DNA of 64,000 bases, taken from Halorussus salinus. GTDB lineage: Archaea; Halobacteriota; Halobacteria; Halobacteriales; Haladaptataceae. The notes under the pieces were generated by a model, which ran no database searches, was not told where the DNA came from, and worked only from the letters and a program-made list of their open reading frames with translations. The position numbers and the translations under genes are program-made. Location: assembly GCF_004765815.2 (NCBI RefSeq), contig NZ_SBIS02000008.1, positions 248,001 to 312,000 of the forward strand, given 5' to 3'. This document shows positions 1 through 64,000 of this stretch, piece by piece. Each line of letters starts with the position of its first letter. Position 1 is the stretch's first letter.

Positions 1-161
1 CGCGGTCGCGCGAAAGTCTCGCCGAGGCGATGCTCGAAGTCGCGCGGGACGACCCCGAGGGCATGGGGTCGCGCGCCTACCAGCGTGCGAGCGAGCAGTT
101 CGACATCTCGCGGATGGTCGCGGCCCACGAGGAGTTGTACGAACTCCTCGTAGAAGGGTGA
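1..161 (+). CDS. C-terminal end of a probable glycosyltransferase (partial)
   Basis: Only the last 52 codons lie in the window; the frame enters at base 3 and stops at TGA 159-161. The tail is acidic and helical, with the pattern FDISRMVAAHEELYELL near the end. This resembles the last helix of GT4-family glycosyltransferases, where FDI/FSI followed by M.x.HE.LYxxLL is common. The next gene downstream on the same strand is also a GT4 enzyme, which fits. No catalytic residues are visible, so the family call is an inference from the tail pattern and context. Confidence 0.55.
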   Translation, partial: RSRESLAEAMLEVARDDPEGMGSRAYQRASEQFDISRMVAAHEELYELLVEG

Positions 162-225
162 GCGTACGAGAGTAGTTCAGGGGGAGCGAACGCACGGCGC
201 GAACGTTACGGCGAGCCGCAAGCAA

Positions 226-306
226 TACAACGGCATTCTTGAAATAGGTATATAATATCTTTCCACATCTATGTCGTTCTCAGACAGTGATATAGAATTT
301 TCTCAG
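226..306. promoter_or_regulatory. AT-rich intergenic stretch with TATA-like sequence
   Basis: The 280 bases between the partial gene and the GT4 gene at 442 include a strikingly A+T-rich stretch, with TATATAATATC at about 246-256 and TATAGAATTTTCTC near 290-304. It could hold the promoter of the following gene with a long leader, or the end of the upstream transcript. The distance to the ATG at 442 (over 130 nt) is long for this kind of organism, so the assignment is uncertain. Nothing else is recognisable here. Confidence 0.3.
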
Positions 307-441
307 GGCGAAGGACCGAGGAGCCTCGACTAAAGCCATCCCGGCGGGCGCACGTCCACCGCGCTCTCGCCGCGGGACCGAGCGCGACCGCCGCGCTCCT
401 GCCCGGAGATTTTTGCCCGCGCACGTGGTGGCCGGACAGAG

Positions 442-1668
442 ATGACTATCGAACAGCGCGCGACGACCGGCGACGAGTCGTACCGCGTCCTCGCGGGCGC
501 GGTCCAACACCCGACCCGCGTCCACCCGTATCGGACGGTGTTCAATCAGCGGTCGCTGGAGGCGCTACAGGAGGCTGGCGCGGCGGTGGACGTGCTGTCG
601 CCGACGCCGTTCGCGCCGCCGGTCGGCCCCTACTCGGAGTACGGCGAGGTCCCGACGGTCGAGTCGTTCGACGAGTACCCGGTCCACCACCCGCGGTTTC
701 TCTACGCGCTCCCCAAGCGGTTTTTCTACCACCTCTCGGGTGACTCGCTGGCCAAGCGCGCGAGTCGCTACGCCGCCCGGACGTTCCCCGAACCCGACGT
801 GGTCCACGCCGCGTCGATATACCTCGACGGCTACGGCCTGCTCCCGTACGCCAGACGGCGCGACCTCCCGCTGTTCGTCGTGGCCCACGGCGACGTACTG
901 CTCAACTACGAGACGTTCTCGAACGCGGTCAGAGACCGCATCGCCGAGACGCTCGACTACGCGACCGAAGTCCTCTGCGTGAGCGAGGACTTCGCCGAGC
1001 GCGCGACGCGACTGACCGACGAGGAGAAGATTCGGCTCCTCCCCATCGGCGCGAACCCCGACCGGTTCCCGACCGAGCGCCGCGACGAGATACGCGCCTC
1101 GCTCGGCATCGACCCCGAGACGACGCTGGTGCTGTTCTGCGGCCAGTTCATCGAGCGCAAGGGCGTCGGCGAGATAATCGACGTGTTGCCGCGTCTGGAC
1201 GACGACGAGACCGAACTCGCCTGCATCGCCCACACGGGCGACCTGAAAGCCGACCTCGAACGCGCGCTGGCCGAGTCGCCGGTCGCGGGCCGACTGCTGG
1301 AGAGCGTGCCGACGCCCGAACTCCGGGAGTGGTTCGCGGCCGCCGACCTCCTGTTGCTCCCGAGTTACGGCGAGGGTCGCCCGACGGTCATCTACGAGGC
1401 GATGGCGAGCGAGACCGCGGTCCTCGGTTCGACGGCGGGCGGCATCCCCGAGCAGGTCGCCGACGGCGAGACGGGACTCCTCGTGCCGCCGGGCGACGCC
1501 GACGCGCTGGAACGCGCCCTCGCGGAACTGGTCGGCGACCGGAACCGCCTCCGCCGGATGGGCGAGCGTGGCCACCGGCGACTCCTCGAAGAGGGCTGGA
1601 CGTGGGAACAACACGCCGAGCAACTTCGGCAGGTCCACCGCGAGGCGATACCGCAGACCCAGACGTGA
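442..1668 (+). CDS. GT4-family glycosyltransferase
   Basis: A 408-residue GT-B fold glycosyltransferase expected to transfer a sugar from a nucleotide donor to a lipid-linked or surface glycan at the cytoplasmic membrane face. The N-terminal half resembles the acceptor-binding domain. The second Rossmann domain begins around residue 230 (LVLFCGQFIERKGVGE). The donor-binding E-x7-E signature lies at about 309-322 (GEGRPTVIYEAMA) and is followed by the usual GGIPEQVADGETGLLVPPGD segment. Length is normal for GT4. The ATG at 442 is the first good start and needs no ribosome site. It lies upstream of a convergent GT2 gene, in a locus full of glycan genes. Donor and acceptor cannot be read from sequence. 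Confidence 0.9.
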   Translation: MTIEQRATTGDESYRVLAGAVQHPTRVHPYRTVFNQRSLEALQEAGAAVDVLSPTPFAPPVGPYSEYGEVPTVESFDEYPVHHPRFLYALPKRFFYHLSGDSLAKRASRYAARTFPEPDVVHAASIYLDGYGLLPYARRRDLPLFVVAHGDVLLNYETFSNAVRDRIAETLDYATEVLCVSEDFAERATRLTDEEKIRLLPIGANPDRFPTERRDEIRASLGIDPETTLVLFCGQFIERKGVGEIIDVLPRLDDDETELACIAHTGDLKADLERALAESPVAGRLLESVPTPELREWFAAADLLLLPSYGEGRPTVIYEAMASETAVLGSTAGGIPEQVADGETGLLVPPGDADALERALAELVGDRNRLRRMGERGHRRLLEEGWTWEQHAEQLRQVHREAIPQTQT

Positions 1669-1709
1669 GAGCGCGGTCGTTCGAGTACGGTCGTTCGAAC
1701 GTTCGAACC

Positions 1710-1832
1710 GAGTTACGAAGTTCGAGTTTTCGAAGGACGAGTTACGAAGTACGAGTCAGCGAGGAGCGACGTACGAGGTCGGAGTCGGCGAGTTCCGAGT
1801 TACGAGAGACGAGTGAGCGGGACGAGTTACGA
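1710..1832. repeat. Degenerate direct repeats around GAGTTACGA
   Basis: Between the convergent GT4 and GT2 genes the nonamer GAGTTACGA occurs four times (1710-1718, 1739-1747, 1797-1805, 1824-1832), usually followed by AGT/GAG and further CGAGT motifs. The last copy runs into the 3' end of the GT2 gene. The stretch looks like slipped-strand duplication rather than a coding region. Confidence 0.6.
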
Positions 1833-2840
1833 CTCGACCAGTCCCCGGAGGAACCCGACCCCGTAAACGAGATACTGGAGCGGGAGGAGCGCGACGACCG
1901 CGAGCGCGAGGGGGTCGCCCGTCCGCCGGAAGGCGTACGCGCAGGTCCACCCGGCCACGAGGAGGAACGCCGCCAGCCCCGCCGGGAAACCGCGCCGGAC
2001 CGCTCGCGGGGCGACCACGCTCCCGGTCGCCGCCGAGACCAGCGCCGCGGAGGGGAGGACCGCGTACCACCGGAGCGGCCGCCCGTGACGGCGACTGACC
2101 TTCGCCATCGCCACGCCGTAGGAGTACATCTTCGAGACGAACTCGCCGAGCGTCCCCGGTCGGTGGTGGTCCACCGGGGTCGTCGGGTCGTACAGGAACT
2201 CGTAGCCCCGTCCGGCGAGTCGGTGGTGGAACTCCGCGTCCTCCCCGACGTTGATGTCGGCGAAGGAGTGGTCCTCGAACACGGCCGCGTCGTAGAGGAC
2301 GTTGCAGGCGGGCATGTTCGACACCCGGCGCACGTCGCCGACCCGGTAAGCCTGTGAGGCCTGTCCCGACCCGAAGACGGTCTCCTGCATCGCCTCGATG
2401 ACCTTCGAGAGCCGGGAGTCCTCCTCGAAGGTCCAGTTCGGCCCGCCGACCGCGGCGATGTGTTCGTCGTCGGTCTCGGCGAACCGCTCGACCAGCGATT
2501 CGAGCCAGTCGCTCGGCACGCGACAGTCCGCGTCCGTGAACGCGATATACTCGCCGCTGGCGGCCGCCACGCCCGCGTTGCGACCGTGCCCGATGGACCC
2601 GCCGGAGTCGTCCACGAGTTCGTCGGCGTACTCGTCGGCGACGGCTCTGGTGCCGTCGGTCGAACCGCCGTCCACGACCACGACCTCGTACCGGTCCCGG
2701 TCGTAAGTCTGGTTCGAGAGCGACCGGAGACACTCCTCCAGCGTCTCGGCGGCGTTCAGTGCGACGACGACGACCGACACCTCCGGCAGTGGCGAGTCGC
2801 GCTCCGCTCGGTGGTCGGGTGTAGATGCCTGCGTTCCCAT
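1827..2840 (-). CDS. GT2-family glycosyltransferase with C-terminal membrane anchor
   Basis: A 337-residue GT-A enzyme. The GT2 domain covers about residues 20-235: SVVVVALNA opening strand, VVVVDGGSTDGT near 53-64, and the metal/nucleotide-binding DAD in FTDADCRVP near 101-108. The C-terminal 80 residues hold two to three hydrophobic segments, so the enzyme should sit on the inner face of the membrane and act on a lipid-linked acceptor. The ATG at 2840 lies 138 bases downstream of the asparagine synthase gene on the same strand, so the two may be co-transcribed. Substrate is unknown. Confidence 0.9.
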   Translation of the reverse strand: MGTQASTPDHRAERDSPLPEVSVVVVALNAAETLEECLRSLSNQTYDRDRYEVVVVDGGSTDGTRAVADEYADELVDDSGGSIGHGRNAGVAAASGEYIAFTDADCRVPSDWLESLVERFAETDDEHIAAVGGPNWTFEEDSRLSKVIEAMQETVFGSGQASQAYRVGDVRRVSNMPACNVLYDAAVFEDHSFADINVGEDAEFHHRLAGRGYEFLYDPTTPVDHHRPGTLGEFVSKMYSYGVAMAKVSRRHGRPLRWYAVLPSAALVSAATGSVVAPRAVRRGFPAGLAAFLLVAGWTCAYAFRRTGDPLALAVVALLPLQYLVYGVGFLRGLVES

Positions 2841-2978
2841 CGTTCCCCGTCTCGACAGGGCGACTGCGAGACGAAGCAGGGTTCGACGACGCGCTATTTC
2901 AGCGTTGTGCCGGGCGAAACCGGTCTCCTCGGCTGTCGGGAGCGCGCCTCCTTCCTCGGCTCCGTTTCCGACGAGCGA

Positions 2979-4886
2979 CTACTGTGCGACGTGTTCGTGG
3001 TACCACGCGACGTAGTTGAGAATCCGCCAGAGTTCGTCGTCGTGGTTCGCGTCGCCGCGCCGGTGGGCCGCCCACAACTCGAAGACGCTCGGCGCGTCGA
3101 GGTACGGCGTCGCCGACACGCGCTCGTCGGTCAGCCACTGCGCGATGGCCTCGTGGTCGTTGCGGAACCACCGCGCGACCGGCACGTCGAACCCGTGTTT
3201 CGACCGACTCCGGACTCGCCGGGGCACGACATCGCGCACCGCGGCCCCGAGCAACGGCTTGTAGTCGCCGCCCTGCGTCTTGTACTCCGAGGGGAGACCG
3301 TGCAGGAACTCCACGAGCGAGTGGTCGAGAAACGGGACGCGCGCTTCGAGCGACGCCGCCATGCTGGCGTGGTCCACCTTGTAGAGCAAGTCGTCGCTGA
3401 GCCAGTGGCGGATGTAGTACGACGAGAGTCGCCGGAGCGTGTCGCCGTTCGGTCCCATCGACTCGGCGACGACGGTGTCGAGACTGTCGCCCGGCGGTCG
3501 GCCCGATTCGCCCTCGCGGACGCCGCCGAGGGCCGACTCCCCCTCGCCGTCGCCAGCGCGGTCCGGCTCACCTTCGCGGTCGCCGCGGAGGTACGACTCG
3601 GGAGCGACACCGCCGTAGCCGCGGAGCCAGTTGGTGAGCGTCTGCTCGTCGGACTCTAACGCCGCGAAGTACCGGAGGTAGTCGTCGCCGACCGGGGTCA
3701 GGTCGCTGGCGACCGAGGCCGCGTCGTAGACGGGCGACGGGAGGTCGCCGAGCCACTCGCGGTGTCGTCGCAACTGGTGGAAGTAGTCGTACCCGGCGAA
3801 CAGCTCGTCGGCTCCTTCCCCGGTCAGCGCGACCGTCACGTGGTCGCTGGCGTACGCCGAGAGGATAGTAGTCGGGAGCGTCGCGGGGTCGGCGAGCGGT
3901 TCGCCGAAGTGGCGCACCACGTCGCCGAACACGTCCATCGACGAGAGGTCCACGGTGGTCTCGTGGTGGTCGGTGCCGAAGTGGTCGGCGACGAATCGCG
4001 CCTCGTCGCTCTCGTCGTACTCCGCGCCGCGGAACCCGACCGAGAACGTCTCGACCGGCTCCTCCATCGCTCTGTCCGCGAGACCGACGATGGCCGTCGA
4101 GTCGAGACCGCCCGAGAGGAACGCGCCGAGCGGAACGTCGGCCATCAGGCGTCGCTCGACCGCCTCCTCCAACTGGCTCCGGACTCGGCGCGTCGCTTCC
4201 GACCGGCTACACGTCGTCTCGGTGGGTTCGAGCCGCCAGTAGCGGTCCCGCCGGACCTCTCCGTCGGTCACGGTCAGCGAACATCCCGGCGGCAGTTTTC
4301 GCACGGAATCCAACAGCGTGTCGGGCCACGGCGTGTACCGGAGCGCGAAGTAGTTGCGGACCGCCCGCTCGTCGAGGCGACGGTCCACGCCCGCGGCGAG
4401 GAGCGCCGGGAGTTCGCTTCCCCACACGAATCGCTCGGGTTCGTCGGCGTAGTACAGCGGTTTGATGCCGAGCCTGTCGCGCGCGAGAAAGAGGGTCTCG
4501 GTCTCGTCGTCCCACAGCGAGAACGCGAACATCCCGTCGAGGAGTTCGGGCATCGAGGTGCCGTACTCCTCCCACAGGTGGACCAGCACCTCGGTGTCGC
4601 AGGCGGACTCGAACGCGTGGCCCTCGGCGGTCAGTCGCTCGCGCAGGGTCTCGTGGTTGTAAATCTCGCCGTTGAACACGACCGATACCGTGCCCTCCTC
4701 GTTGGTCTTCGGTTGCGACCCGCCCGCGAGGTCCACGATGGCGAGCCGTCGAGCGCCCATCGAGAGCGGTACGTCCGGCGCGACGTGCGCGGCCTCCTCG
4801 TCCGGCCCGCGGTGTCGAATGCAGTCGAGCATCTCCGAGAGGGTGTCTCGGTTCGCCTCACCGTACACCCCCGCGATTCCACACAT
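2979..4886 (-). CDS. asnB: Asparagine synthase (glutamine-hydrolysing), AsnB family
   Basis: A 635-residue two-domain amidotransferase. The catalytic Cys2 (MCGIAGVYGE) and RHRGPDE belong to the N-terminal glutaminase; the ATP-binding PP-loop SGGLDST is at 258-264 and TGEGADELF at about 355-363. It uses glutamine ammonia and ATP to amidate a carboxylate, classically aspartate. In polysaccharide loci relatives amidate uronic or other sugar acids, and the setting here makes that plausible. Residues about 436-468 form a D/G/E-rich insertion in the synthetase domain that looks recent and low-complexity. It reads away from the CE4 gene and towards the GT2 gene. Confidence 0.9.
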   Translation of the reverse strand: MCGIAGVYGEANRDTLSEMLDCIRHRGPDEEAAHVAPDVPLSMGARRLAIVDLAGGSQPKTNEEGTVSVVFNGEIYNHETLRERLTAEGHAFESACDTEVLVHLWEEYGTSMPELLDGMFAFSLWDDETETLFLARDRLGIKPLYYADEPERFVWGSELPALLAAGVDRRLDERAVRNYFALRYTPWPDTLLDSVRKLPPGCSLTVTDGEVRRDRYWRLEPTETTCSRSEATRRVRSQLEEAVERRLMADVPLGAFLSGGLDSTAIVGLADRAMEEPVETFSVGFRGAEYDESDEARFVADHFGTDHHETTVDLSSMDVFGDVVRHFGEPLADPATLPTTILSAYASDHVTVALTGEGADELFAGYDYFHQLRRHREWLGDLPSPVYDAASVASDLTPVGDDYLRYFAALESDEQTLTNWLRGYGGVAPESYLRGDREGEPDRAGDGEGESALGGVREGESGRPPGDSLDTVVAESMGPNGDTLRRLSSYYIRHWLSDDLLYKVDHASMAASLEARVPFLDHSLVEFLHGLPSEYKTQGGDYKPLLGAAVRDVVPRRVRSRSKHGFDVPVARWFRNDHEAIAQWLTDERVSATPYLDAPSVFELWAAHRRGDANHDDELWRILNYVAWYHEHVAQ

Positions 4887-4931
4887 CTCGATAGAGTCAC
4901 GGTCGAAGTGTACATGTGTGTTGTCCCCGGC

Positions 4932-4983
4932 GAGGGTCGAAGCGCGGTTTGGATTGGCTCACCACGGAGGGTCGAAGCGCGGT
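4932..4983. repeat. 17-bp direct repeat in divergent intergenic region
   Basis: The 17-mer GAGGGTCGAAGCGCGGT occurs exactly at 4932-4948 and 4967-4983, spacing 35 bases, in the 143-base gap between the divergent asparagine synthase and deacetylase genes. It could be a paired protein-binding site shared by both promoters or a simple duplication. Confidence 0.6.
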
Positions 4984-5029
4984 CCCGGCGGCCGCAACGC
5001 TAACGTGTGGATTCGTAAACTACAGAACC

Positions 5030-5896
5030 GTGACCGACGGCGACAGCGACCATCTCGACGAGTGGCCCGTCGAGCGGACCGTCTACTTGACGCTCGACCT
5101 CGAATGCGACTACGGGACCGCGCTCGAACGGAACGACTACGAAGCGGCCCGCCACACCGACAGGCTGGCGGCGATACTGGAGCGCCACGACGTGCCGGTC
5201 TCGTGTTTCCTCCAGACCGAAGTGCTGGAGGCCGCGCCCGAGGCCGTCGAGGGACTGACCGAGGCCGACGTGCCGGTGGAGTTCCACGCACACTCCCACA
5301 CCCACCCCCGGACCGACGAGTCCGACGTGGGCTTCGAGGTGCGCGAGAGTGCCGAGCGCGTCCGCGACCGGTTCGGGACCGAACCGCTCGGCTATCGGTT
5401 CCCGAACGGCGAGGCCAGTTCGGCGGAGTACGCCACGCTGGCCGCCGAGGACGTGTCCTTCGGCGCGAACCTCTTCCCGATGTGGTACCCCGGACGGTTC
5501 GACAACACCGGCGAGTCGCCGTACCCGTTCCGCCACGTGCCGACCGGCGTGGTCGAACTGCCGTTTACGGTGTACTCCCCGCGGTTCCGCGTCCCGGTCG
5601 CGCTCTCGTACCTCAAACTCCTCGGACGACCGTACGAGGAGTTGGCCACGCGGCGGCCCCCGAGCGTCGTCGTCTTCGACTTCCACATGCACGACCTGTT
5701 CGTGCCCGAGTCGTACGACGACCTCTCGCGGCCCTATCGCGCGGTGTACGCCCGGCGGAAGTACGACGGCCCGGCGACGTTCGACCGGTTCGTCGGGCGA
5801 CTGAAACGCCGCGGCTACGAGTTCGGACTGATGAGCGACCTCTACGCGCGGACGGCCGCGGAACTGCGAGAGCGCGAGCGGGAGGTCCCGGTATGA
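5030..5896 (+). CDS. CE4-type polysaccharide deacetylase
   Basis: A 288-residue carbohydrate-esterase-4 NodB-like domain that would remove N-acetyl groups from an amino sugar. Motif 1 is LDLECD (metal/catalytic Asp pair) soon after the start; motif 2 is HAHSHTHP, giving the H-x3-H metal ligands; a later FDFHMHD probably supplies the C-terminal histidine. I chose GTG 5030 because the frame upstream reads as non-protein-like basic sequence. There is no signal peptide, so it should work in the cytoplasm on a precursor. Its TGA stop (5894-5896) overlaps the ATG of the formyltransferase gene, implying translational coupling. Confidence 0.85.
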   Translation: MTDGDSDHLDEWPVERTVYLTLDLECDYGTALERNDYEAARHTDRLAAILERHDVPVSCFLQTEVLEAAPEAVEGLTEADVPVEFHAHSHTHPRTDESDVGFEVRESAERVRDRFGTEPLGYRFPNGEASSAEYATLAAEDVSFGANLFPMWYPGRFDNTGESPYPFRHVPTGVVELPFTVYSPRFRVPVALSYLKLLGRPYEELATRRPPSVVVFDFHMHDLFVPESYDDLSRPYRAVYARRKYDGPATFDRFVGRLKRRGYEFGLMSDLYARTAAELREREREVPV

Positions 5897-6762
5897 GCGA
5901 CGCGAGCGAGCGCATATCGACCGACGCGCTCGCCACCGAGGAGTCGGACGGTTCGGTCGCCGACCAGTCCGACGACCCGCTCGAAATTCTCGTCGTGACC
6001 GTGGACGAGTACTACTACGTCCCGAAGTTCCTGCGCGGCGTCTTGGACGCCGACGACGTTCGCGTCGTCGGCATCACCGCGATGTCGCCGACGCTCGGCA
6101 CCGAGAGTACGCCCCGATTCGCGTGGCGGCTCTACCGCACGTTCGGGCCGCGCGTCTTCGCCAAGCACGTCGGGTTCTACGCCAAGCACGCGCTTCTCGA
6201 CGCCGCGAACCGGCGACTCGGCCGCGGGAGCGCGTACTCGCCGCGGACGCTCGCCGAGCGCAACGACATCGAGTACCGCCACGTCGCGGACGTGAACGAC
6301 CCCGAGTACGTCGGGTACGCCGAGTCGCTCGCACCCGACGTGGTGGTCTCGGTGGCCGCGACTCAGAAGTTCGAGTCGGGACTCCTCGGGGTTCCCGACG
6401 AGGCCGCTATCAACCTCCACTCGTCGCTCCTCCCGGAGTATCGAGGCGTCTCACCGAGCTTCTGGACGCTCCGAAACGGCGAGTCCGAGACCGGCGTCAC
6501 GGTCCACCTGATGGACGAGGAGATAGACACGGGCGACGTGCTGGTCCAGCGACCGCTGTCGATACGCGACGACGACACGCTCCACTCGCTGAACGAGCGG
6601 GTGGCCGAGCGCGGTTCGGACCTCCTGCTCGACGCGCTCCGCGGCCTCCGCGACGGCGAGGTGGACCCGACACCTATCGACCCCGACGAGGGGTCGTACT
6701 ACTCGCTACCCGACAGGAGCGACGTAGAGCAGTTTCTCGACCGCGGTCGGCGGTTCTACTGA
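5893..6762 (+). CDS. Formyltransferase-family protein (sugar N-formyltransferase-like)
   Basis: A 289-residue protein of the methionyl-tRNA formyltransferase/GART fold. The catalytic triad is visible: Asn and His in INLHSSLLPEYRG, and Asp in the MDEEIDTGDVL segment. The family uses N10-formyl-tetrahydrofolate to formylate an amine. It lacks the C-terminal tRNA-binding domain of Fmt, and in glycan loci such stand-alone enzymes N-formylate amino sugars. It overlaps the deacetylase stop codon by four bases, so a deacetylate-then-formylate sequence is a natural reading. The first 30 residues are an acidic extension. Confidence 0.85.
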   Translation: MSDASERISTDALATEESDGSVADQSDDPLEILVVTVDEYYYVPKFLRGVLDADDVRVVGITAMSPTLGTESTPRFAWRLYRTFGPRVFAKHVGFYAKHALLDAANRRLGRGSAYSPRTLAERNDIEYRHVADVNDPEYVGYAESLAPDVVVSVAATQKFESGLLGVPDEAAINLHSSLLPEYRGVSPSFWTLRNGESETGVTVHLMDEEIDTGDVLVQRPLSIRDDDTLHSLNERVAERGSDLLLDALRGLRDGEVDPTPIDPDEGSYYSLPDRSDVEQFLDRGRRFY

Positions 6763-6784
6763 CGCGAGGTCGAACAACCGATCC

Positions 6785-6852
6785 GACATCCGGTCCAACG
6801 CCGTCCGACACCGGTCTAACATTGGTCCGACGCCGGTCCGACATCCAGTCGG
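6785..6852. repeat. Degenerate ~11-nt tandem repeat (GGTCCGACGCC-like)
   Basis: After the formyltransferase stop the sequence repeats an 11-13-nt unit about six times: GTCCAACGCC, GTCCGACACC, GGTCTAACATT, GGTCCGACGCC, GGTCCGACATCC. It fills most of the 107-base gap before the convergent ATP-grasp gene. No start or hairpin explains it. Confidence 0.6.
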
Positions 6853-6869
6853 CCGACTCGGGGTCGAAG

Positions 6870-8111
6870 CTATCGGGACGCCGAGACGATGCCGTGGTCC
6901 ACGAAGAACCGGCGCGTTCGCCGGTCGCGCAACAGCGGGCGGAACGTCTGATACGTCTTGAGTTCCGGCACGCTGTTCACCTCCACGACGGTGAAGTCGC
7001 CGGAATCGTCCACGAGGAGGTCCCAACCGAGATACGGGGTGAACGCGTGGGACTCGGCGATGTCGGCGATGCGCTCGCGTATCTCCGGCCAACCGGGAAC
7101 CGTCGTCCCCTCGATTCGCGCCTGCGTGTCGGGGTGGGTCGCTCGGCGGTCGATGCGGATTCCGTCCTCCTCGATGGCGGCGGAGAGTTCGCCGGACTCC
7201 ACGTCCACCCACGCCGCGATGCCGCCTCGGTCGATGTTGTCGATGGGCTTGGACGCCTCCGTTCCGATGTGGTGGACCGCGGCCGGGACGAACGCTCCCT
7301 CGTCGTCACACAGCGTCAGGACGCGAATCGTGTTGGTCGCGTCGGGGAACAGTCGGTCGCTGTAGTCGGCCTGCTCGACGAACTCGCAGACGAGGTACGC
7401 GTCGAGCGTCGAAATCGTCTCTTCGAATTCACCTCTCGACCGGGACTCCCCGTCGACGTAGTGCGTTCCGTCCTCCTTCGAACAGATTAGCACGTCCTTT
7501 CCGCCCCACCCGCTGTTTCCTTTCAGGACGACCGTTCCCTCCGCGTCGAGTCGGTCGTCCACCCGCGCGGCCGCGGCCCCGTTGGCGGACGTGTTGTTCC
7601 GCCAGTTCTCGTACGACGGTCCGCTGTCAGTCGATTCCTCGCTCGCCGTCCAGTCGAGCGGATAGAAGTCGCCACCGTCCACGATGCCGTACATCTCCAT
7701 CCGATGCTCGTCGTACGGTTCCATGAGGAGGTGGTTGTAGAGTTTGTCGTCCAGCGTATTCTTCCACGGATGGTTCACGGGACGACCCAGAACGTACTGC
7801 TCGAAGTCCGAAACGTAGTCCGAGAGCGAGTACGTATCGAGGTCGTACCGAAGGTCGGTACTCGGCGTGAACCCGCGTCGCCAGAGCCACAGTCGGCGTC
7901 GGAACGGGACCGGAAGCGGGTCCTCGGCTTCGTCGTCGCGCAGTCGCCACCGGTACGTTCTGAACCGGCCGATCTGCCAGAGCAACAGCAACTCCGGATA
8001 CGGGGGTGGCGACCGTTCGACGGTCCGGTGGGTCAGCGACCGAACGGCGTCGGTCTTCACGTCGTACAGGAGGTCGGCGACTCCTCGAACGTCGTCCGCG
8101 AAATCGACCAT
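6870..8111 (-). CDS. ATP-grasp enzyme, sugar-transfer-associated type
   Basis: A 413-residue ATP-grasp protein; I recognise the pattern of the sugar-transfer-associated ATP-grasp family often found in capsule/EPS loci. The segment VVLKGNSGWGGKDVLIC gives the ATP-binding lysine and glycine-rich loop, and FTVVEVNSVPEL near the C-terminus the Mg-binding E-x-N. Such enzymes join a carboxylate to an amine or other nucleophile through an acyl-phosphate; here an amino acid or similar group might be added to a sugar. I start at ATG 8111 (MVDFADDVRG) because upstream codons read as basic, non-conserved sequence. The substrate is not deducible. Confidence 0.75.
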   Translation of the reverse strand: MVDFADDVRGVADLLYDVKTDAVRSLTHRTVERSPPPYPELLLLWQIGRFRTYRWRLRDDEAEDPLPVPFRRRLWLWRRGFTPSTDLRYDLDTYSLSDYVSDFEQYVLGRPVNHPWKNTLDDKLYNHLLMEPYDEHRMEMYGIVDGGDFYPLDWTASEESTDSGPSYENWRNNTSANGAAAARVDDRLDAEGTVVLKGNSGWGGKDVLICSKEDGTHYVDGESRSRGEFEETISTLDAYLVCEFVEQADYSDRLFPDATNTIRVLTLCDDEGAFVPAAVHHIGTEASKPIDNIDRGGIAAWVDVESGELSAAIEEDGIRIDRRATHPDTQARIEGTTVPGWPEIRERIADIAESHAFTPYLGWDLLVDDSGDFTVVEVNSVPELKTYQTFRPLLRDRRTRRFFVDHGIVSASR

Positions 8112-8530
8112 AGAACGCTTCTCCGGCAGGTATTTGTCCGAAAGTTCCCAAAACACGACAACCGAATTCGACAACGACGGCCATAAATCTACGCCTCCGA
8201 GGGAGGCCCTACTCGTCCACCGACCGCCGGTCGTTTCACGTCCGTTCGACGTACGGTTTGTTCGAGGTACGGCGTGAGGGGACGAGCGCCAGCGAACTCC
8301 GCGCCACAACACTCAAGACCGGAGATAGCCTGAACAAATCGTATCGGCCGAGGTGGGGAAGATGGGAGTGACAACGAGAAAACGACGGAGACAAAGAGAG
8401 GGACCGCCCGTCGCCAGCGGCGGACTTCGCGGCGACGAGACGGAGCGCGTCGTCCCGAGGAGAGAGACGCCGACCAGCGTCGCCCCGAGGAGAGGGCCGC
8501 CGAAGAGCCTCGGGGAGAAACGGGGCGAGC
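8112..8530. other. 419-base divergent intergenic region with imperfect 26-bp repeat
   Basis: No convincing gene lies here; the open frames have the wrong composition. It should carry the divergent promoters of the ATP-grasp gene and the ABC exporter. An imperfect 26-base direct repeat (8448-8473 and 8478-8503, three mismatches, period 30) begins CGTCGYCCCGAGGAGAG and lies just before the exporter start. Confidence 0.5.
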
Positions 8531-10321
<1,791 letters not shown>

Positions 10322-10400
10322 GACCTCGACCGCGTCGGTCTGCCAGTAGCCGGTTCACAGCAGTCCCCCGGCCGGGAAACGCTCGGAACGACCCGCCCAT

Positions 10401-10431
10401 AGGCTTATCTCGGGGACTCTTGTACAGAGTC
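10401..10431 (+). promoter_or_regulatory. Promoter-like region with 6-bp hairpin/operator
   Basis: GGCTTATCT (about 10402-10410) is a plausible TATA-like box 35-40 bases before the ATG at 10445. Immediately downstream, GACTCT-TGTAC-AGAGTC (10415-10431) is a perfect 6-bp dyad with a 5-base spacer. It would overlap the transcription start, a good place for a repressor to bind. Confidence 0.35.
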
Positions 10432-10444
10432 GAAGACGGCAAAC

Positions 10445-12100
10445 ATGACTAATATACTAAACGAATTGCCCCGCCAACTCTTCCGCGGTCTCTCTGAGGC
10501 CGGACTCGGCACGCGGACGCTCGAACTCTACGACGAATCGGTCGGTCTCTCGAACACCGACCACCTCCGGGGCGTGGACGAGCGCATTCGGAACTTCGAG
10601 TTGGACGACGACGACGTGAAGGGGTCGGTGCTGTTCCCGATGATTCCGGGCTACGAGGGCGTCACCTTCCGGGCCGCCATCCTCGCGCACGCCTTCCGGA
10701 CGCGGGGGTACCGACCGACCGTCCTCCGGTGTGCGAGCGACGGCGGTTCCTGTGACCTCGGGACGTGTCTGTATCGGTCCTTCGACTGGGACGAGTCGTA
10801 CGTGTGTGACTTCTGCCAGCGACTCAGCGCCGCGACGACGGAGGCGTTCGGGTTGGACACCATCGCCACCAGCGAGGTGTTGCCGCCGTCGTACGACCCG
10901 CCGTCGAAGCCCGACGACATCCGGTCGGTGACGTATCGCGGCGTTCCGGTCTCGGAGTTCGCGCTCGCCACGACCCGGAAGTTCTTCCGGCGCTACTCGG
11001 TAGACCTGACCGAGTCGCCGGACCGCGAGCGATACCTCGCGTACCTCCGGGACGCGATGAAACTCGTGGACGTGTACGAGACCCTGTTCGAACGTCGGAA
11101 CTTCTCGGCGGTCGTGGTCAACGAGTCGGTGTACGTCCATGGCGGGGTCCCGCTGGCGGTGGCCGAACGACACGACGTGCCGGGGTACGTCCAAGAGGTC
11201 GGATTCCAAGCGGGGTCGCTGATGTTCGGGCGGGCCGAGAACCGCAGTCCGATGCCCCACTTCGTGGATTCGGCGGCGACCGAGGAGTTCCTCGCGCGGG
11301 AACTCGGCGACGAGCGCCGCGAGCGAATCGCGGCGGTGATGGCCCAGCGCAAGACGGGCGACGGGTCGATGAACTTCTCGGCCACGAGCGACGTGTCGGT
11401 GGATGTAGGCGACGACACCGTCGTGGGCCTGTTCACCAACCTACTGTGGGACGCGTCGATGGAACTCGGCGACGCGGACCTCCCCTTCGAGAACACGTAC
11501 GACTGGCTGGAGACGACGATAGCGGCGCTCGAATCGGCCGACGGCGTGCAGTTAGTCCTGAAGACCCACCCCTCGGAGTACCAGCGCGACACCAACGAGA
11601 GCGTCGCGGCGTGGGTCGAGCGAACGTACGACGGCACGCCCTCGAACGTCGAACTCCTCCCGCCCGACACCGAGGTCGATACGTACGAGTTGATGGCGGA
11701 GGTGGACCTCGGACTCGTGTTCACCTCCACGACGGGCCTCGAAATGGCGTACGACGGGACGCCCGTCGTCGTCGCGGACAGGGCACCGTACCGAGGCTTC
11801 GGCTTCACGTTCGACCCGACGACCGGAGACGAGTACGAGCAGTTGCTGGCCGAGCGCGACGAGTTGTCGATGACCGACGAGATGCGGGCGCGCGCCCGGC
11901 GGTACGCCTACCTCTCGTTCGTCCACCAGAACTTCGAGTTCCCGTTCGTCGGCGTGTGGAGTTCACAGGAGATAGCCGACGCTCGCGTGAGTCACGACCA
12001 ACTGAAGCCCGGAAACGAGAACTTCGACGCGATAGTCGAGCGGATTACGAGCGGCGACCCCGCCCTGCCAGCACTGCCGAGAGCGCCCGAACAGACGTGA
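10445..12100 (+). CDS. Capsule-polysaccharide-synthesis-like protein (putative GT-B glycosyltransferase)
   Basis: A 551-residue cytoplasmic protein. The C-terminal half shows features of capsule synthesis / CDP-glycerol-transferase-like GT-B proteins: VVGLFTNLLWDAS near residue 330, LVLKTHPSEY near 370, and GLVFTSTTGLEMAYDGTPVVV near 425, where the E-x-A region would bind the donor. The N-terminal part holds a cysteine cluster at about 98-124 (C-x5-C-x4-C followed by CDFC), possibly a metal site. It probably builds or extends a surface polysaccharide. It follows the exporter on the same strand after 123 bases. Family placement is from motif memory. Confidence 0.65.
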   Translation: MTNILNELPRQLFRGLSEAGLGTRTLELYDESVGLSNTDHLRGVDERIRNFELDDDDVKGSVLFPMIPGYEGVTFRAAILAHAFRTRGYRPTVLRCASDGGSCDLGTCLYRSFDWDESYVCDFCQRLSAATTEAFGLDTIATSEVLPPSYDPPSKPDDIRSVTYRGVPVSEFALATTRKFFRRYSVDLTESPDRERYLAYLRDAMKLVDVYETLFERRNFSAVVVNESVYVHGGVPLAVAERHDVPGYVQEVGFQAGSLMFGRAENRSPMPHFVDSAATEEFLARELGDERRERIAAVMAQRKTGDGSMNFSATSDVSVDVGDDTVVGLFTNLLWDASMELGDADLPFENTYDWLETTIAALESADGVQLVLKTHPSEYQRDTNESVAAWVERTYDGTPSNVELLPPDTEVDTYELMAEVDLGLVFTSTTGLEMAYDGTPVVVADRAPYRGFGFTFDPTTGDEYEQLLAERDELSMTDEMRARARRYAYLSFVHQNFEFPFVGVWSSQEIADARVSHDQLKPGNENFDAIVERITSGDPALPALPRAPEQT

Positions 12101-12170
12101 GCGTCCGGCGGACGTGAACGTCCGAGAAGGCGTCACCTCCTCGAACGCTCGAACCCGGCGAGCGGTCCGC

Positions 12171-12683
12171 TCAGCGACCGGCCGAGTACGGTTCGAACTC
12201 GTCGCGCTCCCGTAACTCGCCGTTCGGATAGCGTATCGTCCACGGCGGCACGTCCTCGTCTACGTACGACAGGGCGGTGACGACCGCACCCTCGCCGATG
12301 GTGACGCCGGGCATCACGACCGCGTTCGAGCCGACGAAGGCCTCGTCGCCGACCGCTATCGGGGCCATCACGTCGTCTCGCTCCTCGCTCGGGACGCGCG
12401 TACTCATGTGCGAGGTCGCCTTCGAGTAGCGCGTCACGAGGACACAGTTGTACGTCACCGCCACGTCCGAGCCGACGACCAACTCGCCGCCGCCGACGAC
12501 CCGCGTCCCGGCGTGGAGACACGAACGGTCGCCGAGTTCGGTGCGCCGACCGCAGTTCAGGAAGACGAAGTCGTCTATCTCGACCTCCTCGCCGAGCGTC
12601 AGGTTCTCGGGGTTGACGATGCGCGCCCCGTCGTAGACGTACTCGTGGGACGCCTTGAGTTCGGCCTCGTCCATGGACGCCAT
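12171..12683 (-). CDS. Left-handed beta-helix (hexapeptide) acyltransferase
   Basis: About 170 residues of hexapeptide-repeat sequence (runs of [LIV]-G-x4 such as NLTLGEEVEIDDFVFLNCG and VGDEAFVGSNAVVMPGVTIG), ending with the PPW-x-IRYPNGE segment typical of sugar O- or N-acetyltransferases. It would move an acyl group, usually acetyl from acetyl-CoA, to a hydroxyl or amine of a sugar; trimers are expected. Starts at GTG 12686, ATG 12683 and ATG 12674 are all in frame and I list 12683. It is the first gene of the nonulosonic-acid block, so it may acetylate an intermediate as LegH/PseH do, but PseH is a GNAT enzyme so this is only analogous. Confidence 0.75.
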   Translation of the reverse strand: MASMDEAELKASHEYVYDGARIVNPENLTLGEEVEIDDFVFLNCGRRTELGDRSCLHAGTRVVGGGELVVGSDVAVTYNCVLVTRYSKATSHMSTRVPSEERDDVMAPIAVGDEAFVGSNAVVMPGVTIGEGAVVTALSYVDEDVPPWTIRYPNGELRERDEFEPYSAGR

Positions 12684-12772
12684 CACGACGGAATCGCGTA
12701 AAACAGTACCTCCGGGTTCGGCGTTCCACCGAGTTCGGCGTTCCCGGTCGGTCTCCTCGGCTTCGTCGGCGG

Positions 12773-12807
12773 GGTTCGACCGGAGTCTGCGAGGTTCGAC
12801 CGGAGTC
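12773..12807. repeat. 15-bp direct repeat upstream of CMP-sugar synthetase
   Basis: GGTTCGACCGGAGTC occurs at 12773-12787 and 12793-12807 (period 20) in the 176-base divergent gap. A further GTTCGGCGTTCC pair lies at 12716 and 12733. These may be binding sites or slippage products. Confidence 0.5.
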
Positions 12808-12859
12808 GGCGGCTGGCGGCCGGACTTATTGGACAGTAGGTCGTACCCCGGACGGTCAC

Positions 12860-13573
12860 ATGAACGATTCTGTCCTCGGAGTCGTCCCGGCGCGCGGCGG
12901 GTCCAAACGCGTCCCGCGCAAGAACCTCGCCGAGGTCGCGGGCAAACCGATGGTCGCCCGCGCGGTCGAACAGGCCGAGAGCGCCGACGCGCTGGACGAG
13001 GTGGTCGTCTCGACGGACGACGAGGAGATACGTCGCGTCACCAGAGAGTTCGGCGGGGATGCCCCCTTCGAGCGACCGGCCGAACTGGCGACGGACACTG
13101 CGAGTAGTACCGACGTTATCGACCACGCGCTGTCGTGGTACGAATCCGAGCGCGGCGAGACGTTCGACGCGGTGGCGATGATTCAGGTGACGACGCCGCT
13201 CCGGGAATCCGCGGACGTGGACGGTGCCCTCGAACGCCTCCGCGAGACCGACGCCGACTCGGTGACAACCGTCACCGAGTACCAGACGCCGCCGGTGTGG
13301 GCCGTCTACGAGGAGGACGACCGACTCCGCCAGTTCTTCGACGGCGACTACCTCTGGACCGACGGCGAGGTGCCCCGGAGCCAAGACCTGCCGACGCTCT
13401 ACTATCCGAACGGCGCGGTGTTCGCCGCGACGGTCGAGGCGTTCCGGCGGGCGGACGGCTTCTACACCGACCACACCGTGGGCTACGAGATGCCGCCCGA
13501 GCGGTCGATAGACGTGGACGAACCGTTCGAGTTGCGGATGGTGCGCGCGCTCGCCGAGTACGATTCGGAGTGA
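12860..13573 (+). CDS. CMP-nonulosonic acid synthetase (NeuA/PseF/LegF family)
   Basis: A 237-residue cytidylyltransferase that activates a nine-carbon acid with CTP to a CMP-sugar. The P-loop-like start VVPARGGSKRVPRKN (residues 8-22) is diagnostic for acylneuraminate cytidylyltransferases, and the middle carries IQVTTPLRE (the QxTxPLR motif). Length is typical. The ATG at 12860 follows CTTATTGG by about 30 bases. Whether the product is CMP-pseudaminate, CMP-legionaminate or another acid cannot be settled from sequence; the PseG-like hydrolase downstream favours a di-N-acylated acid. Confidence 0.88.
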   Translation: MNDSVLGVVPARGGSKRVPRKNLAEVAGKPMVARAVEQAESADALDEVVVSTDDEEIRRVTREFGGDAPFERPAELATDTASSTDVIDHALSWYESERGETFDAVAMIQVTTPLRESADVDGALERLRETDADSVTTVTEYQTPPVWAVYEEDDRLRQFFDGDYLWTDGEVPRSQDLPTLYYPNGAVFAATVEAFRRADGFYTDHTVGYEMPPERSIDVDEPFELRMVRALAEYDSE

Positions 13574-13600
13574 ACGGCGACCCGAAGTGAACGAACGCGC

Positions 13601-14242
13601 TCACTCGGGGTTCCGGAGCAGAAACGCCCGGTCGAGGTCGTCGTTCTCCCGGTACTCGATGAATCGCTCGTCCGTGCAGTCGAGTCCGTGGCGGTCGAGG
13701 TAACGAGCGAGGAAATCGGTCTTCCAGAGCATTCGCTCCTCCCCGCGCCACTCGATTTCCGTGTACTCGTCGGCGTGGAACTCCAGCCCCCAAATCCACT
13801 CGTTCGAACACCGCACGATTTCGTCTATCACCGCATCGACCGACTCGGGCGGGACCGTCACCAGCGTCTCGTTGGTGAACACGAGGTCGAACTCGCCGTC
13901 TCGGAACGGGAGGTCGGTCGCGGTGGCCTTCAGCACCTCTATCTCGGAACGGTCGCGCCGACACCGGCGGAGACCGCCCGTGTGAACGTCCACGCCGTAC
14001 AGGTTCTCGAACCCCATCTCGTGGAGTATCTCCAGTTGGATACCGATGCCACAGCCGACTTCGAGGACCGTCGCGTCGCGGTCCACGCGGTCGAGGAACT
14101 CTCCCATCACGTCCGACTGGCCGAACCCCCACTGGTCGGTCCTGAGTCGGTCGAAGCCTTCGACGGTGGTCGGATGGCGCTCCCAGTATCGCCGACCGAA
14201 CTCGCCGTCCCACAGGTCTATCTGTCTGGTGCGTTCTGGCAT
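13601..14242 (-). CDS. SAM-dependent methyltransferase (pseudaminic-acid-associated type), copy 1
   Basis: A 213-residue class I methyltransferase with motif I TVLEVGCGIGIQL near 55-67 and post-motif region FDLVFTNETLVTVPPE. The N-terminal YWERHPTT and C-terminal WKTDFLARYL match the methylase family I know from pseudaminic-acid loci. It would methylate a hydroxyl or amine of a sugar acid with SAM. Start ATG 14242 (MPERTRQ) is preferred over an in-frame upstream start. It is convergent with the cytidylyltransferase (27-base gap) and homologous to the gene at 15705. Confidence 0.8.
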   Translation of the reverse strand: MPERTRQIDLWDGEFGRRYWERHPTTVEGFDRLRTDQWGFGQSDVMGEFLDRVDRDATVLEVGCGIGIQLEILHEMGFENLYGVDVHTGGLRRCRRDRSEIEVLKATATDLPFRDGEFDLVFTNETLVTVPPESVDAVIDEIVRCSNEWIWGLEFHADEYTEIEWRGEERMLWKTDFLARYLDRHGLDCTDERFIEYRENDDLDRAFLLRNPE

Positions 14243-14372
14243 CGCGTCGGTACCGACCCACGGCATCGAGTGGCTTAACTACTGACGCGGCCGCGACGAG
14301 TCGGCCGGGAGTAAATATAACACCGGGGATGACGACAGGAGTCGTAGGCGGTCTCCGACCGCCGGGGAGGAT

Positions 14373-15713
14373 ATGGGACACGAAACCGACGCCGACGACG
14401 AGCAACGCGTGCGAGAACTGTACGACGAACTATACCCGATATGCCGGAGCATCACCGGGCCGGGCCTCCGCGAGAGCCTCGGGATACTGGGCGAGGAGTT
14501 CCCGCTGGAAGTCGAGGGCGTCCCCTCGGGAACCGACGTGTTCGACTGGACGATTCCCGACGAGTGGCATATCCGCGAGGCGCGACTCGTCGGTCCCGAC
14601 GACGAGGTGTACGCCGACTTCGAGGACCACAACCTCTCGGTTGTCAACTACTCCGCGCCGGTGGACCGAGACGTGTCGCTGTCGGAGTTACAGTCGCACC
14701 TCTACTCCAGCGAGGGGGTGCCCGAGGCGATTCCGTACGTCACGAGTTACTACGAGCGCCACTGGGGGTTCTGCGTGCCCGAGACGGTCCGCAAGTCGAT
14801 GCCCGAGGGCGAGTACCACGCCTACGTGGACAGCGAGTTCGTCGACGGCGAACTGAACTACGGCCACGCCCTCCTCGACGGCGAGACCGACGACGAGGTG
14901 CTGTTGAGTTCGTACCTCTGCCATCCCTCGATGGCGAACAACGAGTTGAGCGGTCCGCTCGTGATGGCCTTGCTCTACGACCGCATCGCCGACTGGGACG
15001 ACCGACGGTACACCTACCGGTTCGTCCTCTGCCCCGAGACCATCGGGAGTCTGGCGTACCTCCACCGCTACGGCGACCACCTGCGCGAACGCGTCGTCGG
15101 CGGACTGGTGTTGACCTGCCTTGGCGGCCCGGAGCCGAACCTGAGCTACAAGCGAAGCCGGGAGGACGACGCCCTGCTGGACAGGCTCGTCGAACAGCGC
15201 GCCCGCCGAGGAGAGCCGGTCGAGACCAGACCGTTCGCCGAGATGTTCGGCTCCGACGAGCGCCAGTACTGCTCGGCCGGGTTCGACCTCCCGGTCGGAC
15301 AGGTCGCGCGCACCGTCTACGGCGAGTACGACGAGTACCACACGTCGGCCGACGACCGCGAGTTCGTGGAGTTGGAGTCGCTGGTCGAGAGCGCCGACTG
15401 GATAGCCGACCGACTGTGGGAGTTCGAACACGCCGGGCGACAGCGAAACCTCGAACCCTACGGCGAACCGATGCTGAGCAAGCACGACCTCTTCCCGACG
15501 GTCAGCGACTGGTCGGACCAGACCCGGCAGTTGACCGGGGTCGAGGAGCTTTCCGAGGAGCAGTTCCTCAAGCGCGTCCTGCTCGTCCTCCAGTACAGCG
15601 ACGGCGACCACGACTTGGTCGAAATCGCGGACGAACGCGACTGCACCGTCGAGGAACTCGTCCCCATCGTCCGCCGACTGTACGACGAGCAGTTGCTCGA
15701 ACCGCTAGGCTGA
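14373..15713 (+). CDS. DUF4910 aminopeptidase-like metalloenzyme
   Basis: A 446-residue protein of the DUF4910 family, an M28-peptidase-like zinc hydrolase fold with an inserted small domain. Early residues YPICRSITGPGLRE and later SSYLCHPSMANNELSGP (about 178-194), VLCPETIGSLAYL (E, about 219) and YHTSADD (His ligand, about 326) match the family's metal-binding blocks. A C-terminal winged-helix-like domain follows. Family members recur in legionaminic/pseudaminic loci, but the reaction is not established to my knowledge; amide hydrolysis of an N-acyl sugar acid is one possibility. Its 3' end overlaps the convergent second methylase by nine bases. Confidence 0.8.
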   Translation: MGHETDADDEQRVRELYDELYPICRSITGPGLRESLGILGEEFPLEVEGVPSGTDVFDWTIPDEWHIREARLVGPDDEVYADFEDHNLSVVNYSAPVDRDVSLSELQSHLYSSEGVPEAIPYVTSYYERHWGFCVPETVRKSMPEGEYHAYVDSEFVDGELNYGHALLDGETDDEVLLSSYLCHPSMANNELSGPLVMALLYDRIADWDDRRYTYRFVLCPETIGSLAYLHRYGDHLRERVVGGLVLTCLGGPEPNLSYKRSREDDALLDRLVEQRARRGEPVETRPFAEMFGSDERQYCSAGFDLPVGQVARTVYGEYDEYHTSADDREFVELESLVESADWIADRLWEFEHAGRQRNLEPYGEPMLSKHDLFPTVSDWSDQTRQLTGVEELSEEQFLKRVLLVLQYSDGDHDLVEIADERDCTVEELVPIVRRLYDEQLLEPLG

Positions 15714-16367
15714 GTCGGTCTCGTCGTCGGTTCGGGCGTCGGCTTTCCGGAGCAGGAATATCTCGTCCTTGTTGTCGGTCTCGTCGTAGTGGAGGAACCG
15801 CGACCGGACCGTTTCGAGGTCGTGGTTCTCCCGGTAGTGTCGCCGGAAGTCGGTCTTCCAGTAGAGCTGTTCGTCGTGATCGCTGTCGATTTCGACGTAC
15901 TCGTCGGCGTAGAACTCCGACCCGAGGACGTACTCGCGCGAACACCGCACGATTTCGGACTGCACGTCGGCGAGCAGTTCGGGCGGGATGGCGACGAGAC
16001 AGCCGTTCGTGAACACGAGGTCGAACGCGTCGTCCTCGAAGGGAAGTCGGCTCGCGTCGCCGACGACGGCGGGAATATCCGGCGAGTACTCGCGGGACTT
16101 GGCAATCGCGTACGACTGTACGTCGATACCGACCACGTTCTCGAAGCCGAGTTGCCGGAGACACCGTAGTTGGACGCCGACGTTCGACCCGACTTCGAGT
16201 ATCTCGGCGTCGCGGTCAACGTCGCCGAGGAGGTCCCGGTATATCTCCGACTGGGTGAGGCCGTACTGCTCCCGGCGGAGCGTTTCGAGGTCGTCGACCG
16301 TGTGGGGGTTGCGCTCGGTGTACTCGACTCCGGCGTCACCGGCCCACTTCTGGCCCTGTTCGCTCAT
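15705..16367 (-). CDS. SAM-dependent methyltransferase (pseudaminic-acid-associated type), copy 2
   Basis: A 220-residue class I methyltransferase with motif I EILEVGSNVGVQL and IVRCSREYVLGSEFYADEY, clearly paralogous to the gene at 13601: both share VDRDA.[IV]LEVG, GFENx.G[IV]DV, FDLVFTN and WKTDF. Motif I has SNVG instead of CGIG, which should still bind SAM. The first 25 residues (WAGDAGVEYTERNPHT) match the family start. The two copies flank the DUF4910 gene in inward-facing orientation. They may methylate different positions of the same sugar acid. Confidence 0.8.
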   Translation of the reverse strand: MSEQGQKWAGDAGVEYTERNPHTVDDLETLRREQYGLTQSEIYRDLLGDVDRDAEILEVGSNVGVQLRCLRQLGFENVVGIDVQSYAIAKSREYSPDIPAVVGDASRLPFEDDAFDLVFTNGCLVAIPPELLADVQSEIVRCSREYVLGSEFYADEYVEIDSDHDEQLYWKTDFRRHYRENHDLETVRSRFLHYDETDNKDEIFLLRKADARTDDETDSA

Positions 16368-16487
16368 CGTCCCGCCTCGGGTTGGGGCGTCGGTCTCTCC
16401 TCGGCGTGCAGACTCGCCGCGCCGAGAGCCGGTCGTCTCGCTGGCTGTCCGTCGAGCGTCGAGTGGCTTGGACGGGTAGTCATGCGG

Positions 16488-17900
16488 TCAGGATTCGGCC
16501 GCGTCGAGTTCCGATTCGAGCGTCTTGTAGTTGCTGTACCGGGTCTTCGTGTAGTCCGGGAACCGACCCTCCGCGAGCGCCTGCTTTATTTCGCGGGCGG
16601 CGTCCGGAATCGTCCGCCGGACCTCGTAGTCGAGTCGGTCGTGAATCTTCGAGAAGTCCACTCGGTAGCTCCGGTCGTCCTCGTTCTCGGGTTGGTGGTC
16701 GATAGTCGCGTCCGGGAACACCTCCGAGACCATCTCGCCGATCTCCTCGACGCGGTAGTTCTGGGCGTTCGACCCGACGTTGAACACCTCCGAGGAGACA
16801 TCCTGAATCGGTGCCTCCAGACAGGCGATGTAGGCCCGCGCGGCGTCCGCGACGTGGACGTTCGGCCGGTACTGGTCGCCGCCGAATATCGGAATCCGGC
16901 CCTCGTCGTGGGCCTTCGCCGAGAGGATGTTGACCACGAGGTCGAAGCGCATCCGAGGAGAGAGACCGTAGATGGTCGCCATCCGAAGGATGGTCGGCGA
17001 GAAGTTCCCGTCGGCCATGTCCAACAGCGCCTCCTCGGAGTCGATTTTCGTCTGGGCGTACAGCGAGACCGGATTCAGCTCCGAGGTCTCGGTCAACAGC
17101 TCGTTCTCCTCGTCGAGACCGTAGACGCTACACGTCGAGGCGAATAGGAACCGATTAACTTGGTGGTATTTACAGATACCCGCCGCGAGTCTGACCGCGT
17201 GAAGGTTCATCTCCAAGGTCTTCTGGGCGTCGATGCTCGACGCCGGGTCGCCGACGAGCGCGCCGAGGTGGATAACCGCATCGACGCCCCGAATCGCTTC
17301 GGTCACGTCGGCGATAGAGCGCATATCGCCCTCCATCAGGGTGAACCGGTCGTCGTCCGCGAGGTCTTCGACTCCCTGACGGCCGTACAGGAGCATGTCG
17401 AGGACGCGAACGTCGTACCCCGCCGAGAGGAGTTCCCGAGAGAGGACCGACCCGATGTACCCCGCCCCGCCGATGACGAGGACGGTCTCGACGTTCCGGC
17501 CCGCCTCGACGGATTGGTTCGAGACGACCCGTCCGTTACGGTCCACCTGTTCGAAGCCTAAGACGTGGCCCTCGGAGACCACTGGGACGATAAGCGTCTC
17601 GTGGTCGGAGGTGCGTCGTCGCAACTCTTCGAGGTCCAGTCGGCCGGACACGTCGCCGGATACGTCCTCGGCGTTCAGGACGACGGAGTCCTCGGTCGTC
17701 ACCTCGGCGATAGCCGTGTCGAGGTCGAGTCCGTCGAGGATACCCCGACGGATGTCGCCGTCGGTCGCGGTCCCGCGGAAGCGACCGTCGTCGTTTACCA
17801 CTGCGACGAAACCGGTACCTACTCTATCCATCGTCCGCATCGTCTCGGCGAGCGACGCGTCGGCCGAGACGGTCATATCGTTCGGATTATCGAGTGTCAT
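16488..17900 (-). CDS. CBS-domain pair fused to NAD-dependent epimerase/dehydratase (SDR)
   Basis: A 470-residue fusion. Residues 1-125 are a CBS pair of the sort found at the front of PtmE-type sugar nucleotidyltransferases (note GTATDGDIRRGIL, 43-54, and LIVPVVSEGHVLGF). From 138 a full extended SDR follows: NAD-binding GGAGYIG at 144-150, AVIHLGA near 208-214, catalytic Y281-x3-K285 and the sugar-epimerase segment GGDQYRPNVHVADAARAYI. The SDR should act on a nucleotide sugar; the CBS pair may sense a nucleotide. I start at ATG 17900; an in-frame ATG 26 codons upstream is possible. The fusion of this CBS type to an SDR is unusual in my experience. Confidence 0.8.
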   Translation of the reverse strand: MTLDNPNDMTVSADASLAETMRTMDRVGTGFVAVVNDDGRFRGTATDGDIRRGILDGLDLDTAIAEVTTEDSVVLNAEDVSGDVSGRLDLEELRRRTSDHETLIVPVVSEGHVLGFEQVDRNGRVVSNQSVEAGRNVETVLVIGGAGYIGSVLSRELLSAGYDVRVLDMLLYGRQGVEDLADDDRFTLMEGDMRSIADVTEAIRGVDAVIHLGALVGDPASSIDAQKTLEMNLHAVRLAAGICKYHQVNRFLFASTCSVYGLDEENELLTETSELNPVSLYAQTKIDSEEALLDMADGNFSPTILRMATIYGLSPRMRFDLVVNILSAKAHDEGRIPIFGGDQYRPNVHVADAARAYIACLEAPIQDVSSEVFNVGSNAQNYRVEEIGEMVSEVFPDATIDHQPENEDDRSYRVDFSKIHDRLDYEVRRTIPDAAREIKQALAEGRFPDYTKTRYSNYKTLESELDAAES

Positions 17901-18131
17901 CGTTCGTATTTCCCCCAGACAGAGCCGATAGCGGTCATCTCCGGGGTCGTCCCACGTAACCACAAACGCGGGCATTGTTATTGGCCGAATGAACGTAGAG
18001 TATCGGTGGTTTTCGTCGTTCTCGGTCGCTGTTACTTCGGTTAAGCGTCCAGAGACGGAAGTGAGTCGAGACGGAACCAAGACGACCGTACGACGAAGAC
18101 GGACAGCGGGCGAAGACGAGCGCCCGACGAC

Positions 18132-19280
18132 TCATACCCCGGCACGCACGGCCGCGACGATTCTGTCGGCCTCCTCGGCCGAGAGGTTGGGATGAATCGG
18201 CAGCGAGAGGACTCGTCCGGCCACGTCCTCCGTGACCGGGAGCGCGCCGGGGTCGTAGTCGTAGCGCCCGCGATAGTAGTCGGTCAGGTGGACCGGCGGG
18301 TCCCAGTAAATCTTCGAGGAGATATTCCGGGCGTCGAGCGCGTCTATTACGCCGTCTCTGTCCACGTCGGGGGAGAGCGTGACCGTGTACAGTTGGCGGA
18401 CGTGCGTCGAGTCGCCGAGTCCGCGGTGGGGTTCGACGCCCGACACGTCGGCGAGGCCATCGGTCATCCGGTCGGCCGCCCAGCGTCGCCCGGCGATTAG
18501 CTCCTCGACTTTCTCCATCTGCGCACAGCCGATGGCGGCCACCACGTCCGCCATACGGACGTTCGTCCCGATGTCGGGGTACCGACCGCTCCCGCTCGAC
18601 TCGAAGTAGTCGGTGGACTCCCGGCCGTGCGAACGGTAGAGGCGGGCGTTCTCCGCGATTTCCGAGTCGTCCGTGAGGACCGCGCCGCCCTCCCCGGTGG
18701 CGACGACCTTGTTCTGGCAGAAGCTGAACGCCGCCGAATCGCCGAACGTGCCGACCGACCGGCCATCGAACGTCGCGCCGAGCGATTCGGCCGCGTCCTC
18801 GACCAGCGCGAGGTCCTCGTCGTCGGCTATCGCGGCCAACTCGTCGATTCGACAGGTCGTGCCGTAGGGATGGACCGGTAGGAGCGCGGCCGTCTCGTCG
18901 GTTAGCTCCTCGCGGACCGAGGAGGGGTCGAGACCGTACGTCTCGCGCTCGATGTCGGCGAACACCGGCCGCGCGCCGACCAACTCGACGGCGTTGGCGG
19001 TGGCGACGAACGTGAACGACGGGACGACCACCTCGTCGCCCGGACCCACCCCGTGCGCTCGAAGCGCGGTCACGAGCGCGGTCGTCCCGGAGTTGACGAC
19101 GACGGCGTGGTCCAATCCCACGTACTCCGCGAGTTTCTCCTCGAACTCGGTGACGTACGGGCCTTTCGCCCAGTAGCCGCCGCGAGTGATGGAGTCCGTC
19201 GCGTTCTCGACATCGAGTTCGTCCCACGCGATTTCGAACAGCGGTATCTCCGGTCGCTCGCTCGCCGGACGGTCGCTCAC
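18132..19280 (-). CDS. DegT/DnrJ/EryC1/StrS-family sugar aminotransferase
   Basis: A 382-residue PLP enzyme that transfers an amino group from glutamate to a keto nucleotide-sugar. SGTTAL at 64-69 binds the phosphate, D162 in LALVEDAAESLGA contacts the pyridine nitrogen, and K191 in FSFCQNKVVATGEGG forms the Schiff base. The N-terminal GGYWAKGPYVTEFE is typical. In this neighbourhood it would fill the PseC/LegC role, making the 4-amino precursor of a diamino nonulosonic acid. It lies upstream of the CBS-SDR on the same strand (231 bases between) and is divergent from PseG. Confidence 0.88.
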   Translation of the reverse strand: MSDRPASERPEIPLFEIAWDELDVENATDSITRGGYWAKGPYVTEFEEKLAEYVGLDHAVVVNSGTTALVTALRAHGVGPGDEVVVPSFTFVATANAVELVGARPVFADIERETYGLDPSSVREELTDETAALLPVHPYGTTCRIDELAAIADDEDLALVEDAAESLGATFDGRSVGTFGDSAAFSFCQNKVVATGEGGAVLTDDSEIAENARLYRSHGRESTDYFESSGSGRYPDIGTNVRMADVVAAIGCAQMEKVEELIAGRRWAADRMTDGLADVSGVEPHRGLGDSTHVRQLYTVTLSPDVDRDGVIDALDARNISSKIYWDPPVHLTDYYRGRYDYDPGALPVTEDVAGRVLSLPIHPNLSAEEADRIVAAVRAGV

Positions 19281-19347
19281 GCTATCGGGCCTCCTCGTGA
19301 ACTCGACATGGGACGCACTTCGACGGGAGCCAGTATTGTAATTGAAT

Positions 19348-19374
19348 CGTTAACCGGTATTGCAGAGCGTTAAC
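19348..19374. promoter_or_regulatory. Paired CGTTAAC sites in divergent promoter region
   Basis: CGTTAAC occurs at 19348-19354 and 19368-19374, exactly 20 bases apart (two helical turns), in the AT-rich part of the 174-base gap between the divergent aminotransferase and PseG genes. GTTAAC is itself palindromic. The arrangement suits a dimeric regulator controlling both genes; this is inference from spacing alone. Confidence 0.35.
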
Positions 19375-19454
19375 AGTCGGTAAGCTCTGACAAAATTGTT
19401 CGGCGCGTCGGCGGGAGCGGAAGCTATTTCGAGGTCACGGTCGGACACCAGACG

Positions 19455-20483
19455 ATGCATTTCGGCCTACGTGCTGACGGCGGTCCGGAACGGGGGTTCG
19501 GCCACCTCGTCCGGACGCGGACTCTCGCGCGGGAACTGCTCGACAGAGGCCACGCAGTGACCTACCTGTCGAAGACTCCCGAGAGCGTCGAGCGCGTCTG
19601 CGACGCCGAGGAGTTGGCGGTCGTCTCGGTGCCGACCGAGGAGGAAGCCGACGACGACGAATCCGAAGCGGATGAGGACGCCGCGAGGCTCCTCGATGCG
19701 GCCCGCGAGGAGGGAATCGACGCCCTCGTCGTGGACCGCGGCGCGGTCGGACTGGAGACCCAGCGCGACCTCTCGGCGGCGCTCCCGCTCGCGCTGATAC
19801 TCGACGGGGAGGGAGGGACGGTCGCCTGCGACCTCGTGGTCAACGGCCACCTCTACGCGACGGTCGAGGACTACGAGTTCGAGGGCGACGAGCCGGACTG
19901 GTGCGTCGGGAGCGACTACTACCTCCTCGACGCCGACCTCCGGCGACTCGCCGACCGGGAGGTGCCGTGGCGCGACCCGCCCGAGCGCGGCCTGATAACG
20001 ATGGGCGGGAGCGACGTGGGGAACGCGACCCCCGACGCGGTCCGGGCCTTCGACGGGACCGGTCTCGAAATCGACGTTATCGTCGGGCCGGGATTCCAGA
20101 ACGAGGAGCAAATCGACGCCGCGGTCCGAGAGACCGACGCGACGTTCGACGTGGTTCGGGACCCCGACGACCTCCCGCAGCGGATGTTCGAGGCCGACCT
20201 CGCGGTCACGGCGCTCGGACTCACCGTCTACGAGTTGCTCGCGCTCCGGACGCCCTTCGTCGGACTCCCGCAAGCGCCCGACCAGTATCCGAAGGTCGCC
20301 CCGCTCCGGGAGCGGGACGCCGGACTCGTCGTCGCGCCGGGCGACGACCGCGAGTTGGCCGACGCGGTCTCGACGCTACTGCACGACGCCGAGCGCCGCC
20401 GGACCTTCTTCGAGCGCGGCCGGGAACTCGTCTCCGGCGACGGCACCGCGGCGGTCGCCGACCGACTCGAAGAACTCGGGTGA
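19455..20483 (+). CDS. pseG: PseG-like UDP-sugar hydrolase of nonulosonic acid synthesis
   Basis: A 342-residue GT-B-fold hydrolase that removes UDP from the fully acylated diamino sugar before condensation with phosphoenolpyruvate. The start FGLRADGGPERGFGHLVRT is the PseG signature (RxDxx..GxGHxxR with the catalytic His). The second domain has LITMGGSDVGNAT and ALGLTVYELLALRTPFVGLP, the usual nucleotide-binding blocks. An acidic insert (EEEADDDESEADEDA, about residues 60-75) is a halophile decoration. It neighbours the NeuB/PseI gene and the aminotransferase. PseG membership strongly suggests a pseudaminate-like rather than sialate route. Confidence 0.87.
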   Translation: MHFGLRADGGPERGFGHLVRTRTLARELLDRGHAVTYLSKTPESVERVCDAEELAVVSVPTEEEADDDESEADEDAARLLDAAREEGIDALVVDRGAVGLETQRDLSAALPLALILDGEGGTVACDLVVNGHLYATVEDYEFEGDEPDWCVGSDYYLLDADLRRLADREVPWRDPPERGLITMGGSDVGNATPDAVRAFDGTGLEIDVIVGPGFQNEEQIDAAVRETDATFDVVRDPDDLPQRMFEADLAVTALGLTVYELLALRTPFVGLPQAPDQYPKVAPLRERDAGLVVAPGDDRELADAVSTLLHDAERRRTFFERGRELVSGDGTAAVADRLEELG

Positions 20484-20513
20484 GAACCGCGGTCGGCGAA
20501 AACCGGCCCGGCG

Positions 20514-21575
20514 CTACTCGTCCACCGGGTCGCCGGTCACGTCGTCCCACCGGATACCGCTTCCGGCGTCGAGGTCTCGGGTCGCTTCCCGGCCGACCAC
20601 GGCGTCGAGGAACTTGGGTTCGACTCCGCGCTCGCGCTCGCCCGAGCGGAGCGCCGACACGGCGGACTCCTCGATGACCTCGCCAGCGTCGAGGTCTTCG
20701 GTCGCGTGAACCGTCCGCCGGGCCGACTCGTACCAGTCGCGCTCGACGGCTTCGACGCCGACCGACCCGTCGCCGAGCGCGACCTCGGCGTCCCGAATCG
20801 CGGTTATCATCCGGTCGAGTTCGTCGGGTTCGAGCGCGAAGGAGTGGTCCGCGCCCTCCAAGTCGCTGTCCAGCGTGAAGTGCTTCTCGACTATCGAGGC
20901 TCCCAACGCGACGGCGGCGGCGGGCGCGACAACCGGGTCGGTCGTGTGGTCGGAGTAGCCGACCGGCACGTCGAACTCCTCGGCGAGCGTGGCGACGGCG
21001 CGCACGTTCGCCGATTCGAGCGGCGTCGGATACGACGAGACGCAGTGCAGGAGCGCCACCTCCGAGGCTCCGGCGTCTCGCAGGACCGAGAGCGCGCTCC
21101 GCACGTCTTCGAGGTCGTGCGCACCGGTCGAGGCGACGACGGGTTTGTCGCGCTCCGCGACTCGCCGGAGGAACGGATGGTGGCTGAGCATGGACGAGGC
21201 GATTTTGAACGCCGGGACGTACTCGTCCAACTCGTCGAGCGCGCGCTCGTCCAGCGGCGTGGACATGAACAGCACGCCGCGGTCGTCGCAGTGGTCTCTC
21301 AGTTCCGGAATCCAGTCGTACGGCATCTCCATCTCGGCGACGAACTCCCGGAGCGACTGGTCGTCCCCGACGCTCCCGGCCTCCTCGGCGTACATCGTCT
21401 CGGCGCGGAAGTTCTGGAACTTGACGGCGTCCGCACCGGCGTCGGCCGCGGCGTCTATCAGCGACTTGGCCTGTTCCAAGTCGCCGTCGTGGTTCGACCC
21501 CGCTTCCGCGATGACGAAGGTCGGCCGGTCGGTCCCGATTGCGTGCCCCCCGATTTGCATGGCCTCTGATTCCAC
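20514..21575 (-). CDS. Nonulosonic acid synthase (NeuB/PseI family)
   Basis: A 353-residue enzyme condensing phosphoenolpyruvate with a six-carbon amino sugar to give a nine-carbon acid. The TIM barrel opens with FVIAEAGSNHDGDLEQAK and ADAVKFQNF; LLHCVSSYPTP, VGYSDHTTD and IVEKHFTLD carry the active-site and metal residues typical of NeuB. Residues about 290-350 form the C-terminal SAF/antifreeze-like domain. Starts at 21575 (MESEAMQ) or five codons later are both possible. It is convergent with PseG across a 30-base gap, so coregulation would require separate promoters. Confidence 0.9.
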   Translation of the reverse strand: MESEAMQIGGHAIGTDRPTFVIAEAGSNHDGDLEQAKSLIDAAADAGADAVKFQNFRAETMYAEEAGSVGDDQSLREFVAEMEMPYDWIPELRDHCDDRGVLFMSTPLDERALDELDEYVPAFKIASSMLSHHPFLRRVAERDKPVVASTGAHDLEDVRSALSVLRDAGASEVALLHCVSSYPTPLESANVRAVATLAEEFDVPVGYSDHTTDPVVAPAAAVALGASIVEKHFTLDSDLEGADHSFALEPDELDRMITAIRDAEVALGDGSVGVEAVERDWYESARRTVHATEDLDAGEVIEESAVSALRSGERERGVEPKFLDAVVGREATRDLDAGSGIRWDDVTGDPVDE

Positions 21576-21633
21576 GACGAGCCACCAAAGCGTTGGGGGC
21601 CGCGGCGCGAGGAGCGGCCGGGGGAGTCGAGAC

Positions 21634-23412
21634 CTACCCGTACACGTTCGAGAGTATCGCCTCCAGATTGACGATGCGATGGAGCTTCCGGGCCTCGTGG
21701 TACGTGGCGGTACCGCCGACGCGACCGAGCGCGGACTCGTAGCGAGTGCGGAGGTCGGCCGCCAGCTCGTCGTCGGACGCCATCGAGACGACGAGCGACT
21801 CGTCGGGGTCGAGTCGGTCGGCGTTGCGCCCGAGGAGGGGCAGGGGAAGGTCGGCTTTGTACGCCGACTCGGCGGCCATCTCGCGCTTCCTGTCGGCCAC
21901 GCTGTCGAACGCGGCGTCCTGATACGTTCGACCGAGGCGGTCCGCGACGTACTCGTAAATCTCGCGCTTGGGCGAGATAGCGTCGCGAAACCTCCGACGT
22001 TTGCCGAGGAAGTACGAGACGAGCGGTCCCCAGTTCGCGGGCAACGACATCCGCGTCCCGTCGGCGACCGGGAACGTCGTCAGTTCCTTGCTCATGTTGT
22101 GCGAGTAGTAGTAGAAGTTGAGTACGTCGATGGCGGTCCGGAGGTCCGACTCGCGGGTCCGCGCGAGGAGCGTCCCGACCTCCTCGGTCGCCGTCTCGTC
22201 GTCGCCGGGCGCGACGAAGGTCGGGCGCATGCACGAGACCGCGCCGACCAGATAGCCGATGGCCGACGGGTCGGCCGCGAAGTCGGTGTCGCGCACCGAG
22301 AGCGCGAGGCGAGCGTAGAGTCGTCGGAGGGTCTCGCTCTCGACGTACGGGTCGGTGAACTGGGCGTTCTTGGCGACTTTGAACGCGAACCCGCCGAAGT
22401 CGCGGGTCGCGTAGAGGTACGCGCCCGGCGAGAGTTGCGGGCGCTTCATGTCCACCGTCGCCACGGCGTCGGTGTTCTGGCCGTTGCAGACGATGTCGTA
22501 CCGGTCGTCCGCGTCGAGGCCGTTGCTCGGCGCGAACGGATTGACGAAGTCGCGCTCCAGATTCCGCTGGAGTCGGTCGAGAGTCGCCGCCGAGTCGGGC
22601 GGCCAGCGGTAGTCGAACACGTCCAACTCAGCGCCCGCGGCGTCCGCGACCCTGCGCGCTCGGGGGACGTTGTTCGCGTTCGGGCCGATGTCCACGGCGG
22701 CGAGGTCGAGCGCCCCGTCGCCGCGGTGTCGGTCCAGCGCGAGGTAGTAGGCCGTGCTATCGACGCCGCCCGAGAACAGCAGGAGAACGTCCTCGTCGGC
22801 GACGGGTCGCGCTATCTCTCCGAACGCGGACGCGAGATTCGCCGGACGGCCCTCTCCCCGGCCCGCGAAGTGGCGGAACTCCGCGATAGAGCCGCCGTCT
22901 ACGTCGATGTAGCTCGCAGGCGGGAGTCGGTGAATCGACTCGAAGACGCTCGTAAACGGTAACTGCAACTCGACGCGCTCGTAGAACCGTTCGAGCGCGT
23001 CGGGGTCGAACGACAGTCGCTCCCGCGGTACGTACTCCAGCGCGCGCGACAGCACGGTGGCGACCACCGTCGAGTCGCCCAGCGGCGCGACGTACCCGCC
23101 GGGGTAGCCCGGCGACGTGACTAGTCGGACGCCCTCCTCGGCGAAGTCCGCGAGGACGTAACTGCCACACGACCGCCGCGCCTCGGCGGCCAGAAAGTCC
23201 GACAGGTCTCGGTTTCGGTACTCGTCGGCCAGTCGCTCGGCCGACGCGTGGAGCGGCCTGCCGAACACGCGAACCCCGTCGTCGGGCGAGTCGGTCGTGT
23301 GAACGCGAAACTCCTCGGTCTCGTCCGGCGTCCCCGCGGACGCCGAAGCCCCGCGTGCGCCCGTCGCTCGGCCACCGTCAGTTCGGTCTCCCGCGGTCTC
23401 GTCCCCCGTCAT
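21634..23412 (-). CDS. Asparagine-synthase-like protein with degenerate glutaminase domain
   Basis: A 592-residue protein. The PP-loop SGGVDST at 214-220 shows an AMP-forming synthetase domain. The N-terminal 200 residues retain some Ntn features (YVLADFAEEGVRLVTSPG, IHRLPPASYIDV) but lack the Cys2 nucleophile, so it cannot hydrolyse glutamine itself; ammonia or another amine must be the nucleophile. Relatives sit in glycan loci and may amidate sugar acids or make another amide. The first 35 residues are a disordered G/A/T/D-rich tail. A TTTTAATA box lies about 28 bases before the ATG, fitting a leaderless mRNA. Confidence 0.7.
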   Translation of the reverse strand: MTGDETAGDRTDGGRATGARGASASAGTPDETEEFRVHTTDSPDDGVRVFGRPLHASAERLADEYRNRDLSDFLAAEARRSCGSYVLADFAEEGVRLVTSPGYPGGYVAPLGDSTVVATVLSRALEYVPRERLSFDPDALERFYERVELQLPFTSVFESIHRLPPASYIDVDGGSIAEFRHFAGRGEGRPANLASAFGEIARPVADEDVLLLFSGGVDSTAYYLALDRHRGDGALDLAAVDIGPNANNVPRARRVADAAGAELDVFDYRWPPDSAATLDRLQRNLERDFVNPFAPSNGLDADDRYDIVCNGQNTDAVATVDMKRPQLSPGAYLYATRDFGGFAFKVAKNAQFTDPYVESETLRRLYARLALSVRDTDFAADPSAIGYLVGAVSCMRPTFVAPGDDETATEEVGTLLARTRESDLRTAIDVLNFYYYSHNMSKELTTFPVADGTRMSLPANWGPLVSYFLGKRRRFRDAISPKREIYEYVADRLGRTYQDAAFDSVADRKREMAAESAYKADLPLPLLGRNADRLDPDESLVVSMASDDELAADLRTRYESALGRVGGTATYHEARKLHRIVNLEAILSNVYG

Positions 23413-23438
23413 TCTCTCTCAATGCCAATCAGACGGGT

Positions 23439-23446
23439 ATTAAAAA
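23439..23446 (-). promoter_or_regulatory. TATA-like box for the asparagine-synthase-like gene
   Basis: On the minus strand TTTTAATA is centred about 30 bases before the ATG at 23412, in a 52-base gap that is the only A+T-rich sequence nearby. The spacing fits archaeal box A and a transcript starting at or very near the start codon. Confidence 0.5.
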
Positions 23447-23464
23447 TGACGCCCCGGAGGACCG

Positions 23465-25723
23465 TCACGACGGGCGACCCGGACGAGCGGGTTCCAAATC
23501 GCTCGCGGTCGCTACCGCGCGGGCGGCGTCGGACTCCGAGACCGGTTCCGGCGCGAACGCCGCGCGCTCGTAAGTCTCGGTCAGGCGTTTCAGGTCGTCG
23601 GCGCGCTCCGCCGAGAGGCCGCCGTCGCGGCAGTCAGCGTAGAACTCCCAGTGGGTCTCGGCCGAGGAGCGCCCGACCGCTCCGTCGAGTCGCTTCCGGG
23701 CGGCGGCGTAGGCCAGCAAGGCCGCCTCGTCGGCGGGGTCCGTGGTGGGGTCGCTCGCGGCGGCGTCACCATCCAGTCGCTCGGCGGCCGCGTCGAGGAG
23801 GGCGTCGGCCGACCGGTCGGCGTCGCCCGGAACGGTCGCCGAGAGGTCCGACGCCGCCGACGCGGGCGCGGGCGTCTCGTCGTCGCCGAGGCTCCAGTCG
23901 TCGCCGCCGAGGCGTCGCGCGAGGACGACGCCGATGACCGCGAGACCGAGCAGTCCCGCGACGCGGAGCGCCAGCGGGTAGTCGAGTCCGTTCCCGCCGG
24001 TCTCCTCGAAGGCGACGGTGGCGTCAGCGCGGCTCGACTGTAGGTTCTCGCCGACCGGCGCGTAGGAGGCGTTGACAGTGGCGTTCGGCCGGTCGCTCAC
24101 CGACGATGGCACGGACACGACTTCCGCGTAGCCGCCGGTCGCGTTCGTCGTCACCGTGCCCACCGCGGTCCCGCCGACGGCTAGTTGGACCGTCCGGTTC
24201 GGGAGCGGCGCACCGCGCGCGGTCAACCGACCCGAGACGAACAGGCTCCCGTTCACGCGCCGGAGTTCGGTCATCGAGAGGTCGGTCGGGGTCGGTTCGA
24301 CCGTCACCGCCGCGGTGGCGTTCGCCGCGCTGAACCGCGAGTCGGCGAGGCGAACCCGGAGCCTGCGCTCGCCGGTCGAGACGTTCGCCGGAACCGCGGT
24401 CCGCAGGTCGAACGAGCCGTTAGGGGCCGTGGTGGTGCGCCCCATCGGAACGCCGGCGAGCGTCGCCACGACCGCCACGTCGCCGGTCGAGACGTTCTCG
24501 GCGGCGACGGTGCCCGCGACCGTCAGCGAGTCGCCGAACCCGACCGACTCGGCGTAGTCCCGGAGTTCGACCGCCGGTTCGACGCGTTCGACGCCGAACC
24601 TGACCGTCGCGTTGTCCCGGAGGTACCGCGAGGAGTTCGCCGGTCGGAACTGGACCGTGCGGGTCCGGTCGCCGACCGACGCGAGCGTCGGTCGGTAGCC
24701 GACCTCGAAGTGGCCCGTCGCGTTCGTCGCCGTCCGGACGGTCCGGTTCTCGATGCGGAGCGAGACGTTTCGCGGGCCGACCGCGGTCCCGGTCGCCGCG
24801 GTCACGAGTCGGCCGCGGAGCGTCACCCGGTCGGTGAACGACCGGTTCGCCGAGCGGGCTTCGACCGAGAGGTCGGTCCGGACGAGCGTCTGGTCGCGGA
24901 CGGTCCGCTGGGTCGTCAGCACGTCCTCGCGGACCGCCTCGATTTGCCGGGAGGCGTTCGTCGTGGCGTTGCGCTCGGCCGAGGAGGCCGCTCCTCTCGA
25001 CGAGACGTTGGCGTAACTCTCCCGGAGCGCGGCGGCCGAGCGGTTGACCGCGGACAGGCGGCGTTCGAGCGCGTGGGCGAGGCGGCGCTCTCGATCGGTC
25101 GTCCCGTTCTCGCGGACCCGCTGGTAGCGTTGGAGCGTCGTGCGGTAGTCGTTCACGTCCGCGAGGAACGCGCTCTGAATCGCGCCCACGCCGTCGAGGT
25201 CCGAGAGGTTCCGGTCGCCGCCGGACGACTCGCCTTTCAGTTCCGCGTACTTGTCGGCGAACTCCTCGAACTGCGAATCGTTGCCGACGATGCGGCGCGC
25301 GCGGTCGGCGTCGCGCTCGCTCACCTCGACGCTCCGGACGAGGCGTTCGACCATCCGGTCTTGGAGCCACGACCCCACGTCGCTGGCGTTCGACCCCTCG
25401 CCGACCCGACCGGGGTTTCGGTGGCGGACCGTCGCGTTCGCGGTGTCGTTCCCGCCGGGCGTAGTCGTCTCCTGTGCGCCGACTGCGGAACCGCGCGCGC
25501 CGACGGCGGGAGTGCCCGCCTTGGAGACGGGTCTAGATATGCTAAAGTCGTACTCCTCGGTTCCGGGCAAATATTTATTTGTCTCAAAGGATTGTGTACC
25601 GGTCTCCGACGCGGACGCGCTCGGCGTGGACGCACCCGCCGCGGACGCGCCGCTCGCCGCGGCGGCTAACAGCAACAGCGCGACGGCGACGCTCCGCAGT
25701 CGCTCCCCATCGACCCCCCTCAC
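23465..25723 (-). CDS. Secreted/membrane protein with C-terminal DUF4129 domain
   Basis: A 752-residue protein starting at GTG 25723. A hydrophobic signal (SVAVALLLLAAAASGASA) leads into a long extracytoplasmic region with many N-x-S/T sequons, a helical section near 130-260, and several Ig/carboxypeptidase-regulatory-like repeats, each with a TTNATGGY-type element. A transmembrane helix (ALRVAGLLGLAVIGVVLA) precedes a cytoplasmic tail with the DUF4129 pattern (HWEFYADC..., LKRLTETYERAAFA). DUF4129 proteins cluster with MoxR ATPases and DUF58 proteins, as here, and probably act with them at the membrane. A TATTAC box lies about 27 bases before the GTG. The long open frame above it is antisense to DUF58 and not coding. 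Confidence 0.8.
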   Translation of the reverse strand: MRGVDGERLRSVAVALLLLAAAASGASAAGASTPSASASETGTQSFETNKYLPGTEEYDFSISRPVSKAGTPAVGARGSAVGAQETTTPGGNDTANATVRHRNPGRVGEGSNASDVGSWLQDRMVERLVRSVEVSERDADRARRIVGNDSQFEEFADKYAELKGESSGGDRNLSDLDGVGAIQSAFLADVNDYRTTLQRYQRVRENGTTDRERRLAHALERRLSAVNRSAAALRESYANVSSRGAASSAERNATTNASRQIEAVREDVLTTQRTVRDQTLVRTDLSVEARSANRSFTDRVTLRGRLVTAATGTAVGPRNVSLRIENRTVRTATNATGHFEVGYRPTLASVGDRTRTVQFRPANSSRYLRDNATVRFGVERVEPAVELRDYAESVGFGDSLTVAGTVAAENVSTGDVAVVATLAGVPMGRTTTAPNGSFDLRTAVPANVSTGERRLRVRLADSRFSAANATAAVTVEPTPTDLSMTELRRVNGSLFVSGRLTARGAPLPNRTVQLAVGGTAVGTVTTNATGGYAEVVSVPSSVSDRPNATVNASYAPVGENLQSSRADATVAFEETGGNGLDYPLALRVAGLLGLAVIGVVLARRLGGDDWSLGDDETPAPASAASDLSATVPGDADRSADALLDAAAERLDGDAAASDPTTDPADEAALLAYAAARKRLDGAVGRSSAETHWEFYADCRDGGLSAERADDLKRLTETYERAAFAPEPVSESDAARAVATASDLEPARPGRPS

Positions 25724-25987
25724 AGACCACTGGTACTGCGGCGAGCGTAATACCTCTATTGGGGGACCAGTTGGGTATGCTAGACATTTGGTACCACGCT
25801 CTCGGGACGAGGAGGACCCCGCCGACTCGTCGCTACCTGCCGTCACCGGCGACTTCGCTGGCGTCACCGGCGACCGCGCCGGTGTCTCCTCGTCACCCGC
25901 GTCTAAGGACGGAAACGACAGCAGGTTGGATTTTCCGCGCTCGAACGACCAACAGTTTGAACTACGGATGCGTCGTGCGTGGTTGCG

Positions 25988-27472
25988 ATGGGGGTTACTC
26001 GCGGGTACTGGGGAGAGGTCGGACTGGTCGTCGCGTTGGCCGGAGCGGCCGCGCTGTTGGGCGAGCCGCTGTTGCTCGTCGGCGCGGCGGGCGTCGGCGG
26101 ATGGCTGGTCGCGCGCCACTACGCCTTCGTGCGCGACCTCTCGGGGGTCGTCGCCGCGCTGTCGGTCTCGCAGTCGCCCGAACGCGAGCGCGTCACCGAG
26201 GAGAACACCGTGGACCTCACCCTCGAAGCGACGCTCCCGGCCCCGACGCCGCTGGCGCTCGACGTGGAGACCGACGCGCCGGTCGGCGTCCGGCTCGACG
26301 GCGAGGCCCGGACGACTCTCCAGAGAGGAGACCGGGAGGCGACCGCGACGGTCGCCGCCGACTGCCCGCTGGCGGGCGAGTTTCGCTTCGACCGGGCGAC
26401 GGTGCGGACGACCGACCGGTCGGACCGGTTCACCGCCGAGTTCGCCGTCGGGGACCCGGCGACGCTGACCGTGGACGCCCGCGCGCCGCGGGACATCCAC
26501 GTCGGGACGGGCGGGGACGCCATCGGGACACCCTACGGCGAACTCGACACGGGCGAGCGCGGGACGGGACTCGACTTCGCGGAACTGCGGTCGTACGTCC
26601 CCGGCGACGCGGTGCGAAACATCGACTGGAAGGCCACCGCGCGCTCGGACGAGGCGTACGTCCGGACCTACGAGACCACCGCCGAGCGTCGCACGGCGCT
26701 GTTGGTCGATTGCCGGACCGCTATGGCGGCCGGGCCGTCGGGCGCGACCAAGTTCGACTACCTCCGGGAGTTCGCGCTCGGACTGGTGACGTACGCCCGC
26801 GAGCGGAGCGAACCGCTCGGTCTCTACGCGGTCGGCGACGAGGGCGTGCTGACCAGTCGCGCGCCCGCCGCCAACGAGGAGGCCTACGCGACGATAGAGC
26901 GGCGACTCCGCGAGTTCGCGCCGAACGACGCGAGCGGCGACGCCGAGGCCGCGACGACCGACGCCGACGACGGGACGACCCGTGCCGACCGCACGCCAGC
27001 GCGGACCTCCCCGGCCGTGGCGCGCGAGCGGTCGCGGCTCCTCCGGGGCGACGATTCGGCGTACGCCGACCGATTGGGACCGTTCTTCGGCACCGCCGAC
27101 CCGTACGTCGAGCGCATCGCAGGCGACCCGCTGTACGGTTCGGTCCGCGCGGGAATCTCGCGGCTCTCGGGCACCGTGACCACCGTCGTCCTGACCGACG
27201 ACTCGAACCGCGCTCGGACCCGCGCCGCGATTCGGACCGCCGCGCGGAGCGAGGGCACCGTCCTCGCCTTCCTGACGCCGACGGCGCTGTTCGAGCGCGC
27301 GGACGGCGACCCGGAGGCGACCTACGAGCGGTACGCCGACTTCGAGCGGTACCGGCGCGAACTCGACAACGAGCGCGGCGTCGCGGCGTTCGAGGTCGCG
27401 CCCGGCGACGAACTCTCCCGACTGCTGGCGAGCCACGAGGCCCGCCGTCGGTCCGCGGAGGCGGGTGACTGA
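25988..27472 (+). CDS. DUF58-domain (MoxR-associated) membrane protein
   Basis: A 494-residue protein with two N-terminal membrane helices, an extracytoplasmic/Ig-like region, and the DUF58 signature RSYVPGDAVRNIDWKATAR at about 200-218, followed by a VWA-like domain (TALLVDCRTAM). DUF58 proteins partner MoxR AAA+ ATPases in membrane complexes of unclear substrate. The start could be GTG 25979 or ATG 25988; I prefer the ATG. It is divergent from the DUF4129 gene and its TGA is two bases before the next ATG, so it begins a three-gene operon. Confidence 0.85.
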   Translation: MGVTRGYWGEVGLVVALAGAAALLGEPLLLVGAAGVGGWLVARHYAFVRDLSGVVAALSVSQSPERERVTEENTVDLTLEATLPAPTPLALDVETDAPVGVRLDGEARTTLQRGDREATATVAADCPLAGEFRFDRATVRTTDRSDRFTAEFAVGDPATLTVDARAPRDIHVGTGGDAIGTPYGELDTGERGTGLDFAELRSYVPGDAVRNIDWKATARSDEAYVRTYETTAERRTALLVDCRTAMAAGPSGATKFDYLREFALGLVTYARERSEPLGLYAVGDEGVLTSRAPAANEEAYATIERRLREFAPNDASGDAEAATTDADDGTTRADRTPARTSPAVARERSRLLRGDDSAYADRLGPFFGTADPYVERIAGDPLYGSVRAGISRLSGTVTTVVLTDDSNRARTRAAIRTAARSEGTVLAFLTPTALFERADGDPEATYERYADFERYRRELDNERGVAAFEVAPGDELSRLLASHEARRRSAEAGD

Positions 27473-27473
27473 G

Positions 27474-27974
27474 ATGGCCGGACTCGCCGACCGAATCGGC
27501 CTCGCGGACTCGCGGGCCGAGGAGCGACTCGCCGACCGAAGCCGACTCGGCGGGGCCAGTCTCGTCGTCGTCGCGGCCGCGCTCGTCTTGCTCTACGGCG
27601 CGCCGGGGGTCGCGGCGGCGGCGGCCGTCGTCGCCTGCTGGCTCGCGCTCCCGGCGACCTACGCCTTCGCGCTCGGCACCGTCGCGCTCGCGGCGCTCGC
27701 CGGGGAGTCGGTCGCCGAAATCGCGCTCGTTGAGGTCGGACTCGTGGGGCTCCTCGTCGCTCCGGCGGGCCTCCTCGACCGGCCCGCGCGACCGGTCGGC
27801 ATCGCGGTAGTCGCCGTGGCCGCGGGCGGCGCGCTCGCGTGGGCGACGAGTCACGGCGCTATCGGTCTCCCGCTCGCGGGCCTCGTCGTCCTCGGGGGGA
27901 CCGCGCTCGGCGGCTACGCGCTCCACCGCTACCAACTCGTAAACATCGGCCTCGCAGGTGATGCCAGTGAGTAA
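27474..27974 (+). CDS. Small polytopic membrane protein of the MoxR/DUF58 cluster
   Basis: A 166-residue, very Ala/Val/Leu-rich protein with about five predicted transmembrane helices after a charged 35-residue start. I know similar short proteins (I believe DUF7519) next to DUF58 genes in haloarchaea, but have no function for them. ATG 27474 follows the DUF58 stop at once; a GTG at 27465 overlapping that gene is also in frame. The end overlaps the start of the next gene, so the three genes are surely cotranscribed. Confidence 0.75.
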   Translation: MAGLADRIGLADSRAEERLADRSRLGGASLVVVAAALVLLYGAPGVAAAAAVVACWLALPATYAFALGTVALAALAGESVAEIALVEVGLVGLLVAPAGLLDRPARPVGIAVVAVAAGGALAWATSHGAIGLPLAGLVVLGGTALGGYALHRYQLVNIGLAGDASE

Positions 27975-29007
27975 CGACGGACGACTCGACCGAACCGACG
28001 ACCGGCGCGAGGAATCGAGCGACCGACCCGGAGAATCGGACGACGACCGACGGAACTCGTCGGCCGACGAACGCACGGAGAGCGACCCCGAGGAGCGCGT
28101 CGAGGACCTCGCGGCGCAGGTCGAACTGCTGGCCGACGAGAACGAGCGCCTGCGCGAGGAGTACGTCCGCGCCCGCAGGAGCGACTACCGGCGGACCGCC
28201 GCGGGCCTCCTCGGGGTCGGCCTCGTCGCGGTCGTGGGCGCGCTGGCGTTCCCGAGCGCCCGCGAGGTGCTGTTCGCGCTCGGCGGGACCGGCGTGTTCG
28301 GCGCGCTGTTGACCTACTACCTGACGCCCGCGCAGTTCGTCGCGGCCGAGACCGGCGAGCGCGTCTACAGGGCGACGGCGGCGACCGGCGCGCAACTGGT
28401 CGGCGAACTCGGGTTGGGGGACGCTCGCGTCTACGCGCCCGCTCGGGCGACCGGCGACGAGTTCGCCAACGTCCGTCTGTTCGTGCCGCAGCGCCGCGAC
28501 TACGCGGTTCCGGCCCCCGACGAGTTGGACTCGCTGTTCGTCGTCACGGACGACGAGCGCGAGCGGGGCGTCGCCCTGCCGCCGACCGGCGGGTCGCTCT
28601 ACCGGGAGTTCGACTCCTCGATGGCCGACGAACTCGCCGCGAGTCCGGCCGGGGTCGCCGCGCAACTGACCGACGCGCTGGTCGAGACGCTGGAACTGGC
28701 CGAGAGCGCGAGGGCCGAGACCGACGCGGGGAACGGGGTCGTCCGCGTCGAAGTCTCGGACGCGACTTACGGCCCACTCGACCGCTTCGACGACCCGGTG
28801 GTCTCGTTCCTCGCGGTCGGACTGGCCGACGCGCTCGCCGCACCCGTCGCAGTCGAGGTCGCGCCCGAGGAGGGCGGCGACGTGTTCGTCGTGACCTACG
28901 AGTGGGACCCCGAGCGCGCCGCCGCCGGGGACGGAGACCGCGGTGCGGGAGCGAGGACGGAAGCAGAAGCAGAGGCGGAACCGGAAGCGGAAACAGAGCC
29001 GGAATGA
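27961..29007 (+). CDS. Haloarchaeal membrane protein with N-terminal coiled coil (DUF7982-like)
   Basis: A 348-residue protein. Residues 1-45 are a disordered acidic tail; about 48-75 form a coiled coil (VEDLAAQVELLADENERLRE); two transmembrane helices follow (AGLLGVGLVAVVGALAFP and LFALGGTGVFGALLTYYLT). The rest is a soluble alpha/beta domain with VRLFVPQRRDY. I recall it as a family specific to haloarchaea with unknown role. The 3' end encodes a repeated A-E/P-E tail (EAEAEAEPEAETEPE) that continues directly into the 30-bp tandem repeat beyond the stop, so the C-terminus may be length-variable. Confidence 0.75.
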   Translation: MPVSNDGRLDRTDDRREESSDRPGESDDDRRNSSADERTESDPEERVEDLAAQVELLADENERLREEYVRARRSDYRRTAAGLLGVGLVAVVGALAFPSAREVLFALGGTGVFGALLTYYLTPAQFVAAETGERVYRATAATGAQLVGELGLGDARVYAPARATGDEFANVRLFVPQRRDYAVPAPDELDSLFVVTDDERERGVALPPTGGSLYREFDSSMADELAASPAGVAAQLTDALVETLELAESARAETDAGNGVVRVEVSDATYGPLDRFDDPVVSFLAVGLADALAAPVAVEVAPEEGGDVFVVTYEWDPERAAAGDGDRGAGARTEAEAEAEPEAETEPE

Positions 29008-29010
29008 GGG

Positions 29011-29119
29011 GAGGAGCCGAGAGCGGAGCCGGTGTGAGGGGCGGAGCCGAGAGCGGAGCCGGTGTGAGGGGCGGAGCCGAGAGCGGAGCCGGTGTGAGGG
29101 GCGGAGCCGAGAGCGGAGT
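29011..29119. repeat. 30-bp tandem repeat, 3.6 copies
   Basis: Units at 29011-29040, 29041-29070, 29071-29100 and a partial at 29101-29119. The unit begins GCGGAGCCGAGAGCGGAGCC and ends GGTGTGAGGG; copies two and three are identical and the first differs by one base. Each unit contains a stop codon in one frame, and there are no spacers, so this is a minisatellite and not a CRISPR. It fills the gap between the convergent DUF7982-like and MoxR genes. Confidence 0.9.
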
Positions 29120-29144
29120 ATAGAGCCGGGACCGGAGTAGCAAG

Positions 29145-30161
29145 CTACGACCCGCCAGCGGCCGCGTCCGACTCAGACACATCCGACTCCGACGCGCCGG
29201 ACTCCGTGGGGTCCTCCGGACCGCTCGGCGGTTCGACGCTGGCCAGCACGTCGGCCACCACGTCCTCGACCGTCACGTCGCCGAGTTCCGCCTCCGCGCT
29301 CAGGGTCAGGCGGTGGGCGAGCAGGGGTTCGGCCAGCGCCTTCGCGTCGTCGGGAATCACGTAGTCGCGGCCGCGAATCGCGGCGCGGGCCTTCGTCGCG
29401 TGGAGAAAGGAGAGGGCGGTCCGCGGCGAAGCACCGTATTCGAGGTCCGGACTCTCTCGGGTCGCGCCGACCAGTCCGAGGAGGTACTCCTTGACCGCGC
29501 GCTCGACGTGGACCTCCTCGACAGTCTCGCGGGCGTCCAGAATATCGGCGGTCGAGACCACCGGCGACACGTCGCCGGGACCGAGGTCCGGCGACTGGTC
29601 GAACCGGTCGAGCAGGGCCATCTCGTCGTCGGCGTCGGGCATCCCGACGGTGAACTTGAACTGGAAGCGGTCGCGCTGGGCGATGGGCAGTTCGTAGGTC
29701 CCCTCCATCTCGACGGGGTTCTGCGTGGCGACGACGAGGAACGGTTCGGGGAGCGAGAGCGTCTCGCCCTCGATGGTGACCGCGCTCTCCTGCATCGCTT
29801 CGAGCAGGGCCGACTGGGTTTTCGGCGTCGCGCGATTTATCTCGTCGGCCACGACGAGGTTGGTGAACACCGGCCCGCGCTGGAGGTCGAACTCGCCGGT
29901 CGCCTCCCGGTAGACGTTCGTCCCGGTGATGTCGGCCGGAAGGATGTCGGGCGTCATCTGGATGCGGTTCGAGTCCATCCCGGTCGCTTCGGCGAACAGC
30001 AAGGCGATGGTGGTCTTGGCGACGCCGGGCACGCCTTCCAGCAGGACGTGGCCCCGCGTGAGTAGCGAGATGGTCAGTCCCTCGACTATCTCCTCGTTGC
30101 CGACCAGCACGGTGCCGACGCGGTCTCGCAGGTCCTCGTAGATAGCGGCCGGTTCGGTCAT
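29145..30161 (-). CDS. MoxR-family AAA+ ATPase
   Basis: A 338-residue AAA+ chaperone-like ATPase. Walker A is GVPGVAKTT near 45-53; Walker B VVADEINRATPKTQSALLEAMQE near 107-129; sensor 1 LVVATQNPVEMEGTYELP near 143-160; and the C-terminal lid has the usual SPRTALSFLHATKARA. MoxR proteins remodel or activate partner complexes, commonly DUF58/VWA proteins such as that at 25988. The N-terminus lies 81 bases downstream of the DUF4350 gene on the same strand. The C-terminal 25 residues are a disordered S/D/E tail. Confidence 0.92.
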   Translation of the reverse strand: MTEPAAIYEDLRDRVGTVLVGNEEIVEGLTISLLTRGHVLLEGVPGVAKTTIALLFAEATGMDSNRIQMTPDILPADITGTNVYREATGEFDLQRGPVFTNLVVADEINRATPKTQSALLEAMQESAVTIEGETLSLPEPFLVVATQNPVEMEGTYELPIAQRDRFQFKFTVGMPDADDEMALLDRFDQSPDLGPGDVSPVVSTADILDARETVEEVHVERAVKEYLLGLVGATRESPDLEYGASPRTALSFLHATKARAAIRGRDYVIPDDAKALAEPLLAHRLTLSAEAELGDVTVEDVVADVLASVEPPSGPEDPTESGASESDVSESDAAAGGS

Positions 30162-30242
30162 CGTCCACTCTCACCACGCGGAGTCGGATAACTCGCACGG
30201 GTAAGCCCGGATTACTTCGTCGCTCGCCCACTCCGAACGGCC

Positions 30243-31412
30243 TCACTCGTCGCGGCGACGGGCCAGCGACGAGGCGACGCGCTCGGCGCGCTCGGGGTCC
30301 CACTCGGGGTGTCTGCGCCGGAGGTGGGCCGCCATCTGGTCGCGCGTCGGCCCGACGCCGAGGCCGTCGCCTCGCCCGTCGGTCGGGTCGCCGGAGTCGC
30401 GTCGCCACGGCCGAGGAGCCTTCGCGGCTATCGACCCGACGAGGTCGGGGCGGCGCGACCAGAGGCCCAGTCCCGCGACGACCGCCGCGCCCGCCGCGAG
30501 CGTGAGCCACGCCGAGTCGCGGACGACCAGCAGGGCGACCACCAGCGGCGGGAGACCGGCCGAGTGGGAGTAGTCCAGCAGGACGCGCTGGCCGTCGCCC
30601 AACAGCGCGGCGACGAACGCGTGATTGCGGCCCTCCTCGACCATCGCGTCGATGAACACAGACGAGTCCGAGACCACGACGACCCGGCCCGCGCCCAGTC
30701 GCTCGCTGGTCACGACCGGCGCGGAGGTCAGGTTCTCGGCCGCGCCGAGTCGGCCGTTTCGGTCGGTGTCGAGGTAGGCGTACCCCGAGGAGTTGTAGAC
30801 CACCTGCGCGCCGTTGGGTTCGACCGCGGTCCCGTAGTTCAGCGTCACCGAGTCGGCCCCGCTCGCCGCGCTCCGGTCGCCGGTTTGCGGTCCGGCGGGA
30901 GCGCCCGACGCGCCGGGCGCTTCCGAATCGCCGGAACCGAGCGAGGAGTTCGGGACGCGCGAGGCCACGGGCATCGCCGGGGTGCGGTAGTTCGACCGCG
31001 GGTCCCGGAGCGGTCGGCCGTCGAGGCGCGCCTCCGCGCCCAGCACTCGGAGGAGGTCGTTGGCGTGCGGCCCGAAGTCGCCCGCCACGACCAGCGTGCC
31101 GCCGTCGCGCACGAATCGGCTCACTTCGAGGACTTCCGCCGACGAGTAGTTCGAGTCGGGCGAGAGGACGAACGCCGTGGTCCCCCGCGAGGGCACGGTG
31201 CCGTACGCGCCGGTCTCGCGGGCGACGACGACCTCGCCCCGCTCGCCCGCCAGCGACCGGAGGTCGCTCGCGCCGTCCCAGTCGGCGTTGTAGGGACTCA
31301 GCGCGGCCGACGACGAACTCCCGGCCAGCACCGCGACCACGAGGACCGAGACGGCCAGTCCGACGAGGACGATGCGGGGAATCGAGAGGTCGGCGGCGAA
31401 GTCGCTCGCCAC
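30243..31412 (-). CDS. DUF4350-domain membrane protein
   Basis: A 389-residue protein starting at GTG 31412. A transmembrane helix at about 14-34 leads into an extracytoplasmic domain of the DUF4350/glutamine-amidotransferase-like type (EVSRFVRDGGTLVVAGDFG, VVVVSDSSVFIDAMVEEGRN), then two further helices near 290-330 and a charged cytoplasmic tail (DQMAAHLRRRHPEWDPE). DUF4350 proteins are regular partners of DUF4129, DUF58 and MoxR. The family resembles IFT52/GATase folds without catalytic residues, so binding rather than catalysis is likely. It probably heads an operon with MoxR. Confidence 0.82.
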   Translation of the reverse strand: MASDFAADLSIPRIVLVGLAVSVLVVAVLAGSSSSAALSPYNADWDGASDLRSLAGERGEVVVARETGAYGTVPSRGTTAFVLSPDSNYSSAEVLEVSRFVRDGGTLVVAGDFGPHANDLLRVLGAEARLDGRPLRDPRSNYRTPAMPVASRVPNSSLGSGDSEAPGASGAPAGPQTGDRSAASGADSVTLNYGTAVEPNGAQVVYNSSGYAYLDTDRNGRLGAAENLTSAPVVTSERLGAGRVVVVSDSSVFIDAMVEEGRNHAFVAALLGDGQRVLLDYSHSAGLPPLVVALLVVRDSAWLTLAAGAAVVAGLGLWSRRPDLVGSIAAKAPRPWRRDSGDPTDGRGDGLGVGPTRDQMAAHLRRRHPEWDPERAERVASSLARRRDE

Positions 31413-31561
31413 GGTCAGGTCCCCCGAGGCCGACCACGAGTGTCGGGCAATCCGGAGCGAAGCGATTCGGCGGCCATCGGTTCGGCGGGGCTACGACGGC
31501 GCTCGTATAGAATCGTTCGGCGAAAGCCGTGGTTACTCCGCGGTGGTCGCGTCATCCGAAC

Positions 31562-33076
31562 TCAGAGATACCCCAACTCCTCCAACTGCCGTTTCGTGCC
31601 CTCCTCGATGTCGGTCTCGTCGCCCGACCGGTATTCGAGCGGACCGAGGTCGTCGGTCGCTCGCTCCCGGAGTCGGTCGGCGACCGCCGGGCGCTCGCCG
31701 ACGAGGTTCCGGGTCTCGGCGGGGTCCTCGCGCAGGTCGTAGAGTTCTTCGGTGCCGTCGCTGGCCTCGACGTACTTCCAGTCGGGCGTGCGGACCGCCC
31801 GGAGCGCCCGGTCGAACGTGGAGATATCGCGGGGCACCTCGTCGTAGCGGTCCCGCACGTCCCCGATTTCGGGTTGGGGGTGCAGGTACTCGCTGACGGC
31901 GTACTCGCGGTCGGAGCAGAGCGATTCGTCCGCTTCGTCGCTCACGAGGACGTTCCGGGAGGTCGCCGAATCGAGGTCGGGACCGCCGGAGTCGAGGGCG
32001 TCGAGGTCCGCCGGGTCGCCCCCGGCCAGCGAGAGAATCGTCGGGTAGAGGTCCCGGAGTTCGACCGGCTCCTCGCAGGTCGCACCGCGAAGGCGGTCGC
32101 CCGCGTCGCCCGGCGGACGGACGACGAGGGGCACGTGGACCAGCGTGTCGTAGAGGCAGTACTGGTGGTCCATCAGGCCGTGGTCGCCGATATTCTCTCC
32201 GTGGTCGCCGACGAGTACGACCGCGGTGTCGTCCAGTTCGCCCGACTCGGCGAGGAAATCGAGGAGGTCCCCGAGGCGCTGGTCGAGGTAGCGCAGTTCC
32301 GCCTTGTAGAGTCCGTGCAGAATCTCGAACTCCTCGGCGGTGCGCTCGTCGGCCCCGGTGATGTGCGCCCACGCGTCCTGATTGACGGTCTCGGCGCGGG
32401 CTATCTGGCCGTCGGTCAGGAACTCGCGCTGGAACCGCTCGGGCGGGTCGTAGGCCAGATGCGGTTCCATGAAGTTGGCGAACGCGAAGAAGGGCCTGTC
32501 GTCGTCGCCGTCGCGCGACCGGAACCACCGCTTCATCCGGCGGACGGTCCGGCGCGCGCCCGAGTCGTACGTCTCCCGGAAGAACTGCATGTAGAGGGAG
32601 TTGACCAGCGTCTGCGGCCCGGTCGGCGAGAGGAGTTCGCCAGCGAGTTCCCGCACCTGCTCGGAGCGGTCCTCGGTTTTCGCTATCGAGGCGAGGTCCG
32701 CGCCCTTCGAGAACAGCTTCCAGCACGGCGAGAAGTGGTCGAAGCCGTCGAAACCGAAGCTCGGCGAAATCCACGGGTTGTTCGAGAACGCCGCGGTCCG
32801 GTAGCCCATCCGGCCGAGTCGGGCGGGAAGCGAGCGGTCTCCGGCCGAGAACTGCTTGGTCCCGGCGTGCGCGCCGTGGTCGGAAGTGCGCTGGCCGGTG
32901 AACATCGCGGCGTGGGAGGGCAGGGTCCACGGGCCGTTGGCCGTCGCGTTCGTGAACCGGACCCCCGACTCCGCGAACTCGGTCAACCGCGGCGCTACCT
33001 CGGCGGCGTCGTCGCCGAACACCGTCGCGGCTCTGGCGGTGTCGAGGACGACGAACAACACGTTGGGACCACGCAT
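31562..33076 (-). CDS. Sulfatase-like alkaline-phosphatase-superfamily enzyme
   Basis: A 504-residue enzyme without a signal peptide. Metal ligands appear as D12 (NVLFVVLDTARA) and VLVGDHGENIGDHG. The nucleophile region is NGPWTLPSHAAMFTG: aligning with C/S-x-P-x-R of true sulfatases puts Thr51 at the formylglycine position and His in place of the Arg. It is therefore unlikely to be a formylglycine sulfatase; Thr is the nucleophile in phosphoethanolamine-transferase-like members. In a glycan locus it might add or remove a phospho or sulfo group. It is divergent from the DUF1616 gene. The C-terminal LEELGYL is typical of haloarchaeal members. Confidence 0.85.
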   Translation of the reverse strand: MRGPNVLFVVLDTARAATVFGDDAAEVAPRLTEFAESGVRFTNATANGPWTLPSHAAMFTGQRTSDHGAHAGTKQFSAGDRSLPARLGRMGYRTAAFSNNPWISPSFGFDGFDHFSPCWKLFSKGADLASIAKTEDRSEQVRELAGELLSPTGPQTLVNSLYMQFFRETYDSGARRTVRRMKRWFRSRDGDDDRPFFAFANFMEPHLAYDPPERFQREFLTDGQIARAETVNQDAWAHITGADERTAEEFEILHGLYKAELRYLDQRLGDLLDFLAESGELDDTAVVLVGDHGENIGDHGLMDHQYCLYDTLVHVPLVVRPPGDAGDRLRGATCEEPVELRDLYPTILSLAGGDPADLDALDSGGPDLDSATSRNVLVSDEADESLCSDREYAVSEYLHPQPEIGDVRDRYDEVPRDISTFDRALRAVRTPDWKYVEASDGTEELYDLREDPAETRNLVGERPAVADRLRERATDDLGPLEYRSGDETDIEEGTKRQLEELGYL

Positions 33077-33192
33077 CGTAGCGTCTGTCGGCAGTCGGCT
33101 TCATATCTCTGACGGTCCCAGACGGGAGAATTGGGCCATTTCTCGGCGTTACGGCCTGACCACTTTTGTGGGAGAACGTCGAACCCACGCCG

Positions 33193-34389
33193 ATGAGTAG
33201 ACGCCCGCAGTCGTCCCGCAGAGTCGAACGACTCCCGCTCGACTTGGCGGCGGTGGCGGCCCTCGACGTGGTGACGGTCGCCGCGCTTCTGGTCCCGGCC
33301 GTCCGCGCGACGCCAATTCGCGCCGTCTTGGGCCTGCCGTTTCTCCTCGTGCTTCCGGGGTACGCGGTCGTCAGCGCGCTGTTTCCGGAAAATCGGCTCG
33401 CGGTCGCGCCCGACGAATCGGCGAGCGAGACGGGTCCGTCGGCGAGCGGGACCGCCGCGAGCGACCCCGGCGTCTTCCTGCGCCACGAACTCGACGGCTT
33501 CGAGCGACTGGGCCTGTCGGTCGGCGCGAGCATCGTCGTCGTCTGCACCCTCGCGCTCGGCCTCGACCGGTCGGCGGTCGGACTCGGCACCGCCACGCTC
33601 GTCCCGACCGTCGGCGCGTTCACGCTCGGCGTCGCGGCGATTGCGGTCCTGCGGCGCGAGGAGCTTTCCCCGGACGAACGGTTCGGGGGCGCGCTCGGCG
33701 CGGAACTCGGAGCGACGCGCCTCGGGGGCGGGAGCGTCGGCGCGCGTTTCGCTGGCGTGCGAGACGAGCTTCTGAACCCGGACACGAAGGTAGACGCCGC
33801 GCTCAACGTGTTGGTCGTGGTGAGTCTCCTCGTGGCGGCCGGGGGCACCGCGTTCGCCGTGACCTCCGAGTCACGCGGCGAGGGCGACACCGAGTTGTAC
33901 CTCCTCTCGGAGAACGACGACGGCGCGCTCGTCGCGGACGGCTACCCCGACACGCTGGCCGAAGCCCGGCAGAACCCGCTGGTCGTGGGCCTCGAAAACC
34001 GGGAGGGAGAGGCGACCGACTACACCGTCGTCGCGGAACTGCACCGCGTGACGGGACCGCCCAACGAGACGACCGTGACCGCCGAGCGCGAACTCGCCCG
34101 GTACGGGGTCCGAGTCGCCGCCGGAGGGTCGTGGCAGACCCGCCACGTCCCCCGCGAGCGACTGTCCGGCGACCGCCTGCGACTCGTCTATCTGCTGTAC
34201 CGCGGCGACCCGCCAGCTGACCCGAGCGTCGCCAACGCCGCCCGCGAGGTCCACGTCTGGCTGAACGGGAGCCGGTCGGCCGGAGGCGGAGCGGTAGGGA
34301 ACGCGACGGCGGGAACCACGACGGCGGCGAACGCGACCGCGAACGCCTCGGCTCTCGATAGCCCCGGCCTCCTCGGGAGGTGGTCGTGA
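33193..34389 (+). CDS. DUF1616 membrane protein
   Basis: A 398-residue protein with four to five helices in the first 225 residues (including PIRAVLGLPFLLVLPGYAVV, the DUF1616 hallmark), then an extracytoplasmic domain from about 240 (LYLLSENDDGALVADGYP, LVVGLENREGEATDYTVV), and a C-terminal T/A/N tail with several sequons. DUF1616 proteins are common near archaeal glycosylation and S-layer genes, but no activity is established as far as I know. ATG 33193 is chosen over an in-frame upstream codon. Its TGA is followed immediately by the GTG of the flippase gene. Confidence 0.8.
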   Translation: MSRRPQSSRRVERLPLDLAAVAALDVVTVAALLVPAVRATPIRAVLGLPFLLVLPGYAVVSALFPENRLAVAPDESASETGPSASGTAASDPGVFLRHELDGFERLGLSVGASIVVVCTLALGLDRSAVGLGTATLVPTVGAFTLGVAAIAVLRREELSPDERFGGALGAELGATRLGGGSVGARFAGVRDELLNPDTKVDAALNVLVVVSLLVAAGGTAFAVTSESRGEGDTELYLLSENDDGALVADGYPDTLAEARQNPLVVGLENREGEATDYTVVAELHRVTGPPNETTVTAERELARYGVRVAAGGSWQTRHVPRERLSGDRLRLVYLLYRGDPPADPSVANAAREVHVWLNGSRSAGGGAVGNATAGTTTAANATANASALDSPGLLGRWS

Positions 34390-35820
34390 GTGGACGTAGC
34401 GCGCTCGACGCTGAAGCTCTACGTCGCGCAACTCGGGAGCGCCGCGCTCGTGGCGGTCGGACTCGTCTTCTTCTCCCGAGAGTTGGGCGCGGCGACGATG
34501 GGGGTGTTCTTCCTCTTTCAAGCGGTGCTGGAGATGCTGATGATTCCCGCCGACTTCGGCGTCCGCGGGGCGGTCGAGAAGCGCATCAGCGAGGGCGAGA
34601 GCCCCGCGGACATCTTCTCGACCGGACTCCTGTTGAAGGCGGGACTGGCCCTCCTCGCGGTGGCTGGCATCCTCGTGTTCCGGGGACAGCTCAACGACTA
34701 CATCGGCGCGGAGTTGGCGCTGTATCTGGCCGTGGCGGTCGTCCTCCGGGAGTTCTCGTGGCTGATGATGCGCGTGCTGAAGGGCGAACTCCGCGTCGAG
34801 GAGACCGCGACCCTGAAGTTCGCCCAGAAGGCGGTCTGGATTCTCGGCGGGGCCGCGTTAGTCTACCTCGGCTGGGAGGTCGAGGGGCTGGTCTACGGGC
34901 TGATGGGCGGCTTCGCGGTCGTACTGGTCTGGGGCGCGTGGAAGGTGGCGACGCCAATCGGTCGCCCCTCGCGCGAGCGCGCCCAGTCGCTCGTGGACTA
35001 CTCGAAGTACAACGTCGTCACGTCGGTCCAAGGCTACGTCGGCAACTGGCTGGACGTGGTGTTCATCGGCTTCTTCCTCACCCAGACCCACGTCGGGGCC
35101 TACGAGGTGTCGTGGCGCGTGACGACGTTCGTCCTGCTCCTGAGCAAGTCCATCGCACAGAGCATCTTTCCCCAAATCAGCGAGTGGAGCGGCGAGGACG
35201 CGACCGGCCGCATCGAGCGACTCATCACCGCGGTCGTCACGCCCTCGGTGTTCCTGCTCGTTCCCGCGCTGGTCGGGACCGCCCTGCTCGCGCGGCCGAT
35301 TCTCGAACTCGTGTTCGGCGCGGAGTTCGGTATCGCGAGCGTCGCCTTCGTGATTCTGATGGGGTTCACGCTGGTCCGAGGCTTCGGCGTCGTCTTCGGC
35401 CGGGCGCTCGGCGCGATAGACCAGATGCGCCTCGCGGCGACCTCGGGCGTCGTCGCCACGACGAGCAACGTAATTTTGAACGCCGTTCTCGTCTTCCAGT
35501 TCGGCCTCGTCGGCGCGGCGGTGGCCACGCTCTGCTCGGGACTCATCGGGACCGGACTCGACGCCCGCTTCCTCGCGCAACACATCGACCTCGAACTGCC
35601 CGTCACTGAACTGAAGTACTGCGTCGTCTCGGCGGGCGTGATGGGCGTCGCGGTTCTCCTCGCGCGGTCGAGCATCGGCGTCGGGAACCTCTGGGAACTC
35701 GCCGCCGTCATCGCGGTCGGGGCCGGGACCTACGGGGCCGCCGTGCTGGCGTTCCGACCGCTCCGGACGCGCGTCCTCGGGACGCTCCCCGTCGGGCGAC
35801 TGGAGAGGTGGTCGCCGTGA
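34390..35820 (+). CDS. Wzx-type oligosaccharide flippase (MATE/MOP superfamily)
   Basis: A 476-residue polytopic protein with about 14 helices. The N-terminus (LYVAQLGSAALVAVGLVFFSRELG) and FGVRGAVEKRISEGES match polysaccharide biosynthesis flippases, which move lipid-linked oligosaccharides across the membrane. It begins with GTG directly after the DUF1616 stop, and its stop overlaps the next gene, so it sits inside an operon. It is a good candidate for exporting the glycan made by the surrounding transferases. Confidence 0.88.
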   Translation: MDVARSTLKLYVAQLGSAALVAVGLVFFSRELGAATMGVFFLFQAVLEMLMIPADFGVRGAVEKRISEGESPADIFSTGLLLKAGLALLAVAGILVFRGQLNDYIGAELALYLAVAVVLREFSWLMMRVLKGELRVEETATLKFAQKAVWILGGAALVYLGWEVEGLVYGLMGGFAVVLVWGAWKVATPIGRPSRERAQSLVDYSKYNVVTSVQGYVGNWLDVVFIGFFLTQTHVGAYEVSWRVTTFVLLLSKSIAQSIFPQISEWSGEDATGRIERLITAVVTPSVFLLVPALVGTALLARPILELVFGAEFGIASVAFVILMGFTLVRGFGVVFGRALGAIDQMRLAATSGVVATTSNVILNAVLVFQFGLVGAAVATLCSGLIGTGLDARFLAQHIDLELPVTELKYCVVSAGVMGVAVLLARSSIGVGNLWELAAVIAVGAGTYGAAVLAFRPLRTRVLGTLPVGRLERWSP

Positions 35821-37781
35821 GTTGGCTCCCGTCGAACTGGCCGTCGTGGGCGAGGAGCGACGGTGAGACCGACCGCGGCGGCGAGACCGACCGCGGCGGC
35901 GAGACGGAGAGTCGGGCGGAAGGCGAGGAGAGGACCGGCCACGGCGTTCTGACGCGAGCGAACGTCGTCAAACTCGCGGTGATACTCGGGTCGCTGTGTT
36001 CGCTGAACGCGGTGTACCTCTGGTCGTACCGCGGCGCGCTGTCGGGGTTCACCTTCGCGCGCCTCGGCGTGCTGAGTACCCACGTCCGCAACGACCTGTT
36101 CCTGCTGGAAGCCACGCCGTCGTTCCCCTTCGGCGCGTACTACCTCCGGTCGTTGCAGGCCGTGGTCGGCGGGAGTCTGGTGGACGTGCTGTACCTCCCC
36201 GTCGCGGCGCTGTTGAGTCCGCTGTTCATCTATCCGTTCGTGCGACTGTTCTTCGACGACCGGACCGTGGCGATGCTCGCGTCGCTCCCGGTGTACCTGC
36301 TGGTGTTCGCCGACAGCTACCACTTCCGGGCCTACGAGATGGGGAAGCTGTTCTACCTGCTGTTCGTGTTCGCTACCGTCCTCTTTCTCAACGACTTCGA
36401 GGAGTACCGGTATCGGTTCGGGCTCCTCTCGCTGCTCTTTTTCGCGGGCGTGAAGTTCTTCGCGCCGCCGATGGAGGTCTGGGCGGTGACGTGGGTCGGC
36501 ATCGTGACGGTATTGGCCATCTTCCGGCGGTTCTACCGGGGCGACCTGACCATCACGCGCCGGACCGTCGCGCGACTGCTGGTCCTCGAACTCACCTTCG
36601 TCGTCCTCATGTTCTCGTACAACAACAAGTTCTACAACCAGTTGCTGACGATGGACTTCCCGCTGACCGGCGAGAACCTGCTCTACTCGGTGTTCGCGCT
36701 GGTGTCGGTGTTGGCGGCCGACCCCGTGACCGTCCAGAGCCAGTACGTGGTGGTCGAGGAGTCCCAGCGGCTCCTCCAGCTGGTCAACGTCCTGACCTTC
36801 GTGCTGATAGCGATTCCCTGCGCGCTGGTGCCGCTCTCGCGGCTGATTCGCTCCGGGCCGTCGTTCGTCTTCCGGAACGCGCGGGAGCTGTTGGCGATAT
36901 CCCTGCTGGCGGCCTACGCCGAGGAGTTACTCCTCTACTCGCTGGTCGGGTCGGGCGTCCAGTTGCGCTACGTCGAACTGGTCTTCCCGGTCGTGGCGCT
37001 GTACTTCTACGCCGACGCGTCGGTCGGGGATTGGGTGCCAGCGATGTCGCTCCGGAAGGCGATGCCGGTCGTCCTCGGCGTCCTGTTGGTGACGAGTTCG
37101 TTCGCGCTCGGCTACGAGTACGAGAACCAGACCCAGCGCCAGTACGTGGACGAGGAGGCCGCCGACGCGCTCGTGGCGTGGCTCTACGAGTACCGGACCG
37201 GCGAGGAGGTCACGACCGACTTCCAGACGTTCGGCTCCATCGTCGCCCACTCGGGGATGCAGTTCGGCGAACCGTACTTCACCAACCTCGGGCGAATCGG
37301 TCCCGAGACCTACGCGAAGTTGGACGACGACGACACCGCCGACAGCTACGGCATGAACTACTTGGTCGTGAACGTCGGCTCTATCGACCAGCCGGTCATG
37401 CGCGGCCCGCCGACGTGGACCAACTTCGAACCGCTGGGCCGCCACACCGACGCGATAGCCACCGAGCGCGCGCTGAGTAAGGTCTACGCCAGCGAGTCGT
37501 TCCGCGTCTACCGGCCGGGCGAGGTGGCAGGCTCCGCTGGCGAGTCGGCTGGGGCGGCAGACGCGGCCGGGGAATCGGACACGGCCGGAGCGACAGACGC
37601 CGCCAGAGCGGCGGATACGACCGTAAACGGTTCCGAAAACGAATCCGAAAACAGTTCTGCAAACATTTCCGCAAACGCCGCGGAGTCTCGGCAATCGAGC
37701 CCGCGAATCGGAAACTCGGTTTCTACAGCACTTCCTCGGTCAGATACCGCTCGAAGTTCTCGACGTAGCGCGCTTGGCTGA
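35817..37781 (+). CDS. Large polytopic membrane protein, possible GT-C-type enzyme
   Basis: A 654-residue protein starting at GTG 35817, overlapping the flippase stop. After an acidic start with a GETDRG repeat it has about ten to twelve helices from residue 40 to 440 and an extracytoplasmic domain near 460-575. An RND motif in the first outer loop (THVRNDLFLLEATPSFPFG) is reminiscent of the acidic catalytic loop of GT-C glycosyltransferases, but I cannot assign a family. The last 80 residues are low-complexity with a run of N-x-S sequons (NGSENESENSSANIS), and the 3' end overlaps the opposite gene by 59 bases. Confidence 0.75.
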   Translation: MSWLPSNWPSWARSDGETDRGGETDRGGETESRAEGEERTGHGVLTRANVVKLAVILGSLCSLNAVYLWSYRGALSGFTFARLGVLSTHVRNDLFLLEATPSFPFGAYYLRSLQAVVGGSLVDVLYLPVAALLSPLFIYPFVRLFFDDRTVAMLASLPVYLLVFADSYHFRAYEMGKLFYLLFVFATVLFLNDFEEYRYRFGLLSLLFFAGVKFFAPPMEVWAVTWVGIVTVLAIFRRFYRGDLTITRRTVARLLVLELTFVVLMFSYNNKFYNQLLTMDFPLTGENLLYSVFALVSVLAADPVTVQSQYVVVEESQRLLQLVNVLTFVLIAIPCALVPLSRLIRSGPSFVFRNARELLAISLLAAYAEELLLYSLVGSGVQLRYVELVFPVVALYFYADASVGDWVPAMSLRKAMPVVLGVLLVTSSFALGYEYENQTQRQYVDEEAADALVAWLYEYRTGEEVTTDFQTFGSIVAHSGMQFGEPYFTNLGRIGPETYAKLDDDDTADSYGMNYLVVNVGSIDQPVMRGPPTWTNFEPLGRHTDAIATERALSKVYASESFRVYRPGEVAGSAGESAGAADAAGESDTAGATDAARAADTTVNGSENESENSSANISANAAESRQSSPRIGNSVSTALPRSDTARSSRRSALG

Positions 37782-38907
37782 ACCGCTCGACGACCGTCCG
37801 GCGGGCCTCGCGGCCCATCTCCTCGCGCAGTTCGGCGTCGCCGCCGAGGAGTGCTATCGCGTCGGCGAGGTCGTCGCTCGACCCCTTCGGGACGACGAGT
37901 CCGTTCTCGCCGTGGGTGACGAGTTCGCGGGTCCCGCCCGCGGGCGTGGCGACGACCGGCACGCCCCGCGCGAACGCCTCCAGAATCGACCGGGGAAGCC
38001 CCTCGTTGTACGACGGGAGGACGAAGAGGTCGATTTCCCCGAGGAGCGCGGGCACGTCGTCGCACCACCCGAGGAAGGTCGTGCGCTCGGCGATACCCCG
38101 GTCGGCGACGCGCTCGCGGAGCTTCCGGCCGTAGTCGCTCCCGTGCTTGTACGCCTCGTCGGACTCCTCGCCAGCGAAGACGAGTTCGTAGTCGCCCAGC
38201 GAGTCGGCGGCGTCGGCCACCGCGTCCACGAGGTGGTGCTGGCCCTTCCGGGGTTGAATCGTGGCGACCTCGGCGATTATCGGGCCGTCGCGGTCGGCGA
38301 AGGGAAACTCGGAGTCGTCCGCGTCGCTCCCGCTTTCGGCGGCGGCGTTCGCGGGCGAGAACTCGTCTAAATCGACGCCGGTGTAGATGGTCTCGGCCTT
38401 CCCGTCGGGCGTGAGGAGTCCGTCGAAGCGGCTCTTGGTCCCGTCCGAGATGGTTATCACGTGGTCCGCGAGGTGGTACGCGAGCGTATCGAGGACCGAA
38501 ATCGGCGTGTCGATGCGGACGTACCACAGAACCGGTATCCCGAGGAGTTTCGCCGCCGGACCGAACAGCACCACGGCTTTCAGACTGTTGCAGTACACCG
38601 CGTCGTAGTCCCGCGCTCGGAGGTAGCGCACGATGTTGCGCTGGTAGCCCGTCACGCTCGTCGCGGTGTCGAGGAGCGCCGCCGGGTGGGTGTCCAGTAG
38701 CGCGTCGCCCGACCGGTCGAGTTCGTCGGGGAGACCAACCACGTCCACCGCGACGCCGCGCTCGCGGGCCTCGTCGGCGAGCGCGCCCTCGCTCGGGACG
38801 ACGAGTCGCGCGTCGAACTCGTCGCTGTCGGTCAGCAACGGGAGCATCGACTGCTGGGCACCCGTCACGCTCTCGTAGTACGGCTCGACGAAGGCGACCT
38901 GCGTCAC
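37723..38907 (-). CDS. GT4-family glycosyltransferase
   Basis: A 394-residue GT-B enzyme. The start VAFVEPYYESVTGAQQSML contains the acceptor-side glycine region. The C-terminal domain begins IIAEVATIQPRKGQHHLV near 212-229 and has the E-x7-E signature SYNEGLPRSILEAF near 293-306 followed by GGTRELVTHGENGLVVPKG. A D/S/E-rich loop separates the domains. The 3' end overlaps the convergent membrane-protein gene by 59 bases. Donor unknown. Confidence 0.9.
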   Translation of the reverse strand: MTQVAFVEPYYESVTGAQQSMLPLLTDSDEFDARLVVPSEGALADEARERGVAVDVVGLPDELDRSGDALLDTHPAALLDTATSVTGYQRNIVRYLRARDYDAVYCNSLKAVVLFGPAAKLLGIPVLWYVRIDTPISVLDTLAYHLADHVITISDGTKSRFDGLLTPDGKAETIYTGVDLDEFSPANAAAESGSDADDSEFPFADRDGPIIAEVATIQPRKGQHHLVDAVADAADSLGDYELVFAGEESDEAYKHGSDYGRKLRERVADRGIAERTTFLGWCDDVPALLGEIDLFVLPSYNEGLPRSILEAFARGVPVVATPAGGTRELVTHGENGLVVPKGSSDDLADAIALLGGDAELREEMGREARRTVVERFSQARYVENFERYLTEEVL

Positions 38908-39049
38908 GCGACTACCCTAGCGAGAACGCCACTTAGTAATGCTCCGCGTATCGAATCCGCGAGCGAGCGGGTGTCAAACCGAGAACCGGAACCGACGGTG
39001 AAACGGTCGAAATCCCTTTCCCCCAACTCGTCGTCGGTGACGACCAATC

Positions 39050-40219
39050 GTGTCGGGTGGGATTCGCGTCTGTCACGTCCTCAACGCGCTGGGCGACGGC
39101 GGGGTACAGAATCTGCTGTTGAACATGGTCGAGCGTTCCGAGAGCAACGTCGAGCATTCGATAAGCTACCTGAACGAACTGGAGACCTCCCTAGAGCCTG
39201 CGTTCCGCGCGAAGGGCGTCGAAGTCACCGACGCGAGTCCGGGCGGGCAGTTCGACCCGCGAGCGGTCGGCGCGCTGGCCCGCCACGTCCGGAAACGCGA
39301 CGTAGACGTGCTTCACGCCCACCTGCCGTGGCAACAGGTGGTGGCCAGACTCGCCGGTCTCGTCACCGACACCGCGGTCGTCAGCACCCACCACAACCTC
39401 GGCGACAACAGTCACCCGGCCGTCCTCGCGGCCGAGCGAGCGACCAGACTCCTCGACGCGGCCACCGCGGCCGTCTCCGAGACGGTCGCCGAGCGCCACG
39501 CCGGACGGTGGGTCGGCGCAGACGACCGGTGGCGCGTCGTCCACAACGGCATCGACGTGCCGGGGTTCCGCGAGGAGGTCCGGTCGCGCGACGGAATCGA
39601 AGCCGGGCAAAAACGGGCGACGCCGGACGGCGGAGCCGAGAGCGATTCGAGCGCCCCGACCTTTCTCCACGTCGGGCGCTACATCCCCGGCAAGTCCCAG
39701 AGGGACCTCCTGCACGCGATGGCGAGCGTGGTCGAGGAGGCCCCCGGCGCGCACCTCTACCTCGTCGGGTGGGGAGACCTCGAAGCCGACCTCCGGGCGG
39801 CGGCCGACCGCCTCGGTATCGCGGATAACGTCTCGGTCACGGGCTACCAGAGCGACGTGGAGGACTACTACGCGGCGGCCGACGCGTTCGTGTCGAGTTC
39901 GCTCTCGGAGGGGTTCCCCATCACCTACATCGAGGCGATGGCCGCCGAACTGCCCGTCGTCTCGACGGCGTTCGGCGGCGCGGCCGACATCGTGGCCGAC
40001 GGCGAGACCGGGTTCGTCGTGCCGACCCGCGACAGGGCGGCGCTCGCCGACGCGATGGCGAGACTGACCGACCCCGAGGAGCGCGCCGAGTTGGGGCGCG
40101 CGGGCTACGAGCGCGCCGAGGAGCTATTCGACGTGGCGCGCACCGAAGCCGAGTACCGCGAGATTTACCGGGAGTGTCTGGACGAGTCAGCCACAGGAGC
40201 GCCCCCGACGCCGCGGTGA
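39050..40219 (+). CDS. GT4-family glycosyltransferase
   Basis: A 389-residue GT-B enzyme starting at GTG 39050. IRVCHVLNALGDGGVQNLLLN matches the GT4 N-terminal domain of transferases acting on lipid-linked acceptors; DVLHAHLPWQQ follows. The donor domain has FLHVGRYIPGKSQRDLL near 205-220 and the signature SLSEGFPITYIEAMAAE near 283-299. It is divergent from the GT4 at 37723 and convergent with the beta-propeller gene (13-base gap). The promoter may be the AAATCCCTTTC region near 39010. Confidence 0.9.
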   Translation: MSGGIRVCHVLNALGDGGVQNLLLNMVERSESNVEHSISYLNELETSLEPAFRAKGVEVTDASPGGQFDPRAVGALARHVRKRDVDVLHAHLPWQQVVARLAGLVTDTAVVSTHHNLGDNSHPAVLAAERATRLLDAATAAVSETVAERHAGRWVGADDRWRVVHNGIDVPGFREEVRSRDGIEAGQKRATPDGGAESDSSAPTFLHVGRYIPGKSQRDLLHAMASVVEEAPGAHLYLVGWGDLEADLRAAADRLGIADNVSVTGYQSDVEDYYAAADAFVSSSLSEGFPITYIEAMAAELPVVSTAFGGAADIVADGETGFVVPTRDRAALADAMARLTDPEERAELGRAGYERAEELFDVARTEAEYREIYRECLDESATGAPPTPR

Positions 40220-40232
40220 AGTCGGCGGGACG

Positions 40233-41444
40233 CTACCCCGACGAGTCCGGGCCGAGCCGAGCGGTCGCCTCCTCGTCGGGGCGAACGTCCGGCGGACGGG
40301 AGGCCGAGGCGACGCTCTCGTACATCCCGATGGCCCAGTTGTGGCCGAAGACGCCGTTGCCGAAGTCGATGTTGCCGTCCACCGCGCACCGCCACGTCCG
40401 GCCGTCGAACCACGGGTCCACGTGGTGCATCTTCCCGGAGTTCCACCCGACCGGCGAGTCGCTGGCCTGCACCGTCGGCGACGAGTCGAGTTCCGCGTCC
40501 TCGTACCGGTCGGGTGAGAGGGCCGTCACCTCGAAGGCCCGGACCCGCTCGCCGTACCCCGAGACGCACTGCTGGAGAAAGAGGAGGACGCCCTCCTCGC
40601 GGACGACGGGCCGACCCGCGGGCCGCGCTCCGCGCGGCCGGTCGCGGACGACGGGGTTGTCGGCGTGGGGTTCCCAGTCGTCGGCCCGGAGCGTCGGCGA
40701 GTGGAAGGCGTAGAGGTCCCGCTCGTCGCCCGCGATGGCCCACCAGCGGTCGTCCCACCGGAAGACCACGGTGTCGCTCACGGGATAGTCGAGCGAGAGA
40801 ATCGTCGCCGCCTCGGTCCAGTCGTGGGGGAACTCGCGGGCTTCGTAGAGGAGAACGTCGGCGGTTCCGGCCGACTTGTCCCACGGGTCGGGCAGGAGGT
40901 AGCGGGTCCCCTCCCACTGGAAGACGTAGGGGAACGAGAGGTGGGCGTCGGTTCGCAACACCACGCGGTCGTACTCCCACGACGACCCGCCGTCCGGACT
41001 GGTCGCGTGGCCGACGACCGCGGTCGGGTCGGCGTCCTGATTGAACACCTCGAAGAACATGTGCCAGTCGCCCGCCGCGGTGACGAACAGGAACGGGTCG
41101 GCCACGCCGCCCGCCCGACCGTAGTCGGTCACGTCGCGCGCGGTCAACACCGGATTGAGGACGTTCGGCGAGGGCTGGAGCGCCACCGGGTCGAACGGGG
41201 CGTCGCGGTAGGGGTAGGTCGGAATCGACTCGCCGGTGAACCACGGCCTCGCCGACGGTTGGCCGCGGCGGTGCCCGGCCGACGACCCGGCGGTGCGCGC
41301 GTCGCCGACGACCTGCGGGACCGTGTGGTGGAGCGTCTCGCCGACCCGGCGACTGAGCCACCGGACCGCGCGAACGTCGCCGAGTCTCGACCGGAGTGAC
41401 CGAAGCAGTTCGTCCCGGAGTTCAGACGAGAGCGCCGACATCAT
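40233..41444 (-). CDS. Five-bladed beta-propeller glycan enzyme (GINT1 N-domain / GH43-like)
   Basis: A 403-residue protein. From about residue 95 it repeats propeller blades: DPFLFVTAAGDWHMFFEVF, HLSFPYVFQWEGTRYLLPD, DTVVFRWDDRWWAIAG, and KMHHVDPWFDGRTWRCAVDG. The order (ADPF, HLSYPYVF, DxxxFxxxxxWWL) matches the N-terminal domain of glucosamine-inositolphosphorylceramide transferase-like proteins and GH43-fold relatives. Catalytic role is uncertain: substrate binding or glycoside hydrolysis/transfer are both open. Its ATG at 41444 overlaps the stop of the ATP-grasp gene (ATGA), so the two are translationally coupled. Confidence 0.7.
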   Translation of the reverse strand: MMSALSSELRDELLRSLRSRLGDVRAVRWLSRRVGETLHHTVPQVVGDARTAGSSAGHRRGQPSARPWFTGESIPTYPYRDAPFDPVALQPSPNVLNPVLTARDVTDYGRAGGVADPFLFVTAAGDWHMFFEVFNQDADPTAVVGHATSPDGGSSWEYDRVVLRTDAHLSFPYVFQWEGTRYLLPDPWDKSAGTADVLLYEAREFPHDWTEAATILSLDYPVSDTVVFRWDDRWWAIAGDERDLYAFHSPTLRADDWEPHADNPVVRDRPRGARPAGRPVVREEGVLLFLQQCVSGYGERVRAFEVTALSPDRYEDAELDSSPTVQASDSPVGWNSGKMHHVDPWFDGRTWRCAVDGNIDFGNGVFGHNWAIGMYESVASASRPPDVRPDEEATARLGPDSSG

Positions 41445-42784
41445 CGCTCGACCTCCGGTTCGTTGACTTCCAACCGGGAGCGTTGCGGTTGATCGCTCGA
41501 CGCCGGTTCGGCCTCGGCCTCGCTCCCGCCGGACTCGTCGCGGCCCGCGAGTCTGTCGGCGAGTCCGACGAGGCGTCGCCCCGCGTAGGTGGCGAACGGC
41601 AGGGGGTCGGTCGCGTCGAGGTAGTCGAACCGGGGGTGGCGAACCAGCGAGGTCGCCACGTCCGCGGCCGTCCGGGCGAACGAGGGCCGTTCGACCAGCG
41701 CGGTGTCGTCGGCGAGGAGACTCAACAGGTGGCTGGCCTCCCCGCTCAGCAGGTGGCCTGCGGTCCCGACCTCGTAGTCGCAGTCGATGCGGTCGGTCGC
41801 GCCGGTGGCCAACAGCCACGCGTAGTAGGGGAAGTCCGCGCCCGCCTGCACGGTGAAGGGAAGCGACGACCAGAACCGCGGGTTTATCTCCATGAGCGAG
41901 AACTCGCCGGTCTCGGGGTCCCGGAGGAACTCGACCATCGCCGCACCGTGCCAGTCGAGGTGGTCGAGCAGTCGCGTCCCGAGGCGCTCCAGTTCGGGAA
42001 TCTCGACTGACTCGCGGTAGGCGCTCGCGCCGCCGCTGTAGTGGACGCCCCGAATCTGGCGATGCTGGAACGACGCCACCTGCTCGCCCTCGTCGTAGAG
42101 CGCGAAAAAGCCGTACTCGTCGGTCGCGGGCAGGAACGCTTGGACGATGGGAACGTGATACATCTCGTTTACCGCACGTGTTACGTCGGGACGCTCGCCC
42201 GCCGGGAGGTAGCGCGTCGTCGGCGGTCGGGCGAGGCCGTGGGACTCGCCCCCGGTCTCGGGGGCGCGACCGTCGAGTGCGCTCGCCTCGCCGTCGGTCG
42301 GCAGGACCGAGTACCGGCCCTTCAGAATCCACGGCCGCGACCAGTCCGTGCAGTCGGTCAGCAGGTGGGTCTCGGGCGTCGCCACGCCGACCTCGTGGGC
42401 GGCGTCGTAGAGCCGAATCCGGTCTTGAACCGTCCGAAGCGTCTCGAAGTCGGGCCACGGCGTGCCGACCCACTCGGCGAACTCGTCGCGGTACTTCGCG
42501 AGGAGGTACACGTCTTTCTCCCGGACCGGTAGCACGGTCCGGACGCGCGACCGGCGCGCGAGGTCGAGCAGGGCGTCCTTGTACCCGAGGGCGTCCCGAG
42601 ACGGCGACGGCACGACGACCGACTCGTCGCAGTAGCGCGACCGGAACGCCTCGGCCGACGGCTCCTCGGAGACCAGCGTCGTTTCGATACCGCGGCGACC
42701 CAGCGACCGGACGCAGGCGAGTGAACTCGGATGAGTTATCGCAGGCACGACTACCCCATCCCCCGCCCCACCATTCGCAAACAT
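41441..42784 (-). CDS. ATP-grasp carboxylate-amine ligase-like protein
   Basis: A 447-residue protein. The N-terminal pre-ATP-grasp Rossmann domain (VVVPAITHPSSLACVRSLGRRGIET) is of the CarB-like/D-Ala-D-Ala ligase type. WILKGRYSVLP supplies the ATP lysine, and MVEFLRDPETGEFSLMEINPRFWSS gives the Mg-binding E and E-x-N. It should ligate an amino acid or carboxylate to an amine through an acyl-phosphate. I start at ATG 42784 because upstream codons are low-quality and the region is AT-rich. It is coupled to the beta-propeller gene, which suggests the pair modifies one glycan together. Confidence 0.8.
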   Translation of the reverse strand: MFANGGAGDGVVVPAITHPSSLACVRSLGRRGIETTLVSEEPSAEAFRSRYCDESVVVPSPSRDALGYKDALLDLARRSRVRTVLPVREKDVYLLAKYRDEFAEWVGTPWPDFETLRTVQDRIRLYDAAHEVGVATPETHLLTDCTDWSRPWILKGRYSVLPTDGEASALDGRAPETGGESHGLARPPTTRYLPAGERPDVTRAVNEMYHVPIVQAFLPATDEYGFFALYDEGEQVASFQHRQIRGVHYSGGASAYRESVEIPELERLGTRLLDHLDWHGAAMVEFLRDPETGEFSLMEINPRFWSSLPFTVQAGADFPYYAWLLATGATDRIDCDYEVGTAGHLLSGEASHLLSLLADDTALVERPSFARTAADVATSLVRHPRFDYLDATDPLPFATYAGRRLVGLADRLAGRDESGGSEAEAEPASSDQPQRSRLEVNEPEVER

Positions 42785-42995
42785 GTTGTTATTGTAACTA
42801 ATACGGTCGGTTTTCTTATAGAAGTTGCTCCCGTTGCCACCGCTCCCGCCCGTTATTCTATCGACGTATCCCCGAAATTTCATGCTTCACCCGTATCGAA
42901 TCCGCTCCCGACGCGCCACGAGTTCGCTGGCGATGGGTCTCCGATTTCGGCGTGCGAGACTCCTCCGGCGAGCGACCGGGGGACTCCACTGCCCG

Positions 42996-43250
42996 TCACA
43001 GTTTCCCCGCGACCCGAACGAAGACAGCGTACCCGAACACGACCACGACCAACGCGACGAACCACTTCAAGCGGCGTCGCCACTCCGGCGAGCGCGTCGT
43101 GGGTGCGGTGAGCGCCACCAACCCCAAGAACCCGACGAACGAGACGAAGGCGAACGCTTGCAGGGACATGAGGCCGAAGAGAGTGAGTCCCACAACCCCC
43201 AACAGCATCCACGACACGTGAGCGAGCACGAACTCGTGGCGTCGTAGCAT
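42996..43250 (-). CDS. Small three-helix membrane protein
   Basis: An 84-residue protein from ATG 43250 (MLRRHEFVLAHV). Three hydrophobic segments are clear: SWMLLGVVGLTLFGLMSL, FAFVSFVGFLGLVALTA and LKWFVALVVVVFGYAVFV. No motif is recognisable. Codon positions show the high third-base G+C expected of a real gene, and the minus-strand neighbour ATP-grasp gene begins 211 bases further on. It is probably an orphan inner-membrane protein. Confidence 0.6.
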   Translation of the reverse strand: MLRRHEFVLAHVSWMLLGVVGLTLFGLMSLQAFAFVSFVGFLGLVALTAPTTRSPEWRRRLKWFVALVVVVFGYAVFVRVAGKL

Positions 43251-43660
43251 CGAGATAGACCATATGCCACGGCATTCTATGTAAGTACCGGCCGGAAGGA
43301 CGGTGGACCGAACGGGAGCGACCCGCCAGCGCGGGACGTTCCCTCGTCGGCCCTCCGCGACGGTTCGGGGCCTCCTCGTCACCCGACGCCCGAGACCAGT
43401 CAGAGCCCGGCACGAAAGAAAACATCTCTACTAGGAATAGTAGGAAGAAAGCGCCTATTACCTACGTTAATTCAGAGATACATCCAAATACCGAAATATC
43501 TAGTTGCTGTTACGGAAGATTGATGAAGAGGTGTTGCAAACGCAGTTCCCGTGACCCCGTCAGCGACTGTCCGGCGGCGACGCCCTCCTCGCGGGAGACG
43601 ACCACGGGGCGAGTGGGAGAGCGCCCGACAGTCCGACCGGGGGACAACGACTCGATATCT
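43251..43660. other. 410-base intergenic region with AT-rich core
   Basis: No gene is convincing. Bases about 43413-43520 are unusually A+T-rich for this genome. They contain a perfect dyad CTACTA-GGAA-TAGTAG (43428-43443) and a TATA-like AAATATC (43494-43500). The latter lies about 28 bases before an ATG at 43523 that is in frame with the downstream beta-helix gene, so a longer N-terminus from that ATG is possible, although I prefer the start at 43661. Confidence 0.45.
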
Positions 43661-44710
43661 ATGACACAGAACCACGACTATCAGACCCCCTCGAAGGGAA
43701 CGAGCGATTGGCACGTCCCCATCAACGAGAACTTCGCGGCGCTCGACGCCGATGTCGAAATCCGTGACGCCGCCTCGAACAGGTCCGACTACGAACCCAA
43801 GCAGGGCGCGAAGTTCCTCGCGACCGACTCCGGCGAGCGGTTCCTCGGCGACGGGAGCAGTTGGAACAAGCTTCCGTACCCCGGTACCAGCGACGGTCCG
43901 AATACGTCACAGACCAACGACGGCGACCGACCGCTGGCGACGACCGGCGGCGTCGGCGTCACGGTGGACGCGAACGGCGGCGGCGACTACCAGTCGATTC
44001 AGGCCGCCATCAACAACGAGGTGCCGTGGCTGGTCGAACACCCCGTGGACATCCGCGTGAAGCCGGGGACGTACGACGAGGACGTTCTCCTCCCGCCCTA
44101 CATGTCCAACTGGGCCGAGCAGAGCGACCGAGGAGAGCGCATCCCCATCCAGATCACCGGCGACACCAACTCGCCGGGCAACGTGAAGGTCAAGTCGTTC
44201 ATGGCGACCGGCGGCGTCGGCGTGACGCAGGTACGTGGCATCGAGTTCACGGGCGCGAGTTCCTACGACGACGAGAACACCGCCTTCTCGGTGTACAACA
44301 CCAACCGCGTCGGCATCATCGACTGCAACATCAACACCGGCGGGAACGCCATGACCGCCTACAACGGCGAAATCTGTGCGGTCCGCGTCAACGTGAACGG
44401 CGGCGGGTGGGGCGTGAAGGTCAAGCACAACGGCCAGTACTGGGAGTCGGGCGGCGGAACCTCCGGGTCGGTCAACGGCGCGGCCTACAACATGGACGAC
44501 GGGACCATCAAGTTCAACCACCGCGACGAGGGCCACATCTCCGGCAACCCCCTCGTCGCGGCCGACAAGAGCCACGACGGCGGCTTCGTGATGGACGAGG
44601 GCAAGGGCCGACTCTACGGCATCAACCGGCTCGCGGTCGCCGACCAGAGCGACGGCTCGCTCCACGACATCGTGGTCGAGAACGGCTCCGTGACCGCGCG
44701 AAAACTGTAA
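43661..44710 (+). CDS. Right-handed beta-helix (pectin-lyase-fold) protein
   Basis: A 349-residue protein without a signal peptide. The N-terminal 75 residues (TPSKGTSDWHVPINENFAALDADVEI and SGERFLGDGSSWNKLP) resemble phage tail-fibre or spike openings and recur in haloarchaeal proteins I remember. GGGDYQSIQAAIN at about 108-120 is the standard entry to pectinesterase/pectate-lyase-like beta-helices, followed by coils such as GIEFTGAS, VGIIDCNIN and GEICAVRVNVNGG. It may bind or cleave acidic polysaccharide. Start 43661 matches the conserved MTQNHDY beginning; an in-frame ATG 43523 would add 46 basic, Cys-containing residues. Confidence 0.75.
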   Translation: MTQNHDYQTPSKGTSDWHVPINENFAALDADVEIRDAASNRSDYEPKQGAKFLATDSGERFLGDGSSWNKLPYPGTSDGPNTSQTNDGDRPLATTGGVGVTVDANGGGDYQSIQAAINNEVPWLVEHPVDIRVKPGTYDEDVLLPPYMSNWAEQSDRGERIPIQITGDTNSPGNVKVKSFMATGGVGVTQVRGIEFTGASSYDDENTAFSVYNTNRVGIIDCNINTGGNAMTAYNGEICAVRVNVNGGGWGVKVKHNGQYWESGGGTSGSVNGAAYNMDDGTIKFNHRDEGHISGNPLVAADKSHDGGFVMDEGKGRLYGINRLAVADQSDGSLHDIVVENGSVTARKL

Positions 44711-44720
44711 TCCTCCGGGA

Positions 44721-45644
44721 TTACATCTCGACGTAGCCGAGGTCGGCGAGACGCTCCGAGACGGTCTCGTCGTCGATGCTGTCGGTGTCGGCGCGCGAGT
44801 CGCCGGACACGATTTCTCTGCGCTCGTCGGCCTCTTGGACGAGCCACGGCACCCGGACAAGCGGGTCGGTGTAGAGCTTCGGCGGGTGGCCGTAGAACTC
44901 GACCGGAATCGGCCGACTGCGCTCGCCGAACATGTTGCCGTGGTCCGACGTGACGACGGTCCGACCGTCGAGTTCCCCGACCAACCGCTCGACGTGAGGC
45001 AGGGCGCGTTCGAGGTTCTCCTCGAAGAGGTGCCAGAGCTGACGGCGCGAGATGTCGAGGTCGCCGTGGTTGAGTTCGTGCCAGAAGCTCTTGTCCTTCT
45101 CCGCGCCGTCGTGAAGCTGTTTCTTGTCGAACTCCGTGTCGGACTCGACGAACGGGTAGTGGGGCTGGATGTAGTGGACGAGGAGTCGCTTGTCGGGGTA
45201 CTCCTCGGCCGCGTCGAGCGCGTACTCGGTCGTCGTCTCGGGCAGGACCGTCTTCACGTCCTCGTGCCAGCCCTCCTCGTTCCAGACGTTGATGACCTCG
45301 TGAAACTCCGCGTCGATGGCGTCCCGGTGGTAGTAGTAGATGGGGCTGGCCGTGACGTACACGGTATCGGAGAGGTCCCGCCCGTTGCAGTTGGCCTTCA
45401 GGAACTCCGAGGTGTTCGACCCCCGCGAGACCTTGGTCTCGACTTCGCCAGCGAGCGTGTTCGTGACGCGAAACTGGTCGTCGCGACAGGCGTCGAGGAT
45501 GGCGAGGTTGTCCCAGTCCTCCGCGAAGACGTTGGTCCCCTCCGTGTTGTACTCGCGTCGGTCCATGCGGGTGTGGTAGAGACTGTTCAATTTCTTTATT
45601 ATCAGATTCGGATGGTACGGGAGCGTCTCTGCGAGCGTATCCAT
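44721..45644 (-). CDS. Short sulfatase-like alkaline-phosphatase-superfamily protein
   Basis: A 307-residue protein. NLAILDACRDDQF provides the first metal-binding Asp; TVVTSDHGNMFGER the second metal pair; HYIQPHYPF the substrate-side His. There is no C-x-P-x-R motif; GSNTSEFL offers a Thr that could be the nucleophile. It is much shorter than classic sulfatases. I start at ATG 45644, because the minus-strand TATAAAG box at about 45669-45675 is 27 bases before it, pointing to a leaderless mRNA; ATG 45659 is in frame but too close to the box. It is convergent with the beta-helix gene (10 bases). Confidence 0.8.
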   Translation of the reverse strand: MDTLAETLPYHPNLIIKKLNSLYHTRMDRREYNTEGTNVFAEDWDNLAILDACRDDQFRVTNTLAGEVETKVSRGSNTSEFLKANCNGRDLSDTVYVTASPIYYYHRDAIDAEFHEVINVWNEEGWHEDVKTVLPETTTEYALDAAEEYPDKRLLVHYIQPHYPFVESDTEFDKKQLHDGAEKDKSFWHELNHGDLDISRRQLWHLFEENLERALPHVERLVGELDGRTVVTSDHGNMFGERSRPIPVEFYGHPPKLYTDPLVRVPWLVQEADERREIVSGDSRADTDSIDDETVSERLADLGYVEM

Positions 45645-46096
45645 AGCTACCGTACACATCGTCCTCACCTTTATACGTAGTGCCCGTCCGGCGCGCGGCC
45701 GAACGGTCGCTTCGGGACGGTATCTCGTCAGACGACGGTTGGTTGGGACTTGAACCGACGACCGGGATTCTCGCCGATTCGTCGCCACGGGTAACGGGCA
45801 CAACGACCGCGAAAACGAGACGCTAATCCGTCAGTTTCGACGCTCCCGCGCGTCGGTCCGGGAGCGACCTCTCCTCGTTCGACCTCACGGGCCGATTCCG
45901 CGCGATTGGGGACGGGCGCGGCCGGTCGCTCGCCGTCGGTCGTCGAGGGTCGCGGTCGAACGTCGAAACGAACGAATACCCGAACGAAATCCGGCGTTCC
46001 GTAAATGTGTCACGAGTTATAACTTTCGAGCCCAAATAACAACGGCCAGATAACAAAGGAAGCAAGACCCCTCGTTTCAGGCGAGGAGATGGGGAA
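45645..46096. other. 452-base divergent intergenic region
   Basis: Holds the promoters of the short sulfatase-like gene (minus) and the GT2 gene (plus). The right part is A+T-rich, with palindromic GTTATAAC at 46016-46023 and two ATAACA motifs at about 46035 and 46050. Just before the ATG at 46097 a small hairpin CCTCG...CGAGG (about 46069-46086) would form in the leader. No coding potential is evident. Confidence 0.45.
45669..45677 (-). promoter_or_regulatory. TATA box of the short sulfatase-like gene
   Basis: The minus strand reads CGTATAAAGG here, centred on about 45672, the clearest TATA box in the window. Standard archaeal spacing puts transcription start at about 45645, one base from ATG 45644. 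Confidence 0.6.
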
Positions 46097-47365
46097 ATGG
46101 GGGTACTACCGTCAGGCCCACAGCGTGTCGAGCGTCCGCACCGCGAGCGACGCCCGGCCGTCGGTCTGATAGCGACGGAGTCGAACAACGAGTCAATCGA
46201 GCGAACGGTACGACGAGCCAACGAGCTAGGCTACGAGATATTCGTCGTGCCCGGCGACGACGAGTCGGCCGACCTCGTCGCCCGGACGGGCGGAACCGTC
46301 GTCCGGACGGACGGCACGAGCGACGGCGACCCGAAGGTCGCGATAGCCGCGACCGCCCGCGACGAGGAGGTTCCCGGAGTCCTCCTCGCCGAGGAGCCGA
46401 CGAGCCGAATCGACTACACCCGGAGCCTATCGGCGTTTCGAGAGCGCGACGCCTACGTCGTCTCCGCTGTCGAGGACGATGCGCGCACGGCCGCAGACGA
46501 CCCGATACTGGCGGGCATCCCCGCGTACAACGAGAGCGAGACGATAGCGCAGGTCGTGGACGTAGCGACCGAGTACGCCGACGAGGTGGTCGTCGTGGAC
46601 GACGGGAGCGCCGACCGGACCGCGCGAGTGGCCCGCGGGGAGGGCGCGGTCGTCGTCCGTCACTCCACCAACGAGGGGAAAGGGGCCGCGCTGAAGAGCC
46701 TGCTGGACTACGCCGAGCGCCGGTCGTGTTCCGCGCTCGTCCTCCTCGACGGCGACGGCCAACACCTGCCCGGAGACATCCCGACCGTCGCCGAGCCGGT
46801 TCTCCGCGGCGACGCCGACGTGGTCATCGGCAGTCGGTACCTCCAGCGGGGGATGGGGTCCCAGACCCCGCTCTACCGGCGCGTCGGCCAGCGAATTCTC
46901 GACCGGAGCATCTCCGTTCTGTTCGGCGTCTCGGTTTCGGACACCCAGAGCGGGTTCCGTGCACTGTCGCCGCGGGCCGTCGAGGAGATAACCATCCGGA
47001 CGAACGGCATGGCCGTCGAGACGGAGATGCTGGACGCCGCGAACCGCAACGACCTGACCATCGCCGAGCGCCCGATTCGGGTCCAGTACGACGTACACAA
47101 CGGCCAGACCTACAACCCGGTCCGCCACGGCGTGACGGTCCTCGGGCGAATCGTCCAGTTGGTCGCCCGCGGCGTCGTGACCGGACCGACCGCCGAGGAG
47201 ACCGACCACCGCGGGCGAGCGACCGACGCCGACTCGCCCACCGAGGGCGAACGCGTGGCGAGGCGACGCGAGCGCGCCGTAGCACGAAACGGCGGCGGCG
47301 CGCCGCCGAGTGACGAGACCGGGGACCAGCGGAGCGCCGACGAACGAGAGCAGTCACGACGATGA
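46097..47365 (+). CDS. GT2-family glycosyltransferase with extra N-terminal domain
   Basis: A 422-residue protein. The GT2 domain covers about 137-360 and resembles dolichol-phosphate mannose/glucose synthases: ILAGIPAYNESETI, VVVVDDGSADRT (165-175), VLLDGDGQHLP (DGD at 218-220), SDTQSGFRALSP. Such enzymes load a sugar on a polyprenol phosphate. Residues about 21-130 are an additional alpha/beta domain (VGLIATESNNESIERTVRRAN, TGGTVVRTDGTSDGDPKVAI) that I do not recognise. The C-terminal 50 residues are disordered. It is followed with an ATGA overlap by a GT4 gene, so they act together. Confidence 0.85.
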   Translation: MGVLPSGPQRVERPHRERRPAVGLIATESNNESIERTVRRANELGYEIFVVPGDDESADLVARTGGTVVRTDGTSDGDPKVAIAATARDEEVPGVLLAEEPTSRIDYTRSLSAFRERDAYVVSAVEDDARTAADDPILAGIPAYNESETIAQVVDVATEYADEVVVVDDGSADRTARVARGEGAVVVRHSTNEGKGAALKSLLDYAERRSCSALVLLDGDGQHLPGDIPTVAEPVLRGDADVVIGSRYLQRGMGSQTPLYRRVGQRILDRSISVLFGVSVSDTQSGFRALSPRAVEEITIRTNGMAVETEMLDAANRNDLTIAERPIRVQYDVHNGQTYNPVRHGVTVLGRIVQLVARGVVTGPTAEETDHRGRATDADSPTEGERVARRRERAVARNGGGAPPSDETGDQRSADEREQSRR

Positions 47366-48669
47366 CCGACAGCCGAGAGACGACAGACGGACGAGAAATG
47401 ACAGACAGGCGAGAATCGACATCGACACCGCGACGCGACGCATCGGAGCGAGGAGAGACGTTACGGATTCTCCGCGTGACCAGCGACATCCACCCGGAGG
47501 TCCCCGGCGGACTCGGACTCCACGTCCACAGCCTCTCGAAGAAGCAGGCCGAGATGGGCCACGACGTGACGGTCCTCACGTCGGACCACGGCGACCGGTC
47601 GCTCCCGCGCACGGAAGTCCGGGACGGCTACGTGCTGAAGCGCCACCGCGAGGTGGCCAGTCCCGTGGACAACAGCATCGTGCCCGGACTCGCCGTCTCC
47701 CTGTGGGACCTCACCGACGAGTACGACGTGGTTCACGCCCACTCGCACCTGTTCTTCTCGTCGAACCTCGCCGCGCTGTTCGGGTCGCTGACCGACGTGC
47801 CGCTGGTCGTGACCAATCACGGCCTGTTCTCCCAGTCTGCTCCCGAGTGGGTGCAGAAGGCGTACCTCTACACCGTCGGCCGGAAGACGTTCGACGCCGC
47901 CGAGCGCGTGTTCTGCTACTCGGAGACCGACCGCGACCGCCTGCAGTCCTACGGCGTCGAGACCCCGGTCGCGGTCGTGCGCAACGGCATCGACTGCACG
48001 GAGTTCCGGCCGGTCGAGAGCGAAACGCGAGACGAGAGCGGTGGCGGAAACGGAGAGACCGGAATCGCCGGAAGCGACGACCACACCCTCCTGTTCGTCG
48101 GGCGACTGAAGCCCGGCAAGGGGGTCCACGTCCTCCTGCAGGCGATGGCCGAGTTGCGCGAGGAGTTCCCCGACCTGACGCTGAAAGTCGTCGGCGAGGG
48201 ACCGCTCCGGGAGTCGCTGGAGGAGTACGCCGCGGACCGCGGCGTCGCCGACCGCGTGGCGTTCACGGGATGGCTCGCCCAAGAGCGCCTGCCCGAGGAG
48301 TACAGCGACGCCAGCGTCTTCGTTCTCCCGAGCTACAACGAGGGGTTCCCGCGGACCGTCCTCGAAGCACTGGCCTGCGAGACGCCGGTCGTGACCACCG
48401 ACCTGCCGCAACTCGAATCGGTCTTGGACGGCGTGGGCCTGACCGTACCGCCCGAATCGCCCGACCTGCTGGCCTCGGCCGTCGCCGACTTGCTGGGCGA
48501 CGACGAGCGCCGCGAGGAGATGGCCGCCGAGGGCCGGGCGCTGGTCGCCGACCGCTACTCGTGGGACCGGACCGTCGAGGAGACCACCGAGACGTACTAC
48601 GAGGTGCTGGACGCCCACCCGCGGACGCGCGAGCGACCGGTCCCGGCGAAGAGGACGCCGCCGCGATGA
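47362..48669 (+). CDS. GT4-family glycosyltransferase
   Basis: A 435-residue GT-B enzyme. After a 30-residue polar tail, RILRVTSDIHPEVPGGLGLHV is the GT4 acceptor-domain glycine loop, and HAHSHLFFSS follows. The donor domain starts LLFVGRLKPGKGVHVLL near 235-250, with signature SYNEGFPRTVLEALACE near 326-342. The ATG overlaps the GT2 stop by four bases; a second in-frame ATG is 12 codons in. The polyprenol-phosphate-sugar synthase-like partner suggests a lipid-linked oligosaccharide pathway. Confidence 0.9.
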   Translation: MTDSRETTDGREMTDRRESTSTPRRDASERGETLRILRVTSDIHPEVPGGLGLHVHSLSKKQAEMGHDVTVLTSDHGDRSLPRTEVRDGYVLKRHREVASPVDNSIVPGLAVSLWDLTDEYDVVHAHSHLFFSSNLAALFGSLTDVPLVVTNHGLFSQSAPEWVQKAYLYTVGRKTFDAAERVFCYSETDRDRLQSYGVETPVAVVRNGIDCTEFRPVESETRDESGGGNGETGIAGSDDHTLLFVGRLKPGKGVHVLLQAMAELREEFPDLTLKVVGEGPLRESLEEYAADRGVADRVAFTGWLAQERLPEEYSDASVFVLPSYNEGFPRTVLEALACETPVVTTDLPQLESVLDGVGLTVPPESPDLLASAVADLLGDDERREEMAAEGRALVADRYSWDRTVEETTETYYEVLDAHPRTRERPVPAKRTPPR

Positions 48670-48817
48670 CGGCCTCCTCGGGGCGGGTGGTCTACGAGCG
48701 GGTCGTTTACGAGCGGGTCGTCGCCGAGACGCCACCCCCCGAGCAGCGTTACGCGCCGCGAAACGCCGAAACCGTGACCAACCTTGATAGCGGCCGGGGT
48801 CGTGGCCGAGGTGAACG

Positions 48818-49858
48818 ATGACGGTTCGCGTCGAGACGACTTCGGACGCCGACGAGTGGGACGCCTGCGTCGAGCAGTCGCCACAGACCGGCTTCTTCCA
48901 CCAGCACGACGCGCTGGCGACGCTGGCGGACCACTTCGACGCGCGACTCCACACGCTGGTCGGCTACGTCGGACAGGAACCGGTCGGCGTCTTCCCGGTG
49001 TTCGGTCTCGAACGCGGCCCGCTGTGGGTCGCGGCCTCCCAGCCGCCGGGCGTCGAGATAAACACCGGTCCGGCGCTGTTGAACCACGAGAAGCTGAAAC
49101 AGCGCAAGGCCGAGAAGCGCCACCGGAAGTTCCTCTCGGGGTGCATGGAGTTCGTCGAGGAGGTGCTGGACCCCGACTACTGCAAGATAGCGACCACCGA
49201 CCGGTACGACGACGTGCGACCGCTGGTCAACCACGGCCTCGACGTGCGGCCCTCCTACACCTACGTCCTCGACCTCGAACCCGGAGCCGAGGAGTTGATG
49301 GCGCAGTTCAGTAGCGACGCCCGGAGTAACGTTCGGAACACCGACGAAGACCGGTACGAGATTCGGGAGGGCGGCGTCGAGGAGGTGGCGCGAATCGTCT
49401 CGTTCGTCCGGCGGCGCTACGACGAACAGGACGAGGACCACTACCTCGACGCCGATTTGGCGACCGACCTCTACGAGACGCTGGGCGACGAGGCGGTCCG
49501 ACCCTACGTCTGCGAAGTCGATGGTGAGGTGGAAAGCGGTCTCCTCGCGCTCGAATACGGCGACACCGTCTATCGCTGGCAGGGCGGCCCCCGCCCGCGG
49601 GTGGACGTGCCGGTCAACGACCTGCTGGACTGGCGGGTGATTCGGGACGCGGTCGAGCGGGACCTCGCTCGCTACGACCTCGTGGGCGCGATGCTCCCGC
49701 GGCTCTGCGAGTACAAGGCGAAGTTCGGTCCGGAGCCGAGACCGGTGTATCTGGCCGAGCGGCGCAACCTCACCGCGAAACTCGCCTCCGAGACCTACCG
49801 GGGACTCCGGACGCTTCGGGGACTCCAGACGTTCCGGGGACTCTCGCTGACGGACTGA
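48818..49858 (+). CDS. FemAB-like GNAT acyltransferase, copy 1
   Basis: A 346-residue protein of the FemAB/BcsL (Acetyltransf_6-type) group: two tandem GNAT-like folds. QTGFFHQHDALATLADHF is the usual first block, and the second GNAT half carries YVCEVDGEVESGLLALEYGDTVYRWQGG. In bacteria relatives add amino acids to peptidoglycan precursors or acyl groups to polysaccharides; archaea lack peptidoglycan, so a glycan or lipid acceptor is likely. It is followed at 38 bases by a second family member. The donor (acyl-CoA or aminoacyl-tRNA) cannot be read. Confidence 0.8.
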   Translation: MTVRVETTSDADEWDACVEQSPQTGFFHQHDALATLADHFDARLHTLVGYVGQEPVGVFPVFGLERGPLWVAASQPPGVEINTGPALLNHEKLKQRKAEKRHRKFLSGCMEFVEEVLDPDYCKIATTDRYDDVRPLVNHGLDVRPSYTYVLDLEPGAEELMAQFSSDARSNVRNTDEDRYEIREGGVEEVARIVSFVRRRYDEQDEDHYLDADLATDLYETLGDEAVRPYVCEVDGEVESGLLALEYGDTVYRWQGGPRPRVDVPVNDLLDWRVIRDAVERDLARYDLVGAMLPRLCEYKAKFGPEPRPVYLAERRNLTAKLASETYRGLRTLRGLQTFRGLSLTD

Positions 49859-49895
49859 CGAACGAACCCGATTCGAGTCGAAGATTTTAGACAGC

Positions 49896-50963
49896 ATGAC
49901 GAAACTCCAAGCAAACGTCGTCGGGAGCATCGACGCGGTCAACGAAAACCAGTGGGACAACGTGGTCGCCCAGTCGGAGTGTGGCACCATCTTCCAGCAA
50001 GCGGAGTGGCTCCGGGCGATAGAGAACACCTTAGACCGGACGCCGAGACACGTCGTCATCGAGAAGAACGGCAATCCGGTCGCGGTCTTCCCGAACTTCG
50101 TCTCGGACATCGAGTTACCCGTGGACCTCCCGGTGGACGCGAAGGCGGTCGGCGCGAGGCGACTGAGTTCGGTGGACCCCGGTTTCGGCGGGCCGCTCAT
50201 CATGGGCAAGAAAGAGCGCGTCCTCGGCGCGCTCGACCGGACGCTCGACCGCGTTCACGACGAGAACTCGGTGTTCCACAAGATGCGAATCCTCGATTCG
50301 AACCACGTCCAGTACGCCCAGACGCTCCGCAAGTGGGGGTATCGGCCCTCCCTGCTCTACTGCCGGTTCGCGCTCGATTTGGACGACTACGACCGAATCA
50401 TCGACGGGATGGACAAGGAGCGCCGGAAGGAGATTCGGGACGCCAAGGAGATAGACTACGAGGTCGAAGTCGAGGAGGGCGACCCCGAGGCGATGCGGGC
50501 GTTCCACGGCGAGTACCTCAAGACCATGAGTCACGTGGACGGGTCGCCGTTCCCCGAGGCGTTCTTCGCGGAGTTGGGCGAGCATCTCGGCGACCAGATT
50601 CGGATTCTGACCGCGCACGTCGAGGGCGAGGAGGCCGGGCAACACCTCTACCTGTGCGACGACAATCGGAACGCGCTCCACTACTTCTTCGCGGGCGTGG
50701 ACGAGGAGTACTTCCGGTACTCGTCGCCGACGCTCATCCACGACCACGCCCTCCAGTGGGGAATCGACGAAGGGTACGACCGGTTCGACTTCGGGAGTAC
50801 GAACGCCAACTACGCGAACGGCACCTTCAATTACAAACACAAGTTCGGCGCGGAGTTGGAGCCGATATACGAGTGGGAGAAGGGGACCGACCCGATTCGG
50901 TGGCCGGTCTACTGGGCGGCCCGGCGGCTCTACCGACGGCGGAGCGACACCCTCGAAGGGTGA
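49896..50963 (+). CDS. FemAB-like GNAT acyltransferase, copy 2
   Basis: A 355-residue protein of the same FemAB-like group: SECGTIFQQAEWLRAIENTL near 27-46, MDKERRKEIRDAKE (basic helix) near 171-184, and the second GNAT half with HVEGEEAGQHLYLCDDNRNALHYFFAG. FGSTNANYANGTFNYKHKFG near 296-315 is the family's characteristic C-terminal block (F-G-x-x...K..FG). It is only distantly similar to its neighbour, so the two probably have different substrates. It lies between that gene and a sulfatase-like gene on the same strand. Confidence 0.82.
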   Translation: MTKLQANVVGSIDAVNENQWDNVVAQSECGTIFQQAEWLRAIENTLDRTPRHVVIEKNGNPVAVFPNFVSDIELPVDLPVDAKAVGARRLSSVDPGFGGPLIMGKKERVLGALDRTLDRVHDENSVFHKMRILDSNHVQYAQTLRKWGYRPSLLYCRFALDLDDYDRIIDGMDKERRKEIRDAKEIDYEVEVEEGDPEAMRAFHGEYLKTMSHVDGSPFPEAFFAELGEHLGDQIRILTAHVEGEEAGQHLYLCDDNRNALHYFFAGVDEEYFRYSSPTLIHDHALQWGIDEGYDRFDFGSTNANYANGTFNYKHKFGAELEPIYEWEKGTDPIRWPVYWAARRLYRRRSDTLEG

Positions 50964-51071
50964 TGAAACTCGTGTACCGCTCGACTAATCGCGGTAATAG
51001 CGCGTTGGCGAATCGACCGACGGTGAACGGTAGCCGCAGTTTATGCACGCACGCCGGGAATCTCACTGGAA

Positions 51072-52469
51072 ATGTACGGGAATAGCGATACACCCCTCTC
51101 GATGCAGTTGGTTTGGTCGCTCTACGACCACATCCCCGAGGAGGTCCAAGACGCGGGCGAACCGATCTACTATTGGTATCAGAGCAAGCGAGCGGACCAC
51201 GACCACGAACCGCCGACGAGGAGCGTCCGGCGGCGCGACGACGCGCCCGACCACGTGCTGACGGTCGTCGTGGACGCGCTCCGGCCCGACCACGTGCCGA
51301 GCGTCGGAATGCCGTTCGACACCGCTATCGCACCGAGTACGTGGACGTTCCCGTCGGTCACGAGTATGCACACCGGCGTCTATCCGAGCGAACACGGCGC
51401 GGCGGCCCACACCCGACCCGACGCCGACGAGTACGCGATGCCCCGGCAGGTCGAGGACCGGCCGACGCTCCCGGCGGAGTTGGAGGCGGCGGGCTACGAC
51501 ACCTACGGCGGGTTCGCGTTCGTCGTGCCGTTCACCGCGCTCCGGGGCTGGTACGGGACTCACCGACTCTACGGTAACGACCTCGCGGAAGACCTATTCG
51601 AGGACTATATTTCGTGGCGGAGCGGCAGGGAGCGGACTTTCGGGTACGTCCACCTCGGGGACCTCCACACGCCCATCGAGGTCCCCGACGAGTACTTCGA
51701 GGGCCGAAACGTCGATACGGACGTGTTCGAGGAGCTACAGCCGTGCGTCGAGTTCGACGGCTGTGAGAACTGTCGGCGACTCCAGCGCGAGCGGTTCGCC
51801 CGGTATCGGGCGGCCCACGACTACGTGGAAGACCAACTTCGGCGACTCCTCTCGGTGGTCGGCGACGACACGCTGGTCGTCGTGGTGGGCGACCACGGCG
51901 AGGGGCAGGGCGAACACTACGAGCGCGCCAACCGCATCACCGACTCCCGGCCCAACGGCGGGAGCGGGTATCGCGGCAACGTCGGCCACGGCGGCACGCC
52001 CTTCGACGTGGTGGCCCGCGTGCCGGTCGGCGTCTCGACACCCGACGCGTTCGCGGGGTCGGACGACGACCTGCTCCCGGAGGGCGGGTGGCCGAGTCTG
52101 GTAGACCTCGCGCCGACGATTCTGGACGCGACCGTCGAGGAGTCCCTCCTCGCCGACGAGGCCACGGGCCGACGGTGGCAGGAGCCGATTCCGGCCGACC
52201 GGACCGCCGTCTGCGAGGCGGCGCGCTTCGGCGTCGAGCGCAAGGCCGCCTACCGGGGTGACTCGAAGGTTATCCGGTCGGAAGCCGACGACGTGACCTA
52301 CACCGCCGAGGTCGGCCGGTCGGAGCCGGGCGAACGGTTCCGGACGATTCCGACCCGCGAGCGCGAGGAGTTGCTCGCCAGCCTGCCCGACAGTTGGGAG
52401 GAGTTCGACGTAACACAGTCGGTCAGTCCGGCGGTCGAGCGTCGGCTAAAGAAGTTGGGTTATCGGTGA
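51072..52469 (+). CDS. Sulfatase-like alkaline-phosphatase-superfamily enzyme
   Basis: A 465-residue protein with metal blocks VLTVVVDALRPDH and VVVVGDHGEGQGEHY. The nucleophile region PSTWTFPSVTSMHTGVYPSEHG puts Thr92 at the formylglycine position, so it is not a standard sulfatase. Cysteines at CENC (about 234-237) may bind metal. A TTTATG box about 30 bases upstream fits a leaderless start at ATG 51072. The ending RRLKKLGYR matches other haloarchaeal members. Role in glycan modification is inferred from neighbours. Confidence 0.83.
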   Translation: MYGNSDTPLSMQLVWSLYDHIPEEVQDAGEPIYYWYQSKRADHDHEPPTRSVRRRDDAPDHVLTVVVDALRPDHVPSVGMPFDTAIAPSTWTFPSVTSMHTGVYPSEHGAAAHTRPDADEYAMPRQVEDRPTLPAELEAAGYDTYGGFAFVVPFTALRGWYGTHRLYGNDLAEDLFEDYISWRSGRERTFGYVHLGDLHTPIEVPDEYFEGRNVDTDVFEELQPCVEFDGCENCRRLQRERFARYRAAHDYVEDQLRRLLSVVGDDTLVVVVGDHGEGQGEHYERANRITDSRPNGGSGYRGNVGHGGTPFDVVARVPVGVSTPDAFAGSDDDLLPEGGWPSLVDLAPTILDATVEESLLADEATGRRWQEPIPADRTAVCEAARFGVERKAAYRGDSKVIRSEADDVTYTAEVGRSEPGERFRTIPTREREELLASLPDSWEEFDVTQSVSPAVERRLKKLGYR

Positions 52470-52504
52470 GTCGCGACGCGTCCGCGGTCCTCCGCGACCG
52501 ACTG

Positions 52505-52756
52505 CTACGCCCAGTAGAGGAGGTAGAGCAGATACGCGCTGGAACCGACGACGAGCAACCCGGTCGCGGCGAGGACCACGGAGACCAAACCGATAGCGTA
52601 GAGCGACACTTGAATCGTCTGTAGGCCGACGAGAGCGGCGAAGACCGCTAACACCGTCCAGAAGACGGTCGAGAGGACGGACCGTCCGGCGCTCGAAAGC
52701 TCCTCGCGCACGATGCGCCGAATCTCCGAGTCGGTGAGGCCGTCTGAGTCACCCAT
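52505..52756 (-). CDS. Small two-helix membrane protein
   Basis: An 83-residue protein from ATG 52756. After a charged amphipathic start (SEIRRIVREELSSAG) come two transmembrane segments: VLSTVFWTVLAVFAALVGL and LYAIGLVSVVLAATGLLVVG, ending with YLLYLLYWA. No catalytic motif. It is convergent with the sulfatase-like gene and divergent from DUF4112. I do not recognise a family. Confidence 0.6.
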   Translation of the reverse strand: MGDSDGLTDSEIRRIVREELSSAGRSVLSTVFWTVLAVFAALVGLQTIQVSLYAIGLVSVVLAATGLLVVGSSAYLLYLLYWA

Positions 52757-52930
52757 ACGACCACTCCTATTCGTCGCCTGATATACGTTGCGCCGAGGAG
52801 CGAGCGATTCGGTACCGAACGGCCGTCCCACTCGTCGCTCCGGACGAAACCCGTACGTTTACCCACCACCACTACCGGAAGAAACAGCAGGCCAGCAAAC
52901 CTTTCCCCGCAGGAACCCACAACCTCATCT

Positions 52931-53335
52931 ATGGAAAACGAACCCGACGAACACGGCGAGCGAATCGAAGTAACGGTCGAGGAGGAACCGCCGGGGATGG
53001 AGCGCGTGCGGGCCATCGCCGACCTGCTGGACGAGGCCATCGAACTGCCGGTAATCAACTACAAAATCGGGCTGGACCCGATTCTCGGCATCCTGCCGGT
53101 CGGCGGTGACGCCGTGTCGGCGGCCATCTCGCTATACATCGTCGCCGAGGGTGCCCAGATGGGTGCCTCGAAGGACACCATCATGCGGATGCTGTTCAAC
53201 ATCGGCGTGGACGCCGTTATCGGGTCGATTCCGGTCCTCGGGACGCTCGTGGACGCCGTCTGGAAGGCCAACGTGCGCAACGTCGAGATGCTGGAAGACG
53301 AGTTCGGCGCGGACGACGAGTTCGAGAGCTACTGA
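52931..53335 (+). CDS. DUF4112 membrane protein
   Basis: A 134-residue protein. IADLLDEAIELPVINYKIGLDPILGILPVGGDAVSA and the second GVDAVIGSIPVLGTLVDAVWKAN are the two glycine/proline-rich halves that define DUF4112, each probably a membrane or membrane-associated hairpin. Function is unknown. The acidic N-terminus (ENEPDEHGERIEVTVEEE) is a halophile feature. Its TGA stop (53333-53335) directly abuts a 109-bp MITE-like element. Confidence 0.85.
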   Translation: MENEPDEHGERIEVTVEEEPPGMERVRAIADLLDEAIELPVINYKIGLDPILGILPVGGDAVSAAISLYIVAEGAQMGASKDTIMRMLFNIGVDAVIGSIPVLGTLVDAVWKANVRNVEMLEDEFGADDEFESY

Positions 53336-53444
53336 TAGGGATTATCGTAGAACTGCGGAGATTTATCGGCCAGAATGTGGGTGCTGTCGCTCGATTACGC
53401 TGAACTCTGTAGCGAGACTCTATGACTTGCTACGATAATCCCTA
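53336..53444. mobile_element. MITE-like element with 15-bp perfect terminal inverted repeats
   Basis: TAGGGATTATCGTAG at 53336-53350 is the exact reverse complement of CTACGATAATCCCTA at 53430-53444. The 79 bases between hold no gene. The element is flanked on both sides by TGA (53333-53335 and 53445-53447), which may be a 3-bp target duplication. If instead the outer TA of each arm is the duplication (TA insertion, as in IS630/mariner elements), the arms are 13 bp. The left TGA is also the stop codon of DUF4112, so insertion left the protein intact. The interior is more A+T-rich than the genome. No parent transposase is in the window. Confidence 0.55.
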
Positions 53445-53578
53445 TGAGCGGCGGGCGAGAGCGCCAGTCGCAAGCGGCGGGAGTCGTCGGGTCGTCCGCG
53501 GCAGGTCCGAGACGAACGTTTCTTCGGCGCGACCGGATTCGAAGTCACCTCGACACGACCGGCGTCGCAGTCGGACGC

Positions 53579-53588
53579 AAAATTGTTG
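53579..53588 (+). promoter_or_regulatory. TATA-like box before the 53612 gene
   Basis: AAAATTGTTG is centred about 28 bases before ATG 53612 in otherwise G+C-rich sequence, consistent with leaderless transcription and with choosing that ATG over in-frame codons further upstream. Confidence 0.4.
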
Positions 53589-53611
53589 ACGGGCTAGCAA
53601 GAAGGCGGCGT

Positions 53612-53986
53612 ATGGTCAGCAGACGAATCGTCGCCGTCGTGGAGTTCGCCGCGGCCGGACTGTTACTCGCGGCCCGGTTTCCGCTGTGGCGACGGGCATC
53701 GCCGGACGACGAAGCACTTCGCGTCTCGCCGTCCGAAATCGTCGTCGGTGGCGCGAGTCAGTTCGTCCGCTACTGGGCGCTGGACCGCGACGTGGCGGGG
53801 ATTCGGACGCGCCGCGGTCGGCGGGTCGCGGCCCACCTCGCGTGGAGTGCGTGGAATTTCGTCGTGCGACGGCGGTCCGACGACCCGGAGAACGCGAGCA
53901 AGAACTTCCACGTCGGGGCGCTCGCCGCGACGATGGCGTATCGGCTTCGGTACGGACTCCTCGGTCCGCTCCACGACGACGACTGA
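53612..53986 (+). CDS. Conserved-looking small membrane-associated protein of unknown function
   Basis: A 124-residue protein. One hydrophobic segment near the N-terminus (IVAVVEFAAAGLLLAARFPL) could be a membrane anchor. The rest has basic and aromatic patches (FVRYWALDRDVAGIRTRRG, HLAWSAWNFVVRRR, HVGALAATMAYRLRYGLLG). I do not recognise a family. An open frame extends upstream through basic sequence to the end of the MITE-like element, but composition and the TATA-like box support ATG 53612. Confidence 0.55.
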   Translation: MVSRRIVAVVEFAAAGLLLAARFPLWRRASPDDEALRVSPSEIVVGGASQFVRYWALDRDVAGIRTRRGRRVAAHLAWSAWNFVVRRRSDDPENASKNFHVGALAATMAYRLRYGLLGPLHDDD

Positions 53987-54030
53987 ACTCCGCCGGTCCC
54001 GGTCTCCGCCGCGAATCGACACGACGGTCC

Positions 54031-55896
54031 CTACTCGATTCGGACCCAGCAGAAGCCGTAGCGGCCCAACTCGAAGCGCCACGAGCCACCTTCGTCGTCG
54101 TCATCAGCTCCTCCATCAGTGTTAGCCACTCCTACAGATTTTTCAGCAGGTTCTCCACCTTGCTCGTCGTCCGCGTCGCTCCGGCCGTCACTCGCTCCAT
54201 CCGACTCGTCGTCGGCGGACTCGCCGTCCCCGACGCGCTCGACGGTCGCCTCGCCGAACAGTCGCGTCGGTTCGCCGGGCAGGTCGAGCGCGACCTCGGT
54301 CTCGGATTCGTCCAAGTTGTGGACCGCGACGACGGTTCCGTGGTCGCTGGTCATCGCGTGGGCGAACACCGCCGGGTCGTCGGCGTCGAGTATCTCGCAG
54401 TCGCCGTGGCCGATTTCGGGACACTCCCCGCGCAGGCGGTTCAGGCGCGCGAACCACCCGAGGAGTGAATCCGGGTCGCCCCGTTGGTCCGCGACGTTGA
54501 CCTCCTCGTAGCCGAACGCCCCGCCGGAGACGACCGGGCGCACCAACTCGTCGGGGTCGGCCGTCGAGAACCCGGCGTTCCGGTCGTCGGACCACTGCAT
54601 CGGCGTCCGGACCGCGGTCCGGCCCGGCAAGTCGAGGTCGTCGCCCATGCCGATTTCGTCGCCGTAGACGAGCAAGGGGGTGCCGGGCAGCGAGAACAGC
54701 AGGCTGTAGGCGAGTCGGATGCGGTCGCCGTCGCCGTCCAGCATCGGCGCGAGGCGCCGCCGGATGCCCCGACCGTAGATGCGCATCTCGTCGTCGGGCG
54801 CGAACTCCGCGAAGACTTTCCGCTGGTCGGCCCCCGAGAGCCGACCCACGTTCAACTCGTCGTAGTTCCGGAGGAAGTTGGCCCACTGGCCGCCCTCCGG
54901 CGTCGGCGGGAGGAGGTTCAGCACCTCCCGAATCGGCTCGGACTCGCGCTCGGCCAGCGCCAACACGAGGTAGGCGTCGAGCAGGAAGTTGAGCAGGACG
55001 TTCATCTCGTCGCCCTCGCGGGCGGACGCGGCGGCCGCGGCGTCGTCCACGGACCGCGCCACGTCGCCATCGGACGCTACCGCGTCGCCCCCAACGCTCG
55101 AATCGGGGACGCGCCCGCCGAAGTAGTCGCCGAGGTGTTCGGGCGCGTCGTCAGCCTCCGCGAACAGGATGGCGTCGTCGCCCCGGCGCTCCACGAAGTG
55201 GCGCATGTCCCGGAGGACGCCGTGTGGGTCGTCGAGTTTCGTGGATTCGAGGCCGCCCTTGTGGTCTATCATCAGCGTCGCGGCGTCCACCCGGAACCCC
55301 GAGACGCCGAGTTCGAGCCAGAAGCCCATTATCTTGCGAATCTCCTCGCGCACGTCCGGGTTGGCGAGGTTCAGGTCGGGCTGGTAGTGGTAGAACCGGT
55401 GGTAGTAGAACGCTTCGGCCGCCTCGTCGTAGCTCCACACCGCGTCCTCCTCGCCGGGGAACACCGGCCCGCGGTGCGGGTCGGGTTCGTCGGGCAGGTC
55501 CTCGCGCCAGACGTAGTAGTCCCGGAACTTCGAGTCCGGGTCGCTCCGGGCGGCCCGAAACCACGGATGCTGGTCGGACGTGTGGTTGACCACGAGGTCG
55601 ATTATCACCCGAATCCCCCGGCGGTCGGCTTCGCGGACGAACTCCACGAAGTCCCCGAGCGTCCCGTGGCGGTCGTCCACCCCGTAGTAATCGGCCACGT
55701 CGTAGCCGTTGTCCCGGTTGGGCGAGGGGTAGAACGGCAACAGCCAGATGCAGTCGATACCCAGACTTTCGAGGTAGTCGAGGCGGCCAGTCAGCCCCCG
55801 GAAGTCGCCAACCCCGTCGCCTTCGGCGTCGGCGAACGCCTCCACGTCGATGGCGTAAAACGTCGCGTTCTCGTACCAGCGGTCTTTCGTTCCCAT
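54031..55896 (-). CDS. GH13 alpha-amylase-family enzyme, trehalose-synthase-like
   Basis: A 621-residue TIM-barrel enzyme resembling trehalose synthase/maltosyl-transferring GH13 proteins: WYENATFYAIDVEAFAD, GIDCIWLLPFYPSPNRDNGYD, IIDLVVNHTSDQHPWF (region I), GFRVDAA with nucleophile D204, and FAEAD with acid/base E247. Region IV reads FLRNYDEL, with Tyr345 where most relatives have His before the stabilising Asp346. Two acidic low-complexity inserts (about 262-295 and 558-608) are present. It likely rearranges alpha-glucosides such as maltose or trehalose, perhaps for osmolyte supply. No signal peptide. The start at 55896 matches the family start. Confidence 0.82.
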   Translation of the reverse strand: MGTKDRWYENATFYAIDVEAFADAEGDGVGDFRGLTGRLDYLESLGIDCIWLLPFYPSPNRDNGYDVADYYGVDDRHGTLGDFVEFVREADRRGIRVIIDLVVNHTSDQHPWFRAARSDPDSKFRDYYVWREDLPDEPDPHRGPVFPGEEDAVWSYDEAAEAFYYHRFYHYQPDLNLANPDVREEIRKIMGFWLELGVSGFRVDAATLMIDHKGGLESTKLDDPHGVLRDMRHFVERRGDDAILFAEADDAPEHLGDYFGGRVPDSSVGGDAVASDGDVARSVDDAAAAASAREGDEMNVLLNFLLDAYLVLALAERESEPIREVLNLLPPTPEGGQWANFLRNYDELNVGRLSGADQRKVFAEFAPDDEMRIYGRGIRRRLAPMLDGDGDRIRLAYSLLFSLPGTPLLVYGDEIGMGDDLDLPGRTAVRTPMQWSDDRNAGFSTADPDELVRPVVSGGAFGYEEVNVADQRGDPDSLLGWFARLNRLRGECPEIGHGDCEILDADDPAVFAHAMTSDHGTVVAVHNLDESETEVALDLPGEPTRLFGEATVERVGDGESADDESDGASDGRSDADDEQGGEPAEKSVGVANTDGGADDDDEGGSWRFELGRYGFCWVRIE

Positions 55897-56257
55897 GTGA
55901 ACACCCCGGTTGTAGCTCCCGACGGGTCCCATCGACAAAACTGGTTTGGCGACCGGCGTCGCCGCCGAGCCGTCGGGGACGAGTGAAAATTCTTAGGTAT
56001 CTGGTCGCGCAGAACGAGGAGCCCCGAAGTTCGTTCGCGTGTGGGGGTTTCGCGGGGACCTCCTCGGTCGGGAGAGTGTTCAGCCCGCGGTCAGAAGATA
56101 AGCTCGGCCAAAGCGACCGGCCGGGGCGGTCCGGGCGACCCTACCCGGAGAAACGGGAGATTTGTTCCGTAAATCTGGGTTAAGACGATAAAATCCCGCC
56201 TAAGCAACGTTCGGGTTCACAATCCTCGGGGCGTACAGTGTCGCTCGGGGCAACGAA
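55897..56257. other. 361-base divergent intergenic region, no gene seen
   Basis: Separates the GH13 gene (minus) from the Tat-exported repeat protein (plus). A+T-rich patches occur at about 55983-56000 (AAAATTCTTAGGTAT) and 56158-56200 (TTTGTTCCGTAAAT, GATAAAATCCC). The latter is 60-90 bases before the ATG and may be the promoter. No hairpin or RNA gene was recognised. Confidence 0.4.
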
Positions 56258-57229
56258 ATGACCGATTCAGACGACGATGGTCGAACGAACGGGTGGATGA
56301 ATCGCCGAACGATGCTGAAGAGTGTAGCCGCCGCGGGCCTCGTGGGCACCGGACTGACCGGGAGCGCGAGCGCGACCGGAGACGACTGGCACGAACTGAC
56401 GCTGTGTGCGAGCGGTGACGAAACGTTCAGTTACCACGTCGAGTTCAGCCACGGCGTCAAGCGCGGTGGCACGTACCAGAGCGACGAGGGCGACGAGGTC
56501 TCGAAGATGTCCGTCCACGGCGCGGTCTCCGACGAGCGGTGCGACAGTTTCCTCTTCAAGGGAGAAATCGAGGACTACGACCTCGACGGTCCCGGCACGG
56601 TCGAGGTGAACGGGAAGGTCGTCGAGGACACGAGCGGTGACGACGAGAAGGACGACGAAGACGACGAGAAAGACGGCGAGACCAAAGAGGTCACGTTCTG
56701 CGCGGCCGGGGACGACACGTTCAGCTACCGCGTGGAAGTGACCGGCGAGATGATGCGAGGAGGCACCTACCAGAGCGACGACGGGGACGAGGTCGGCGAC
56801 GACTACGCGGAGGGAGCCACCGCCGAAGGGCGGTGTGACAGCTTCCTCTGGACGGGGAAAGTCAAAGACCTGAAAGTGGACGGTCGCGGCGTCGTGAAGG
56901 TGGACGGCGAAATCGTCGAGGACACGCGGGAGGACGACGAAAAGGACGACGAAGACGACGGCGACGACGGCGAACTCGACAAGGAGGTCATCGTGTCGAG
57001 TCCCGGCACCGACGAGCAGATGAACTACGTCATCGAGGTCACGGGCGGCCTCGAAAAGCTCGAACCGAACGAGGACGGCGGTGCGGCGGTCGATAACGTC
57101 TCGGAGTCGGGCGGCCGAATCCGGGTCGAGGGGACCGTCGGGTCCGGCGACGACCGGTTCGCCTTCTCGGGCGACCTCATCGAGGTCGAGGTGCCCGACG
57201 CGGTGCAGATAGAAGTTCGCGACCGCTGA
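56258..57229 (+). CDS. Tat-exported protein with three related domains and acidic linkers
   Basis: A 323-residue secreted protein. NRRTMLKSVAAAGLVGTG is a twin-arginine signal ending near SASA. Three homologous domains of about 80 residues follow: 1 and 2 share CASGDETFSY/CAAGDDTFSY, RGGTYQSD-GDEV and RCDSFL, each with a cysteine pair; domain 3 is divergent and has no Cys. They are joined by linkers such as DDEKDDEDDEKDG. I do not recognise the domain. It may be a cell-surface binding protein. The T-rich tract beyond the stop could be a terminator. Confidence 0.75.
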   Translation: MTDSDDDGRTNGWMNRRTMLKSVAAAGLVGTGLTGSASATGDDWHELTLCASGDETFSYHVEFSHGVKRGGTYQSDEGDEVSKMSVHGAVSDERCDSFLFKGEIEDYDLDGPGTVEVNGKVVEDTSGDDEKDDEDDEKDGETKEVTFCAAGDDTFSYRVEVTGEMMRGGTYQSDDGDEVGDDYAEGATAEGRCDSFLWTGKVKDLKVDGRGVVKVDGEIVEDTREDDEKDDEDDGDDGELDKEVIVSSPGTDEQMNYVIEVTGGLEKLEPNEDGGAAVDNVSESGGRIRVEGTVGSGDDRFAFSGDLIEVEVPDAVQIEVRDR

Positions 57230-57264
57230 GAGCGGCCCGAGCGCGGACCGACTCGTAATTACCG

Positions 57265-57275
57265 CTCTTTTTGTG
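57265..57275 (+). terminator. T-tract, likely transcription terminator
   Basis: CTCTTTTTGTG, with five Ts, lies about 40 bases past the stop of the repeat-protein gene, in a G+C-rich genome where T runs are rare. Archaeal termination commonly uses such oligo-T tracts without a hairpin. Confidence 0.4.
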
Positions 57276-57349
57276 CCGGGTAATCGGAGCGTACAGCCTG
57301 AAACGATAAGTGGGTTCGTCCCTTCTACACTCCCATTCTGGTGGGGGAG

Positions 57350-58111
57350 ATGGACGCGAGTTCACGAACAGCGACGGAGGAATCGGACCGCAGGGAAGCG
57401 GTCGTCGAGTGCGACCGAGTGAGCCGCCGGTACGAACGCGGCGGGAGCGGCGGGTGGTTCTCGTTCGGCGGCGACGACGACACCGACGAGCGCCCGACGG
57501 TCACGGCGCTCGAAGACGTGACCCTGACCATCGAGCGCGGCGAGTTCGTCGGGCTGTCGGGACCGAGCGGGAGCGGGAAATCGACGCTCATCCACCTGCT
57601 CTCGGGACTCGACGCGCCGACCGAGGGGACCGTCACCCTCGCTGGCGAGGAGGTCTCGTCGCTCTCGCAGAAACAGCTCACGCGACTGCGACTGGAGCAG
57701 GTCGGCATCGTCTTCCAGCGGTTCCACCTGATGCCGTCGCTGTCGGCGCGGGCGAACGTCGCGCTCCCGCTCGTAGAGCGCGGGATGGGCAAATCCGAGC
57801 GTCGCGAGGAGGCCGCCGACCTGTTGGAACGGGTCGGTCTCGGCGACCGGCAGGACCACCGGCCCGGCGAGATGTCCGGCGGCGAGCAACAGCGCGTCGC
57901 GGTCGCTCGCGCACTCGCTGGCGACCCACTGGTCGTCTTCGCCGACGAACCGACGGGCGAACTCGACACCGACACCGGCGGGGTCATCCTCGATTTGCTC
58001 GGGGACCTCGCCGAGGAGCGCGCCGTCGTCCTCGCCTCGCACGACGAGCAGGCGCTGGCTCGGACCGACCGCGTGATTCGGCTCCGCGACGGGCAGGTGC
58101 AGGAATCGTGA
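57350..58111 (+). CDS. ABC transporter ATPase (LolD/MacB type)
   Basis: A 253-residue ATPase. Walker A GPSGSGKST near 78-86, Q-loop VGIVFQRFHLMPSLSA, signature MSGGEQQRVAVARAL near 178-192, Walker B VVFADEPTGELDTDTGG, and H-loop ASHD. The QRFHLMPSLSARANV...P pattern is typical of MacB/LolD ATPases that partner FtsX-like permeases. The first 50 residues include a G/W/D-rich insertion (GGSGGWFSFGGDDD). ATG 57350 is chosen over GTG 57341. The two permeases follow at once in the same operon. Confidence 0.9.
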   Translation: MDASSRTATEESDRREAVVECDRVSRRYERGGSGGWFSFGGDDDTDERPTVTALEDVTLTIERGEFVGLSGPSGSGKSTLIHLLSGLDAPTEGTVTLAGEEVSSLSQKQLTRLRLEQVGIVFQRFHLMPSLSARANVALPLVERGMGKSERREEAADLLERVGLGDRQDHRPGEMSGGEQQRVAVARALAGDPLVVFADEPTGELDTDTGGVILDLLGDLAEERAVVLASHDEQALARTDRVIRLRDGQVQES

Positions 58112-58121
58112 GGTGTGACCC

Positions 58122-59378
58122 ATGAGTGGCCTCTCGCGCTGGGTCGGTCTCGTCGGGGTCGCGCTCCGGCGGACCGCCACGAAGGCGACCCGGACCGCGC
58201 CGCGCCAGACCGCGGTGAGCGTCCTCGGCGTGGCCATCGCCGTCGCGCTGATGCTGGTCGTGACCGCGACGGGCCTCGGTCTCGTACAGGGGACGACGGT
58301 CCGCGGCGACGCGGTGGACTACTGGGTCGTGCCCGAGTCGGGCGGTGCCTCGACGATGGTCGTCTCGACGGCCTCGGCGCAACTCGGCGGCGTCCACGAG
58401 AAGACCGCCCAGTTGAACGCCGACGAGCGCATCGAGTACTCGACGCCGGTCCAGATTTCGGTGTTACAGGTGCGGTCGGGCGACGGCGAGGGAAGCGGCG
58501 GAGGCGGCGAGTACGTCCTCGGCGTGGGAGTAATCGGCTCGCCGAAACTCGACGACGTGGCGGGACTCCCGACCGCGCCGCTGTCGCCGGGCGACCCCTA
58601 CTACAACAACGGGAGCTACAACGGAACGTGGACCGGCGAGGCGGTCCTCTCGACCGGGGCGGCACAGCAACTGGGCGTCAACGAGAGCGCGAACCTCTCG
58701 GTCAGCGGCGCAGTCTCGGGGTCGGGCGACCGCCAGTTGCGGGTCACGGCGGTCAGGCAGGCCGCCGTCGAATCGGGCCTGTCGGGGATGCCGGTCATGA
58801 TAACCCACCTCAGCGAGTTGCAGGCCATCACGGGCGCGCAGTCGGGCGACCAAGCCGACCAGATTCTCGTCCAGTCGAGCGTCGGCGGTCTCGAATCCGA
58901 CCTCGAAGGTCGCTTCGAGGGCGCGAGCGCAGTGACGCGCTCGGGGTTCACCGCCCAGAAGTCGGTGGACTCGGACCTCCCGCTGGCGATGGGACTCGCG
59001 GCGCTCCTCATCGCCGTCGTCGTCGGAACGCTGTTCGTCGCGACCACGCAGGGCTTGCAGGTCGAAGCCGACAGCGAGCAGTTGGCGACGCTCACGGCCA
59101 TCGGATTCTCACGGCGCGCACGCGCAGTCCTGCTCGTCGTGCAGGCGCTCGCGCTCACGCTCGTCGGGGGCTTGCTCGGAATCGTGCTGGCGTACGCGAC
59201 CACGTTCGTCACGAACTACGCGGCGACGCGCGCCATCGCGCCGGTCCCCATCGCGTACTTCCACCCCCTGCTGGTGGTCTACGGACTCGGCGTCTCGGTG
59301 TTCATCGGAATACTCGTCGCGCCCTACCTGCTGGCGATGGAGGGGCGCACCGAGGGCGTCGCGGAGGTGATTCGATGA
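58122..59378 (+). CDS. FtsX-like ABC permease, first subunit
   Basis: A 418-residue permease with the MacB/FtsX layout: one N-terminal helix (SVLGVAIAVALMLVVTATG), a large extracytoplasmic domain (about 45-285), then three helices to the C-terminus. IGFSRRARAVLLVVQALALTLVGGLLG is the coupling-helix region. It pairs with the ATPase at 57350 and the second permease, whose ATG overlaps its stop by four bases. Such transporters export lipids, peptides or act as mechanotransmitters. A direct substrate cannot be given. Confidence 0.88.
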   Translation: MSGLSRWVGLVGVALRRTATKATRTAPRQTAVSVLGVAIAVALMLVVTATGLGLVQGTTVRGDAVDYWVVPESGGASTMVVSTASAQLGGVHEKTAQLNADERIEYSTPVQISVLQVRSGDGEGSGGGGEYVLGVGVIGSPKLDDVAGLPTAPLSPGDPYYNNGSYNGTWTGEAVLSTGAAQQLGVNESANLSVSGAVSGSGDRQLRVTAVRQAAVESGLSGMPVMITHLSELQAITGAQSGDQADQILVQSSVGGLESDLEGRFEGASAVTRSGFTAQKSVDSDLPLAMGLAALLIAVVVGTLFVATTQGLQVEADSEQLATLTAIGFSRRARAVLLVVQALALTLVGGLLGIVLAYATTFVTNYAATRAIAPVPIAYFHPLLVVYGLGVSVFIGILVAPYLLAMEGRTEGVAEVIR

Positions 59379-60589
59379 GCAAACTCCGAGTAGCGGCTTC
59401 CGTCGCGGCCGCGCAACTGCGCCACGACCGCGCCCGGACCCTCCTCGCGGTGGTCGGCATCGCGGTGGCGGTCCTCTCGACCACCCTGCTGGCGAGCCTC
59501 GGCTACGGCGTCTTCCAGACCGGCCAACAGAAGTTCGACGCCTCGGGCCGGGACCTCTGGGTCACGGGCGGGTCGCTCTCGGAGGGTCCCGGCGGGTTCG
59601 GGACCTCGATTACGGACTCGCACATCACCGCGGGCGACATCGAGTCCCGCGAGGAGGTCCAGTCCGCGGTCCCGATGGCGTTCCGCGCGGTGTACGTCGG
59701 CAACGGCTCCGGGGAGATGCAGACGCTCGTCGGGGTCGGGGTCCCCGGCGGCGGCGGGGCCGTGGACATCTCCGAGGGCGAGGGGTTCCAGACGTACGAC
59801 GTTCACTACGCCGGGGGCGACTACGACGGCAACATGACCTACTCGGTCATCATCGACACCCGGACCGCCGAGATGTTCGACGTGGGTGTCGGCGACACGC
59901 TCAACATCGGCGGGTCGGTCTCGACCGCGAAGAACCACGAGTTCACCGTCGTCGGTATCTCCTCGACGTTCTCCAGTTTCCTCGGAGCGCCGACGACCAC
60001 GATGCACCTGAGCGAACTCCAGCGCGTCACCGGCACCACCGGGACCGACAAGGCGACGTTCATCACGGTCGATTTGAAGGACAGCGCGGACGTGGACGCG
60101 GTCGAACGGCAACTTCAACAGGAGTACCCCGACTACACGATTCGGACGAACGACGAGCAGATGCGCGCGGTCCTCCAGAACAACGCGGTCGTCATCGCGG
60201 TCGGCGGCGCGCTGGTCGTCCTCGCCGTCATCGCGGGCTTCGCGCTGACGCTGAACGTCCTCTCCATCGTCGTCTTCCAGCAGAAGGAAGAACTCGCGGC
60301 GCTGACCGCGCTCGGGGTCTCCTCGAAGACACTCGTGGCGATGGTCGCCGGGCAGGGCGTCCTGCTGGGCGCGGTCGGCGGGTTGCTGGGCGTGGTCGTC
60401 ACGCCGCCGTTCGTCGTCGGCCTGAACTTCGTCGCGGCCGAAATCGTCGGCTTCGAGGGGCTGGTGCAGGCTCCGGGGTCGGTGCTGGCGCTCGGCGCGG
60501 GCATCGCGCTGGTCATCGGGACGTTGGCGGCCGCGGTCGCTGGCTGGCGGACGCTCCGGACGGTCGGCATCGACCAGTTGGCGCGTTGA
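59375..60589 (+). CDS. FtsX-like ABC permease, second subunit
   Basis: A 404-residue permease of the same MacB/FtsX type: N-terminal helix TLLAVVGIAVAVLSTTLLASLG, extracytoplasmic domain with AEMFDVGVGDTLNIGGSV and NHEFTVVGISSTFSSFLG, and three C-terminal helices with QQKEELAALTALGVSSKTLVAMVAGQG as the ATPase-facing loop. The heterodimeric permease plus single ATPase resembles LolCDE. Its start overlaps the stop of the first subunit. A T-rich tract 18 bases past the stop may end the operon. Confidence 0.88.
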   Translation: MSKLRVAASVAAAQLRHDRARTLLAVVGIAVAVLSTTLLASLGYGVFQTGQQKFDASGRDLWVTGGSLSEGPGGFGTSITDSHITAGDIESREEVQSAVPMAFRAVYVGNGSGEMQTLVGVGVPGGGGAVDISEGEGFQTYDVHYAGGDYDGNMTYSVIIDTRTAEMFDVGVGDTLNIGGSVSTAKNHEFTVVGISSTFSSFLGAPTTTMHLSELQRVTGTTGTDKATFITVDLKDSADVDAVERQLQQEYPDYTIRTNDEQMRAVLQNNAVVIAVGGALVVLAVIAGFALTLNVLSIVVFQQKEELAALTALGVSSKTLVAMVAGQGVLLGAVGGLLGVVVTPPFVVGLNFVAAEIVGFEGLVQAPGSVLALGAGIALVIGTLAAAVAGWRTLRTVGIDQLAR

Positions 60590-60605
60590 GGGCGTCCGGA
60601 CGAAG

Positions 60606-60617
60606 CTTTTTGTTTCT
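60606..60617 (+). terminator. T-rich tract after the ABC operon
   Basis: GCTTTTTGTTTC about 17 bases after the second permease stop is T-rich and probably terminates the ABC operon; it could also be part of the promoter of the small zinc-finger gene at 60638. Confidence 0.35.
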
Positions 60618-60637
60618 CAGCGTCGGGTTGGGACTCG

Positions 60638-60889
60638 ATGGGAGAATCCGACTTTGACACCGACGCCGATTCCGAGGAGGACGCCGCGAAGGACGCCGAC
60701 ACCTGTTCGCGATGCGGCGACCCGCTCGACCCGGAGCGCGACCATCACGTCGCGCTCTCGCGGACCTCGGTGGACCTCCGGACGGCGAGGAGGTCCACCG
60801 ACGAGCGCGTGTTCTGCCTCGACTGCACCGCGTCGTACCTCGACGCGGACCCGGACCGGGCGGCGGGGTCGGGTCCGGTTGGAGAGTAG
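60638..60889 (+). CDS. Small acidic zinc-finger-like protein
   Basis: An 83-residue protein with a CSRC (residues 23-26) and a CLDC (residues about 59-62), spaced as a two-knuckle zinc ribbon. The first 20 residues are highly acidic (DFDTDADSEEDAAKDAD). Haloarchaea carry many short CxxC proteins; some are regulatory, but no function is known for this one. It follows the ABC operon by 48 bases and is convergent with the Tat protein at 60907. Confidence 0.65.
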   Translation: MGESDFDTDADSEEDAAKDADTCSRCGDPLDPERDHHVALSRTSVDLRTARRSTDERVFCLDCTASYLDADPDRAAGSGPVGE

Positions 60890-60906
60890 ATTTGCTCGCC
60901 GACGCC

Positions 60907-61392
60907 TCAGAGCGTAATCGTCTTCGACTGCTTGACGACGCGGTTGCCCTCGTCTTTCGCTCGGAGCGTCACGTCGAGCGTGCTGCCGACGGGGAACTGG
61001 AAGAGGTCCCACCCCGAGTCCTTCGTGCCGCTCACGTCGGAGACCGAGAAGTTCACGTCGGCGGCACCTTGGTGGACGACGACCTCCACCACGTCGAGGT
61101 CGGCGTCGGCGTCGGCGACGGCCCACTTCACCGAGAACATGCGGTCGTCGCCCAACTGCTCGCTCTTGGATACGTCGAACCGCTCGACGGTTGGCGCGGA
61201 CTCGGCGGCCCCGCCGCCGAAGGCCATCTGGCCGTAGCCCCCTTCCCCGAAGCCGACCGGTTCGGCCGCGGTGGCGCTCCCGGACCCGGCGGCGACCGCC
61301 GCCGCGGCGGACCCGGCGAGTTTCATGTACGACCGTCGGTCGAGTAGCGAAGTCTCTGTCTCGTCGTCTGCTTTCAGTTGCTCGCGTGCCAT
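60907..61392 (-). CDS. Tat-exported protein with beta-sandwich-like domain
   Basis: A 161-residue secreted protein. LLDRRSYMKLAGSAAAAVAAGSGSATAA is a twin-arginine signal (RRSYMK) with a cleavable A-x-A end. After a glycine-rich linker (FGEGGYGQMAFGGG), a domain of about 90 residues (FDVSKSEQLGDDRMFSVKWAV, LDVTLRAKDEGNRVVKQSKTITL) looks like an Ig-type beta sandwich. No catalytic residues are evident. I recognise the linker-plus-domain style from haloarchaeal exported proteins but no named family. Confidence 0.7.
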   Translation of the reverse strand: MAREQLKADDETETSLLDRRSYMKLAGSAAAAVAAGSGSATAAEPVGFGEGGYGQMAFGGGAAESAPTVERFDVSKSEQLGDDRMFSVKWAVADADADLDVVEVVVHQGAADVNFSVSDVSGTKDSGWDLFQFPVGSTLDVTLRAKDEGNRVVKQSKTITL

Positions 61393-61543
61393 GCGCAGTC
61401 GAATGGCTCTGAGGGCTAACTATGAACTTTTCGGTATCCTTGTAAAAAGAAAGGGTTCTTTGAACCTTCACCGCGGCGAAGTGACGGGGCCGCGTCCGAC
61501 CGACCGCTCGGCCGAGCGCGGGCGAGGCGACCCGTCGCTCGCG

Positions 61544-63895
61544 TCAGTTCGAACTGTCGTTCTCGTCGTCCTCCGGCGGCCCGTCCCGGACCGTCACCTC
61601 GACGGACTTGCCGAAGTCGGTGGTCAGCACGTCGAGGAACGTCTGGCCGGGTTCGAGGTCGAGGTCGGCCTTCGAGACGGTGTACTGGATTTGCACCGAC
61701 TCGCCGGGGTCCACCTTCACGCGGCGTTGCTCCACGAGGGTGCCGTCGATGCGCAACTCCACGACATCGGTGACGACTTGGTCGCTCGGGTTACTAACCT
61801 GCGCGTTCACGACGAGGGTGCCCTCGTCCAGCACTATCGTTCCGGGCGCGTCGAGCGCGGGCACCCGGAGCGAAGGCTCGTCGGCGGCCGGTTCTTCGGT
61901 CGTCGTTTCGGTCGGTTCCTCCTCGGTGGTCGTCGTTTCGGTCGGCGTCTCTTTCTCCGTCGTCTCTGTCGGCGTTTCCGTCGGGGTCGCTTCTTCCGTC
62001 GTCGTCTCGGTCGGTTCTTCTTCCGCCGTCGTCGTGGTTTCGGTCGGCGGCTCTTCCGCCGTCGTCGTCGTTTCAGTCGGCGGCTCTTCTTCCGTGGTCG
62101 TGGTTTCAGTGGGTTCCTCCTCGGTGGTCGTCTCGGTCGGCGTCTCCGTCACCGTCGTCGTCTCGGGCATCATCTCGTCCGGGAGGTCGAACTCCACGTC
62201 CTCCGGCGCGGTCACGACGAACTCGACGTTCTGGACCGTGACGTTCCGGAAGACGAACCGAACGTCCTGCACGTCGGACGCGGCTATCTGCCCGGAGTCG
62301 TTCGCGGCCTCGCCGACGGCCTCGGCGGGCGCGGCCCCGCTCAGAATCTTCGTGAGGTCCACCCGGACCGTCCGGTCGCTGACCGACACGTCCTCCACGA
62401 CGACCGTGCGGTCAACGTCGGTCGCGTCACCGACGACGAGCGAGAACTCCTGAATTTGGAGGTTGTCGATGCGGAACTTGAACGTCTGTTCCGCGACCGG
62501 CTCCTCGACGACTTCAGTGGTCGTCTCGGTCGCTTCGGTCGTGGTTTCGGTCTCCGTCGTCGTCGTCTCGATTTCTTCGGTCGTCGTCTCCGTCTCGGGC
62601 GGCGCTTCCGTCGTCGTTTCGACCGGCTCCTCGGTCGTCGTCTCCTCGATTTCTTCAGTTGTCGTCGTCTCTGTCTCTTCGGTCGTCGTCTCCGTCTCTT
62701 CAGTCGTGGTTTCGGTTTCTTCGGTCGTCGTCTCGACTTCCTCGGTCGTCGTTTCGACCGGTTCTTCGGTCGTGGTGGTCTCCTCGACCTCCTCGACGGT
62801 CACCGCGGCGTCGTCCGCGACGACCTGCTCGTCAACCGTGTACGGGGCGTCCGCTTGGCCCTGCGTCTCCACGAAGTCGAACGTCTCGTTGTCGTTCGTG
62901 TCCTGATACGCCAGCGCGAGGAGGGGCTGGGACTCCGTAATCGGCTCGTCCAGCGTCACCCGAATCTCCTCGTGGGTCCCCGGTTCCAGATACTCGGAGA
63001 CTCCGCGGACGCTCTCGACTACCGACCCGTCCAGCAGACTCGTGTCGTGAATCACGACGAAGCCACCCTCGGGGAGGGTCGCCTGCGAAATCGTGACGAC
63101 GGTCCCGTTCGAGGTCTGGTTCTCGAACGTGAGCGACGCCTCGGCCTCCTCGGTGGTCGTCTCGGTCGTGGTCTCCTCGGCTTCTTCCTCGGTCGTCGTC
63201 TCTTCTATTTCTTCAGTTGTCGTCGTGGTTTCCTCGACTTCTTCCGCAGTTGTCGTCGTCTCCTCGACTTCTTCTTCGGTCGTCGTTTCGACCGGCTCCT
63301 CGGTCGTCGTGGTCTCCTCGGCTTCTTCCGCAGTTGTCGTCGTCTCCTCGGCCTCCTCGACGGTCACCGTGGCATCGTCCGCAACGACCTGATTGTCCAC
63401 GGTGTAGGCGCTGTCGTCAGCGCCCTGCGACTCCACGAAGTCGAACGTCTCGTTGTCGTTCGTGTCCTGATACGCCAGCGCGAGGAGGCGCTGGGAGTCG
63501 TTGATCGGGTCGTCCAGTGTCACCCGAACCTCCTCGTAGGTCCCCGGTTCGAGATATTCGGACACCCCGCGGACGCTCCCGAGGACCGATCCCTCCAGCA
63601 GGCTCTCGTCGTGAACCACGACGAAGCCGCCCTCGGTCAGATTCACTTGCGAAACTGTGACGACGGTCCCGTTCGAGGTCTGGTTCTCGAACGTGACCGA
63701 CGTGTTCTCTATCGTCTGGTCTTGGCGGACCTCCTCGCTCGCGGGCGACCGGTCGCCCGCCGCGTCGGGTCCGGTCGCACCGAGCGTCGTCGCGACGCCC
63801 CCGGAAACTGTTCCCAAAACGAGCATGATAGCCAGAGCTACGTGCTTGCGGCTCACTTTTTTCTCCCCGAAGGTACTCACTTCGAGGAGCGGCAT
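61544..63895 (-). CDS. Thr/Glu-rich mucin-like surface protein with duplicated DUF7282-like modules
   Basis: A 783-residue secreted protein. VALAIMLVLGTVSGGVATTLG is the signal segment. Two near-identical modules (about 67-181 and 251-366) share FENQTSNGTVV, GGFVVxHD-SLL-GSV, RGVSEYLEPGT and LALAYQDTNDNETFDFVE, resembling DUF7282. A third folded region (468-575) and a CARDB-like C-terminal domain (LRVPALDAPGTIVLDEGTLVV) follow. Between them are long T-T-E-E repeats, probably O-glycosylated spacers. There is no recognisable C-terminal PGF or membrane anchor. The start at 63895 could instead be GTG 63856. It would be a cell-surface or secreted adhesin-like protein. Confidence 0.82.
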   Translation of the reverse strand: MPLLEVSTFGEKKVSRKHVALAIMLVLGTVSGGVATTLGATGPDAAGDRSPASEEVRQDQTIENTSVTFENQTSNGTVVTVSQVNLTEGGFVVVHDESLLEGSVLGSVRGVSEYLEPGTYEEVRVTLDDPINDSQRLLALAYQDTNDNETFDFVESQGADDSAYTVDNQVVADDATVTVEEAEETTTTAEEAEETTTTEEPVETTTEEEVEETTTTAEEVEETTTTTEEIEETTTEEEAEETTTETTTEEAEASLTFENQTSNGTVVTISQATLPEGGFVVIHDTSLLDGSVVESVRGVSEYLEPGTHEEIRVTLDEPITESQPLLALAYQDTNDNETFDFVETQGQADAPYTVDEQVVADDAAVTVEEVEETTTTEEPVETTTEEVETTTEETETTTEETETTTEETETTTTEEIEETTTEEPVETTTEAPPETETTTEEIETTTTETETTTEATETTTEVVEEPVAEQTFKFRIDNLQIQEFSLVVGDATDVDRTVVVEDVSVSDRTVRVDLTKILSGAAPAEAVGEAANDSGQIAASDVQDVRFVFRNVTVQNVEFVVTAPEDVEFDLPDEMMPETTTVTETPTETTTEEEPTETTTTEEEPPTETTTTAEEPPTETTTTAEEEPTETTTEEATPTETPTETTEKETPTETTTTEEEPTETTTEEPAADEPSLRVPALDAPGTIVLDEGTLVVNAQVSNPSDQVVTDVVELRIDGTLVEQRRVKVDPGESVQIQYTVSKADLDLEPGQTFLDVLTTDFGKSVEVTVRDGPPEDDENDSSN
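61890..62150. repeat. Low-complexity TTE/ETTT-coding repeat block, C-terminal
   Basis: On the plus strand the sequence reiterates TCGGTCGTCGTCTC-like and TCCGTCGTC units that encode ETTTEEEP/PTETTT repeats of the mucin-like protein. Similar blocks occur at about 62500-62800 and 63150-63360. They are expansion-prone and may vary between strains. Confidence 0.8.
62867..63488. repeat. Duplicated ~564-bp module with exact 58-bp blocks
   Basis: Bases 62867-62924 are identical to 63431-63488 (58 of 58), and 63098-63132 matches 63661-63695, both at an offset of about 564 bases. These lie inside the two DUF7282-like modules of the mucin-like protein and show a recent duplication or gene conversion. 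Confidence 0.8.
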
Positions 63896-63915
63896 AAATC
63901 CGCTGGCGGCCGATA

Positions 63916-63930
63916 CCCCGATTCTCGGGG
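63916..63930 (-). terminator. 6-bp stem hairpin between two minus-strand genes
   Basis: CCCCGA-TTC-TCGGGG forms a tight hairpin directly after the stop (63933-63935) of the partial upstream minus-strand frame and before the mucin-like gene. It could end that transcript or act as an operator. No T-run follows. Confidence 0.3.
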
Positions 63931-63932
63931 AT

Positions 63933-64000
63933 TCAGACCGAGAGACGGCGGCCGACCCACCGGGGAATCGCGGCGACCACCCGGAGTCCCGGCGCGCCGT
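63933..64000 (-). CDS. C-terminal end of a minus-strand gene (partial, tentative)
   Basis: The minus strand from the window end reads 21 sense codons ending ...IPRWVGRRLSV and a TGA at 63935-63933. The basic, hydrophobic tail is plausible for a membrane protein or glycosyltransferase C-terminus. The piece is too short to be sure it is coding. Confidence 0.3.
   Translation of the reverse strand, partial: GAPGLRVVAAIPRWVGRRLSV

Follow-up and report, generated by a model that had tools for sequence, protein, structure and literature searches.

A CBS-domain pair fused to an extended SDR in a nonulosonic-acid island of Halorussus salinus: a possible sensor on a putative early pathway enzyme

The fusion of a pair of CBS domains to a nucleotide-sugar SDR in Halorussus salinus raises the questions of which reaction such an enzyme catalyses, what the CBS module contributes to it and whether the combination is a local oddity. 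Little is known about the microbial control of nonulosonic acid (NulO) output. A window of 64,000 nucleotides (contig NZ_SBIS02000008.1, positions 248,001 to 312,000) of the haloarchaeal genome G000 (4.75 Mb) was analyzed, and all coordinates of this locus refer to that window. A sequence-only reading had proposed that a nucleotide-sensing module known from PtmE-type nucleotidyltransferases was moved by a domain swap onto another step of the pathway, where it might be controlled by a CMP-sugar or adenylate.

The fusion protein and its surroundings

The gene is a single open reading frame of the minus strand that starts with an ATG at 17900, ends at 16488 and encodes 470 amino acids (Table 1). 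Pfam recognizes CBS (PF00571) at residues 7-55 (E 5.8e-8, 33.4 bits against a cut-off of 24) and Epimerase (PF01370) at residues 140-376 (E 4.5e-44). CBS repeat 1 alone lies above the Pfam cut-off and repeat 2 (about residues 60-126) is degenerate; the AlphaFold model displays a compact module of two CBS repeats, with a pLDDT of 92 for the whole protein and 89 for the CBS part alone, and confidence drops below 50 solely at residues 128-133 of the linker. In Foldseek the model of the CBS part retrieves CBS pairs from the PDB, with 3k2v and 4o9k as best matches. The N-terminal part thus combines a repeat above the Pfam cut-off with the fold of a CBS pair and belongs to the CBS family, and the GGAGYIG loop and the Y281-x3-K285 pair identify the rest as an extended SDR. 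That a CBS pair is fused to a complete SDR, as read from the letters, was confirmed by reading frame, Pfam and AlphaFold, and the motifs named in that reading, GTxTDGDIRRG, GGAGYIG and Y281-x3-K285, were all found. Chance or assembly error was ruled out because a full-length homologue of 70% identity exists in another haloarchaeal family (G371) and because TDGDI is unchanged in seven haloarchaeal homologues, the CBS parts of which are only 24-51% identical to that of Halorussus salinus.

Table 1. Features of the fusion gene and the surrounding island (positions in the window).
Feature	Coordinates	Strand	Evidence
CBS-SDR fusion protein, 470 aa	16488..17900	-	ORF, Pfam, AlphaFold model
N-terminal CBS pair and linker, residues 1-132	17505..17900	-	Pfam CBS 7-55, AlphaFold, Foldseek 3k2v/4o9k
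GTATDGDIRRG motif, residues 43-53	17742..17774	-	TDGDI invariant in 7 haloarchaeal homologues
Extended SDR domain, residues 139-443	16572..17486	-	Pfam Epimerase; Foldseek 6vo6/6vo8
GGAGYIG, NAD-binding loop of SDR, residues 144-150	17451..17471	-	sequence
STCSVYG, T-C-S site, residues 255-261	17118..17138	-	aligned to T-N-S of Cj1427
Y281-x3-K285 catalytic pair	17046..17060	-	sequence
DegT/PseC-like aminotransferase, immediately upstream of CBS-SDR	18132..19280	-	PF01041 E 1.1e-115
PseG-like nucleotide-sugar hydrolase	19455..20483	+	TIGR03590 E 8.4e-37, below cut-off
NeuB/PseI-type nonulosonate synthase with SAF domain	20514..21575	-	PF03102 E 5.2e-81
PseF/NeuA-type CMP-nonulosonate synthetase	12860..13573	+	PF02348 E 8.5e-24; TIGR03584 E 6e-48, below cut-off
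Hexapeptide acyltransferase, candidate N-acyl step	12171..12686	-	PF00132, PF14602
Pseudaminic-acid-associated methylase 1	13601..14266	-	TIGR03587 above cut-off
Pseudaminic-acid-associated methylase 2	15705..16367	-	TIGR03587 above cut-off
DUF4910/DUF2172 aminopeptidase-like protein	14373..15713	+	PF16254 E 5.4e-85

The region is a NulO island: a NeuB synthase, a CMP-NulO synthetase, a hydrolase and an aminotransferase lie in one place, and genes for an acyltransferase and two methylases also surround the fusion gene. Its DUF4910/DUF2172/HTH_47 protein (14373-15713) has relatives close to the SDR at L037 and at the bacterial loci L133 and L151, and an ATP-grasp protein associated with sugar transfer (PF14397, 6870-8312) is situated at the island edge.

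Close homologues with an N-terminal extension are carried by 26 of 391 genomes of the class, Halorussus salinus included. The TDGDIR motif is retained in six haloarchaeal genomes besides Halorussus salinus, which together with G742 gives eight genomes with an intact CBS-SDR. The remaining 19 and L079, found in the species scan, form a single clade with an altered motif (support 100 in the SDR tree), which retains the N-terminal extension, CBS repeat 2 having been lost in several members. In 25 of the 26 haloarchaeal loci, that of Halorussus salinus among them, the CBS-SDR has a DegT gene (58-73% identical) as its direct neighbour; in the exception, L039, the sole DegT homologue is distant and lies 5 kb off.

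The reaction of the SDR domain

The name epimerase/dehydratase, given to the domain by the sequence-only reading, is doubtful, because the acid/base residues of a dehydratase are missing. The triplet T-D-E or T-D-K of 4,6-dehydratases was sought in the SDR and is absent; residues 256-258 read T-C-S where those enzymes have T-D-E, and C257 and S258 are near-invariant among 48 relatives. The domain also stays below the NCBIfam cut-offs for LegB (TIGR04180, 80.5 of 475 bits), RmlB (94.1 of 365) and PseB (23.6 of 408; TIGR03589, E 2.2e-5). Its nearest solved protein, by sequence (about 30% identity) as well as by fold (6vo6/6vo8; Foldseek TM-score 0.92-0.95 on target length), is Cj1427, the GDP-heptose C4-dehydrogenase of Campylobacter jejuni, with which it has in common a T-x-S triplet (T-N-S versus T-C-S) and the signature SPRMR-x-DL-x-VN, so that the SDR is Cj1427-like in sequence, fold and site; however, Cj1427 has no CBS part and acts on a heptose in a capsule pathway. 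Cj1427 oxidizes GDP-heptose at C4, and its tightly bound NADH is re-oxidized by 2-oxoglutarate (PMC10680097). From this likeness, the T-C-S site, the adjoining DegT gene and the lack of LegB (above cut-off) and PseB (at E 1e-20) in all eight haloarchaeal genomes with an intact CBS-SDR, we infer C4 oxidation followed by amination by DegT.

With NAD in the GGAGYIG loop and T256, Y281 and K285 in the active site, the SDR would oxidize C4 of a nucleotide-activated amino sugar, as fold and site suggest, presumably without loss of water, since C257 and S258 stand where 4,6-dehydratases carry their Asp/Glu pair. The adjoining aminotransferase, judged by the gene pairing, would aminate the resulting 4-keto sugar and yield 2-oxoglutarate from glutamate, the compound with which Cj1427 re-oxidizes its NADH. 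The PseG-like, NeuB-like and PseF-like enzymes would then produce a CMP-NulO whose C9 hydroxyl would be preserved in the absence of any dehydratase step.

Alternatively, the SDR might be a true 4,6-dehydratase that performs a LegB-like first step without the usual Asp/Glu pair and is regulated by the CBS pair, a reading we hold to be unlikely, albeit with several points in its favour. The SDR stands beside the aminotransferase, where the dehydratase of this otherwise complete NulO island would be expected, and the eight haloarchaeal genomes have neither LegB nor PseB, at the thresholds given, elsewhere. To our knowledge, the known NulOs made via DegT enzymes are 9-deoxy sugars, which would speak for a dehydratase here as well. 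There is, furthermore, a precedent for naming such a gene LegB in Halorubrum PV6, where an epimerase/dehydratase gene lies beside an aminotransferase gene and the confirmed activities are LegI and LegF only (PMC6137143). LegB and PseB dehydratases also resemble the SDR in their extended SDR fold and their place in the pathway beside an aminotransferase, but they possess the T-D-E (or T-D-K) residues, in place of which nearly all relatives of the SDR have T-C-S. A genuine T-D-E enzyme (STDEVYG) is moreover readily recognized at L255 in one of the same genomes, and the best fold match is a C4-dehydrogenase. The non-dehydrating C4 oxidation is therefore preferred, and the customary labelling of archaeal genes of this SDR type as LegB dehydratases is put in question.

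Kinship of the CBS module and its association with NeuB

Relatives of the CBS module were sought by profile in 62 genomes, which had been picked via SDR similarity and hence are no random sample, some of their contigs being short. Of six new matches above 80 bits, that is, matches left out of profile building, five were CBS-nucleotidyltransferases and the sixth was an isolated CBS frame; four of these six lay within about 5 kb of NeuB, as opposed to none of the 34 weaker matches examined (SIS-CBS, IMPDH-like and others; Fisher 1.6e-4). Among 393 genomes of the phylum, the best three CBS matches on proteins other than the SDR were two CBS-cupins (MannoseP_isomer, PF01050) and one CBS-nucleotidyltransferase, and all three genes adjoin NeuB and CMP-synthetase genes. 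Frames with a CBS pair and a cupin of the mannose-6-phosphate-isomerase type were observed at L177:8428-9210 and L178:8756-9547, each in a genome of the phylum that lies outside the class Halobacteria.

A tree was built of 75 CBS modules; it is weak because of its few columns. Here 12 of 16 SDR modules join five nucleotidyltransferase modules (SH-aLRT 86), the SIS (KpsF-type) modules stand apart together with some unclassified members (95) and the IMPDH-like ones form a third group (83). The proposed kinship with PtmE-type CBS-nucleotidyltransferases is supported by this grouping; both kinds of protein have an N-terminal CBS pair with TDGDIRR and NulO genes as neighbours. They differ in the catalytic part: the fusion protein lacks the PtmE architecture of a CBS pair followed by a nucleotidyltransferase, an SDR standing in place of the latter. 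Next nearest in sequence, and nearest among solved structures by sequence and fold, are the CBS pairs of the KpsF/GutQ/KdsD arabinose-5-phosphate isomerases (3k2v, 4o9k, 3fna), which likewise belong to an early enzyme on the way to a CMP-activated ulosonic acid (Kdo), but these are SIS isomerases with C-terminal CBS domains and a branch of their own in the CBS tree. PDB entry 4o9k presumably contains CMP-Kdo.

A NeuB gene is present in all eight haloarchaeal genomes with an intact CBS-SDR and in none of the 20 of the altered-motif sister clade. Among the matches listed, seven of eight genomes outside the haloarchaea with an intact CBS-SDR possess NeuB, resulting in 15 of 16 overall; weak NeuB matches (E about 1e-6 to 1e-13) were excluded as probable DAHP-synthase-like relatives. 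Position 49, which we take to be the ribose-binding Asp of CBS sites, is D in 7/7 intact haloarchaeal modules and R in 17 of 18 NeuB-less relatives. As G43, T46 and R51 are retained in the NeuB-less clade, its site may have switched ligand rather than decayed, and the notion of a simple CBS loss in this group, considered at the outset, was softened by these residues together with the near-fixed R. Since the altered haloarchaeal group is one clade, it counts as one event. A second consists of L090 (altered or broken motif, no NeuB) and its sister L111 (neither CBS nor NeuB), and L138, likewise lacking both, is perhaps a third. The independent pairs number two on well-supported branches and three when every branch of the CBS-SDR clade is admitted, counts too small to reach significance. 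There are two counter-cases, a plain SDR within the CBS-SDR clade in a genome with NeuB (L149) and an intact CBS module with no clear NeuB in a 1.1-Mb draft (L081), and in three haloarchaeal genomes NeuB is separated from the CBS-SDR by 13-19 kb instead of adjoining it. Bacterial relatives of the SDR are found in genomes lacking NeuB, and the SDR as such is therefore not confined to NulO synthesis. Based on two to three independent changes, the comparison suggests that the CBS module tracks the pathway rather than the enzyme, and the NeuB association and the CBS kinship speak for the pathway-bound sensor proposed earlier.

In the NeuB-less group, a conserved gene without a Pfam match precedes the CBS-SDR/DegT pair at 18 loci (L042-L061, e.g., L043:4191-4961), and in several cases the pair is plasmid-borne (Haloterrigena, Natrinema and Natronorubrum).

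Tentatively, we favour the reading that the fusion is an early enzyme of the CMP-NulO pathway, a non-dehydrating C4 oxidase with a CBS feedback sensor for CMP-NulO or CMP. The CBS pair, to go by its distribution and kinship, would bind the end product CMP-NulO, or CMP, via the TDGD motif and thereby slow the SDR, and as the predicted ligand a CMP-linked compound is preferred over an adenylate. A sensor of AMP, ATP or the energy state, the role found in most CBS proteins studied so far, would agree with the many adenine-nucleotide CBS structures among the Foldseek matches and with a motif that does not by itself fix the base, but energy sensing should not track the presence of NeuB, nor should the same CBS type then be expected on three enzyme types beside NulO genes, and we judge it improbable. 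More improbable still appears a purely structural module that builds dimers or higher assemblies and for which ligand binding no longer matters: repeat 2 is degenerate, repeat 1 has diverged about 1.4-1.9 times as much as the SDR and relatives without CBS exist (L062-L071, L111, L138), yet TDGDI is invariant in seven haloarchaeal homologues in spite of the low identity across their CBS parts.

The feedback reading can be widened, to a possible but doubtful generalization: a dedicated CBS sensor for CMP-ulosonic acids would sit on at least four unrelated early enzymes (SDR, nucleotidyltransferase, cupin isomerase and the SIS isomerase of the Kdo branch), be changed or lost with the pathway, and control here a non-dehydrating C4 oxidase leading to a 7-amino NulO with a C9 hydroxyl. 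If this is true, a sensor module that moves between enzymes but stays with the pathway would mark the regulated step in any genome, could serve as a handle to raise CMP-NulO yields in synthesis and would add CMP-sugars to the ligands worth testing on CBS domains.

Distribution and origin of the architecture

A scan of genome contigs with the single protein gave no match, but a family-alignment scan over 84,980 species genomes, of which the best 80 matches were used, did. Among these matches, full fusions occur in Thermoplasmata, Desulfurococcales, the DPANN archaea Diapherotrites and Aenigmatarchaeota, and the bacterial groups Bacteroidetes, Yanofskybacteria and Omnitrophota. With the fusion spread over more than one archaeal phylum and a small number of bacteria, the supposed novelty of a local domain swap is not supported: the CBS-SDR is an old, rare architecture and no local oddity. 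The possibility, raised beforehand, of a widespread and already characterized architecture proved partly true as to its spread; regarding characterization, no paper on the subject was found in the literature on CBS domains with NulO or PtmE or on 3K2V/4O9K. In the SDR tree all CBS-SDRs fall into a single clade (support 88, not starred) that also contains three plain SDRs, a pattern that looks like one old fusion event with some later losses. An origin by deletion of the nucleotidyltransferase domain in a CBS-nucleotidyltransferase/SDR/DegT operon, as at L127, L136 and L145, was considered and is not claimed, because the SDRs adjoining CBS-nucleotidyltransferases belong to another clade, outside of which the CBS-SDRs fall.

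Other extensions of the same SDR were encountered as well. At L088:7509-9047, L092:7635-9206, L114:7488-8975 and about 25 more loci it bears an N-terminal extension of 160-185 aa, which by eye resembles several membrane helices, sometimes with a CoA_binding_3-like stretch; these loci usually lie beside DegT and mostly are without NeuB. In L124:2306-4468, L139:2255-4417 and L140:946-3324 the SDR is followed by a DegT-like match in one frame of 720-792 aa, which makes them possible SDR-aminotransferase fusions.
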